The notes under the pieces are model-generated. The model did no database searches and was not told the DNA's origin. It worked only from the letters and a program-made list of their open reading frames with translations. A program made the translations under genes and the position numbers. A stretch of 42,861 nt of DNA from Bacteroidales bacterium. GTDB taxonomy: Bacteria > Bacteroidota > Bacteroidia > Bacteroidales > UBA932. The first letter of the stretch is position 1, and each line of letters opens with the position of its first letter. The stretch covers positions 1 to 42,861 of the forward strand of contig JAFUJQ010000002.1 of NCBI GenBank assembly GCA_017473705.1, in the 5' to 3' direction. Below, piece by piece: positions 1-42,861 of the stretch.

Positions 1-1962
1 ATCAGTAGGATCGAATGTAGGCTCTGTCGAACCACCGCCACCACCGACTGTCTTTGCCTCGCGGAATACGATATCCTTCACAACTACTGTCGAACCACCC
101 TGTCCGCCGCCGAAGTCGAAGACGAGCTTGAGGTTGTCGCAGTCGATACCAGGAGCTGCATATACATCAAGAACGAAGTCCTCATATGCTGTAAGAGCAT
201 AGCGGCCGTCAGTGATGATAGCACCGTCGTCATCCTGTGCACAAAGCTTCACTGTCACGCCTGGGTGATCTGCAGTAGAGTTGAGCACGAGGTGGAAATC
301 ATAAGTCTTCGCTGCCTCTGACTTGAGGCCTGTGTTCTGGAAGAAGAACTGACCCTGCCACTGCTGGCCACCGAGACCCTCAGGGAGTACGAATGTATGA
401 GTGCCGCCGTCTGAAGTCACTGTTGCTGGAGAAATCTCACCCCAGTCATTGTTTGCAAACCAGAAATGGTGATCTGTAGTCACAGCTGAGTTCCAGAGGT
501 TGTCAGCCGCAGATGGATCGAACGGTGCAGGGCCTGAAGCGCCACCCTCGATATGCTCCTGAAGAACGATATCCTTAATCTCGAATGTTGCGCCAGGAGT
601 TGCTCCACCGAAGTCGAGAACGAGCTTAGCGTTTGAAAGGTCAACACCCTGGATGCCCTTGACCTGATACTTGAATTCCTCGTATGCTGTCACAGCGTGT
701 GCATCCTCGAAGAAGAATACATTGTCGTCATCCTGTTGAGTGAGCTTGATGGTCACACCTGAGTGATCTGCTGTAGAGTTGAGAACGAGCTGGAAGTCAT
801 ACTTCTTGTCTGCGGATGTCACGATGCCGGTATTGTTGAACACCATCTGACCCTGCCAACGCTGAGTACCGATGCCCTCAGGAATCACGATTGTATGCTT
901 GTTGCCCTCTGCTGTGTATGCAGGGTTGTCGATCTGTCCCCAGTCATTGTTTGCGAACCAGAATGAAACGTCCATAACGGCGTTCTTCCAGAGGTTGCGG
1001 TCTGAGTTCGGATCGAATACGACCTCACCTGGCTGCGGCTTAGGATCCTCCGGCTTTGCACTGCCCTCAATGATGAACTCATACTTCCAAGCTATGGCGC
1101 CATTGTCGTGTACAAGGGCGAGCTTCTTGGTATTTGTTCCCTCGAGGAGCTTGTAGCGAGGCTCAGCCATTGCATCCGGGTTAGGGATGTAAGAAAGGTT
1201 GGTGTTTGCAGGAAGCACGAGATAGATCTCCTCGATACCTGCATCGTTCCAGGCATTCTCGAATGAATAGTCGGTTGTGAAGCCCTCGATAGGAACCATA
1301 TAGTCGTTTCCGTCTGCAGGGTTGTACTCTGTACCATATCCGGAATCCTTGTTCACATATACCATTCCGCCCTCACCTGGGTTGTAGGTATACTTCATAT
1401 CCTTTGTGAAGGTAAGCCTGTCGTCATAAAGACCCCAGTCCTTCTTCTCGTCAGGACCTGCCGACCACCAGTTTGTACCGTCTGTACCAGGCTCTCCACA
1501 TCCGAAGTGACCTTTCACTGTAGAGTTCCACTCCCATACCTTCTGATCGCTTCCTGCGAAGAAAGTGATATACTTGGAAGGATCGAACGGATCGCGGTAA
1601 GTGTTCTCGAGAGTGAACTCGACAACCTTTGAACCTACTGATACGCCGTGAGCGTTATATGCCTTTACCTCAACTGAATGAGTACCTGCGTCGCGAAGGC
1701 GAAGCTGGAGACCGTTTCCGGTGTATGCATATTTCTTGTTAGCCTTTCCGTCGATCTTCTCCTCTCCGAAAAGCCACATAGGAACCACACCCTCGTTCTC
1801 TACCGAGAATGTCACATAGTTGGTCTCATTGTCGACAGCGATCTTGACCTGAAGATCAGAAGCTGAAGGAACCTTGTCAGGGTCGATCTCCATATACTCC
1901 TGAACGCAGCCCATAGTCACGACAGCCGCCAGAGCCAACGCCATATATTTAAATATCTTCAT
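1..1962 (-). CDS. SusE/SusF-like surface glycan-binding lipoprotein, tandem modules (partial)
   Basis: Partial gene: 654 codons from the ATG at 1962 are open to the left edge, so the C-terminus is missing. The N-terminus is a lipoprotein signal with the lipid cysteine at residue 19 (TMGC). A PKD/Ig-like segment follows (about residues 30-115), then a region rich in W, Y and G, then at least two copies of a module of about 165 residues. Each module opens with FDP...NLWN/K..AV....FWFANNDWG; the phenylalanine codons lie at 1015-1017 and 520-522, and a third FDP begins at 13-15. The start lies 19 bp after susD on the same strand, the usual place for a SusE/F-type surface glycan-binding protein. 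By analogy with known PULs it should bind beta-galactan at the cell surface. The carbohydrate-binding function of the repeat is inferred; I do not recognise a numbered CBM family. Confidence 0.8.
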   Translation of the reverse strand, partial: MKIFKYMALALAAVVTMGCVQEYMEIDPDKVPSASDLQVKIAVDNETNYVTFSVENEGVVPMWLFGEEKIDGKANKKYAYTGNGLQLRLRDAGTHSVEVKAYNAHGVSVGSKVVEFTLENTYRDPFDPSKYITFFAGSDQKVWEWNSTVKGHFGCGEPGTDGTNWWSAGPDEKKDWGLYDDRLTFTKDMKYTYNPGEGGMVYVNKDSGYGTEYNPADGNDYMVPIEGFTTDYSFENAWNDAGIEEIYLVLPANTNLSYIPNPDAMAEPRYKLLEGTNTKKLALVHDNGAIAWKYEFIIEGSAKPEDPKPQPGEVVFDPNSDRNLWKNAVMDVSFWFANNDWGQIDNPAYTAEGNKHTIVIPEGIGTQRWQGQMVFNNTGIVTSADKKYDFQLVLNSTADHSGVTIKLTQQDDDNVFFFEDAHAVTAYEEFKYQVKGIQGVDLSNAKLVLDFGGATPGATFEIKDIVLQEHIEGGASGPAPFDPSAADNLWNSAVTTDHHFWFANNDWGEISPATVTSDGGTHTFVLPEGLGGQQWQGQFFFQNTGLKSEAAKTYDFHLVLNSTADHPGVTVKLCAQDDDGAIITDGRYALTAYEDFVLDVYAAPGIDCDNLKLVFDFGGGQGGSTVVVKDIVFREAKTVGGGGGSTEPTFDPTD

Positions 1963-1981
1963 ATTCTTTCAGAATTAACGA

Positions 1982-3517
1982 TTAATAGTTGTTCTGGGTA
2001 AGAGGGTACTGAGTACTTGCAGTTGCGTCCATCTCCGACTGAGGGAACGGCAGATACTTCTTGTTCTCAGACCAAGCCTTTGTACGGAAACCGCCTTCGT
2101 CATTTGCAGGTGTAAGTACTTTTGCAGCCTCACCGAGACGGATAAGGTCCCAATAACGCTTTCCTTCACCCATGAGCTCGACGTGACGCTCCTGGAGGAT
2201 GGTCTCAAGATTTGCACCTACTGTTCCGAGGCCCGCGCGTGTACGTACCTCATTGAGATAAGTGTCAGCAGAACCCTTTCCTGAGCAGCCGTGAACAGCG
2301 ATGAGCTCGGCGGCGTTGAGGAGAGTCTCTGCGTAGCGGTAGAGACGGATGTTTGTACCATAGTTCAATGTAGCGTCAGCGATCTGACCTGCGTTGCCGT
2401 CAAGACGAGGGAGATACTTTGCAAGGTGGTATCCAGTCTCCTGGTAACGTGCTGTGAAGGTCATGCCTGGCTCGGAAGCTGTCTCATAAACTGTAACAGC
2501 CTTTCTGAGGTCACCTTCCTCGAATGCCTTAGGAGCCATTGTAGTGAGAGGGAAGAATCCCCAGCCTTCGTTGCCATACTTCGCGCTGCCTGCCATGCTG
2601 TTCAGACCCATAAGGGTAGGAAGAACAGTACCGCCGGCTGCGAGAGGGCTGCCCCATGAGCGATATGCGCCCTGGCTGAAGAAGTTGATGTCGAGGATTG
2701 TCTCAGAGCTCCACTCGCCTGCAGGCTCCCACATGTTTGCGAGGTCATCAGATGAAACGAGAGCATACTCACCGCTGGTGATGATCTCCTCCATATAATC
2801 AAGGGCCTTCTGCATTCTTGCCTTGTCGTTCTGATACATCACGATCTCTGCATAGAGCATCATTGCAGCAGCCTGAGTGACGCGTCCGAGCTCTGCAGTG
2901 CGCTTCATAGGAAGAGCCTTGGAATCAATTGCTTCCTCGAGAGACTTAGCCATTGCCTCGTACACCTCGTCAGCTTTCCACTGAGGGCAAGCGTAAGGGA
3001 AGTCAAGGTTTGTCTCATAGTATGGGATGTTTCCCCAAAGCTTCCACATCTGAGTGTAATACCAGTTGCGGAGAACTGTCGCCTCAGCGAGGATCTCTGC
3101 CTTTGACTCTTCAGAGATGCCCTGAACTCCAGGCATATATTTGTGAACGCAGTTTGCACGGTTCACACCTGAATAACCGATTGTCCATACTGATGCAGGA
3201 GTGTTCTGAGAGTCTACAGAGTAGTCGAACATCAAGTGATAGTGACGGTTGTCTGACACACCTGATCCTCCCGGATATATGTCGTCAGCCATAACCTCAT
3301 AGATCATAGGAACAGGATTGTACATGCCCATTCCCCAGTCAAACCACTGAAGAGGGTCGTACGCAGCTACGAGAGCTTCCTTGATACGAGCTTCAGAGTT
3401 ATAGTACTCGTCAATGTAAATCTTATCGTGAGATTGTACGTTAAGCCAGTCCTCACCACAAGAGCTGAGAGTCATAGAGAGCAGCGCCGCTGCTATAATG
3501 TAATATATCTTTTTCAT
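1982..3517 (-). CDS. susD: SusD/RagB family outer-membrane glycan-binding lipoprotein
   Basis: 511 residues, normal for SusD. The signal peptide has a lipobox ending LSSC (lipid Cys20). The body carries SusD/RagB hallmarks: an N-terminal TPR-like region (RIKEALVAAYDPLQWFDWG, RNWYYTQMWKLWGNIPYY) and a C-terminal section with RLYRYAETLLNAAEL, YLNEVRTRAGL and the near-terminal ERHVELMGEGKRYWDLIRLG. SusD proteins act as the lid over the SusC barrel and capture oligosaccharides. The gene sits 21 bp downstream of susC and 19 bp upstream of the SusE-like gene, so the three should be one transcript. The neighbouring GH53 and GH2 enzymes make galacto-oligosaccharide the likely ligand. This is a susD homologue, not the starch-specific SusD. 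Confidence 0.95.
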   Translation of the reverse strand: MKKIYYIIAAALLSMTLSSCGEDWLNVQSHDKIYIDEYYNSEARIKEALVAAYDPLQWFDWGMGMYNPVPMIYEVMADDIYPGGSGVSDNRHYHLMFDYSVDSQNTPASVWTIGYSGVNRANCVHKYMPGVQGISEESKAEILAEATVLRNWYYTQMWKLWGNIPYYETNLDFPYACPQWKADEVYEAMAKSLEEAIDSKALPMKRTAELGRVTQAAAMMLYAEIVMYQNDKARMQKALDYMEEIITSGEYALVSSDDLANMWEPAGEWSSETILDINFFSQGAYRSWGSPLAAGGTVLPTLMGLNSMAGSAKYGNEGWGFFPLTTMAPKAFEEGDLRKAVTVYETASEPGMTFTARYQETGYHLAKYLPRLDGNAGQIADATLNYGTNIRLYRYAETLLNAAELIAVHGCSGKGSADTYLNEVRTRAGLGTVGANLETILQERHVELMGEGKRYWDLIRLGEAAKVLTPANDEGGFRTKAWSENKKYLPFPQSEMDATASTQYPLTQNNY

Positions 3518-3538
3518 CTTAAATCTCTTTACTGGTGA

Positions 3539-6500
3539 TTAGAAAGTAATGCTTGCACCAAACTGAACGGTACGTGCCTGAGGATAGATGCCTCTGTCGA
3601 CGTAGTCAGCGATTTCAGGATCGAAACCGTCATACTTTGTGAAAGTAAAGGCATTCTCGCAAGATGCGTAAACGCGAAGCTTCTTGACGAATACCTTATT
3701 GGTCCACTTTGCAGGAAGAGTGTAACCGAGGGTCACATTCTTGAGACGGAGATAGCTTGCATCCTTGATGAAGAAGTCAGATGCCTTTGACCAGTTCTGG
3801 TTAGGGTCAGTCACAGTGAAACGAGGATACTCGTTTGTCGAGCCTTCACCTGTCCAGCGGTTGAGGACATACTTAGGCTGGTTCATTGTAGGGATGTCTG
3901 TACGACGTGTAGCATCGAAGATCTTGTTTCCTGCTACGCCCTGCCATACCATTGAGAAATCAATACCCTTCCAGTCAAATCCCACATTGAAACCGAATGT
4001 CCATGATGGAACGCACTTTCCGAGATTTGTACGGTCGCCTTCAGCTGTGATGCTGCCGTCGCCGTTGAGGTCCTGATAGCGGAAGTCACCAGGCTGCGCG
4101 TCAGGCTGAATAAGACCGCCTTCAGCATTTGTATATGCACGGACCTCGTCCCAGTTCTGGAACACACCGTCTGTCTTGTAACCATAGTAGTAAGGGAACG
4201 GCTGGCCGTTCTCACCACGGATGATTGTACCCATCTGGTGTACTGAACCTCGGTCGAGGATACCTGACTCGTTACCTGCATTGATGAGGAGAGTCTTGAT
4301 ATATGTAGCGTTTGCACCTACGGTGAAGTTGAAGTCACCTACAGAATAACGGTAGTTGAGATCAAGCTCGACACCTGTATTTGACATTGAACCCACATTA
4401 CCCCATGGCTTTGACTCACCAAGGTATGTAGGAACAGGCATCTCGATGAGCATTCCGTCTGTTCTTTTGTAGAAGTAGTCAGCTGTAAGCTGGAGCGAGT
4501 TTCCGAAGAATCCAAAGTCAACTCCGAAGTCAGTCTGGTTACTTCTTTCCCACTCGAGGAGTTCGTTAGGAGTAACTGTAGTCTTCACACCGTTGATGAT
4601 AGTCTCGTTTCCGAGAGCTCCACTGCCGAATACGTAATTGTTGCCAGGTGCTGTCTGGGCCGCGAACATGAAGTTACCGAGACGGTCGTTACCGTTGATA
4701 CCCCAAGATGCACGTACCTTCATTGTAGAAAGCCAAGGAGCCACATCCTGCATCCAAGGCTCGTTCTTTACGTTCCATGCTGCAGATGCTGAAGGGAAGA
4801 TGGCGAAACGGCGTCCTGGTCCGAAACGTGAAGAACCGTCACGGCGTACAGTCGCCTGGATCATATAGCGGTTATCATAGTCATATGACGCACGCGCAAA
4901 GAGAGAAGACAGACGATAGTCTGCGTAGAGCGATCCGCCTCCGTCATTGTCCTCACGCTGGCTTGTTGCGAATCCCATGTTTGCCTTGTCAGGATCCTCC
5001 TCTGTGAGGTACATTCTTGAAGCATTGATGTTGCGGCCCTGCTCTGCGCTTGCAGACTGACCGAGAGTCACTGTAAGGTTATGCTTCTCGACGAATGTCT
5101 TGTTGTATGTCAGGTAGTTCTCTATCTGATATACAAGACCACGGTTCATAGAACCCCATACTGAAGAATAGCCCTGATGACGTGTCGATGAAAGATAGTA
5201 GTTAGGTGTCCAGCCATCAGAACCACCGACAGAGAAGTCAACGTTTACTGAAGAACGGAAAGTGAGTCCGTCATAGATCTGGAATGCGAGTTCCGCACCT
5301 CCTACGAGACGGTCATAATTATTTCTTGTGCCCGGGAGAGAAAGGTCAGCAAGAGGGTTGACCATTTCCTGGAACTCTGTTCCCGGTACTGTAAAGAGGC
5401 GTCCGTTTCTTGGGTCACGGATGAGATTGAAGTCGCTCCAGTCAGGATTGAGGAGCTCGCCTGTCGCCTCGTCTACAGCATGTGCTGCATCATTGTAGTA
5501 ATACTTATCGATCACAGCCTGCTCGTCTGCAGGATCAACGTATACGCTGAGGAGTGGAGAAAGGGCAGCTGCCGATCCGAGAGGAGAACCGAACTCAGAG
5601 TTGGTAGAGATACCTCTTGTGAATGTGCGGGAATATGCGGCATTCACGCTGAGATCCATCTTGTTGAGCCATGTTCGCTCCTGTGTCGCATCAAAGATGC
5701 TGTAGTTGTCATTTACGCGTACGCTGAAACGCTCATAGTTTGAACGGTCGTAGTTACCACCGACAATACCTTCCTGAGTATAATATCCTGCTGAGACGAA
5801 ATACTGGTTCTTGCCGCTGGTTCCGCTGATTGTCAGCTGATGGCGCTGCTGAGGAGCGTTCCAGTTGAAGACTTCCTTCTGCCAGTCAGTACCTGCACCG
5901 AATGAATAAGGATCAGCATATTTCGGAGCATTGCCATCGTTGATAGCCGCCTCGTTCATCATCACTGCATACTCTGTAGCATTGAGGACCTCACGCTGAC
6001 GCCAAGGGCTTGACATGCCATACTGGAAATCATAGCTTACGGATACTCTGTCCTTTGAACCCTTCTTGGTTGTCACGAGGATCACACCGTTTGCTCCACG
6101 TGTTCCGAAGACTGCACAAGAAGCAGCGTCCTTGAGGATGTCGATACGCTCGATGTCGCTTGGAGCGAGGTAGTCGATACCGCCATTTACCGCCATGCCG
6201 TCAACTACATACAGAGGGCTCGCATCGTTGATTGTACCGATACCACGGATGCGGATCTGAGAACCTGCGCCCGGCTGACCTGAAGTCGATGTAACATTGA
6301 CACCAGGTGTAAGTCCCTTGAGGGCATCGTCGACGCGGACAGCAGACACTTTGTCGAGCATCTCTGTTCCGACTGTAGAGATGGATGCTGATACCACGGC
6401 CTTCTTCTGAGTACCGTATCCGATCATCACCACTTCGTCGAGCATTTCAGTATCCTCCTGAAGGATAACTTCTACAAAGCCCCCCCCTACTGGTACTTTG

Positions 6501-6748
6501 ACTGTCTTGTAGCCGATCGAAGTGACCACCAGGACAGCATCCGAAGGAAGAGCTGTGTTAAACACGAAATTACCGTCAAGGTCAACAGTTGTACCGGTGG
6601 TCGTGCCTTCGACAACGACTGCCGCGCCTATTACCGGCTCACCTGCTGAATCCTTGACTGTACCTTTCACTTGCTGAGCAAACGCACTGGCGCAGCTCAG
6701 AGCCATTATCGCAAAGATAAGGGCGATTCGATAAGTTAGGTGTTTCAT
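3539..6748 (-). CDS. susC: SusC/RagA family TonB-dependent outer-membrane transporter
   Basis: 1069 residues, typical for SusC. In order: a signal peptide ending ASAFAQ, a carboxypeptidase-regulatory-like domain (VKGTVKDSAGEPVIGAAV), a TonB-box-like segment before the plug (LDEVVMIGYGTQKK), a plug with RIRGIGTINDASPLYVVDGM, and a long 22-strand barrel ending in the aromatic GASITF. It imports glycan oligomers across the outer membrane with TonB energy, together with the SusD lid encoded 21 bp downstream. An uninterrupted run of eight G on the coding strand (6480-6487) encodes GGG just before the plug and could slip. A Bacteroidetes -7 box lies about 55 bp upstream of the ATG. Substrate specificity (beta-1,4-galactan fragments) is inferred from neighbouring glycosidases. 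Confidence 0.95.
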   Translation of the reverse strand: MKHLTYRIALIFAIMALSCASAFAQQVKGTVKDSAGEPVIGAAVVVEGTTTGTTVDLDGNFVFNTALPSDAVLVVTSIGYKTVKVPVGGGFVEVILQEDTEMLDEVVMIGYGTQKKAVVSASISTVGTEMLDKVSAVRVDDALKGLTPGVNVTSTSGQPGAGSQIRIRGIGTINDASPLYVVDGMAVNGGIDYLAPSDIERIDILKDAASCAVFGTRGANGVILVTTKKGSKDRVSVSYDFQYGMSSPWRQREVLNATEYAVMMNEAAINDGNAPKYADPYSFGAGTDWQKEVFNWNAPQQRHQLTISGTSGKNQYFVSAGYYTQEGIVGGNYDRSNYERFSVRVNDNYSIFDATQERTWLNKMDLSVNAAYSRTFTRGISTNSEFGSPLGSAAALSPLLSVYVDPADEQAVIDKYYYNDAAHAVDEATGELLNPDWSDFNLIRDPRNGRLFTVPGTEFQEMVNPLADLSLPGTRNNYDRLVGGAELAFQIYDGLTFRSSVNVDFSVGGSDGWTPNYYLSSTRHQGYSSVWGSMNRGLVYQIENYLTYNKTFVEKHNLTVTLGQSASAEQGRNINASRMYLTEEDPDKANMGFATSQREDNDGGGSLYADYRLSSLFARASYDYDNRYMIQATVRRDGSSRFGPGRRFAIFPSASAAWNVKNEPWMQDVAPWLSTMKVRASWGINGNDRLGNFMFAAQTAPGNNYVFGSGALGNETIINGVKTTVTPNELLEWERSNQTDFGVDFGFFGNSLQLTADYFYKRTDGMLIEMPVPTYLGESKPWGNVGSMSNTGVELDLNYRYSVGDFNFTVGANATYIKTLLINAGNESGILDRGSVHQMGTIIRGENGQPFPYYYGYKTDGVFQNWDEVRAYTNAEGGLIQPDAQPGDFRYQDLNGDGSITAEGDRTNLGKCVPSWTFGFNVGFDWKGIDFSMVWQGVAGNKIFDATRRTDIPTMNQPKYVLNRWTGEGSTNEYPRFTVTDPNQNWSKASDFFIKDASYLRLKNVTLGYTLPAKWTNKVFVKKLRVYASCENAFTFTKYDGFDPEIADYVDRGIYPQARTVQFGASITF
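6480..6487 (-). repeat. G8 homopolymer inside susC
   Basis: Eight consecutive C on the plus strand read as G8 in the susC coding strand, around codon 90 (context VPVGGGFVEV). It lies between the regulatory domain and the plug. A one-base slip would truncate the protein after about 90 residues. Confidence 0.9.
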
Positions 6749-7074
6749 GGGTTAGTGTTTATGTGTTAATAATGTTGTTACGAATCAAAATCGTTCGCAT
6801 TCCAAATTTAAGAAAAATATTGTCCATTCGCACACGTACATATAATATTGGGGCAAATTAGTGGATAAGTGGAATACATTTCAATGGATATCAACAGCTT
6901 ACCTCTTCAAAAGAGGGTAAAAAAGTGGACACGGCAAAATTGCCATCCTCCAAACAACAGGAAAAAGTGGATTAAACCAACAACAATAATTGCCTTATTG
7001 AATTGATTCAAACCACTTTACGAAATATTCCACAAAGTTTGAAAAGTGGAAAATATAGAACAATTTCTATCTAC
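6749..7074. promoter_or_regulatory. susC upstream regulatory region with repeated AAGTGGA motif
   Basis: This AT-rich gene-free stretch separates susC from the regulator gene, both on the minus strand. The susC -7 box lies at 6803-6810. Further upstream the heptamer AAGTGGA occurs on the plus strand at 6867-6873, 6923-6929, 6965-6971 and 7044-7050, with near copies TTAGTGGA (6858-6865) and, inverted, ACCACTTTA (7012-7020) and TTCCAC (7028-7033). Repeats upstream of a susC promoter are what one expects for activator binding sites. That the DUF6377 regulator binds them is inference. Confidence 0.55.
6803..6810 (-). promoter_or_regulatory. Probable -7 box of the susCDE operon
   Basis: The minus strand reads TAAATTTG, an exact match to the Bacteroidetes TAnnTTTG consensus, placing the start site roughly 45-50 nt before the susC ATG. 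I see no clear -33 TTTG, as expected for an activator-dependent promoter. Confidence 0.6.
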
Positions 7075-8676
7075 TTACGCCCTTGCAGAGCCTATTTTAC
7101 GGACGTTTTCTTCGAAGTTTTCCCTGTCGGACACTGCAGCATTCTTGACCTGTGCGCGATAGTTATAGATAGTGTTGACAGAGTACCTCAGGAGGGAGGC
7201 GATGTGGGATGACTGGGTAATGCCGAGCTTGATCAGCGCGAAGATGCGGAGCTCGGTGTTGAGCAACTCGCCCTCCTTCACGACGATGCGTCCTTTTTCA
7301 GTCAGAAGGGCATTCAGGTCCTCGACGAATGTAGGATAAAGCGAGAGGAACGAGGTGTCGAATGTCTTATAGAAGTTCTTCAGTTCTGCATCATACTGAT
7401 CCCGCGGAAGAGTCTTTCTGAGTTTATCGAGGTATCCTGAACACATGGAGAGGAAAAGTCCGAGATACTCTTCCTTGGCGGCATTGGCCTCCACCAGGTC
7501 CAGATTGGTCCTGCGCAGATCCTCCTCTACAGACATGATAGACTTTGTGAATGAATCCAGCTGGGCATTCTTGGCCTCTATCTCCATTACCGTCCTCTGA
7601 CGCTTGCGGTACAGGTGAACCGTATAGGTGAGAATGACCAGAAGCAGAAGCGCCACCATGACGGTCACCATCAGATATCTGCTGCGGTCCTTGATCTGCA
7701 GGTCCCTGCTGTCTCTGTATGCCTTCTCGATCCACGGGAATGTAGACGCAATCTGCACCTTCCTGAGCTTGGCGTTGTAGAAGATGGCGTCATCCAGAGA
7801 TATCCTGATATATCTGAAGGCCCTGTCAGTATCATGAGGATCGGTCAGCTTGATTGCCACAGAACACAGGGCGGCATTGTCCTTGATCGCGCCCCGGATG
7901 TCACAGATTGCCGATTCTATCCACCATTTTATGGTTTCCTCTTCCCTTTCCAGGTTCTCGCAGATGAAACCTTGCCAGTAACACTGGACGGCATAATCAC
8001 GCGAACTCTTGTTCTGTCCTTCTATGATGCGGAGATTTTCCGAATATGCCTCGTCCCATCTCTGCTCCTCAATGAGGCGCATTATGTGAATATGATGGTT
8101 AAGAGGAGAATCCTTCGGAGTATTCTTGAGGATAAGGTCCTGATAGGCACGGATATTCACCGCCTCCGGTACAGTAATGCCGGAAGTGCGGACATATTCC
8201 TGATAGTCGTGCAGAAACTTCTGACGGGCATTGTACCAGCTGATCTTCTGCTGATAGTTGAAAGTGGTGGTGTCCAGCTGCTGGAAAAGCTCCTGCGCTT
8301 CGAGGAACATGCCCGCAGTGGTGAACAGCATTGCCTTTTCGACCACAGCAGAGTTCATGAGTGAGCGGTCTCCAAGCTCTGCGGCCATCTTCTCCTGGGA
8401 CTCAAGAATATCCTTGGCCATGTCGAACTGATATGCGACACATTCATGATACAGCTGTCCATACAGGCCATACTTCTGTTCAAGGGAAAGGTCTTCTGAC
8501 GCCAGAAGTCCCTCGATCGTGCTGATCTTGGCCTCTTTCTCGTTTACATATTCCTCCATCCTGGCAAGTTCGGAGTCCAGGCGTTCCAGTTCGGACGCCA
8601 GCGGATGACGGTAGGTATCCACACAGGACACGGCAAACAAAAGTATGAGAATTGCAGATATGGAATAATGTTTCAT
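7075..8676 (-). CDS. DUF6377-type membrane-tethered transcriptional regulator
   Basis: 533 residues from the ATG at 8676. An upstream in-frame start at 8838 was rejected because it would run into the galactanase gene and bury the signal sequence. Layout: an N-terminal signal with lipobox-like AVSC (Cys18), a helical TPR-like sensor region (about 25-325), one transmembrane helix (334-356), a cytoplasmic coiled coil (360-405), and a C-terminal helix-turn-helix (about 475-512, with ALIKLGITQSSHIASLLRYS and TIYNYR). This matches the DUF6377 regulators commonly found beside susC genes. They are thought to sense a periplasmic signal and activate the adjacent PUL directly, without a phosphorelay. 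It lies between the susC operon and the divergent galactanase operon, the natural place for their shared regulator. The ligand is unknown. Confidence 0.85.
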   Translation of the reverse strand: MKHYSISAILILLFAVSCVDTYRHPLASELERLDSELARMEEYVNEKEAKISTIEGLLASEDLSLEQKYGLYGQLYHECVAYQFDMAKDILESQEKMAAELGDRSLMNSAVVEKAMLFTTAGMFLEAQELFQQLDTTTFNYQQKISWYNARQKFLHDYQEYVRTSGITVPEAVNIRAYQDLILKNTPKDSPLNHHIHIMRLIEEQRWDEAYSENLRIIEGQNKSSRDYAVQCYWQGFICENLEREEETIKWWIESAICDIRGAIKDNAALCSVAIKLTDPHDTDRAFRYIRISLDDAIFYNAKLRKVQIASTFPWIEKAYRDSRDLQIKDRSRYLMVTVMVALLLLVILTYTVHLYRKRQRTVMEIEAKNAQLDSFTKSIMSVEEDLRRTNLDLVEANAAKEEYLGLFLSMCSGYLDKLRKTLPRDQYDAELKNFYKTFDTSFLSLYPTFVEDLNALLTEKGRIVVKEGELLNTELRIFALIKLGITQSSHIASLLRYSVNTIYNYRAQVKNAAVSDRENFEENVRKIGSARA

Positions 8677-8701
8677 GACCTTCAGTTTTACAGCAACCCG
8701 A

Positions 8702-8709
8702 CAAATATA
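8702..8709 (-). promoter_or_regulatory. -7 box of the DUF6377 regulator gene
   Basis: TATATTTG on the minus strand, 25 bp before the regulator ATG. It diverges from an identical box at 8731-8738 on the plus strand, so the two promoters sit within about 40 bp. Confidence 0.6.
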
Positions 8710-8730
8710 AGAAAATCGCATTATTTTACA

Positions 8731-8738
8731 TATATTTG
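8731..8738 (+). promoter_or_regulatory. -7 box of the galactanase operon
   Basis: TATATTTG on the plus strand, 17 bp before the GH53 ATG, giving a leader of only about 10 nt. No convincing -33 element is visible, so an activator may be needed. Confidence 0.6.
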
Positions 8739-8755
8739 CAAGATATATATAAAGT

Positions 8756-9871
8756 ATGAAACTTATCAGATACATATCAGGAGGCATCGCAGCGGCACTT
8801 CTGCTGCTCGGATGCGATAAGAATCCATATGGTCCCACAGGCTACCAGCCGGAGGTGCAGCAACCGGAAAAGGAAGAGCCTGCACCGGTTCCTGCCGGGA
8901 AAGGCGAATACGCCAAGGGTGCGGACATAAGCTGGCTGACGCAGATGGAAGCGGACGGACAGAAGTTCTACACAGCAGCAGGCAAGGAGACGGAGTGCAC
9001 TGCTCTGATGAAGGAGTTGGGATTCAATGCGATAAGGCTTCGCGTATGGGTCAATCCTGAAGGCGGATGGTGTGCTAAGGAAGATGTACTCGAAAAGGCA
9101 AGGCGCGCTCAGGATCTCGGCATGAGGATCATGATAGACTTCCATTACAGCGACACATGGGCAGACCCTTCTAACCAGAAGACCCCTGCAGCCTGGGCAG
9201 AGCTCCCTCTATATGAACTGGCTTCGGCAGTGGAAACTCACACCAAGGAGACTCTGCAGCTGCTCAAGGACAACAGAATCGACGTGGAATGGGTGCAGGT
9301 CGGCAACGAGACCAACAGCGGCATGCTGCATCCCCTGGGCAAGATCACCAATAATGCCGACAATTACGCCATCCTTGCAAACAATGGATACGATGCGGTA
9401 AAGAGCGTATATCCCGAAGCGAAGGTCATCATCCACAGGAGCGAAGGCCACAAGTCCAACGAGTGCAAATGGCTTTTCGGCCAACTGAAGAACAGCAAGG
9501 TGAAATATGACATCATAGGAATTTCGCTCTACCCTACATGGTGGGAAAACGGTGGCTGGTGCGACTGGAAGCCGATAGTGAACGACTGTCTGGCAAACAT
9601 AAAGAGCCTCACCTCGACATTCGGCAAGCCTGTTATGATATGCGAGATCGGAATGCCGGTATGGGAGCCTCAGATGTCCAAGGAAGCTGTTCAGTACATC
9701 CTTGACGAAACCAGGAAAATCGAAGAGTGTCACGGAGTCTTCTATTGGGAACCGCAGACCGACGGCGTATGGAAACCGGCAGGTTATGCCGCCCTCGGAT
9801 GGAATGCATACGACAAGGGCGCGTTCAAGAACGGTAAGGCGACAATCGCGCTTGATCCTTTCAAAAATTAG
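8756..9871 (+). CDS. GH53 endo-beta-1,4-galactanase, surface lipoprotein
   Basis: 371 residues. A lipoprotein signal (LLLLGC, lipid Cys20) and a Pro/Glu-rich linker lead into a GH53 TIM barrel starting at GADISWL (about 55). GH53 signatures are GFNAIRLRVWVNP (89-101) and DFHYSDTWADP (128-138). The acid/base Glu185 lies in QVGNETNSGM and the nucleophile Glu297 in MICEIGMP. Members hydrolyse internal beta-1,4-galactosyl bonds in pectic galactan and type I arabinogalactan. As a lipoprotein it is probably surface-exposed and produces oligosaccharides for the SusCD pair. It is the first gene of the plus-strand operon, 40 bp before the GH2 gene. The catalytic residues are intact. Confidence 0.95.
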   Translation: MKLIRYISGGIAAALLLLGCDKNPYGPTGYQPEVQQPEKEEPAPVPAGKGEYAKGADISWLTQMEADGQKFYTAAGKETECTALMKELGFNAIRLRVWVNPEGGWCAKEDVLEKARRAQDLGMRIMIDFHYSDTWADPSNQKTPAAWAELPLYELASAVETHTKETLQLLKDNRIDVEWVQVGNETNSGMLHPLGKITNNADNYAILANNGYDAVKSVYPEAKVIIHRSEGHKSNECKWLFGQLKNSKVKYDIIGISLYPTWWENGGWCDWKPIVNDCLANIKSLTSTFGKPVMICEIGMPVWEPQMSKEAVQYILDETRKIEECHGVFYWEPQTDGVWKPAGYAALGWNAYDKGAFKNGKATIALDPFKN

Positions 9872-9874
9872 AAC

Positions 9875-9900
9875 GTCATCCCCGGCCTGACCGGGGATCC
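9875..9900. repeat. Short GC-rich palindrome between GH53 and GH2 genes
   Basis: The inverted arms ATCCCCGG and CCGGGGAT flank a 5-base loop in the 40-bp gap between the two genes. The sequence resembles a widespread class of small intergenic palindromes (GTCATCCCCGG...). It could moderate readthrough or stabilise the upstream mRNA. It has no T-run, so it is not a classical terminator. Confidence 0.6.
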
Positions 9901-9911
9901 GAAAACAGAAT

Positions 9912-12440
9912 ATGAAAACCATTATACTAGTAATAGCAGCTGCACTTTCCGCAGCATCAGCATTCGCCCAGACCGGGCGCAGCGAGACCATTCTGAAGGA
10001 ATGGGAGTTCCGCAAGGGACATGACATCGAAGCCACAGAGGGATGGGAGGCCGTTTCCGTACCTCATGACTGGGCCATCTACGGACCTTTCGACAAGAGC
10101 AATGACCTGCAGAAAGTTGCCGTCGTCCAGAACGGAGAGAAGGTTGCCACAGAGAAGACAGGACGCACTGGAGGTCTCCCGTATATGGGAAAGGGCGCAT
10201 ACAGACGCACTGTCGACATCAAGGCTGAAGAGCTTGACGGCCGCAGACATATCCTCATGTTCGACGGAGCTATGAGCGAGGCTCAGGTATTCGTCAACGG
10301 AGAGAAAGTATGTTTCTGGCCATATGGATACAATTCATTCCACTGCTATGTGACTGAGCAGCTCAAGGAAGGCAGCAACGACCTCATCGTGCTTCTTGAA
10401 AACCGCGAGCAGTCTTCAAGATGGTATCCTGGAGCCGGACTTTACAGAAAGGTCCGGCACATCACACAGCCTGAGGTGCATGTGCCTGTATGGGGAACAT
10501 ATGTGACAACCCCTCACATAGGAGAGGATCATGCTGTCGTAAGCGTACGCACAAAGATCGAAGGTATGAAAAAAGGCTCTGCCGTCACCCTGAAGACCAG
10601 GATCCTTGATCATGACGGACAGTCAGTAGCATGTGTGACCGACACAAGACTTCTCCACTTCGGAGAGATCGAGCAGACGCTCACAGTGGAGAATCCTGCA
10701 TTATGGTCACCTGAGAATCCTGTTCTATATTACGTCGAGACTGAAGTATATTCCGGAGGCTCAGTGAGCACCGACTGGGACATGGACAGGCCGGAGATCT
10801 CAATAGCAGACGGCTCTGTTCCATGCGACAAGGTCAGCACGAGATTCGCCTTCAGAACCATAGATATCATCCCTGACAAGGGATTCTTCCTCAACGGCGA
10901 GGCCCGCAAGTTCCGCGGAGTCTGCCTGCACCACGACCTCGGTCCGCTCGGAGCAGCCATCAGCAAGGCCGCTCTCCGCAGGCAGCTGACAATGCTCAAG
11001 GACATGGGCTGCGACGCCATCCGCACATCACATAACATGCCTGCCGAGGAGCTCATCGAGCTCTGCGACGAGATGGGCTTCATGGTGATGCTGGAGAACT
11101 TCGACGAGTGGGATATTGCCAAATGCCAGAACGGATATCACAGATTCTTCAACGAAGACAGCGGCAACGGAATGATCTGGGCCGAGAGAGACATGATCAA
11201 CATGCTCCATCATTTCCGCAACAACCCTTCTGTCGTGATGTGGAGCATCGGAAATGAGGTCCCTTCACAATGGAAACCGGAAGGACTCGTTGTGGCAAAG
11301 TGGCTGCAGGACATCTGCCACCGCGAGGATCCGACAAGGCCGGTGACATGCGGCATGGACCAGTATAATGCTGTGACTGTCAACGGATTTGCTGAGCAGC
11401 TTGACATAGTGGGATTCAACTACAAGGTAGACCGCTACATACCTGCATACCAGCTGCTTCCGCAGCGCCTGATCCTCGGCAGCGAGACCGCCTCGACAGT
11501 GAGTTCACGCGGAGTATATCACTTCCCCGCAAAGATGGGATCTGCGATAATGCACGATGACAATCAGTCATCATCATACGACACAGAACACTGCTGGTGG
11601 TCGAACATTCCTGACAACGACTTCGCCGCAGACGAAGACTATGACTGGTGCATCGGCCAGTTCGTATGGACAGGCTTCGACTATCTCGGCGAGCCGTCGC
11701 CATATGACACTGATGCATGGCCGAACCATTCGTCAGTATTCGGAATCATAGACCTCGCGTCAATCCCTAAGGACAGATATTATCTCTATAGGAGCGTATG
11801 GAACAAGACAGACGAGACCCTGCACGTGCTTCCGCACTGGAACTGGGCAGGCCGCGAAGGCGAAGTGACGCCGGTATTCGTATACACATCATACCCATCT
11901 GCAGAACTATTCTTGAACGGCGTGTCACAGGGCGTGCGCACCAAGAAGGCAGCCGACGGCATTGTCCCATGCCTTGGCGAGAAGGCCATGGAGCGATTCC
12001 GCCTCATGTGGAACGACGTGACATACCAGCCTGGAGAGATCAAGGTGGTGGCATATGACTCTGACGGCAATGCTGTTGCCGAGAAGGTCGTCCGCACAGC
12101 CGGAAAGGCTTCAGCCATCCTCCTGACTCCTGACAGAGACGTCCTGAATGCAGACGGAGAAGATCTCTGCTATGTGAATGTGAGCCTCATCGACAAGGAC
12201 GGAAATCCGGTGCCGGCTGACAGCAGGCTCGTGAAGGTAAAGGTCACAGGGGCAGGTTCATTCAAGGCCATCGCCAATGGCGACCCGACCTGCCTGGAGT
12301 CTTTCCAACAGCCTCAGATGCATCTTTTCAGCGGTCAGCTCACAGTCCTTGTACAGGCAGCATCGCAACCTGGCGACATCACTGTGGAAGTGACCGGAAA
12401 TGGTGTGAAGAAAGCAACACTGAAAATAAAGACAGAATAA
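9912..12440 (+). CDS. GH2 family beta-galactosidase
   Basis: 842 residues with a cleavable signal peptide ending SAFAQ. Features in order: jelly-roll (GH2_N) with VPHDWAIYGPFD and GKGAYRR, an Ig-like domain (about 185-310), the TIM barrel with RGVCLHHDLGPLG and RTSHNMPAEE, then extra C-terminal beta domains. The acid/base Glu449 is in MWSIGNEVPSQ and the nucleophile Glu525 in ILGSETAS, both intact. The exo-acting enzyme probably works in the periplasm, releasing galactose from oligosaccharides made by the GH53 enzyme. It is followed by the first subtilase after only 3 bp, so they must be co-transcribed. GH2 also contains other specificities; beta-galactosidase is favoured by context and motifs. 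Confidence 0.9.
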   Translation: MKTIILVIAAALSAASAFAQTGRSETILKEWEFRKGHDIEATEGWEAVSVPHDWAIYGPFDKSNDLQKVAVVQNGEKVATEKTGRTGGLPYMGKGAYRRTVDIKAEELDGRRHILMFDGAMSEAQVFVNGEKVCFWPYGYNSFHCYVTEQLKEGSNDLIVLLENREQSSRWYPGAGLYRKVRHITQPEVHVPVWGTYVTTPHIGEDHAVVSVRTKIEGMKKGSAVTLKTRILDHDGQSVACVTDTRLLHFGEIEQTLTVENPALWSPENPVLYYVETEVYSGGSVSTDWDMDRPEISIADGSVPCDKVSTRFAFRTIDIIPDKGFFLNGEARKFRGVCLHHDLGPLGAAISKAALRRQLTMLKDMGCDAIRTSHNMPAEELIELCDEMGFMVMLENFDEWDIAKCQNGYHRFFNEDSGNGMIWAERDMINMLHHFRNNPSVVMWSIGNEVPSQWKPEGLVVAKWLQDICHREDPTRPVTCGMDQYNAVTVNGFAEQLDIVGFNYKVDRYIPAYQLLPQRLILGSETASTVSSRGVYHFPAKMGSAIMHDDNQSSSYDTEHCWWSNIPDNDFAADEDYDWCIGQFVWTGFDYLGEPSPYDTDAWPNHSSVFGIIDLASIPKDRYYLYRSVWNKTDETLHVLPHWNWAGREGEVTPVFVYTSYPSAELFLNGVSQGVRTKKAADGIVPCLGEKAMERFRLMWNDVTYQPGEIKVVAYDSDGNAVAEKVVRTAGKASAILLTPDRDVLNADGEDLCYVNVSLIDKDGNPVPADSRLVKVKVTGAGSFKAIANGDPTCLESFQQPQMHLFSGQLTVLVQAASQPGDITVEVTGNGVKKATLKIKTE

Positions 12441-12443
12441 AAC

Positions 12444-14549
12444 ATGAAAAAGTTCATCACATTGGTGGCCATCCTGGCCGTGGCGTCAGTTTCCTGCACA
12501 AAGGAATCTGCCTTGCAGTCAGCTGACCAGCAGACACTTCAGGCAAAGCTTGTCGGCGGAACCGAGGGAGAAATCGTTCCGGGCACATTGCTCGTCAAGC
12601 TGGACGAAGCCGTTGCAGACAAGATCCTCGGCGGCGGATTCGGCGAGATATCTTCCGAGCTGCTCCAAGACATTCCTGCCACTTCGTTCACAGCTGCCCT
12701 TCCTGTTCAGCCGAAAAACATTGAGGTGGCAAGAAAATACGGGCTTCATCAATGGTTCATGGTGGCATTTGACCCGCATGTGGAGACAAAGACTGTTGCG
12801 GAAAAATTCGCAAAGTCCCCAAAGGTAAGGTCGGTCCAATTCAACAAGTTCGTACAGCCGATAGCCTCAGAATGTGCTTTTGAGGCAGACCTGACGCCTA
12901 CCAGATCTGCCGGTATGCCTGCAGAGGTTGTTTTTGACGACCCTTATGCGTCACGCCAGTGGAATCTTTTCAATGACGGAAGCATCAGCGACAAGGCTGT
13001 CGCCGGAGCTGATGTGGGAGTGAAAGAGGCATGGAGGCTCACAGGAGGCGACCCAAGCGTTGTAGTGGCGGTATTTGACTGCGCCGTAGCGACAAGACAC
13101 GAAGATCTCAAGGATGCCGTATGGAGAAATGAAGCCGAAATCAGCGGTCAGGACGACGTTGACGATGACGGCAACGGATTCATAGATGACAAATATGGAT
13201 TCAACTTCGTCAACTGCTTTGCCATCAACGCAGACTACATCAACGGCGCGCTCGACGGACAGAAGCAGACAGCCATCAAGGGCAACTCCCTCAACTCCAC
13301 AGCCGGATCGGGACACGGAACCCACGTTGCCGGCATCATCGGAGCCACAAACAACAACGGCAAGGGCGTGAGTTCGATTGCCGGCGGCACAGGAAACGGT
13401 GACGGCGTGCGCCTCATGTCATGTCAGATATTCCAGGGGGCATCCTATGGCGCCGATGCACAGAATGCCGCGGCATTCATATACGCAGCCGACAACGGGG
13501 CCTGCATCGCTCAATGTTCGTATGGAAACTCGAACATAATAACAAACGATGACCTGTATATCAATGGCGGCGAAATCCCGGGCACACCGACCCCGACCAA
13601 GGTGTCAGCCTCACCGCTCGAGAATGCAGCCCTTAAATATTTTCTGGACCCTGCGAACAGCAATCATGAGTCCCTTGAAGGAAACATGGCGATCTTTGCT
13701 GCCGGAAACCATAAGAATCCTTACTCCATCTACCCTGGAGCACTTTCCTACGTGATATCAGTGACTGCATTCGGATGGGATTTTCTTCCGGGAGGATATA
13801 CCAACTATGGCCCTGGCTGCAAGATTTCAGCGCCGGGAGGAGAATGGAACGGCATAGCGGATGATTATGCAGGAATGATCCTGTCGACCGGGGTAGCCGG
13901 AGCTGCCACTCAGTCTCCAAGTATACAGGAGGAGAACGGTCCGAACAGGAACTATGTATACATGCAGGGAACTTCAATGGCCTGTCCTCACGTTTCAGGT
14001 GTAGTAGCACTGGGCGTTTCCTACGCCAAAAAGCTCGGGAAGAAGTTCACACGCGAACAGATGCACTCGATGCTCCTCACGTCAGTCACTGACATCGACC
14101 AGTTCAACAACGGCGGCTCGAGAACATTCTATGACGTGACGACAAGGAAGAATGTCAGCATAGACATGAGCCGGTACATCGGCAAGATGGGAACCGGTGC
14201 TATCGACGCATGGAAATTCCTCATGGCAATAGAAGGCACTCCTACATTTCTCGCAGAGGTCGGACAGACCGTGAAGATCGACCTGAGCTGTTATTGCAAC
14301 CCTTCACTGGACTATACCCTTTCGGTCGATGATGCTGCACGCACAGCACTCGGACTCGAAGCCGACCCTGTGATCAGGAACGGCTTCCTCGAGATCCGCT
14401 GCACCAGGACAGGTTCGGGAAAGATGACCCTCAGCGCATCAGTCGGCAAGGACAACGAGATCGAGAACGGCATCGGAGGCATGTCATACACCCGTGAGAT
14501 ATCAATAGCATCAAGACCTTTCGCCACCACCAACGGCGGATGGCTATAA
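12444..14549 (+). CDS. S8 subtilisin-like serine protease, lipoprotein (copy 1)
   Basis: 701 residues. A lipoprotein signal (SVSC, lipid Cys18) is followed by an inhibitor/propeptide-like region (about 43-135, starting VPGTLLVKLDE) and an S8 peptidase domain (about 190-530). The triad is intact: Asp212 (VVVAVFDCAV, with DCA in place of the usual DTG), His291 (GSGHGTHVAG), oxyanion Asn422 (AAGNH) and Ser511 (QGTSMACPHVSG). An acidic loop DDVDDDGNGFIDD (237-249) looks calcium-binding. A beta-rich C-terminal domain ends in NGGWL, shared exactly with the second subtilase. The gene begins 3 bp after the GH2 gene and precedes a lipocalin-like lipoprotein by 12 bp. Proteases are unusual in a galactan PUL; they may attack the protein part of a glycoprotein. 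That role is inference. Confidence 0.92.
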   Translation: MKKFITLVAILAVASVSCTKESALQSADQQTLQAKLVGGTEGEIVPGTLLVKLDEAVADKILGGGFGEISSELLQDIPATSFTAALPVQPKNIEVARKYGLHQWFMVAFDPHVETKTVAEKFAKSPKVRSVQFNKFVQPIASECAFEADLTPTRSAGMPAEVVFDDPYASRQWNLFNDGSISDKAVAGADVGVKEAWRLTGGDPSVVVAVFDCAVATRHEDLKDAVWRNEAEISGQDDVDDDGNGFIDDKYGFNFVNCFAINADYINGALDGQKQTAIKGNSLNSTAGSGHGTHVAGIIGATNNNGKGVSSIAGGTGNGDGVRLMSCQIFQGASYGADAQNAAAFIYAADNGACIAQCSYGNSNIITNDDLYINGGEIPGTPTPTKVSASPLENAALKYFLDPANSNHESLEGNMAIFAAGNHKNPYSIYPGALSYVISVTAFGWDFLPGGYTNYGPGCKISAPGGEWNGIADDYAGMILSTGVAGAATQSPSIQEENGPNRNYVYMQGTSMACPHVSGVVALGVSYAKKLGKKFTREQMHSMLLTSVTDIDQFNNGGSRTFYDVTTRKNVSIDMSRYIGKMGTGAIDAWKFLMAIEGTPTFLAEVGQTVKIDLSCYCNPSLDYTLSVDDAARTALGLEADPVIRNGFLEIRCTRTGSGKMTLSASVGKDNEIENGIGGMSYTREISIASRPFATTNGGWL

Positions 14550-14561
14550 CCAATCAAAACA

Positions 14562-14984
14562 ATGAAAAGAATTCTTTATATACTGGCCGCACTCCTGCTC
14601 CTCGTATCCTGCGGAGAAAAGAACGGAGGCAAGACCGAACTTACCCTCGAGCAGAAGCTCTGCACCGAGTGGCACAGCACTTTCCTTCCAGTTGATGGCG
14701 ACATATATATCAGCTTCAGAGAAGACAAGACATTCGAACTGTATCAGCAGATCGGCCAGGGCGCGCATCGCCTTTACCGCGGCACATGGAACCTTGAAGA
14801 GACCCTCCTCACAGGAAAATACAATGACGGAGAGGCATGGGCCGCAGCATATGAAATCATAATCAACGACAAGCAGCTCACAATGACATCCGTAAATGAC
14901 GCTGCCGAGGAATCTGTGTTTGCCCGGGAGGATATTCCCCAAGAGGTGATACAGACATGTGAGACCGTTGTCAAATCACACTGA
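14562..14984 (+). CDS. Small lipocalin-like lipoprotein (copy 1)
   Basis: 140 residues with a lipoprotein signal (LVSC, lipid Cys17). The mature part resembles small lipocalin-like beta-barrel lipoproteins of Bacteroidetes: an early tryptophan (EWHSTF), FREDKTFELYQQIGQG, then YRGTWNLEETLLTGKY and a C-terminal strand region. It is paralogous to the protein at 16984-17424 (shared LYQQIG.G.HR.Y.G.W and GEAW). It sits 12 bp after subtilase 1 and 2 bp before subtilase 2, in the same operon. Each subtilase is followed by one of these, so a role as partner, chaperone or inhibitor of its protease is plausible but unproven. Ligand unknown. Confidence 0.85.
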   Translation: MKRILYILAALLLLVSCGEKNGGKTELTLEQKLCTEWHSTFLPVDGDIYISFREDKTFELYQQIGQGAHRLYRGTWNLEETLLTGKYNDGEAWAAAYEIIINDKQLTMTSVNDAAEESVFAREDIPQEVIQTCETVVKSH

Positions 14985-14986
14985 CC

Positions 14987-16984
14987 ATGAAGAATAAGAC
15001 GTTCTTGACATTTACATTCGCCTGCCTGGCGGCAGCTTCATGTATTTCCGAAAATGAAGCGCCTGTTGTTTCTCAGGATCCTGCACGCGACGAAATCCTG
15101 ATGACCAAGCTGACTGGAAATCCAACGGCAGAGCACATGAAAGGCAACCTGCTTGTCTTCCTGGACAAGGAGACCACCCTTCGTATTGAAAAGGAAGGCA
15201 TCGGAACTGTCACCTCAGAGCTTTTTGCAGAAGTTGAGGTTTCAGACTTCAGACCAGCCCTGCGCAGCCCGAAAAACCGTGAACTGGCGCGTGAACTCGG
15301 ACTGGACAGATGGTTCTCTGTATCATTCGACGAGAGCATTCCTGTCCATGCTTTTGCTTCCGAGCTGGCAAAGCGTCCGGAAATATGCGCTCTTCAGTTC
15401 AACTCACTCCCCAGGCTTGCATCTGACCTCAAGGCAGTTCCATTCAGTGCAGGAGCAAGCCCATGCGCAGCAAAGGAGAAAAGCATTCCGTTCGACGACC
15501 CATACAACGGCGACCAGTGGAACCTGGTGAACATAGGTGACAAGAGCATCGCAAAAACGGCAAGAGAGGGTGCCGATGTAGGGGTAAAGGATGCATGGAC
15601 ACTCACGGCAGGCTCACCTGACGTTGTCGTAGCAGTGTGCGACGCCCCCGTGAAGTACACTCATCCTGATCTTGCCGGCTCAATGTGGGTCAACGAGGCT
15701 GAGAAGAACGGAACCACAGGCGTTGATGACGACGACAACGGATATGTAGACGACATACATGGATATAACTTCATATCTGACGGAGCGATAAGATGGGATG
15801 TCGAAGGTGAGTCGGGACATGGAACTCACGTGGCCGGCATCATCGCGGCCGTCAACGGAAACGGCATAGGCATCAGCTCCATTGCAGGCGGCAGCGGCAA
15901 GGGAGATGGAGTAAGGATCATGAACTGCCAGCTCTTTGAAGGTCCCAATGGAGGAGGAGACAAAGAAATGGCAGATGCATTGATATATGCAGCAGACAAC
16001 GGAGCGTGCATCGCACAGTGTTCATATGGTTATCCTGCATACATATTCTCAAGCGACGACAACTACATTTCCACTCTGCCTCTGGAATACAGAGCGCTGA
16101 AATACTTTACCGACCCCTCAAACAGCAACCACCCGTCCATCGGTTCAAACCTGGTGGTCTATGCTGCCGGAAACGAAGCCACATCCAACTCCGACTATCC
16201 CGGCGCACTGCCTGTCTGCGTTTCCGTGACAGCATTAGGCCCCGATTTCCTTCCGGCGGGATACACCAACTACGGCAGAGGATGCAACATCGCGGCCCCT
16301 GGCGGAGACTTCATGATCGGAGATGACCTTGACGGATACTACAACAAGTGCATGATCCTTTCCACAAGCATAAGCGAGACAGTGGGTGACTATGTATGGA
16401 TGGAAGGCTCGTCTCAGGCCTGTCCGCATGTATCGGGAGTAGCAGCACTCGGCATCTCATATGCCGGAAAGCTCGGAAAGAAGTTCACAGGAGACCAGTT
16501 CAGAGACATCCTGCTGACTTCCGTCAACGACATCAACCACCTTCTGACGGACGGAATAAAGCCGTACGGTGAATACACTATCGGATTGAAGATCTATCAC
16601 AACCGCATGGGAACAGGAGCGATTGATGCATGGAAGCTTCTCATGCAGATCGAGGGCACGCCTTCAGTCATGGTAAAGACAGGCCAGATGTGTTCTGCTG
16701 ACATTTCAGAATATTTCGGAGAGTCTGCCAAAGACCTCACCTACCTCGGCATTGATGTAAGAACAGAGGCGAAAAAGGCCCTCGGCCTTGCGGCAGCCCC
16801 TACGGTCGAAGGCGGAATCCTTAAAATCTATTGTACAAAGAACGCTTCAGCCAAAATCACTGTCTCCGCCATTGCCGGCGGCAGCCACCTTGGAGGCGGT
16901 GACAAGATCGGAGGCACTGAAATCAAGAGAGAAATCTCCATCGTTTCAAGAGGAGTACATTCAAGCAACGGAGGATGGCTGTAA
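14987..16984 (+). CDS. S8 subtilisin-like serine protease, lipoprotein (copy 2)
   Basis: 665 residues, clearly paralogous to the copy at 12444. Lipoprotein signal (AASC, lipid Cys19), propeptide-like region (about 50-145), then an S8 domain with Asp219 (VVVAVCDAPV), His278 (ESGHGTHVAG), Asn396 (AAGNE) and Ser476 in GSSQACPHVSG, a variant of the usual GTSMA. The DDDDNGYVDD loop is retained. The C-terminal beta domain again ends NGGWL. It lies 2 bp after the first lipocalin-like gene. The two proteases differ around the Asp and Ser motifs and in loops (copy 1 has an extra stretch near 255-285), which suggests they have diverged in specificity rather than being a recent duplication. Confidence 0.92.
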   Translation: MKNKTFLTFTFACLAAASCISENEAPVVSQDPARDEILMTKLTGNPTAEHMKGNLLVFLDKETTLRIEKEGIGTVTSELFAEVEVSDFRPALRSPKNRELARELGLDRWFSVSFDESIPVHAFASELAKRPEICALQFNSLPRLASDLKAVPFSAGASPCAAKEKSIPFDDPYNGDQWNLVNIGDKSIAKTAREGADVGVKDAWTLTAGSPDVVVAVCDAPVKYTHPDLAGSMWVNEAEKNGTTGVDDDDNGYVDDIHGYNFISDGAIRWDVEGESGHGTHVAGIIAAVNGNGIGISSIAGGSGKGDGVRIMNCQLFEGPNGGGDKEMADALIYAADNGACIAQCSYGYPAYIFSSDDNYISTLPLEYRALKYFTDPSNSNHPSIGSNLVVYAAGNEATSNSDYPGALPVCVSVTALGPDFLPAGYTNYGRGCNIAAPGGDFMIGDDLDGYYNKCMILSTSISETVGDYVWMEGSSQACPHVSGVAALGISYAGKLGKKFTGDQFRDILLTSVNDINHLLTDGIKPYGEYTIGLKIYHNRMGTGAIDAWKLLMQIEGTPSVMVKTGQMCSADISEYFGESAKDLTYLGIDVRTEAKKALGLAAAPTVEGGILKIYCTKNASAKITVSAIAGGSHLGGGDKIGGTEIKREISIVSRGVHSSNGGWL

Positions 16985-17424
16985 TGAAAAAAAGCATATT
17001 CATATTGATCGCCCTGCTGCTCATGGCAACAGGCTGCAAGAAAGAAAAAACTGTGGATTATGCCAAGCAGGTAATCGGAGAATGGCACTGCGTGCCTGAA
17101 ACATTCGATGCAGATGTATATCTCGCATTGGACCCGGACGGAACATTTGCCCTGTACCAGCAGATCGGCGAAGGACGCCACAGACATTATTCAGGAGAAT
17201 GGGAACTTGACGGAATCACTTTGTCAGGTTCATATTCCGGCGGAGAAGCATGGGGAAGCAGCTACCAGGTCTCTTTCTCAGGAGGCAATACCATGATTCT
17301 CAAGGCATTGAATGGTTCGGAGGAAGTTATGACCTACTCCCGCAATACTATCCCTTCGGAAGTCATGGAAGGCAGCGTAGAAATGAAGTCAGATGCTGCC
17401 ATTGACTGCAGGCCGGTCCTCTAG
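16984..17424 (+). CDS. Small lipocalin-like lipoprotein (copy 2)
   Basis: 146 residues from the ATG at 16984, which overlaps the subtilase stop by one base (TAATG). An in-frame ATG at 16975 would add three residues, but the signal peptide (MKKSIFILIALLLMATGC, lipid Cys18) fits the later start. A GGAGG at 16970-16974 lies 9 nt upstream, inside the codons for the subtilase NGGWL tail. The mature protein parallels copy 1: EWHCVPETFD, LYQQIGEGRHRHYSGEW, GGEAWGSSYQV. It ends the operon. Its stop overlaps the convergent queH stop by four bases (CTAG). Function unknown; it may assist or restrain the adjacent protease. Confidence 0.85.
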   Translation: MKKSIFILIALLLMATGCKKEKTVDYAKQVIGEWHCVPETFDADVYLALDPDGTFALYQQIGEGRHRHYSGEWELDGITLSGSYSGGEAWGSSYQVSFSGGNTMILKALNGSEEVMTYSRNTIPSEVMEGSVEMKSDAAIDCRPVL

Positions 17425-18167
17425 TCTTCCTTTCTGATACTGAACTCACAGCCACAATAGAGCTGATTATAGAAATCATACTCCTTTATGATCTGAAGGC
17501 GGCGCTCCTGGAGTCCGCCTTTTCTCCAATTCTGTTCCCACCAGATGATTCCTGACGGAATCATCTCTACCCCCAGTCGACTCTCGTCGACAGCCCCGTG
17601 GGGGCATACCGACCACTCACTTACGTTCGGGTCGGGCGCCGTCGCTGCTTCGATGTTCTCCGAACATCTCGCTGACGCGAGCGGCGCGGCGCTGGAGCGC
17701 CTTACCAAGATTGGCTGCTGGCAGGCCCAACGGCCGGCTTCGTTGATCTGGTCAAGGGATTTCCAGCGGGATGACGCCAGAGTCGTGGTGATGACCTTTA
17801 TACCTTTTTCGCTGGCATACTGAGCCGTGCGCAAGAGGCGGAGCTTGAAGCATTTCAAGCATCGGCCTCCCCTCTCCGGCTCGTTCTCCAGGCCTTTGAC
17901 AGCCTCGAGCCAATTTTCATGGTCATAGTCCGCATCAACTATTTCCAGCCCGAGCGATTGAGCATAACGTGTGCACTCGTTCTTGCGGATTTCATATTCC
18001 TCAAGAGGATAGATGTTGGGATTGCAATAATATATGACAGGTGTGATTCCGTTCTGCATCAGCGCCTCTATGATGGCGCTTGAGCACGGAGCGCAGCAAG
18101 TGTGGAGAAGAACTGTCTTCTCCCCCATAGGTGCCTGTATTTCCATTTTCTTCTTCATCCCTGTCAT
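17421..18167 (-). CDS. queH: QueH-type epoxyqueuosine reductase with an internal insertion
   Basis: 248 residues. QueH reduces epoxyqueuosine to queuosine in tRNA. The family cysteines are present: HTCCAPC (24, 25, 28), RCLKC (103, 106) and CGC (238, 240), as are TTTLASSRWKSLDQINEAGRW and NWRKGGLQERR. Between GRWA (about 148) and WWEQNWRKGG (209 on) there are about 60 residues where homologues, as I know them, have roughly 8. The extra segment is encoded by a string of hairpins (17544-17701) and looks like an in-frame mobile-element insertion. The frame remains open and all cysteines survive, so the protein could still be active. Starts at 18158 or 18128 are also possible. Confidence 0.85.
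   Translation of the reverse strand: MTGMKKKMEIQAPMGEKTVLLHTCCAPCSSAIIEALMQNGITPVIYYCNPNIYPLEEYEIRKNECTRYAQSLGLEIVDADYDHENWLEAVKGLENEPERGGRCLKCFKLRLLRTAQYASEKGIKVITTTLASSRWKSLDQINEAGRWACQQPILVRRSSAAPLASARCSENIEAATAPDPNVSEWSVCPHGAVDESRLGVEMIPSGIIWWEQNWRKGGLQERRLQIIKEYDFYNQLYCGCEFSIRKED
17544..17701. mobile_element. Palindromic hairpin-array element inserted in-frame in queH
   Basis: Seven inverted repeats lie almost end to end: GATGATTCC/GGAATCATC (17544-17552, 17557-17565), GTCGAC/GTCGAC (17576, 17586), GCCCC/GGGGC (17593, 17601), CCGAC/GTCGG (17609, 17631), GATGTTC/GAACATC (17652, 17662), CTCGC/GCGAG (17668, 17677) and GGCGCT/AGCGCC (17688, 17696). The segment matches the stretch of QueH that has no counterpart in the family, and it reads through without a stop. 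It resembles the Rickettsia palindromic elements in behaviour, though not evidently in sequence. No other copy is seen in this window, so mobility is inferred. Confidence 0.65.
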
Positions 18168-18212
18168 TTCTTTCGCTGGCGTTCAAGCGGCAGGCCGATC
18201 AGGAAAACCGTA

Positions 18213-18220
18213 CAAAGATA
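18213..18220 (-). promoter_or_regulatory. -7 box of queH
   Basis: TATCTTTG on the minus strand, 45 bp before the queH start. It faces away from an identical box on the plus strand at 18233-18240. Confidence 0.55.
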
Positions 18221-18232
18221 AATCATTTTCAG

Positions 18233-18240
18233 TATCTTTG
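18233..18240 (+). promoter_or_regulatory. -7 box of the nhaC-like gene
   Basis: TATCTTTG on the plus strand, 20 bp before the antiporter ATG, giving a leader of about 15 nt. Confidence 0.6.
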
Positions 18241-18260
18241 CACCCTCAAAATCAATTGAC

Positions 18261-19562
18261 ATGACAAACAGTTCCGACAGGAAAGGTCTTCTGGCCCTCA
18301 GTCCGCTCATAATATTCCTCATCATATACCTTGTCTCCTGCATCATGGCAAGGGACTTCTACAGCATCCCGATCTCAGCAGCATTCCTGCTGGCATCGGT
18401 CTATGCCGTACTCATATGCAAGGGTAAGACACTCGAAGAGAGGATTGCGGTATTCTCAGAGGGAGCAGGCAACAGGAACGTGCTCCTGATGATATGGATA
18501 TTCGTCCTGGCCGGAGCATTCGCCTCAACAGCCAAGGAGATCGGAGCCATAGACGCCACTGTGAACATAGCCTTGAAGATACTCCCGGGCAAACTCATCT
18601 ATGCCGGCCTCTTTCTGGCATCGTGCTTCATATCGATGTCCATCGGCACCAGCGTCGGAACAATCGTCGCCCTCGTACCGATCGCAGCCGGCATCGCTCA
18701 GGAAGTCGGCACGGACATAGCAGCAGAGACATCTTTCATTACCGCCATCATCGTAGGAGGCGCATTCTTCGGAGACAACCTGTCGTTCATTTCCGACACC
18801 ACCATAGCAGCTACACGCACCCAGGGATGCTCGATGAAGGATAAATTCAAAGTGAATTTCAGGATAGTCGGTCCGGCCGCACTGGCAGTGACCGTGCTGT
18901 ACATATTCCTCGGAATGTCAGTAAATGCAAGCCCGGCCACCGAAGCCGTACACTGGTACCTCCTGCTGCCATACCTGCTGATCATCGGACTGGCACTCAG
19001 TGGAATGAATGTCTCGGCAGTGCTCACAATCGGCATTCTGACAAACGCTGTCATAGGATTCATTGACGGAAGTCTCTCATGGAGCGGATGGCTCGGGTCC
19101 ATAGGACGCGGCATCAGCGACATGGGAGACCTCATCATGGTTACCATGCTTGCCGGAGGAATGCTGGAGATGATCAAGGTGAATGGCGGTATCGACTACA
19201 TCGTAGGCGGGCTCACCCGCCGCATCCACGGCAAGCGTGGAGCTGAGCTTAGCATCGCCGGCCTGGTCAGCCTCGCCAATCTGTGCACAGCGAACAACAC
19301 CATAGCCATCATCGCCACCGGGCAGATAGCAAAGGACATCAGCGCCCGCTTCGGACTGGACCCTCGCAAGACAGCCAGCATCCTGGACACATTCTCCTGC
19401 CTCGTGCAAGGGCTCATCCCATACGGAGCGCAGCTCCTGATGGCCGCCGGCCTGGCCGGAGTATCATCAATATCGATCATAGGATATCTCTACTACCCGT
19501 TCGTCATGGGAGCCTTGGCCCTGGGAGCCATCATCTTACGCCTGCCTCGCCGTTACTCATAG
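18261..19562 (+). CDS. nhaC: NhaC family Na+/H+ antiporter
   Basis: 433 residues and strongly hydrophobic, with about 11-12 predicted membrane helices. Family features include GTSVGTIVALVPIA, VGGAFFGDNLSFISDTTIAATRTQGC and a second inverted half with LANLCTANNTIAIIATG. NhaC-type carriers exchange cytoplasmic Na+ for protons (some members exchange organic acids) in the inner membrane. It stands alone on the plus strand and converges with the oxidoreductase gene, overlapping its end by 6 bp. The exact exchanged substrate cannot be read from the sequence. Confidence 0.88.
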   Translation: MTNSSDRKGLLALSPLIIFLIIYLVSCIMARDFYSIPISAAFLLASVYAVLICKGKTLEERIAVFSEGAGNRNVLLMIWIFVLAGAFASTAKEIGAIDATVNIALKILPGKLIYAGLFLASCFISMSIGTSVGTIVALVPIAAGIAQEVGTDIAAETSFITAIIVGGAFFGDNLSFISDTTIAATRTQGCSMKDKFKVNFRIVGPAALAVTVLYIFLGMSVNASPATEAVHWYLLLPYLLIIGLALSGMNVSAVLTIGILTNAVIGFIDGSLSWSGWLGSIGRGISDMGDLIMVTMLAGGMLEMIKVNGGIDYIVGGLTRRIHGKRGAELSIAGLVSLANLCTANNTIAIIATGQIAKDISARFGLDPRKTASILDTFSCLVQGLIPYGAQLLMAAGLAGVSSISIIGYLYYPFVMGALALGAIILRLPRRYS

Positions 19563-20168
19563 CCTCACTGGTCCCGAAAAACGCCGTTCGATTTCCTTGA
19601 GCCACGCTTCGCGCTGCTCGCGGCTGACCTGCTTGACTTCGTTCAGGCTGGTCCATTCGATATTCTCAATACCGATCTGTCGGAATGTGCCCTTGATCAG
19701 CGATCCTTCCAAAGGATTGCCGAAAACCTCCTTATAGATGTCTGCAGGCGTGTTCATGGTAGTTATGACAGTTACCTTTCGGAGAGACAGTCTGGACACA
19801 AGTTTGCCATCTATCATATCATAGGCAATCGCAGGGAAGATGACCTTGTCGATAAATCCCTTGGTCATGGCCGGAGCGGTCATCCACCATATAGGGAAGA
19901 TCATCACAAGATGCTCCGCCCATTCGAGGTGCTCCTTATATTCCCTGACCTGATCGTCAATGGCATCGAGCGCATCCTTGCCGGCCTTGCCGGCTCCGAC
20001 AAATGCCATCAGATCCTTGGAACGCATCACCGGATCGAAATTGTCCTGGTCCAGATTGATTACCCTGCACTTATGGCCTCCTGCCTTGAGACCCCTCTCC
20101 ACAGCAGCCAGTATGGCCCCGCAGAAACTCCCTCCATAGGGATGATTGAATACAATAAGAGTGTTCAT
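19557..20168 (-). CDS. Flavodoxin-fold NAD(P)H oxidoreductase (quinone reductase-like)
   Basis: 203 residues of the Flavodoxin_2 family (MdaB/KefF/NQO-like). Seen: an N-terminal LIVFNHPYGGSF FMN-phosphate loop, WAEHLVMIFPIWWMTAPAMTKGFIDKV (the FPxWW flavin-binding segment) and a central TTMNTP strand-loop. Such enzymes pass two electrons from NAD(P)H to quinones or similar acceptors in the cytosol. It follows the LuxR-type regulator on the same strand by 47 bp with no obvious promoter between, so it may be the third gene of the hemerythrin operon and part of a redox-stress response. Confidence 0.85.
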   Translation of the reverse strand: MNTLIVFNHPYGGSFCGAILAAVERGLKAGGHKCRVINLDQDNFDPVMRSKDLMAFVGAGKAGKDALDAIDDQVREYKEHLEWAEHLVMIFPIWWMTAPAMTKGFIDKVIFPAIAYDMIDGKLVSRLSLRKVTVITTMNTPADIYKEVFGNPLEGSLIKGTFRQIGIENIEWTSLNEVKQVSREQREAWLKEIERRFSGPVRL

Positions 20169-20215
20169 GCTTCTTCGTTTTCCTCAGAAGCATTGCAATA
20201 CTGATGCTAGACTTT

Positions 20216-20821
20216 CTACAGCTCGACAGATGAAGGGTCTATCAGGTTGTTGAGAAGGGCGTAGACTGTGAGGCCGGCAACTGTCTTGATACCGGTCTTG
20301 CGTGTGATGTTCTTGCGATGAGTGATCACTGTGTGGATGGAAATGTTGTAGAAGTCGGCTATCTCCTTGTTGAGCATTCCCTTTGCCACACAGACCAGGA
20401 TTTCCTTTTCACGCGACGAGAGGTCATAGCCGTCAGACTCCGGAGTGTCTTCGTGAGAAGCGAGCGACTCGCGGAGCTTCTTGACCACAGCTACCGGATC
20501 ATCATACATGCTCACGACTCCGTCATACTGCCTGATCTGCTCATCCTCCATCGGGATGGTCTTCAACGCTACGACAGCGGCATCTGAATGTTCAGCCAGA
20601 CGTGCTCTTCCGGAAGCACGTGACACGTAGTCAAAGACAACAGGATCAATGATGATGACATCCACATCCATATTCCGCAAACGCGCTTCCGAAGCGTGCG
20701 AAAGGTCTGCCAGGATGCCTTCAACGCGAAATTCACCGTGCTCGGCAAGCGCAGCCTCCAGCCCTCTGGCGACAATCACAGAAGGCATTATGAGTAAAAC
20801 TTTTCTGAATCCCGTCTTCAT
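20216..20821 (-). CDS. LuxR-type regulator with degenerate receiver-like domain
   Basis: 201 residues from the ATG at 20821; a GTG three bases earlier is also possible. The C-terminus is a clear LuxR/GerE helix-turn-helix (LSSREKEILVCVAKGMLNKEIADFYNISIHTVITHRKNI). The N-terminal about 120 residues look like a receiver fold (VLLIMPSVIVARGLEAAL, VDVIIIDPVV) but lack the paired acidic residues after the first strand (LLIMPS). Phosphorylation is therefore doubtful. Its ATG overlaps the hemerythrin stop (TGATG), so the two are translationally coupled. Likely role: transcription control driven by the hemerythrin partner or a small signal; this is inference. Confidence 0.85.
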   Translation of the reverse strand: MKTGFRKVLLIMPSVIVARGLEAALAEHGEFRVEGILADLSHASEARLRNMDVDVIIIDPVVFDYVSRASGRARLAEHSDAAVVALKTIPMEDEQIRQYDGVVSMYDDPVAVVKKLRESLASHEDTPESDGYDLSSREKEILVCVAKGMLNKEIADFYNISIHTVITHRKNITRKTGIKTVAGLTVYALLNNLIDPSSVEL

Positions 20822-21516
20822 CACACCTCCATTTTATTTACGATCGGTATAAGCACCCTGTCCTCGATGATGGTGTGCTTCGCCAGGTCTTCATCCAGAC
20901 GGTATATCCTGTAGAGGACTTCGTTGCGAAGGACTGTGTCACAGGTGTCAGGAAGATATTTCATGACGATGTTCTTGAGGTCTCCCAGGGTCTCGTCTAT
21001 GTTGCTGTGGTTCTCCTCGAACTGCTCGATCGAGTATCCTTCCATTACCTTGCCGTCCTTGAGAGCTCTCACATATGGGAACACTGTCATCTCCTCGTAA
21101 GCGAAATGCTTCTCGACCTGCAGCTTATAGTCAGCGACAAACTTAGAGACGATCTTCTTCTGCATGTCGTCGCATGGCTCCACCATGGCATTGATGTTCT
21201 TCTCCAGACTGGCGAATTCCTTGTCCAGATAGAACGCATGGGAGCTGTGCAGATAGTCTACGATAGTCAGAGGGTCCGCCGACGAGAGAAGCTCGGCAGA
21301 GGGAACATAGTCGTCATATGTATATATGTTGCATATCAGCAGGAAGGACTCAAGATTGATTCTCTGCCTCTGGCATACCTCCCTTATGGTATTCTCACCG
21401 AATCCCAAGCTGATTCCCAGACGGGAAAGGACATTGAGAAGCTTGTAATTGACATCGACAAGATCCGCAAGCTTCATGGATTCGGAAAAGACGATTCGCT
21501 GTATCTCAGTAGTCAT
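20821..21516 (-). CDS. Hemerythrin HHE-domain protein (RIC/ScdA-like)
   Basis: 231 residues from the ATG at 21516, chosen over 21600 because the -7 box at 21535-21542 lies between. The N-terminal about 65 residues (LADLVDVNYKLLNVLSRLGISLGFG) resemble the ScdA_N region of iron-sulfur repair (RIC) proteins but lack its paired cysteines. The rest is a four-helix HHE domain with likely di-iron ligands His90 or His93, His137, Glu141 or Glu142, His170, His214 and Glu218 (HFAYEE, ENHSNID, HTIIEDR). Such proteins bind O2 or NO or donate iron for cluster repair. Coupling to a DNA-binding protein suggests a di-iron redox or NO sensor. Confidence 0.82.
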   Translation of the reverse strand: MTTEIQRIVFSESMKLADLVDVNYKLLNVLSRLGISLGFGENTIREVCQRQRINLESFLLICNIYTYDDYVPSAELLSSADPLTIVDYLHSSHAFYLDKEFASLEKNINAMVEPCDDMQKKIVSKFVADYKLQVEKHFAYEEMTVFPYVRALKDGKVMEGYSIEQFEENHSNIDETLGDLKNIVMKYLPDTCDTVLRNEVLYRIYRLDEDLAKHTIIEDRVLIPIVNKMEV

Positions 21517-21534
21517 ATCGCTGATTTTAATTTT

Positions 21535-21542
21535 CAAAGATA
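21535..21542 (-). promoter_or_regulatory. -7 box of the hemerythrin operon
   Basis: TATCTTTG on the minus strand, 18 bp before the chosen ATG. Further matches, TATATTTG (21552-21559) and TACCTTTG (21675-21682), lie upstream and could be alternative starts. Confidence 0.5.
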
Positions 21543-21726
21543 GTAATATTTCAAATATAGGAGGCGTCCCTCCCGGAAGGCCTCCCACAAAATACAACAA
21601 TTAAAAGAATTCGATTTCTATAACTATAATGGCTTATCTCATTGATTCCATCAGGTCGTCCCTGATTACGGATACAAAGGTACGGCCATAATCCTTCCCC
21701 GACAATCCCTAAATATTGGTATTTCT

Positions 21727-22752
21727 TCACAGCAGGCGGCCCTGATGGGTGGCGCGGGTCTCGAGGCGTTGGTCAAGGAGGCGTAGGAGCTCTACGTTTC
21801 GGATGAGACCCCATGGGGTCTCGTTGACGAAACGGGGAGGGACTTCGCCGACGAAGCGCTCTATGCTGAGAGTCGGACGGAGGCGTTCCAGCATGTCGAC
21901 AAAGAAGTCAAGGTATTCCTCCAGGCTGAATCGCTCAAAATCCTGAGGACAAACTGCATATTCCTGCTCCATCCTGGTGCCTTTGACGATCTGAAGCTGA
22001 TGGAATTTCACAGAACGCAGCGGCAATGCATTGATCATGGCGCACGAATCCAGCATCATCTGGCGCGTCTCTCCCGGAAGCCCGAGTATGAAATGGGCAC
22101 CGACATCTATGCCGCGCGCAGCTGTCATTTCGACAGCACGCCGCGCTGTCTCGAAATCATGTCCGCGATTGATGCGCCCAAGGGTCTGGTCATAGCATGA
22201 TTCCACGCCATATTCCACAATGACTACAGGAGCATGACGGACAGTGCCGTCGGCCATCTCACGCGACCACCCATGCATGGCGCTCCCACCGGCAAGCGCA
22301 GCAAGATAGTCCAGTTTCTGCTCATCCACGCAGTCCGGACGCGTACCTATGACCAGTCCAACCACCTTCGGATGCTCCAACGCCTCCTCATAAAGCGCCT
22401 TCAGACGCTCCAGAGGCGCATATGTATTCGAAAACGATTGGAAATATGCAAGATAATGCTCAGTGGTGCGATACCTCACCATATGGAACTCTATACCCTC
22501 GTCCAGCTGCTGATGCAGAGTCTTGCCCGCCGTGCTATACGAAGGATGGAACGCAGCATTGTCACAATAGGAGCATCCACCCCTGCCCACTGTACCGTCA
22601 CGGTTCGGGCAGGTGAAGCCGGCATCCAGCACTATCTTCTGCAGACGCTCGCCATAGCGCCTCTTGAAATAGCCCACAAAGGAGTTATATCTTTTCCCTT
22701 CCGGGAAACCATATTTCTCAAATCCAGCTTCCATATCTGCAAATTTAATCAT
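21727..22752 (-). CDS. TIGR01212/YhcC family radical SAM protein
   Basis: 341 residues from the ATG at 22752 (an ATG at 22734 is also possible; the longer 22851 start would cross the divergent promoter and neighbouring gene). The cluster motif CPNRDGTVGRGGCSYC, the following NAAFHPSY, then GTRPDCVDEQKLDYL, EYGVES, GAHFILGLPGE and LQIVKGTRMEQEY are typical of the YhcC group. These cytosolic enzymes bind a 4Fe-4S cluster and SAM; their physiological reaction is still unclear, so no specific role is given. Monocistronic as far as I can see. Confidence 0.88.
   Translation of the reverse strand: MIKFADMEAGFEKYGFPEGKRYNSFVGYFKRRYGERLQKIVLDAGFTCPNRDGTVGRGGCSYCDNAAFHPSYSTAGKTLHQQLDEGIEFHMVRYRTTEHYLAYFQSFSNTYAPLERLKALYEEALEHPKVVGLVIGTRPDCVDEQKLDYLAALAGGSAMHGWSREMADGTVRHAPVVIVEYGVESCYDQTLGRINRGHDFETARRAVEMTAARGIDVGAHFILGLPGETRQMMLDSCAMINALPLRSVKFHQLQIVKGTRMEQEYAVCPQDFERFSLEEYLDFFVDMLERLRPTLSIERFVGEVPPRFVNETPWGLIRNVELLRLLDQRLETRATHQGRLL
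22740..22747 (-). promoter_or_regulatory. Possible -7 box of the YhcC-like gene
   Basis: TAAATTTG on the minus strand overlaps the region of the two candidate ATGs. If real, transcription would start near the inner ATG at 22734 and the protein would begin MEAGFEKYG. Confidence 0.4.
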
Positions 22753-22759
22753 AATTTTG
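22752..22759 (+). promoter_or_regulatory. -7 box of the NlpC/P60 gene
   Basis: TAATTTTG on the plus strand, 22 bp before the ATG. Confidence 0.55.
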
Positions 22760-22781
22760 TATTCCCTTAAACAACACGCAT

Positions 22782-23885
22782 ATGAAAAGATTTCTGACAT
22801 ATATGACAATCGCGGTCGCTTTCGCGGCCATGGGACAGACTGCATCCGCACAAAGCCGTCAGGGCGACGCCGCCGGGCAGCCGGTTATCGGAAAACGGAT
22901 GGCTGTGACAGCGTTGTCAGAAAACATGATGAGGGCGCAGCCCGACTATGAGTCGGCACTGGAGACCCAGTCGCTCATGGGTACCGTCGTGGAGATCATC
23001 GACGAAGACAGATACTGGAGGCAGGTGGTTACTCCGGAGCCATATACGGCATGGTGCACCAATCTAGGCCTTGTCGAGATGACACCGGAGGAGATAAATG
23101 AATACAAGGCGGCGCCTAAATATATATGTATGACACACCACAGCGCCGTATACAGCAAGCCATCTACTGCTTCGCAGAGGATTTCCGACCTATCTATGGG
23201 CAATCTTCTGAGAATCGTGTTCACCCAGACAAAGAAGGGCGAGAAGCCGTCTGTCGTCAAGGGAAGGGCCAAAGGAGGCATAAAACGGTGGAACGAGGTG
23301 CGTCTGCCGGACGGAAGGACGGGCTGGACGCCGGCAGCCGACCTGGCCGAGTTCGACAGGTTTATGGAAAAACCGAAGCCGTCAGAAGCGGGCATCATAA
23401 GCACAGCCATGCAGTTTGTCGGCACACCATACCTTTGGGGAGGTACATCGAGCAAAGGCCTGGACTGCAGCGGACTTGTACGCCTGACATGGTTCATGAA
23501 CGGATATCTCCTTCCTCGAAACGCATCCCAGCAGGTATTCCTTGGCAGGGAAATCACCGTTGAAGCAGACCACAGCATAGGGGCCGACTCCCCTTACCTG
23601 CACGATGAAATGGTCAAGAGGACATGCAATCTCAAGCCAGGTGACCTCGTGTTCTTCGGCAACCCGGAAACAAGGTGGAAGAAAGAGTCGATCACCCATG
23701 TGGGCATATATATAGGAAACGGCGAAATCATCCACGCTTCACACATTGTCCGCATCAACTCCCTCATCCCGGGCACAAAGAATTATTACGAAAATTCACA
23801 CCGTCTCCTCAAGGCCCGCCGCCTTTTCGACTGGAAAGGAAAGGGACTCTCTCCAATCTCACAGAACAAGAGCTATAATCCATAA
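22782..23885 (+). CDS. NlpC/P60 family gamma-D-Glu-diaminoacid endopeptidase with SH3 domains
   Basis: 367 residues. A signal peptide ending ASAQ is followed by two SH3-like segments (about 38-100 and 112-190) and an NlpC/P60 domain (about 203-347). The catalytic Cys229 (GLDCSGLV), His306 (ITHVGIYIGNG) and third polar residue His318 (IIHASH) are present. The layout is that of YkfC-like enzymes, which cut the gamma-D-glutamyl to diamino-acid bond in murein peptides, here exported and probably periplasmic. A likely role is recycling or remodelling of cell-wall peptides. The gene is monocistronic and ends in a strong bidirectional terminator. Confidence 0.9.
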   Translation: MKRFLTYMTIAVAFAAMGQTASAQSRQGDAAGQPVIGKRMAVTALSENMMRAQPDYESALETQSLMGTVVEIIDEDRYWRQVVTPEPYTAWCTNLGLVEMTPEEINEYKAAPKYICMTHHSAVYSKPSTASQRISDLSMGNLLRIVFTQTKKGEKPSVVKGRAKGGIKRWNEVRLPDGRTGWTPAADLAEFDRFMEKPKPSEAGIISTAMQFVGTPYLWGGTSSKGLDCSGLVRLTWFMNGYLLPRNASQQVFLGREITVEADHSIGADSPYLHDEMVKRTCNLKPGDLVFFGNPETRWKKESITHVGIYIGNGEIIHASHIVRINSLIPGTKNYYENSHRLLKARRLFDWKGKGLSPISQNKSYNP

Positions 23886-23893
23886 AAAAGCTT

Positions 23894-23951
23894 GATAACA
23901 GAAAAAAAGACTGACGGTCACACTGACCTGTCAGTCTTTTTTTCTGTTATC
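23894..23951. terminator. Strong bidirectional terminator
   Basis: A perfect 22-bp inverted repeat (arms 23894-23915 and 23930-23951) has a 14-base loop. An A-run on the left arm and a T-run on the right arm let it work in both directions. It separates the NlpC/P60 gene from the convergent 91-residue gene. Confidence 0.92.
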
Positions 23952-23963
23952 GAGCGTAGCAGA

Positions 23964-24239
23964 TTACTCCTGCTTTGAAACTACTGCGCTGAGTTTCTCG
24001 CAGAGTTCGTCGAGTTTCTCGAACATCTCCTGAGTGAGAGCTCTGTAGAATGCCTTCTTGTTGCCCTCCGGGTGGTTCGCCCTTGTCTTGAGGCTGTTGT
24101 AAAGCTCTACGGCTTCGTCGATTATCTGTGCGATCTCGTCAGCATCCTTGTGAGGGTTGAGCGCTACGAAAAGTGCGCAGTCATCAATGAATTCTGCTAC
24201 GAAATACTCGATGTCTTTTTTGAAAACTCTGAGGTTCAT
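23964..24239 (-). CDS. Small conserved-looking hypothetical protein
   Basis: 91 residues, acidic and predicted all-helical with no signal or membrane segment, so cytosolic. Notable stretches are VFKKDIEYFVAEFIDDC, NPHKDADEIAQIIDEAVELYN and EMFEKLDELCEKL. It has its own -7 box (24277-24284) and shares the bidirectional terminator. Good codon structure, a promoter and terminator support a real gene. I do not recognise a family with an assigned function. Confidence 0.75.
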   Translation of the reverse strand: MNLRVFKKDIEYFVAEFIDDCALFVALNPHKDADEIAQIIDEAVELYNSLKTRANHPEGNKKAFYRALTQEMFEKLDELCEKLSAVVSKQE

Positions 24240-24276
24240 AATTAATACGTATTACTTGATTTTTGTTATAACGACG

Positions 24277-24284
24277 CAAATATA
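24277..24284 (-). promoter_or_regulatory. -7 box of the 91-residue gene
   Basis: TATATTTG on the minus strand, 37 bp before the ATG. Confidence 0.55.
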
Positions 24285-24413
24285 GCAAAATTTCCATTCG
24301 TTTCCCGTATACACCGGCAAAAAACAATGATTGCTGGCTATTTGTGAATTAGCCCTGAAAGATTTACGACAATCGTTTCGAAGGTGTCAAGACTGAGCAG
24401 AACACCTACCCTT

Positions 24414-24524
24414 CCCGTTGAGCGACCATAAGAAACCTCCGTGTATTTCACCGCTCATCGGGTCCTTTGTGCTGCACATTGAGCGAATAAAAGGCTGATA
24501 ACAAGAGATTTTCCGCTCAACGGG
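24414..24524. repeat. REP-like repeats upstream of the RAYT gene
   Basis: Two inverted pairs of one core: CCCGTTGAGCGA (24414-24425) with CCGCTCATCGGG (24451-24462), and CATTGAGCGAA (24477-24487) with TTCCGCTCAACGGG (24511-24524). The same core, in both orientations, recurs downstream of the transposase-like gene. Outside these units the 24285-24565 stretch shows nothing coding. Confidence 0.75.
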
Positions 24525-24565
24525 TAGATTTATTTTGATTTAAGATTCCAAATGCTAATCTTTGC

Positions 24566-24664
24566 ATGGCACTTCTAGATCCACTTAAATGGTCTGGGTG
24601 GAGATGGAGAGAGGAGACGGGTAAACAGACCATAAATCATCGACAGAAGAAGGCACAAGAATGA
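24566..24664 (+). CDS. Possible 32-residue leader ORF coupled to the RAYT gene
   Basis: An ATG at 24566 opens a short frame, basic and tryptophan-containing (MALLDPLKWSGWRWREETGK and on), whose TGA overlaps the ATG of the next gene (ATGA at 24661-24664). The overlap suggests translational coupling. It may be a leader peptide or the remains of an N-terminal extension. No homologue is recognised and it may be chance. Confidence 0.35.
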   Translation: MALLDPLKWSGWRWREETGKQTINHRQKKAQE

Positions 24665-25539
24665 ACACCGATGATGATTGTGGATATTTCCATGTATGTA
24701 CAGACGGAACATCCTTGGCATGGATGTTTAAAGACGCAAACGATTTTGCGTATGGAATCAACAGGATTGCAGTATGTAAAGTCCTGACAGGAGTCATAGT
24801 ACTCAACTTTTCCCTCATGGATAATCATGGCCATTTTCTGCTATATGGCACTTACACTAAATGCCTTAAGTTTATAAACAGGTACAAGGTGTTGACAGGA
24901 AAATGGATTTCACACAAATACAAGGTACCTAAATATCTAAAACACCTTCCGACATCTATCATACCATTGAAATCAGAAGAAGATATTCTTGATGTTGCAT
25001 CTTATATAGACAGGAATGCAATAATGGCCGGATTTAAGGGTCTGCCCTCCGAGTATCCATGGGGATCATGCCAGCTGATGTTCAAGAATGGAAAAGACAG
25101 ACTTGCTAAATGCAAGAGAATCAGAGACTTCTCAGAAAACGAACTAAGGGATCTCTTGAAGACCAGAGTCACCATGCCAGATGACTGGCTTATCAATGAT
25201 GAGGGAATGATTATGCCGGAATGCTTTACTGCTATTGACACTCTTGAGAAATTATTCAAGAGTCCTGCCAGATATCTCTATTTCCTTACCAAAAAGCTTG
25301 AAGGCAAAATCGATCTTGACATATCACAGTCGCAAAAGAATTTCGTACCTGACATGGAACTGAGAAAAACCGCCACAGATCTTGCCCTGAAGATGTTCGG
25401 GACTTCTGATATAGACTCGCTTAGGGCAAGTGAGAAGATAAGGCTTGCCAGAAGGCTGAAGAGCGAGTATCTATCCTCACATAAGCAACTCGGCAGAATC
25501 CTCCATCTGGACGCAAAGCTACTGAAAGGATTCGTATGA
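24661..25539 (+). CDS. REP-associated Y1 transposase-like protein (RAYT)
   Basis: 292 residues with a Y1_Tnp (IS200/IS605-like HUH) domain in the first about 130. The HUH motif is His56-Gly-His58 (SLMDNHGHFLLYG), and Tyr115 in the helix VASYIDRNAIMAGF is the likely catalytic tyrosine. The remaining about 160 residues form a helical, lysine-rich C-terminal domain. Such proteins nick single-stranded DNA at REP hairpins and are thought to spread REPs; they are usually single-copy and not self-mobile. Flanking copies of the CGCTCAACGGG repeat fit this exactly. The AT-rich codon use differs from its neighbours, suggesting transfer. Confidence 0.82.
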   Translation: MNTDDDCGYFHVCTDGTSLAWMFKDANDFAYGINRIAVCKVLTGVIVLNFSLMDNHGHFLLYGTYTKCLKFINRYKVLTGKWISHKYKVPKYLKHLPTSIIPLKSEEDILDVASYIDRNAIMAGFKGLPSEYPWGSCQLMFKNGKDRLAKCKRIRDFSENELRDLLKTRVTMPDDWLINDEGMIMPECFTAIDTLEKLFKSPARYLYFLTKKLEGKIDLDISQSQKNFVPDMELRKTATDLALKMFGTSDIDSLRASEKIRLARRLKSEYLSSHKQLGRILHLDAKLLKGFV

Positions 25540-25580
25540 TAGTCTGAAGAGCGGAAATGGTGAGCTCTCAGGGACGCTGG

Positions 25581-25873
25581 TCGCTCAACGGGAACGGTGT
25601 GGTGACCGTTGAGCGGAAATGTACGCACTCAGGGGCGCTGGTCGCTCAACGGGTAGAAGGGCGGAAATGGTGAGAGGAAATAGTGAGCGTAGAGATGAGG
25701 GGAGGAATGTTGAGGGGGCTGATTTGGGTGTCCGACGGGGGGGCACCCAGATCAACGAGATGGTCGTTGAGCGGAAAATCTGACACGGAACCCACTCCAG
25801 TCGCTCAACGGGGTCGGCAGCAGACCCGTTGAGCGGAAGTTTCGGAAGATGGTGCACGCTGTCGCTCAACGGG
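25581..25873. repeat. BIME-like array of REP units downstream of the RAYT gene
   Basis: Seven copies of one core alternate in orientation: CGCTCAACGGG at 25582, 25642, 25802 and 25862, and its inverse (CCGTTGAGCGGAA or variants) at 25605, 25764 and 25825. Spacing is 20-120 bp. A further hairpin (GATTTGGGTG/CACCCAGATC, 25721-25730 and 25744-25753, with a G7 run in its loop) lies in the middle. The rest of 25540-25967 has no credible gene. Confidence 0.8.
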
Positions 25874-25967
25874 ACTGGTGCGGTGTACAGCTGAACCAAT
25901 GGGTAGAGAGCTGTGGAGACGGAGAATGAAAAGGCGGAGGTAGTGGCGAAGTAATGAAATTTAGTAT

Positions 25968-25975
25968 TAATTTTG
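25968..25975 (+). promoter_or_regulatory. -7 box of dacB
   Basis: TAATTTTG on the plus strand, 23 bp before the dacB ATG. Confidence 0.55.
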
Positions 25976-25998
25976 TCGGGAAGACGAATATTTGAGTT

Positions 25999-27495
25999 AT
26001 GAGAGGAATTTATATACATATCTGGCTGCTTGCATGCGGGCTCATGGCGCAGGCGCAGGTGGCAGGACAGGAGCATCCGCGGGCAGCGGAAGCGCAGGCG
26101 GCTGTGGAAGCAGTCGCTGCAGACCCTGCGCTTTCGCAGGCTGTCGTGAGCATCTGCGCCATGAGCGGCGACGGGCGTGTGATTGTGGACATCGATGCTG
26201 ACAACATGCTTGTGCCGGCATCCAACATGAAGCTGATAAGCACAGGACTGGCGCTGCACCACTTCGGACCGGAACATCGTTATGAGACACAAATCGCATA
26301 CGACGGAACCATCACGGACGGCACCCTGAACGGCAACATATATATCATAGGCAAGGGAGACCCGACTCTGGCATCTCCTGATTCGATTGCCGTCAACATC
26401 GAAAAGGTGTTCGCACTGTGGACATCATTCATCAAGGATGCCGGCATCAAGAAGATAGAAGGACGTATCATCGGAGACGGAAGATATTTTGACGGAATGA
26501 TAGAGGAGCCGACATGGCTGTGGAACGACATTGGCACATACTACGGGGCCGGTGCGACCGGACTTATGTTCTATGAGAACATGCAATCGTTCTCGGCTGC
26601 GGCAGGAGCGAAGGTCGGAGATCTGGTGAAGATCCATCCGAGCTATCCGGACGCCCCGTGGATGGAATTCAGATATAACTGCACCACTGGAGACAAAGGT
26701 ACCGGCGACATGCTCTTCATGTATACCAGCGACCTGGCTCCTGTCGCAGAGATCAGGGGTACATTCGGTGTGGACAGGGCGAATAAACGCGTCGACTGCA
26801 GCAATAAATTTCCAGAATACACATGTGCCCGCTACTTTCTCAACCATTTGACAAACAATGGGATAAAGTGCGAAGGCGGAGCCGGTGACTACAGACTGGA
26901 CACCACATGGGAACCTCGCGGAGAGATGACGGTCATAGGCACCACATATTCTCCAGTCCTGGAGCGCATAGCATTCGAGACCAACCATGCCAGCAACAAC
27001 CTCTTCGCCGAAACGCTGCTCCGCAGCCTGGGTCGCGAGATGACAGGCAGCGCATGCTATGACTCATGCTATGTGGCGGCATACAACATCATGAAGGAGC
27101 TGAAAATCAACACTGCAAGGGGCGTTGACATTCAGGACGGAAGCGGGCTTTCAAGACAGAATTATGTATCATCGGACTTCTTCTGCCGTTACCTGCTGGC
27201 CATGATGAACTCTCCGCATTTCGAAACCTTCGCTGCCAGTCTCCCTTCACCCGGCAAGGAAGGCACCCTGCTGTATAATATGAAGAATTATCCTGCCTCA
27301 ACCAGAAACAGGATTCTTGTAAAGAGCGGCTCCATGAACGGAGTACGTTGCTACAGCGGATATATAATCCCGACAGACGGGACAAAAGAAGAGACCATCA
27401 TCTTCTCGATGATGGTCAACAACTGTACTTCTCCGACCTGGAAGGTGCGCCCGCTTCAGGACAAGATAATGGGCACACTGGCCGGACTGAATTAA
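25999..27495 (+). CDS. dacB: D-alanyl-D-alanine carboxypeptidase/endopeptidase (PBP4, peptidase S13)
   Basis: 498 residues with a signal peptide ending in AQAQ. Penicillin-binding motifs: SxxK at Ser75-Lys78 (PASNMKLIST), the SxN-type motif in the GSGLSRQN stretch, and KSG in VKSGSMNG in place of KTG. The large insert between SxxK and SxN (about 95-340) is typical of the S13 class. It is a periplasmic low-molecular-weight PBP that trims or cuts peptidoglycan peptides. Its 3' end overlaps the convergent DUF5723 gene by 4 bp. Confidence 0.9.
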   Translation: MRGIYIHIWLLACGLMAQAQVAGQEHPRAAEAQAAVEAVAADPALSQAVVSICAMSGDGRVIVDIDADNMLVPASNMKLISTGLALHHFGPEHRYETQIAYDGTITDGTLNGNIYIIGKGDPTLASPDSIAVNIEKVFALWTSFIKDAGIKKIEGRIIGDGRYFDGMIEEPTWLWNDIGTYYGAGATGLMFYENMQSFSAAAGAKVGDLVKIHPSYPDAPWMEFRYNCTTGDKGTGDMLFMYTSDLAPVAEIRGTFGVDRANKRVDCSNKFPEYTCARYFLNHLTNNGIKCEGGAGDYRLDTTWEPRGEMTVIGTTYSPVLERIAFETNHASNNLFAETLLRSLGREMTGSACYDSCYVAAYNIMKELKINTARGVDIQDGSGLSRQNYVSSDFFCRYLLAMMNSPHFETFAASLPSPGKEGTLLYNMKNYPASTRNRILVKSGSMNGVRCYSGYIIPTDGTKEETIIFSMMVNNCTSPTWKVRPLQDKIMGTLAGLN

Positions 27496-28955
27496 CGACC
27501 GTGCTTTGAACCGAGGGCGAACGAAAGTCCGAAATGTAGGTTAAGCCTGTATGACAGAGGAAGGTATGGATGAACATGCCCCTTCTGTACCAAAGCTGCA
27601 GGCATTTCAAACATTTCGTCCAGGATAGGAGCAGGTGTCCATGCCATTGGAAGGTAGTCTCCTCCAATATGGAAGTTCACTCCTGCCTTAGGTGTCAGTT
27701 CAAGCAGCCATCCAAGAGTGTTGGCTGTATTCAGGAACGAATAGTTAACCCCAAGAGACAGCCATTTCAGCGCCTTGATATTGTATGAGGCGGTAAGCTC
27801 CTGCCTGTAATAGCTATGGCTGAACCTTCCGGAATAAAGCAGTCCCACGCTCATCCTGCGCCACAGGAAAGGCACTTCCACACCCGCATACACACGCGGC
27901 ATGGTAGACCTTGTCAGCTTCTTCTTCGATTGAATCTGCTTGAGATTGAGCATTCCTTCGGCATCCTCCATGAACTCGTTCATGGCCGCTTCGAAGTCAT
28001 AGTCCATATTAACATCCTCAAGACCGTTCCATTCAAGTCTGCCCGCAGTGCTGTATGCGCATATCGCGTCCTGCTTATAGCCTACAAGGCCCAGGTCTGT
28101 CAGGGCTGCAGACACTGTGACTCCGTCGAAAATGCTGCCGATATCAAGTCGCCACTCTGCTCCGAGGTCAACGGAGAAGCCCGCTCCTGCAAGGACCTTG
28201 TTCTGAAGGAAACGCCTGTCATCGAACTCGAATTGCGGAAGAGTCTCTCCCATCGGAGTATAGATGTTCAGTCCCTGCATGGCTGTATATGCATATCCTT
28301 CAGTCTCCGCCACCCACTTCTCCTTTCCTGTGGTAAGACGCATGTTCTCAAGGTTCAGCGCCGCATACGCCACAGGTGCTATGAACCGCACCTTCGCTCC
28401 TACACGCAGATTCTCGTTGATATTCCTTGAATATCCGAGGGCGGCATTGACCGATGCGGTCAGATAGGCGTTAACGTTAGCAATGTTGAAAGACTCCCCT
28501 TCTGTGCCTGTGCCCTGTTTCAGGAACATGAACAGATCTGCCGGCAGGTCCACATCCACACCCGTGTTGACAGAAAGGTCAAATGTCCAGAACGATTTCT
28601 GTCTGGTGTAGAATCCGAAACTCAAAAGGTTGGTCGCCACCTCGGCATCAATGTGCGGATGAGCGGGAAGAGCCCGCTTGAACTGCTTGAGCGAGACCGA
28701 AGGATGAAGGAATGTGGCCAGTCCGTCGTTCATCGGATAGAGGAAGGTAGGGATGTCAAGATTTGAATAGATACCCGCACCGGTATTTCCCATAACCGGA
28801 AGCTGAAGATAGTTCGCCCTTGGAGCAAAGGCCGGGTTCATCTTGTTCCTGTTGATGGAATTATCGAAGAAATAACTGCCTTTGAGTACTTGAGCCCCTG
28901 CTGTAAAGGACAGCAGCAACAGTGCTGCCGATAAAACTGCATATATCTTTTTCAT
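27492..28955 (-). CDS. DUF5723 family outer-membrane beta-barrel protein
   Basis: 487 residues with a signal peptide ending AGAQ. The mature start YFFDNSINRNKMNPAFAP, the many alternating hydrophobic strands and the GAKVRFIAP and LGVNYSFLNTANTLGW segments fit DUF5723, an uncharacterised Bacteroidetes outer-membrane family resembling FadL/PorV-like barrels. Its ATG overlaps the stop of the giant lipoprotein gene (TAATG), so the two are translationally coupled and probably work together at the outer membrane. Function unknown. Confidence 0.82.
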   Translation of the reverse strand: MKKIYAVLSAALLLLSFTAGAQVLKGSYFFDNSINRNKMNPAFAPRANYLQLPVMGNTGAGIYSNLDIPTFLYPMNDGLATFLHPSVSLKQFKRALPAHPHIDAEVATNLLSFGFYTRQKSFWTFDLSVNTGVDVDLPADLFMFLKQGTGTEGESFNIANVNAYLTASVNAALGYSRNINENLRVGAKVRFIAPVAYAALNLENMRLTTGKEKWVAETEGYAYTAMQGLNIYTPMGETLPQFEFDDRRFLQNKVLAGAGFSVDLGAEWRLDIGSIFDGVTVSAALTDLGLVGYKQDAICAYSTAGRLEWNGLEDVNMDYDFEAAMNEFMEDAEGMLNLKQIQSKKKLTRSTMPRVYAGVEVPFLWRRMSVGLLYSGRFSHSYYRQELTASYNIKALKWLSLGVNYSFLNTANTLGWLLELTPKAGVNFHIGGDYLPMAWTPAPILDEMFEMPAALVQKGHVHPYLPLSYRLNLHFGLSFALGSKHGR

Positions 28956-31900
28956 TACTGTACCTCCTCTGCATTATCGTTCATGAAATCCCTGAGATCC
29001 ACATGGATGCCGTCCGGCACCAGAGCGTGCAGGGTTGCCTTGATAAAGGTCTCATCTGTTATCGGAGCGCCGGATCCCGATGAGCGTGCTGCGAAATTGA
29101 GCTCGACTGCCGAGATTTCAGGGAGAGACTCGTCTTCATTCTTTGCCATCTTCAGGTAGAGATCTGTCTTGACCGGTGAACCATCGACCGTACAGCCCTT
29201 GATGACCTGCAGACCGGATCCTTCCGCCAGCCTGATGACATTGCCGTCTTCGTCGAGAAGAACTGCCTTAAGGTCAAGCTCAAACGGGAGGCTGCTCTCT
29301 ATCTCTCCCGCAAGAACCAGGTTGCCGCTCCTGAATATTGTACTGATGACAGGAGGAATGCCTGAAAGCGTATCCCTGAACTCAAACTTGAAATCATCAC
29401 CCAGACGCATAGGTATGTCCAGTGCATAATCCAGTTTAAGTATATAGTCCACAGATGGTTCCAGAACGCATTCCTCGTCCGGATCGGTTCCTGCTGTAAC
29501 ATTCACCTGAATGCTGTCCGGAATGTTCCTGATGAGATCAAGTATAGGAATTTCCTTGAATTCATAACCCTCAGGACAGCACTCTGACTTATCTCCCAGC
29601 CAGAAACTTGTCTTGCGAGGCTGGGCTGCAGATGCCGCCGCCTTGACCTCAAGGGCGACATCAATGGCCTCAGCAGGAGCCCCGTCATAATATGGGACTA
29701 TCTTGGCATTCGCCTTTGCTGATATTCCGAGATTGGTCTCGAGGTCTACCGCAAGGTGCACATGCTCAAGGTCTATTGTCGTCTGGATGTTGTCCGTGTT
29801 GATAAGAGACTTGACTTCTGCAAGTTCTATTGTTTCTGCCACAGGATCGATGCCGACATCTACCTTTCCGGTAATTCTGGCTATTTTTATGTCCTTGATT
29901 GATGCTTCGAAAGTCACTGAATGATCCTTGTCCATCCATTCGTCAATATCAAGCTCGGCATCAGTCAGCTTCACTGTTCCGTCAACGGCCACCTTCTCAA
30001 CAAGCGCCTTCTCGGCATGAAGGTCAACTCCTGACAGTTCGAGAGCTTCGACCTTGATAGGATCAATGACTATTCTCATGTCCTTGTCAAGACTGCCCTT
30101 GATGTGTACGAGACCCGACTCGTCCCTCAGACCATCTCCCAGTACAAGAAGTTCCGGAAGCGACACCGCAAAGTCCAGCTCGAGACCGGCATTGCCTGTG
30201 TCCGGAAGAGACGACGCATCCATAAGAAGATTTACATATACATCTTCCAGGTCTATTCTTCCGGCCGAAACGATCTCTTCAGGTATCTGATCTGGCTCAA
30301 GAAGAGTGAATTCCACCTCCTGAGTGATGTCTGCCACATACTGGTCCAATGAGAAGCTTGCCGGAACAAGTTCCGGAATGTGAACCGTCATGGAAACCTT
30401 GGCATCTGCCGAAACCAGGGCATCTACATCTGTCTTATGTACTTCACATGCAGCGATACCTACAGATCCGGTCACTGACATGTCACCCATGATGAAGTAT
30501 TTGTCCTCCACCTTGACAGGTGAGAGTACCAGACAGTCTATCGGAAGCTCTATATGCGATGGGAGCACATCACGGAATGTAATGGTATTTGCGGCAGTAT
30601 CATAGTTATACTCGGCCGGCAGCGACTTGAGCTTGAGCATCTGCGGAAGAGTTATCACTAAGCCGTCATTGACAGGGCCGAGAGGAAGTGATGTCTCAGG
30701 CAAGGCTACATCGATCTCGATGACAGGATCTCCTTCAGGATAGATCACAGCTTCGCCTATCCCACTCAAAGCCTCCGGTATCTCCTCCTCAATATGCTGA
30801 GCAATGTCTATATGATAGTCATATCCATCTATCCTTGCACAATAGTCCGAAACCTCCATGGCACCTTTTACAGACACCTTTAGCCTGAGGTCGTCAGCTT
30901 CGGTTTCTGGAATATCCTTTGTACTTACCGTGCCGCTTGCCACTGTCTTCGCCTTGACACTGATCTGTCCGCTTGGAGTTATGGTTCCTTCTACCGGCTC
31001 AGGAAGATCATACTTCTCGATCCTGAGTTCTCCTTCAAAACCGTCTGCAAGATTTACGTGCTCATATACCAGACGGCCGTTCTCCGCACCAGTGACTACC
31101 ATACCTTCCGGTATCGTGAACTCCAGATACTCGACTTCAAGTTCCAGGCCCTCGACTTTCTCCAGATTGTCGACCGAAAGTGAGAACTCCACCTTGGAGT
31201 CATCAGCAAACTCCACATACTCAACGTCTTTTATACCTTCCGGCAAAACTATAGGATCCAGTTCCAGCACTGCATTTTCGTTATTCTCCACTGTGATCGG
31301 ATTGATTGCCGCCTTGACATAATCAATTTCAAAGTCGACGAATTCCACCTTCACTTCTACCGGTGTCCTGCCGGACTGATGCTCTGAAATATGCCTTGTT
31401 GTCGTCACTACGTCATTGTACACCGGATATCCTTCTATCGCGATGTCAATGGTCTTATTCAGCTGTAGACGTCCGTCGGAACCGACAACCCAATCCTCAT
31501 CGTTGAAAACGACAGACTCTACTCCGTATTCCCGTGAGATCTCACCTCCGGAAGCAGGCATTTCGAAGTCCGCTATGATATGATCTGCCGTGATGCCGTC
31601 CGAGAGATGAAATATCTCATGCACATCAATGTCCAGATGAGGGTTGATGGTTCCTCCTGTAAACAATGAGCTGCCGATGTTTGCGGTCAGTCTCACTCTG
31701 GAGCTTTCCTTGAGTACGACTTCCTGGATTGAGCGTATGCCTTCCGGGAAACTCATCTTTACATTCACCTCATAAATTTCAGGACCGACCTTGTCCGCAA
31801 GGTCTGCCGTTATACCTGTAAGATTGACAAACTGCTGGATTGAAACAGGTGTATCATTAATCAGTCCTGACGGAACTTCATAGCCGTTTTCAAGAGCTAT

Positions 31901-32455
31901 CAGGTAGTCCCTGTGTTCGATCGGATCTATGTTTAAGGTCTTATCCTTTGAAGACAGGGCATATGTATACAGTTCGGTTCCATATTCATAGCTCTCATCT
32001 ATGGTAAAGGTCGGGATCGAAGGCACTTCGAATGCATCAGCAAGACTCTCTTCATATGACTCGCTGAACTCCTTGATCTTCACTTCGGACATGTCCACAT
32101 CCGACAGGCTGAACTCTATGTCCTGAGCGAAGGCGATGTCTTCGATCTTCAGCATCTCCTTCATGACGGCCAGAGAGTCCGACAGGTCATATGAATCTGC
32201 ATAGTAGATGGAATACACACCGTTCTCTCGCGCCTCGAGGTATTTGCGGTATTCATCATCGAGCTGTGAGACAATATCCTTGATCCTGATGGCCTCTGTG
32301 CTTCCGAGGGGCACCACCACACCTTCCTGGAATACGGTAACCTCCAGGTCAATCTTGTCTTCCGAGATTTCATACTTCTGATTCACGCATGAAACCGAAA
32401 ATATCAGCAGCGGCAGAAGCGCCAACGCTGACAGTTTTGAAATGAAATCCTTCAT
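28955..32455 (-). CDS. Giant acidic repetitive lipoprotein of unknown function
   Basis: 1166 residues with a lipoprotein signal (SVSC, lipid Cys23). The mature protein is very acidic, almost wholly beta-strand in character, and built from loosely repeated blocks alternating strands with short EV/DV/IE-rich turns (for example the stretch LELSGVDLHAEKALVEKV). I do not recognise a named domain. It lies 29 bp after radA and is coupled to the DUF5723 barrel gene, so it may be a periplasmic or surface partner of that barrel. It could be structural, adhesive or a lipid/ligand conduit; the sequence does not decide. Confidence 0.8.
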   Translation of the reverse strand: MKDFISKLSALALLPLLIFSVSCVNQKYEISEDKIDLEVTVFQEGVVVPLGSTEAIRIKDIVSQLDDEYRKYLEARENGVYSIYYADSYDLSDSLAVMKEMLKIEDIAFAQDIEFSLSDVDMSEVKIKEFSESYEESLADAFEVPSIPTFTIDESYEYGTELYTYALSSKDKTLNIDPIEHRDYLIALENGYEVPSGLINDTPVSIQQFVNLTGITADLADKVGPEIYEVNVKMSFPEGIRSIQEVVLKESSRVRLTANIGSSLFTGGTINPHLDIDVHEIFHLSDGITADHIIADFEMPASGGEISREYGVESVVFNDEDWVVGSDGRLQLNKTIDIAIEGYPVYNDVVTTTRHISEHQSGRTPVEVKVEFVDFEIDYVKAAINPITVENNENAVLELDPIVLPEGIKDVEYVEFADDSKVEFSLSVDNLEKVEGLELEVEYLEFTIPEGMVVTGAENGRLVYEHVNLADGFEGELRIEKYDLPEPVEGTITPSGQISVKAKTVASGTVSTKDIPETEADDLRLKVSVKGAMEVSDYCARIDGYDYHIDIAQHIEEEIPEALSGIGEAVIYPEGDPVIEIDVALPETSLPLGPVNDGLVITLPQMLKLKSLPAEYNYDTAANTITFRDVLPSHIELPIDCLVLSPVKVEDKYFIMGDMSVTGSVGIAACEVHKTDVDALVSADAKVSMTVHIPELVPASFSLDQYVADITQEVEFTLLEPDQIPEEIVSAGRIDLEDVYVNLLMDASSLPDTGNAGLELDFAVSLPELLVLGDGLRDESGLVHIKGSLDKDMRIVIDPIKVEALELSGVDLHAEKALVEKVAVDGTVKLTDAELDIDEWMDKDHSVTFEASIKDIKIARITGKVDVGIDPVAETIELAEVKSLINTDNIQTTIDLEHVHLAVDLETNLGISAKANAKIVPYYDGAPAEAIDVALEVKAAASAAQPRKTSFWLGDKSECCPEGYEFKEIPILDLIRNIPDSIQVNVTAGTDPDEECVLEPSVDYILKLDYALDIPMRLGDDFKFEFRDTLSGIPPVISTIFRSGNLVLAGEIESSLPFELDLKAVLLDEDGNVIRLAEGSGLQVIKGCTVDGSPVKTDLYLKMAKNEDESLPEISAVELNFAARSSGSGAPITDETFIKATLHALVPDGIHVDLRDFMNDNAEEVQ

Positions 32456-32484
32456 AGGTTGAATATTTCGTTACTCTAAGGTTT

Positions 32485-33852
32485 TTAATTTTTGAAGAGG
32501 CTGCGGCACAGAGCAGGAACATCTGCCACCTTCACAACCTCGATATTCTGCGTATCAACTCCTTCAAGGCTGCTGAAGCTTGACACGAATATCTTCTTGA
32601 ATCCCAGTCTCGCGGCCTCGATTACGCGGCGGTCGGTCTGCGCCACAGGGCGGACCTCGCCGCTCAGTCCGATTTCGCCAGCGAAGCACACATCAGATGG
32701 AATTGCAAAGTCAAAATTAGAAGACAGGACTGCCGCTATCACTGCAAGGTCACAGGCCGGGTCGCTGACCTTCAGGCCGCCAGCCATGTTGAGGAAGACA
32801 TCCTTCACACTGAGCTTGAATCCGGCTCTCTTCTCCAAAACTGCCAAGAGCATGTTCAGACGGCGGACATCGAAACCGGTCGCGCTTCGCTGTGGTGTGC
32901 CGTAGGCTGCTGTGCTGACGAGCGACTGCACCTCGATAAGGAACGGACGCGTTCCGTCGAGCATCGCACTGACAGCTACGCCGCTGAGACCTTCCTCGTG
33001 CATCGGGATCAGCATTTCAGACGGGTTGCTGACCTCGCGCAGGCCCTTGCCTGTCATCTCGAACACTGCCAGCTCAGATGTCGAGCCGAAGCGGTTCTTT
33101 ATACTTCTGAGCAGTCTGTATGTGCCTCCGTTGTCTCCCTCGAACTGAAGGACCACGTCCACGATATGCTCCAGGATCTTCGGTCCGGCAATGCTTCCCT
33201 CCTTTGTTATATGTCCTATGAGAATGACCGGAACTCCTGTTTCCTTAGCGAACCTCAGAAGCATCGCAGCGGTCTCCTTGATCTGGGTCACTGAGCCCGG
33301 AGACGACTCGACACTTTGAGAGAACATTGTCTGGACAGAATCCACGACCATCAGATCAGGCATCATTGCACGAGCCTCTGCTATGATGTTCTCCATCAGA
33401 GTCTCGCTGTATATCATGCAGTTGCTGTCGTCACCGCCGATGCGCGTCGCACGCAGCTTCACCTGCTTCGCGCTCTCCTCTCCCGTCACATACAGAGTCT
33501 TGAGATCCGGACAATGAAGAGGTATCTGAAGAGAAAGCGTCGACTTTCCGATGCCCGGCTCACCGCCTATGAGCACCAATGAACCTTCGACAAGTCCTCC
33601 GCCCAGAATGCGGTCCACCTCACCATTATTGAGTGAAATGCGGTTTTCGACAGAAGAATCGATATGGGACAGAGGCATAGGCTTATGGCCTGATCCAGGC
33701 ACTGATACTGCTGCTGCACCGCCCGGCTTCTTTCCCGTCGCCACAGTCTCCTCCACCATGGTATTCCACTCCCCGCAGGCAGGACACCTGCCCATCCATT
33801 TCGGACTCTCATTTCCGCATTCCTTGCAGAACCATACCGTCTTTGTCTTCAT
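32485..33852 (-). CDS. radA: DNA repair protein RadA
   Basis: 455 residues from the ATG at 33852; the longer frame to 33960 was rejected because it would read through the promoter palindrome and a terminator. Present are the N-terminal four-cysteine zinc finger (CKECG, CPACG), Walker A GGEPGIGKST, the RadA-specific KNRFG motif and a C-terminal Lon-protease-like domain. RadA is a RecA-related helicase that drives branch migration of recombination intermediates in the cytosol. It is the first gene before the giant lipoprotein (29-bp gap). Confidence 0.95.
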   Translation of the reverse strand: MKTKTVWFCKECGNESPKWMGRCPACGEWNTMVEETVATGKKPGGAAAVSVPGSGHKPMPLSHIDSSVENRISLNNGEVDRILGGGLVEGSLVLIGGEPGIGKSTLSLQIPLHCPDLKTLYVTGEESAKQVKLRATRIGGDDSNCMIYSETLMENIIAEARAMMPDLMVVDSVQTMFSQSVESSPGSVTQIKETAAMLLRFAKETGVPVILIGHITKEGSIAGPKILEHIVDVVLQFEGDNGGTYRLLRSIKNRFGSTSELAVFEMTGKGLREVSNPSEMLIPMHEEGLSGVAVSAMLDGTRPFLIEVQSLVSTAAYGTPQRSATGFDVRRLNMLLAVLEKRAGFKLSVKDVFLNMAGGLKVSDPACDLAVIAAVLSSNFDFAIPSDVCFAGEIGLSGEVRPVAQTDRRVIEAARLGFKKIFVSSFSSLEGVDTQNIEVVKVADVPALCRSLFKN

Positions 33853-33860
33853 ATAAATAA

Positions 33861-33898
33861 TATATTTGCAGAAATACAGCTGTATTTCTGCAAATATA
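33861..33898. promoter_or_regulatory. Perfect 38-bp palindrome over the radA promoter
   Basis: The left half TATATTTGCAGAAATACAG (33861-33879) is followed directly by its exact reverse complement (33880-33898), with no loop. A -7 box TATATTTG sits at each end; the minus-strand one (33891-33898) is placed to drive radA, starting transcription inside the palindrome. It looks like an operator or two mirrored promoters. Confidence 0.75.
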
Positions 33899-33903
33899 AG
33901 CAT

Positions 33904-33939
33904 AAAAAAAAAGATATTGTTCTTTTCAGGACAATATCT
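33904..33939 (-). terminator. Terminator of the Cys-rich lipoprotein gene
   Basis: On the minus strand the stem AGATATTGT/ACAATATCT (arms 33931-33939 and 33912-33920) with a 10-base loop is followed by a run of T (A-run 33904-33912 on the plus strand). A second small hairpin GACGG/CCGTC lies at 33945-33958. Confidence 0.8.
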
Positions 33940-33974
33940 CAACAGACGGGTTACCGTCAATCTTGAATTGCTGA

Positions 33975-34178
33975 TTACTCAGCTACTACAACTGTATCAG
34001 CAACGCAAGTGCTGTCGCACTGACCGCAGCACTTTGTTGTGTCGCAGCACTCTGTACACTCCTTGCACTCTGTGCACTCACCAGCGCACTCAGCCTTCTT
34101 TGAGTTGTTGCAGCATGAGCAAGCGGCTGCAGCGAACATAGCCGCTACTACAGCCATAGACATAACTACTTTCTTCAT
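33975..34178 (-). CDS. Small cysteine-rich lipoprotein
   Basis: 67 residues from the ATG at 34178, chosen because it gives a clean lipoprotein signal (AAAC, lipid Cys20). The mature part is only about 48 residues, with 13 cysteines counting the lipidated one, in repeats such as ECAGEC, TECKECTECC and KCCGQC, followed by an acidic/valine tail. It has its own promoter (34220-34227) and terminator. The spacing recalls metallothionein-like metal binding or extensive disulfides. Function unknown. Confidence 0.75.
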   Translation of the reverse strand: MKKVVMSMAVVAAMFAAAACSCCNNSKKAECAGECTECKECTECCDTTKCCGQCDSTCVADTVVVAE

Positions 34179-34219
34179 GGTTCTAATAATTAATAGGGTT
34201 AAACAAAACACATTTGAGA

Positions 34220-34227
34220 CAAAATTA
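34220..34227 (-). promoter_or_regulatory. -7 box of the Cys-rich lipoprotein gene
   Basis: TAATTTTG on the minus strand, about 42 bp before the ATG. Confidence 0.5.
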
Positions 34228-34255
34228 GAAACATTTTGCCGGAATTCAAAAAAAA

Positions 34256-34750
34256 TCAGCGGTCCAGCTCAAAAATCTCCATATCATAGATTCTCCCTGC
34301 ATCAAGACGGAAGCGGAGCGCGGTCCTGACAAGGTGGAATCCCTGAATACCAGCTGCACCAGGATTGATTACCAGCATGTTGCGCTTCGGATCGCGGACG
34401 ACCTTCAGAATGTGTGAATGCCCGCATACGAAGAGGTCGGGCTTGTGCTGATCAATGAGTTTTCGGGCATTTACATCATATCTTCCCGGGTATCCTCCTA
34501 TATGGATCAACAGGACTTTCAGACCTTCGCATTCGAATACTCTGTTGAGAGGATGGATGTATCGGAGGTCATGGTTGTCACAGTTGCCGGCGACGCCGGT
34601 GAGGGGCTTGAAGGCGGCGATTTCAGCCGCCAGCTCAAGTCCCCCGCCGAAATCGCCGGCATGCCAGATTTCGTCGACGGGCTCCAGAAAGTTGCGGAAC
34701 TCGTCGCTGAACACTCCGTGCGTGTCTGATATCAGTCCTATGTATTTCAC
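34256..34750 (-). CDS. YfcE/MJ0936-family metallophosphoesterase
   Basis: 164 residues starting at a GTG (34750); no nearby in-frame ATG is seen. All calcineurin-like metal motifs are present: SDTHG, HAGD, GNCDN, IHIGG and GHSH. Members are small cytosolic manganese phosphodiesterases with poorly defined natural substrates. It lies 6 bp after the NagX-like gene, so it is the second gene of a two-gene operon. Confidence 0.88.
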   Translation of the reverse strand: MKYIGLISDTHGVFSDEFRNFLEPVDEIWHAGDFGGGLELAAEIAAFKPLTGVAGNCDNHDLRYIHPLNRVFECEGLKVLLIHIGGYPGRYDVNARKLIDQHKPDLFVCGHSHILKVVRDPKRNMLVINPGAAGIQGFHLVRTALRFRLDAGRIYDMEIFELDR

Positions 34751-34756
34751 TGTGAT

Positions 34757-35854
34757 TTAAAGCTTTATGAAAATTTTACGACGATATAGCACGACAGCAA
34801 TGCCAAGATTGACAAGCATATACAGGAACGAGAACAGGAAGGACATGAACTCTGTCTGTCCGAAAACCAATGTATAGTCCCAATCCGTATAGCGCCATAT
34901 TATCTTCATGATAAGCCCTGACAGAACGAAAACAGCCAAGGCATTCATGCCGAGAGCCTTGAACGGGAAGAACGGCTTTTCCCATCCTTTCACATCAACG
35001 AGATATATGAGCAGGGCCAGCACGAACGAAGCCCATCCTGCAGTATAGAGCACATAAGAGGCTGTCCAAAGCGGCTTGTTTATAGGGATCACCAAACTGA
35101 GTGCGAGACCTCCGAGAAGCAGGCCCGCCGAAATCGAGAACACTTTCGCAGAAACATTCACCGGAGTGTCGCTCCTGACGACCTGTCCTATCATATAGCC
35201 AAGGAGCACTGTCGCTGCACCCGTGAGGCTGCCGAGAAGACCTTCAGGGTCGAAAGGAACGCCATATCCATGATACATGTGCTGCTCGCCCAAAAGCACA
35301 AGATCCACCTTTCTGGCAAAGTTACCCTCCAGTGAGAACGCACCCTCAGGCCCTGCAAATATCACCAGCAGTGCCAGATGCAGGACGCAAAGCACGCCTG
35401 CCGCGAAGGCTATCTTTTTTGGGGTACGGAGCCATAGGACAAGCACAGAGGCCAGTACATAACACAATGATATACGTTGCAGGACACCCATCAGACGCCG
35501 GCTTCCGGCCCATTCGAGCCAGTTCTGCCAGGCGGTCAGGTCAGGATTGCCTTCTGCTGGATAGAAAGGGAATGCCATGAGCAGGAACCCCACAAGATAC
35601 AGCAGGAATCCTCTCTTGAAAACCTTCTTTACTGCCGGGGCAGTCAAGCCAGGATATTTTGCCAATGCGAAAGCCATGGAAGTTCCGACGCAGAAAAGGA
35701 AGAACGGAAACACGAGATCGCATGGCGTGCATCCACTCCATGATGCATGACGCAGAATCGGATATATATGGCTCCACGAGCCAGGATTGTTGACCATGAT
35801 CATCATGGCTACGGTAAGGCCTCTCAATATGTCCAGTGACAGATATCTCTTCAT
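34757..35854 (-). CDS. NagX-like membrane acyltransferase (DUF5009/HGSNAT family)
   Basis: 365 residues with about 10 membrane helices. The N-terminal RYLSLDILRGLTVAMMIMVNNPG and HASWSGCTPCDLVFPFFLFCVG are hallmarks of the family related to heparan-alpha-glucosaminide N-acetyltransferase; the conserved histidine in RHASW is the expected acceptor. Members in Bacteroidetes are often linked with amino-sugar use and are thought to move acetyl groups across the inner membrane. Its own promoter box lies at 35874-35881. Substrate unknown. Confidence 0.85.
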   Translation of the reverse strand: MKRYLSLDILRGLTVAMMIMVNNPGSWSHIYPILRHASWSGCTPCDLVFPFFLFCVGTSMAFALAKYPGLTAPAVKKVFKRGFLLYLVGFLLMAFPFYPAEGNPDLTAWQNWLEWAGSRRLMGVLQRISLCYVLASVLVLWLRTPKKIAFAAGVLCVLHLALLVIFAGPEGAFSLEGNFARKVDLVLLGEQHMYHGYGVPFDPEGLLGSLTGAATVLLGYMIGQVVRSDTPVNVSAKVFSISAGLLLGGLALSLVIPINKPLWTASYVLYTAGWASFVLALLIYLVDVKGWEKPFFPFKALGMNALAVFVLSGLIMKIIWRYTDWDYTLVFGQTEFMSFLFSFLYMLVNLGIAVVLYRRKIFIKL

Positions 35855-35873
35855 AGCAGTCTCTTTTGCTGTG

Positions 35874-35881
35874 CAAAATTA
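35874..35881 (-). promoter_or_regulatory. -7 box of the NagX-like operon
   Basis: TAATTTTG on the minus strand, 20 bp from the ATG. It is back-to-back with the rsmE box at 35892-35899. Confidence 0.55.
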
Positions 35882-35891
35882 ACATTTTGAT

Positions 35892-35899
35892 TATATTTG
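35892..35899 (+). promoter_or_regulatory. -7 box of rsmE
   Basis: TATATTTG on the plus strand, 22 bp before the ATG at 35921. This argues against using the TTG inside it as a start. Confidence 0.6.
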
Positions 35900-35920
35900 C
35901 GAGGCAAAATCCCGACTCAG

Positions 35921-36646
35921 ATGGAACTTTTTTATTCACGCGACATAGAAGGCGGCATATGCCGTCTCGACCAGGACGAATCATGTCACTGCATCAAGGT
36001 GCTCAGACACAGATGCGGAGATGAAATCACAGTTATCGACGGCTGCGGCACACTGTATAGATGCCGCATGACATCAGACAGTTACAAGGGGGTCGAGGCC
36101 ATGGTCCTGAGCAGTGAGGAAGGATGGGGTTCGCACCCATACAGGCTGCACCTGGCCGTCTGCCCGACCAAGAACAACGACCGCTACGAGTGGTTTGCAG
36201 AGAAGGCATGCGAGATGGGATTTGACGAACTGTCTCCTGTCATCGGAGACCATTCCGAGAGGCGCGTCCTTAAGACAGCCAGGGTGGAAAAGATCCTTGT
36301 AAGCGCTGCCAAGCAGTCCCTCAAGGCTGCATTCCCTTCCGTCAACGAACCGGTTTCCGTGAAGGAATTCATAGCAGAGCATGCTTCTGACAATGCTCTT
36401 AAACTCATAGCATACTGCTTCGAGGACGACTCCGCTCCACGCAGAAGCATCAAGGAAGTCCTCCAAGGATATGAAGGCAGCGAGATCATAGTGATGATCG
36501 GTCCGGAAGGCGACTTCTCACGCGAAGAGGCAGAGCTGGCGCTCAAGGCCGGATTCATCCCGGTGCACCTCGGCGCTTCCCGCCTCCGCACAGAAACCGC
36601 CGCCCTCACAGCCGCCGCAGCAGTATACCTCCACCACATGGCGTAA
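35921..36646 (+). CDS. rsmE: 16S rRNA (uracil1498-N3)-methyltransferase RsmE
   Basis: 241 residues from the ATG at 35921 (MELFYSRD). An N-terminal PUA-like region with HCIKVLRHRCGDEI is followed by a SPOUT domain with VMIGPEGDFSREEAELA and HLGASRLRTETAALTAAA, the knot that binds SAM. The enzyme methylates N3 of U1498 in 16S rRNA. The first two-thirds include the usual CPTKNNDRYEWFAEKACEMG segment. Monocistronic, followed by a strong terminator. Confidence 0.95.
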   Translation: MELFYSRDIEGGICRLDQDESCHCIKVLRHRCGDEITVIDGCGTLYRCRMTSDSYKGVEAMVLSSEEGWGSHPYRLHLAVCPTKNNDRYEWFAEKACEMGFDELSPVIGDHSERRVLKTARVEKILVSAAKQSLKAAFPSVNEPVSVKEFIAEHASDNALKLIAYCFEDDSAPRRSIKEVLQGYEGSEIIVMIGPEGDFSREEAELALKAGFIPVHLGASRLRTETAALTAAAAVYLHHMA

Positions 36647-36692
36647 CGCCCTCGCCATCAGCCTGGCGCTCAAGTCATTTACTATTAGTATG

Positions 36693-36738
36693 TTACAAAA
36701 ACCTCGTGCCGCCCAAAGGGAGCACGAGGTTTTTGTAA
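36693..36738. terminator. Bidirectional terminator between rsmE and the Sua5/TsaC gene
   Basis: The 17-bp arms TTACAAAAACCTCGTGC (36693-36709) and GCACGAGGTTTTTGTAA (36722-36738) are exact complements with a 12-base loop. They have an A-run on one side and a T-run on the other. Confidence 0.92.
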
Positions 36739-36769
36739 TGCGCTGTCGTTCAGACGATTAGGCGCCAGG

Positions 36770-37357
36770 TTATTTACGTATGATTTCTATGCTGTAGTCC
36801 AGACCGACCTTGATTATCGATGATGACTGGCCTGTCGAGCCTTTTTCGAGAGACGGGTCTACGATGTAGTCGACCGCCGACTTGATTTCTTCCGAAATTT
36901 CTACGAATTTCTTCGGGGTAGGTTCACCGGATATGTTAGCTGACGTTGATACTATAGGGCGGCCGAACTTTGCTACGAGCTGCTGGCAGAAGTCCATCAT
37001 AGGGATTCGGATGCCGACTGTTCCGTCTTCTGCAACCGTGTTGCATGCAAGCACATGGCGGTCTGCCTTCATGCAGCCTTTCTCACCGGCCACTGCACCG
37101 GGATAGATTATGGTCATCGGCTTGTCGTTGACTTCGACAAGCTGCACGGCCATCTCGGGGATTTCCTTCACATAGCGACATATCATGTCCATGTCTGAAG
37201 CGAGAAGAACCAGCGACTTGCTGTCCTCACGTTTCTTGATTGCATACACCTTGGCCACAGCCTCGGGGTTTGTGGCATCGCAGCCGATGCCCCATACGGT
37301 GTCGGTCGGATAGAGGATGACACCGCCGTTTCTTAGTATGTTCAGTATTTCGTTCAT
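36770..37357 (-). CDS. tsaC: L-threonylcarbamoyladenylate synthase (Sua5/YrdC/TsaC)
   Basis: 195 residues, a single YrdC-like domain without the extra Sua5 C-terminal domain. Motifs: GGVILYPTDTVWGIGCDA, KKREDSKSLVLL (the KxR..K nucleotide site) and PIVSTSANISGEPT. It makes threonylcarbamoyl-AMP from threonine, bicarbonate and ATP, the first step of t6A37 formation in tRNA. It is on the same strand as the EEP gene but separated by a 127-bp repeat-containing gap, so co-transcription is uncertain. Confidence 0.93.
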   Translation of the reverse strand: MNEILNILRNGGVILYPTDTVWGIGCDATNPEAVAKVYAIKKREDSKSLVLLASDMDMICRYVKEIPEMAVQLVEVNDKPMTIIYPGAVAGEKGCMKADRHVLACNTVAEDGTVGIRIPMMDFCQQLVAKFGRPIVSTSANISGEPTPKKFVEISEEIKSAVDYIVDPSLEKGSTGQSSSIIKVGLDYSIEIIRK

Positions 37358-37395
37358 GTTCTTTTGGGTTATAGATTCCTCGACTCCCTTCGGTC

Positions 37396-37488
37396 GCTCG
37401 GAATGACAGTTGGTGTGGTTGCTCGGAATGACAGTTGGTATGGTTGTTCAGAAGGATAGTTGGTGAGGTTGTTCAGAAGGGCCGTCAG
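37396..37488. repeat. 25-bp tandem repeat, about 3.7 copies
   Basis: Units begin at 37396, 37421, 37446 and 37471 and follow the pattern GCTCGGAATGACAGTTGGTG-TGGTT with a few changes in units 3 and 4. The last unit covers the stop of the EEP gene. The segment just before (37373-37413) holds an inverted repeat GATTCCTCGACTCCC...GCTCGGAATGAC, a type of small intergenic repeat seen widely in bacteria. Confidence 0.8.
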
Positions 37489-38546
37489 AGGGATATTTCA
37501 GTGATTACGGGATAATGATCGGAAAGTTTTACATGCGGGCTTCTGTGGGTGTGTACCGTGCAGGAGTCCGGAGCGAGGACGTAGTCTATGCGCAGGAGCG
37601 GCCACAGGAGGGCGTAGGTGGCACCGAAGCCGTCGCCGGCCTCGACGAAGGTGTCATTGCGGTCACGCATCAGGCGATGATATGTATATGACATCGGATT
37701 GTCATTGAAGTCACCGCATACGAAAGTCTCCACAGGACAGTTCTCAATATCCGTGAATACCTGATTGACCTGCTTGGGCCTGCGGGTTATCGACCTTTTC
37801 ATCTTGACTCCGGTTTCGGCAAAGACATCATTATTCTTGTCGATTATCGACCTGACTATACCTGAGAAGGATATGTTATAGCTCTCAAAATGGCAGTTAT
37901 ATACTCTGAAGACCTTGCCTTCGTGCTGATAGTCTGTGAAAATCGCCAGATTTGTGCTGCCGTCAAACTTGGCTACTCCCCTGTTCCTGACCGGAAGACG
38001 GCTGAGAGTGAGATTGCCGAAAGAGTTGTTACTGTCGGTAAACACATAATACTCTGACGAATAGCCGGCCATCCTCTGACGAAGATACTGCCTGATCCTG
38101 CTGCCGTCCTTGATGCAGAATTCCTGAAGGCAGATGATGTCAGGATTCTCATGAGCGATATATGCAAAGACAGAATCCGCACAGGCTTCCATAGACATGG
38201 GCCCAGCCGCAAATCTTCCCACGTTCCATGACATTATCTTAAGGCTGTTCTCAGGAGCTGTTTCCACCTGTTCCTCACCGGTGAAATGTACATATCTTCC
38301 AAGAAAGAACACGGCCGGCAACAATGCCAGAAGCGGTATCACAAATGCCCTGGAACGACGGGCGAACGCCCAGATGAGCAGAAAGAGATTAAGAGCAGAG
38401 AACGGCACGAAGAGCAGGCCGGCGATGGACATCAGCCAGAACCTTGCCGGGTTGATGACCATGGACAGATATGACAATGCGAGCAGAAGGGCTGCCAGCA
38501 TCATCATAAACCTGTTCGTGAGTCCGAAAAACCTGTTCTTTGCCAT
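37485..38546 (-). CDS. Membrane-anchored endonuclease/exonuclease/phosphatase family protein
   Basis: 353 residues. Three N-terminal membrane helices (about 12-95) precede an EEP domain carrying MSWNVGRF (metal-binding Asn), CLQEF (Glu), GDFNDNP (catalytic Asp/Asn) and the terminal SDHYPV (Asp-His). The domain should face the periplasm. Such proteins are hydrolases of phosphodiester or phosphomonoester bonds; the substrate is unknown. It follows the rhomboid gene by 6 bp and is the last gene of the mutL cluster. Confidence 0.88.
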   Translation of the reverse strand: MAKNRFFGLTNRFMMMLAALLLALSYLSMVINPARFWLMSIAGLLFVPFSALNLFLLIWAFARRSRAFVIPLLALLPAVFFLGRYVHFTGEEQVETAPENSLKIMSWNVGRFAAGPMSMEACADSVFAYIAHENPDIICLQEFCIKDGSRIRQYLRQRMAGYSSEYYVFTDSNNSFGNLTLSRLPVRNRGVAKFDGSTNLAIFTDYQHEGKVFRVYNCHFESYNISFSGIVRSIIDKNNDVFAETGVKMKRSITRRPKQVNQVFTDIENCPVETFVCGDFNDNPMSYTYHRLMRDRNDTFVEAGDGFGATYALLWPLLRIDYVLAPDSCTVHTHRSPHVKLSDHYPVITEISL

Positions 38547-38552
38547 AATATG

Positions 38553-39182
38553 CTAGTCGCGGCTGTAAAGCCTGTGGGTCTTCTTCCAGTACATGATCAG
38601 CAGGAAGCCGAAGATGAGGCCGCCGAGGTGCGCGAAGTGCGCAACGCCGGCCTGGCTGCCGGTCACGCCGAGCAGCAGCTCTATGCCGGCAAATATGAGG
38701 ACGAACCATTTCGCCTTCATGGATATCGGCGGGAAGAGAAGAGTGAGTCGTGAGTCCGGATAAAGCATCGCATAGCCCATCAGGATGCCATAAATGGCGC
38801 CGGAAGCGCCCACTGTCAATGCGAAATCGCCTGTCAGATACTGCACTCCTATATGCACAAGGCCTGCACCTATTCCTGTCACGAAGTAGAAGATCAGGAA
38901 CTTCTTCGTGCCCCAGATGTTCTCCAGGACGCTTCCGAAGATATACAAGGTGTACATATTGAACAATATATGGAAAACTCCTCCATGCATGAACATATAT
39001 GTGACGATCTGCCAAGGACGCCTGATGAATGCAAAAGGATTCAAGGCGAAAAGCCTCGTCATCAACGGTTCGTTCAGAAATGTAAGCACCATCATTCCGA
39101 TGCTGATCAGGATGATGTGCTTGACTGCAGACGGCACGTTGCTCATGAATCCGCCTCCGCCGTTATATGAATAATAACTCAT
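38553..39182 (-). CDS. Rhomboid family intramembrane serine protease
   Basis: 209 residues with six membrane helices. Catalytic Ser127 (VGASGAIYG) and His185 (AHFAHLGG) form the expected dyad, with HGGVFHILFNMYTLYIFG in helix 2 as the family signature. It cleaves transmembrane substrates within the inner membrane; the targets are unknown. It sits 3 bp after mutL and 6 bp before the EEP gene. Confidence 0.92.
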   Translation of the reverse strand: MSYYSYNGGGGFMSNVPSAVKHIILISIGMMVLTFLNEPLMTRLFALNPFAFIRRPWQIVTYMFMHGGVFHILFNMYTLYIFGSVLENIWGTKKFLIFYFVTGIGAGLVHIGVQYLTGDFALTVGASGAIYGILMGYAMLYPDSRLTLLFPPISMKAKWFVLIFAGIELLLGVTGSQAGVAHFAHLGGLIFGFLLIMYWKKTHRLYSRD

Positions 39183-39185
39183 AGC

Positions 39186-41048
39186 TTAAAATTTCTTGTC
39201 TAGTTCTTCTATCGGGAAAAGGGCCGCAATGCGACGGCCTGAACTTGTATATTCTGCATTCTCTGATGCAAACAACTGGTCAAGCAACCTCTGTGCCTCG
39301 GCAGGATTTGTCACCGGATCGGCACTGAATGAGCCCAGTTTGGCCATTCTTGATGCTATGTTGGAGATCATCATCTCCGGAAGCGCGCTGTGGTCGTCCG
39401 CCAGGACGAGCAGCAGGTCGCCGATCATAGCCTGGACCTTTCCAGGCTCGGCACTGTAGCCCTCCGGCACTCCGTTCACCACCACTGTATCATGACCGAA
39501 AGGAGTGATGTCGAATCCCATGGATGCAAGCATCTGCGCATGCTCCTCGAAGAGGCACATGTTCTCCACGCCGACATATACATTCACAGGGAAAAGAGCT
39601 GTCTGGGTCACATGGACATTCTTTGAAAGGGCCTCCACAAAACGGTCATACAGGATGCGCTCCATAGCCCTGGATACGTTGATGACCATAAGGCCGCTGC
39701 GCGATGTTGTCACTATATACTTGCCCTGAACCATCAGGACCTGCTTGCCTGGAGAGAGTTTGTCCTCGAACAGCTTGCCATAGTCGTCACGACGCTCCAC
39801 GAAACTGCCGTAGCCTGAGGAGTATGACGTCGGCTGCGGACGCTGATGCGAGGCGTGAGCCGCCTGGTCCTCGACGTCAAGGCCACCTATGGTATTATCA
39901 AACGGAGAGGACACTGACGGAAAGCCGTCGTTGTCAAACGGGTTGTATGTCTCGTCTATGTCCAGCTTCGGCTCCGCAACAGGCCTGAAGTCTTCGAAAT
40001 TGCTGCTGAAAGCAGGTATGTCAGGCATTCCTTCCGTGTCGAAATCTATGCTTTCTCCGAATGAATTCCTGCCGAGCACCTGGCGGATGCATGCAAACAG
40101 GGTCTGGAATATTACGCTGTCGTCCTCAAACTTGATCTCGGTCTTTGTCGGATGGATGTTGACATCCACAGACTCGGGATTTATGTCCATATATATGAAA
40201 TATGATGGCGTATAGCCCTCCGGGACGAGGTTTTCATAGGCCTTCATCACTGCCTTGTGCAGATATGGGCTACGGAAATATCTTCCATTGACGAAGAAAT
40301 ACTGGTTGCCCTGCATCTTCCTCGCCGCGTCCGGACGTCCTACGAAACCGCTTATCGCCACCACCGAGGTCTCCGCTCCGATATCCACCAGATCGTCCGC
40401 CACGTTTGCTCCGGCCAGATCCCTGACTCTGAACTTGAGCGACATCGCTGGCTTCAGGACATATACGTCCTTGCCGTTATGCGTGAGTGTGAAACCTATG
40501 TCAGGACGCGTCAGAGCAACTCTTGTGAACTCTGTGACTATATGCTTGAACTCAACATTGTCCGACTTGAGAAACTTGCGTCTTGCCGGCACGTTGTAGA
40601 ACAGGTTGCGGACGCTGAAGTTGGCTCCGCGCGCCGTCGCGACCTCCTCTGTCGAGAGGTGGCGCGAGTCGGCATATTCCACCTGGCATCCGACCTCATC
40701 TTCCTCACGACGCGTCCGGAGAGTTACTTCGGCGACAGCCGCTATCGAGGCGAGCGCCTCTCCGCGGAAGCCGAACGTCAGTATGTTGTGCAGGTCCTCT
40801 GCAGTATGAAGCTTTGATGTGGCATGTCTCTCAAAGCAAAGGACAGCCTGGTCCGGAGACATTCCGCATCCGTTGTCTATGACCTGGATCAATGTCCTTC
40901 CGGAGTCCTGGATGACCACAGTGACCTGGTCTGCGCCAGCGTCAACGGCATTCTCCATAAGTTCCTTCACCACGGATGCAGGTCTCTGCACGACCTCTCC
41001 CGCAGCGATCATGTTCGCTATATTCGATGGTAATATTCTAATTTCCAT
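39186..41048 (-). CDS. mutL: DNA mismatch repair protein MutL
   Basis: 620 residues from the ATG at 41048 (MEIRILPSNIANMIAAGEVV), preferred over an upstream in-frame start by homology. The GHKL ATPase motifs are intact (ELMENAVDAGAD, DNGCGM, TFGFRGEALASIAAV), then the transducer domain and a C-terminal dimerisation domain. The usual endonuclease motif DQHA(X)2E(X)4E reads NVSRAMERILYD near residue 455, so the metal site looks degenerate, and the terminal CPHGRP-type motif reads SSGRRIA. MutL couples MutS mismatch recognition to strand removal. It is preceded within 1 bp by a small membrane-protein gene. Confidence 0.95.
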   Translation of the reverse strand: MEIRILPSNIANMIAAGEVVQRPASVVKELMENAVDAGADQVTVVIQDSGRTLIQVIDNGCGMSPDQAVLCFERHATSKLHTAEDLHNILTFGFRGEALASIAAVAEVTLRTRREEDEVGCQVEYADSRHLSTEEVATARGANFSVRNLFYNVPARRKFLKSDNVEFKHIVTEFTRVALTRPDIGFTLTHNGKDVYVLKPAMSLKFRVRDLAGANVADDLVDIGAETSVVAISGFVGRPDAARKMQGNQYFFVNGRYFRSPYLHKAVMKAYENLVPEGYTPSYFIYMDINPESVDVNIHPTKTEIKFEDDSVIFQTLFACIRQVLGRNSFGESIDFDTEGMPDIPAFSSNFEDFRPVAEPKLDIDETYNPFDNDGFPSVSSPFDNTIGGLDVEDQAAHASHQRPQPTSYSSGYGSFVERRDDYGKLFEDKLSPGKQVLMVQGKYIVTTSRSGLMVINVSRAMERILYDRFVEALSKNVHVTQTALFPVNVYVGVENMCLFEEHAQMLASMGFDITPFGHDTVVVNGVPEGYSAEPGKVQAMIGDLLLVLADDHSALPEMMISNIASRMAKLGSFSADPVTNPAEAQRLLDQLFASENAEYTSSGRRIAALFPIEELDKKF

Positions 41049-41049
41049 A

Positions 41050-41352
41050 TTATTTTCCGAGGGAGTCAATCAATATCGGGAAGTACTTGTAGATCAGGTA
41101 CACCACCGCAAACAGCAGGATCGTCGTAACCACTCCGATGATCTTCTGATTGCGTCCGACCTCCTCAGTACGCGAATAGTTTCCGTCACGGAAGCTGCCC
41201 CTGATGTGCTTGCCTGGCTTGTATGGCTCATCCTGCTTTGTGAAATCGCCATACTTCTTCCTGCGCTCCTCTGCCTCAGGGTCATAGAAACGAGGCTTAT
41301 AGCTGAACTTACGCACTTCCTGCGTGCCGAAAAACTTGAAACTGAATCCCAT
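41050..41352 (-). CDS. Small single-pass membrane protein upstream of mutL
   Basis: 100 residues. A basic N-terminal two-thirds (FSYKPRFYDPEAEERRKKYGDFTK) is followed by one membrane helix (about 71-92, IIGVVTTILLFAVVYLIYKYF). It is likely anchored in the inner membrane with the basic part in the cytosol. It is the first gene of the mutL cluster with its own -7 box at 41414-41421. I do not know its function; similar small genes occur next to mutL in Bacteroidales. Confidence 0.75.
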   Translation of the reverse strand: MGFSFKFFGTQEVRKFSYKPRFYDPEAEERRKKYGDFTKQDEPYKPGKHIRGSFRDGNYSRTEEVGRNQKIIGVVTTILLFAVVYLIYKYFPILIDSLGK

Positions 41353-41413
41353 AGTCCTTAGTAATTTATTCTGACGGCATCGACTTTGTCATGATACCGT
41401 CTGCTTTAACAAG

Positions 41414-41421
41414 CAAAATTA
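41414..41421 (-). promoter_or_regulatory. -7 box of the mutL cluster
   Basis: TAATTTTG on the minus strand, about 62 bp before the small membrane-protein ATG. It diverges from the ispF box at 41434-41441. Confidence 0.5.
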
Positions 41422-41433
41422 ATGTTTTTTATT

Positions 41434-41441
41434 TACTTTTG
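41434..41441 (+). promoter_or_regulatory. -7 box of ispF-def
   Basis: TACTTTTG on the plus strand, 20 bp before the ispF ATG at 41461. Confidence 0.55.
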
Positions 41442-41460
41442 TAGAAATAATTTCAGTTAT

Positions 41461-41958
41461 ATGGATATTAGGATAGGAAACGGATATGATGTCCACGCTC
41501 TCGCCGAGGGGCTGCCGCTCTGGCTCGGAGGCGTGAAGGTGGAGAGCCCGCTCGGATGCATCGCGCACTCCGACGGAGATGTCGCCATACATGCTCTTTG
41601 TGATGCTCTTTTAGGAGCATTGGCCTTGGGCGACATCGGGAAGCACTTCCCCGACACTTCCGACGAGTTCGCCGGCATAGACAGCAAGATCCTGCTCGGC
41701 AGAGTCATGGAGCTTATATGGTCGCGCGGCTGGCATGTCGTGAATGCAGACATAACCATAGCCATGCAGAGGCCAAAGCTCGCCCCTTACATAGTGCCCA
41801 TGCGCGAATGCCTGGCTTCCTTGATACAGATTCCAGTGGAAAGGGTCTCAGTGAAGGCGACCACCACGGAGAAGCTCGGCTTTGTCGGCCGCAGCGAAGG
41901 CTGCGAAGTCTACGCCGTCGCCCTCCTCATGCACGACGAGATCGAAACTGCTGACTGA
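41461..41958 (+). CDS. ispF: 2-C-methyl-D-erythritol 2,4-cyclodiphosphate synthase
   Basis: 165 residues from the ATG at 41461 (MDIRIGNGYDVHAL); the upstream in-frame start at 41422 overlaps the promoter. The zinc ligands are in GYDVHAL and HSDGDVAIHALCDALLGA, with DIGKHFPDT and the C-terminal TTTEKLGFVGRSEG. It catalyses the fifth step of the MEP isoprenoid pathway in the cytosol. The deformylase-like gene begins 1 bp after its stop. Confidence 0.97.
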   Translation: MDIRIGNGYDVHALAEGLPLWLGGVKVESPLGCIAHSDGDVAIHALCDALLGALALGDIGKHFPDTSDEFAGIDSKILLGRVMELIWSRGWHVVNADITIAMQRPKLAPYIVPMRECLASLIQIPVERVSVKATTTEKLGFVGRSEGCEVYAVALLMHDEIETAD

Positions 41959-41959
41959 T

Positions 41960-42562
41960 ATGGGCAAAAGACTACTCATAACCGCACTTTGCGCTCTTGG
42001 ACTGCTGTCCTGCACCGGACAACGCTCCGAAGGCGATTTCACATCTGACGAACTTGCCCTGCTGCACACATCCGACAGCATCATGCGCGTTCTGACCATC
42101 ACAGACAGCCTCGATCTGCAGGTGCTCCGTTCGCAGAGCGCCTACCTCTCCGAGGCCGCGCTCCGCTCCGAAGACTACGCCCTCCTCGCCCGCCTGATGG
42201 TCACGACAGTCATACATCCTGCCCAGGACGGCGTCGGCATAGCCGGCCCGCAGGTTGGTCTCAACCGCAGAGTCGTAGCTGTGCAGAGATTCGACAAGCC
42301 GGGTGAACCTTTCGAAGTATACCCCAACATTAGCATCGTGTGGGCTTCCGACTCGCTGGCCTCCGGACCCGAGGGCTGCCTGTCCGTTCCGGACCGCCGC
42401 GGCGAAGTCCTACGCTCCCAGGAGATTGTGATCGAATATGCCTCAACAGACTGCGAGAACAGCCTCAACATGGTCAGAGACACCGTAAAAGGCTTCACAG
42501 CGGTGATCTTCCAGCACGAAATCGACCACCTGGACGGCATCCTCTACATAGACAGGCTGTAA
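41960..42562 (+). CDS. def: Peptide deformylase homologue with lipoprotein signal
   Basis: 200 residues from the ATG at 41960. The N-terminus (MGKRLLITALCALGLLSC, lipid Cys18) is a lipoprotein signal, followed by about 60 extra residues before the deformylase domain. All three PDF motifs are present: GVGIAGPQ (91-98), EGCLS with metal ligand Cys140, and QHEIDH with His186, Glu187 and His190. Ordinary PDF removes the formyl group from nascent proteins in the cytosol, so an exported, membrane-anchored one is unusual and may act on formyl-peptides in the periplasm or at the surface. The start is fixed by the ispF stop one base before it. Confidence 0.85.
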   Translation: MGKRLLITALCALGLLSCTGQRSEGDFTSDELALLHTSDSIMRVLTITDSLDLQVLRSQSAYLSEAALRSEDYALLARLMVTTVIHPAQDGVGIAGPQVGLNRRVVAVQRFDKPGEPFEVYPNISIVWASDSLASGPEGCLSVPDRRGEVLRSQEIVIEYASTDCENSLNMVRDTVKGFTAVIFQHEIDHLDGILYIDRL

Positions 42563-42586
42563 AAACTGCAATTTTTCTAAAAAAGT

Positions 42587-42617
42587 TTTGCATTTTAACA
42601 AAACATTCATACCTTTG
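42587..42617 (+). promoter_or_regulatory. Textbook Bacteroidetes promoter for the tRNA pair
   Basis: A -33 TTTG (42587-42590) and -7 TACCTTTG (42610-42617) are separated by 19 bp, the consensus spacing. Transcription would begin about 25 nt before tRNA-Gln. Confidence 0.85.
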
Positions 42618-42648
42618 CAGTCCCAATTCAAAAAACGGGAAGCCAAAT

Positions 42649-42719
42649 TGAGATATGGTGTAATGGTAGCACTACAGATTCTGGCTCTGTCAGTGAGGGT
42701 TCGAGTCCTTCTATCTCAA
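42649..42719 (+). tRNA. tRNA-Gln (anticodon CTG)
   Basis: Acceptor arms TGAGATA/TATCTCA, the anticodon stem ACAGA/TCTGT with loop TTCTGGC, and the T-arm GGTTCGAGTCC are all present. The anticodon CTG reads codon CAG. CCA is not encoded. Confidence 0.93.
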
Positions 42720-42740
42720 CAACATTTTGACATAAGTCAT

Positions 42741-42814
42741 GGCGGGATAGCTCAGCTGGTTAGAGCGCATGATTCATAATCATGAGGTCCGCAGTTCAAT
42801 CCTGCGTCCCGCTA
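42741..42814 (+). tRNA. tRNA-Met-type (anticodon CAT)
   Basis: Acceptor GGCGGGA pairs with TCCCGCT (with a G-U at the end). D-arm GCTC/GAGC, anticodon stem CATGA/TCATG with loop TTCATAA, and T-arm CGCAG/CTGCG. The GG first bases and G-U closing pair suit the elongator; a lysidine-modified tRNA-Ile cannot be excluded. CCA is not encoded. Confidence 0.92.
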
Positions 42815-42824
42815 CTTGAAAATC

Positions 42825-42857
42825 AAGCACTTACGAAAATTTCGTGAGTGCTTTTTT
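42825..42857 (+). terminator. Rho-independent terminator after the tRNA genes
   Basis: The stem AAGCACT...ACGAA with TTCGT...AGTGCTT (a T-G pair inside) is followed by six T. It ends the two-tRNA transcript at the right edge of the window. Confidence 0.85.
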
Positions 42858-42861
42858 CTTG

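Follow-up and report, generated by a model that had tools for sequence, protein, structure and literature searches.

The best-documented palindromic repeats that sit in frame within protein genes are those of Rickettsia, which has reduced, parasitic genomes, and we know of no established mechanism by which these elements enter a gene. Porphyromonas is of the same order as the organism considered here. In the parts of the literature cited, the Rickettsia palindromic elements (RPEs) are about 100-150 bp long, have predicted stem-loops and occur between genes, in frame in many conserved protein genes and also in RNA genes, including that for RNase P (M1) RNA (PMC2229807, PMC10969869). They have a long stem and terminal inverted repeats, 12 bp in a table of one source (PMC2229807), and those of R. 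conorii carry a CGTC tag at one end (PMC3733652). Beyond Rickettsia, in-frame insertion of palindromic elements is described for ERIC, YPAL, NEMIS and REPs (PMC2229807, PMC10969869, PMC3733652), with some REPs located inside genes (PMC3733652). Porphyromonas has MITEs, of which BrickBuilt is reported, in the portion of the source cited, as strictly intergenic (PMC10969869). A search of the open literature by title and start of abstract, a scope outside which most subscription journals fall, found no report of such an in-frame element in Bacteroidota.

The window, the whole 42,861-nucleotide stretch of Bacteroidales DNA that was analyzed, contains a queH gene interrupted by a compact series of hairpins (Table 1). 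Insertion of a dispersed element is close to certain here, and the insert is very probably a non-autonomous hairpin-array element dispersed in Cryptobacteroides that has entered the queH coding sequence and would be read as an additional stretch of loop, a fold-back route of entry being offered with this as a suggestion. The initial annotation had recognized seven inverted repeats at 17544..17701. Seven stem-loops can indeed be read, but it is the first six that form the repeated core, and the seventh, P7, lies outside what is shared between copies. The minus strand from 17566-17703 has a folding energy of -72.1 kcal/mol (z -4.70), equalled by 0/200 dinucleotide shuffles, and z is -2.4 to -4.1 for five other folded copies. 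At P4 the best fold of the window copy departs from the consensus, the C run being paired with the terminal run of Gs. Most copies of the element end in AAGGCGC on one side and GGGGGTnnA on the other, and in the consensus the hairpins are separate members of an array with the two ends unpaired with each other.

Table 1. Features of the queH locus and its inserted element in the window
Feature	Position	Strand	Details and basis
queH ORF (epoxyqueuosine reductase), carries the insertion	17421..18167	minus	248 aa; PF02677 2.1e-59; PDB 7lc5
Repeat core, about 138 nt	17565..17703	minus	covariance model R1 positions 1-136, 144.5 bits
Hairpin P1, GGCGC-NNCA-GCGCC type	17688..17701	minus	fold, consensus and covariation
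Long stem P2, conserved internal loop GUCAGCGAG / CGAAGCAGC	17636..17687	minus	fold, consensus and covariation
Apical hairpin of P2, sequence variable, complementary in nearly all copies	17652..17668	minus	alignment and fold
Hairpin P3 (CCGACC...GGTCGG)	17609..17635	minus	fold and consensus
Hairpin P4 (GCCCC...GGGGC)	17593..17605	minus	consensus structure
Hairpin P5 (GTCGAC...GTCGAC)	17576..17591	minus	fold and consensus
Flanking hairpin P7, 10 bp, sequence unlike that of other copies	17543..17566	minus	downstream of core

The frame is open through the hairpins, as originally noted, and the stretch that they encode is without counterpart in the QueH family. The Pfam QueH match to the window protein stops at residue 151, and the solved QueH chain 7lc5 aligns up to residue 146 and resumes at 206, its own sequence having six residues between the two aligned blocks. 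The length between two QueH motifs could be measured in 75 of 80 named QueH loci; it is 11-12 amino acids in the Bacteroides and Phocaeicola records and in several from Cryptobacteroides, and 63 in the QueH of SIG159, where the residues are identical to those of the window loop. A QueH match is present in 58/61 genomes of the genus (57 besides the window's own) and in most of these is interrupted near 151/205, and alignment of other relatives gives a gap or a different loop at the site. An in-frame insertion within a short QueH loop is well supported, and the predicted translation of the insert includes the tryptic peptide CSENIEAATAPDPNVSEWSVCPHGAVDESR. In four other loci (L157, L169, L174 and L180) the QueH loop is filled by a different repeated peptide pattern, SGN..ENPDK / SGK..FPD, and several further relatives have short loop peptides that by eye resemble remnants of one or other end of the element.

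The element is multi-copy. The window's own genome, an assembly of 171 contigs that is 71% complete, has three copies: that in queH, one in the spacer between genes read by the analyst from their sequence as gcvT and gcvH, and one in frame in an M20 peptidase gene. A consensus search gave 19 full or partial matches across 6/8 close genomes, and covariance model R1, built from 8 full copies, places the element in at least 107/300 Cryptobacteroides genomes, a lower bound because at most 11 candidates per genome were scored and the filters were strict. Further copies, sought on the suggestion of the initial annotation, occur both within genes and between them, in the window's genome and in those of relatives, and the prospect it had raised against its own reading, that no related genome would hold a second copy, is excluded by these genomes of the genus. 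Among 295 genomes of the order the model matches in the window's own only (at least one other there is of the same genus), keeping in mind that a model trained on Cryptobacteroides may let remote forms escape. A single degenerate pattern of the conserved internal loop, matched exactly, gave 0 hits in viral contigs. The data come entirely from assemblies, for the most part draft MAGs, in which many copies are at contig ends.

Flank, frame and repeat counts for a first set used 85/95 matches, representing 83 distinct copies (the omissions being three L103 duplicates and seven weak partials). A second set used 61/62 matches (one weak match omitted) from 59/60 loci (L351 and L064 are one place). 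The majority of the fetched copies lie between genes. Structural RNA genes are near element copies or 3′ halves at L045, L046, L061 and L101 (tRNA), L075 (tmRNA) and L042 (5S rRNA), and at L065 a group II intron match (RF00029; 46-138) is 27 bases from an opposite-strand copy. Tandem-looking repeats around GTGTGCAAAAC...CCCCGGGACCTG adjoin a partial element match in genome G023 (L006, ~1590-2400).

In-frame copies occur in nine kinds of protein gene and there are RNase P RNA copies in two species. Ten of the 83 distinct copies in the first set are in frame in Pfam-supported protein genes, all sense, namely queH (3), M20, a hutI-like amidohydrolase, aroE, murB, a U32 peptidase (2) and a 4Fe-4S protein, and one is in rnpB. 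Two further genic copies come from the 61 of the second set, a sense copy in rsmE and one in ispG whose antisense orientation rules out the idea that genic copies are always sense. The names hutI, aroE, rsmE and ispG are a reading of Pfam matches and motifs. The queH carriers are the window organism and G042, which share one common insertion, G314, G257 and, beyond the first set, a yak MAG (L155). The U32 insert is near the start of the gene, with a similar short peptide before it in both species.

At the corresponding sites there is no copy in 38 homologues examined among those listed (11 M20, 9 hutI, 6 aroE and 12 murB), one of which, the M20 homologue L260, has a copy elsewhere on its fetched stretch; the term homologues is used because at least one of the hutI sequences (L276) comes from the genome of the carrier itself, as a second copy. 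The match to relatives breaks at the element in 11/11 cases for the 4Fe-4S protein, 16/18 for rsmE and 9/19 for ispG, the remaining ten ispG relatives being matched in the first part only or fragmentarily. The 4Fe-4S case had been doubted as the part after the element resembles a signal peptide with a start codon, a doubt dispelled by the single open frame of 500-538 amino acids in 11/11 relatives. These dispersed copies in other genes, together with element-free homologous sites, bear out the original proposal that the queH segment was inserted in frame.

Through-frames were taken as those of at least 150 amino acids extending beyond both ends of the element by 15 bases (15 chosen loci) or by 60 (second set). 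A Pfam check of 18 further such frames, with one other (L326, masked bases) left out, gave no match except for L042, where the GDSL esterase domains begin well after the element, which therefore lies upstream of that gene. Open frames are not enriched in the element, with 1.25 sense frames per copy against 1.35 in shuffles, and the notion of a sequence specially open to reading in many frames was dropped. Where one species has the element, the murB, hutI or aroE loops of others (L237-L252, L261, L263, L270-L282) have other repeat-like peptides, for instance CHSERSEESF, HCEEPRDVAIS, KNRATPLAAG, VISSEVEKS and PPAARGVARFS. From their sequences it is as if several short repeat families were colonizing loops in frame in the genus.

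In rnpB of G021 (70.9 bits) and of G314 (54.1 bits) a full-length element is present between P2 and GAGGAAAG. From the start of P1 to GAGGAAAG there are 207 nucleotides in G021 versus 33 in G042 and 30 in G072, and the arrangement in G314 is the same as that in G021. A short native P3 is present in 7/9 of the rnpB sequences examined. Otherwise normal rnpB of G072 has a partial element directly upstream (L287 1849-1935, 27.8 bits). In G090 the P3 of rnpB (L107 ~1240-1375, minus) seems to hold a different insert of ~130-140 nucleotides closed by a long stem, and the present element is in the spacer just upstream.

Compared with published descriptions of RPEs, rather than with RPE sequences, the element works like an RPE. 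It is inserted in frame in conserved protein genes and in a structural RNA gene (rnpB in G021 and G314). The likeness first drawn to RPEs stops short of two features of membership: there are no terminal inverted repeats, nor a long stem joining the ends, and no CGTC end tag. The phylum is also different, and the element is accompanied on its 3′ side by a hairpin with a target-like inverted copy. As far as the cited part of the source describes them, YPAL, ERIC and other MITEs are likewise 100-200 bp, structured and found in in-frame fusions, and YPAL targets span or adjoin dyad symmetry (PMC2229807). Unlike MITEs, the present element is without terminal inverted repeats and its flanking duplications are irregular and often tandem.

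New here is the presence of P7 after the element at genic sites, where it mostly pairs host sequence with an inverted copy. In the first set, with 80 of the 83 distinct copies usable, a perfect hairpin of at least 8 bp is within 60 nucleotides downstream of the core in 40/80 and upstream in 1/80, compared with 0.95% of 631 control windows. The corresponding figures for the second set are 29/61, 3/61 and 3/229. About half of all copies are without a P7 of 8 bp, and its sequence differs between copies. At nine of ten kinds of genic site a hairpin of 7-18 bp follows the element: 8 bp in M20, 12 in hutI, 10 in aroE, 18 in murB, 7 and 12 in U32, 10 and 13 in rnpB, 15 in rsmE, 18 in ispG and 10 in the window queH, the copy without one being that in the 4Fe-4S gene (best 4 bp). 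Usually this hairpin is conserved host sequence paired with an inverted copy of the same. The outer arm encodes GRGT in M20, VIDAK in hutI, FVSVGA in murB, LIVG in aroE, ILIGP in rsmE and ELPVAQ in ispG, and is GAGGAAA in rnpB. Its residues are mostly kept in homologues, and the inner arm is its reverse complement. In the window, the outer arm reaches into the codons that specify the conserved IWW motif.

Such hairpins might have been there first, the element targeting pre-existing ones such as terminators, so that P7 would be the old target. Many intergenic P7 hairpins resemble bidirectional terminators, and Yersinia YPAL is described, in the part of the source cited, as landing in or beside dyad symmetry (PMC2229807). 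At queH itself the P7 evidence is weak, and the element-free relative L171 has the same 7-bp hairpin as L153. At seven other genic sites the hairpin is nearly absent from element-free homologues. Their best hairpins are 3-5 bp for M20, hutI and aroE, 3-6 for murB, 4-8 for rsmE (17 of 18 measurable, one at 8), 3-7 for ispG (16 of 18 measurable, one at 7) and 4-9 for rnpB (seven, one at 9 that is AT-rich). Over the 60 nucleotides tested, just 3/78 at these seven sites reach 7 bp or more (2/71 protein, 1/7 rnpB), and a pre-existing target is rather unlikely.

A second possibility is that the element is of the REP/REPIN type and is moved by a REP-associated Y1 (HUH) transposase that recognizes hairpins in single-stranded DNA. 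It resembles REPs in being palindromic and dispersed with some copies in genes, its covariation is nearly confined to Watson-Crick pairs, as suits hairpin DNA, and Y1_Tnp domain matches are present in 46/61 genomes of the genus. It is, however, several times longer than a REP of 20-40 bp, has neither a GTAG nor a CGTC tag, and, unlike in REPIN-RAYT systems, no RAYT gene is flanked by the repeat and the Y1 genes of the genus are not linked to it. There are 0 elements in 30 Y1 loci of ~3 kb, and about 5 of 12 Y1 genes located there are flanked by matching hairpins that differ from this element. (These genes, of ~300-350 codons, are at L125, L128, L135, L148 and L151, and the hairpins on their two sides match closely and are unrelated to the present element.) Nor are the two associated by genome, Y1 being in 18/23 element-bearing and 28/38 element-free genomes, and G075 has 5 copies with no Y1 match at 83% completeness. 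A Y1 enzyme that has been lost or has diverged is possible, but neither the Y1 loci nor genome co-occurrence supports a Y1 partner, and its involvement is unlikely. More generally, no gene family is within ~1.5 kb at four or more element loci, save for the queH neighborhood and the element's own antisense reading, and no partner gene came to light in these searches.

A third reading takes the segment as a conserved structured non-coding or cis-regulatory RNA that overlaps queH by chance. Its pairing is conserved and its internal loop too: with 95 copies aligned, 90 of them distinct, standard pairs make up 96.3% of the 3249 pair cells, and double-sided changes are present in 33/40 pairs, a level that 0/500 shuffles and no slid version approach, though this alignment was fitted to the structure. 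A plain, unfitted alignment of 8 copies still has double changes in 15/40 pairs. Most fetched copies are extragenic, and several are beside tRNA, rnpB, tmRNA or 5S genes. The make-up of the pairs points elsewhere. G-U accounts for 47 and A-C for 21 of the 3249 cells (G-U 1.4%, with one pair supplying 16 of the 47), as against 80 and 6 of 679 (G-U 11.8%) in rnpB from seven sequences of the genus, compared on an RNAalifold structure; the G-U difference is strong by statistical test. An Rfam search at permissive threshold gave no credible match and none near the gathering score. Both the G-U tolerance of a structured RNA and resemblance to a described family are therefore lacking, and the copies are dispersed in frame within unrelated genes, all of which makes a functional RNA very unlikely. 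Because G-U pairs are rare the structure looks DNA-based, and our reading is that it would be held at the DNA level by selection acting on single strands in folded form, by template switching from one arm to the other, or by a combination of these. Finally, that an ordinary QueH loop, variable in length as it is in the genus, became GC-rich and repetitive by chance is exceedingly improbable: the two other copies in this genome refute it, and homologues of the segment occur between genes and inside unrelated ones.

The one relative found to have the same residues in the QueH loop, G042 (the genome of SIG159), has 0/139 differences from the window in the element and 53/608 (~9%) in flanking queH, which is not the normal codon evolution that the initial annotation had weighed against insertion. 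With the core identical despite that flank difference, plain vertical descent is no explanation, and the core identity suggests exchange or re-acquisition at the queH locus. Other shared sites have broadly similar divergence in element and flank, with that of the element higher in some pairs. A scar in L154 keeps the left 23 element bases with an identical left junction, so that the queH insertion seems older than the split of the window organism, G042 and L154.

Mobility, the other part of the original proposal, agrees with the dispersed copies and with sites filled in some genomes versus empty in others, and it is from these that present mobility may be inferred. TAAC or TAAT is preferred before the core (T 45, A 37, A 37 and C 29 of 70, the counts omitting 12/82 copies that end in GCG). 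Direct repeats of at least 10 bp are present in 15/80 copies versus 0.4% of mispaired controls. They vary in length, are irregular and often tandem, frequently include the element's own tail, and do not establish a target-site duplication of fixed length. As judged from these junctions, tandem units, the TAAC/TAAT preference and irregular direct repeats suggest replication-linked copying over cut-and-paste.

In the mechanism proposed, the moving form of the element would be DNA, probably a single strand folded up at the replication fork. The target strand would fold back on itself and be copied for 7-18 bases, giving the inverted copy, and synthesis would then jump to the element and return, as in template switching. 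Selection would remove insertions that disrupt the frame or a structured region, and those in tolerant loops would persist and decay to short scars. Template-switch hairpins, as the cited parts of two sources describe them, similarly have well-paired arms arising as DNA events, but are local mutations, while P7 occurs together with an inserted, dispersed element (PMC8794818, PMC8604942). Fold-back copying is the insertion step favored here, though it is less likely than not. The fuller proposition, that insertion writes an inverted target copy between element and target, the element needing no dedicated transposase and entering through fold-back synthesis with a template switch at the fork, is doubtful enough to be put forward as a suggestion.

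An element of gut Bacteroidales that has in-frame copies, is present in more than one third of 300 genomes of the genus and has entered a ribozyme gene suggests something more than a by-product of genome decay. The inverted target copy beside it is a concrete, testable signature of an entry route. Since relatives have other repeat-like peptides in these loops, the loops may suit study of how proteins gain segments, and if the fold-back reading is true, tolerant loops of housekeeping proteins and RNase P RNA would be genus-wide reservoirs of the element.
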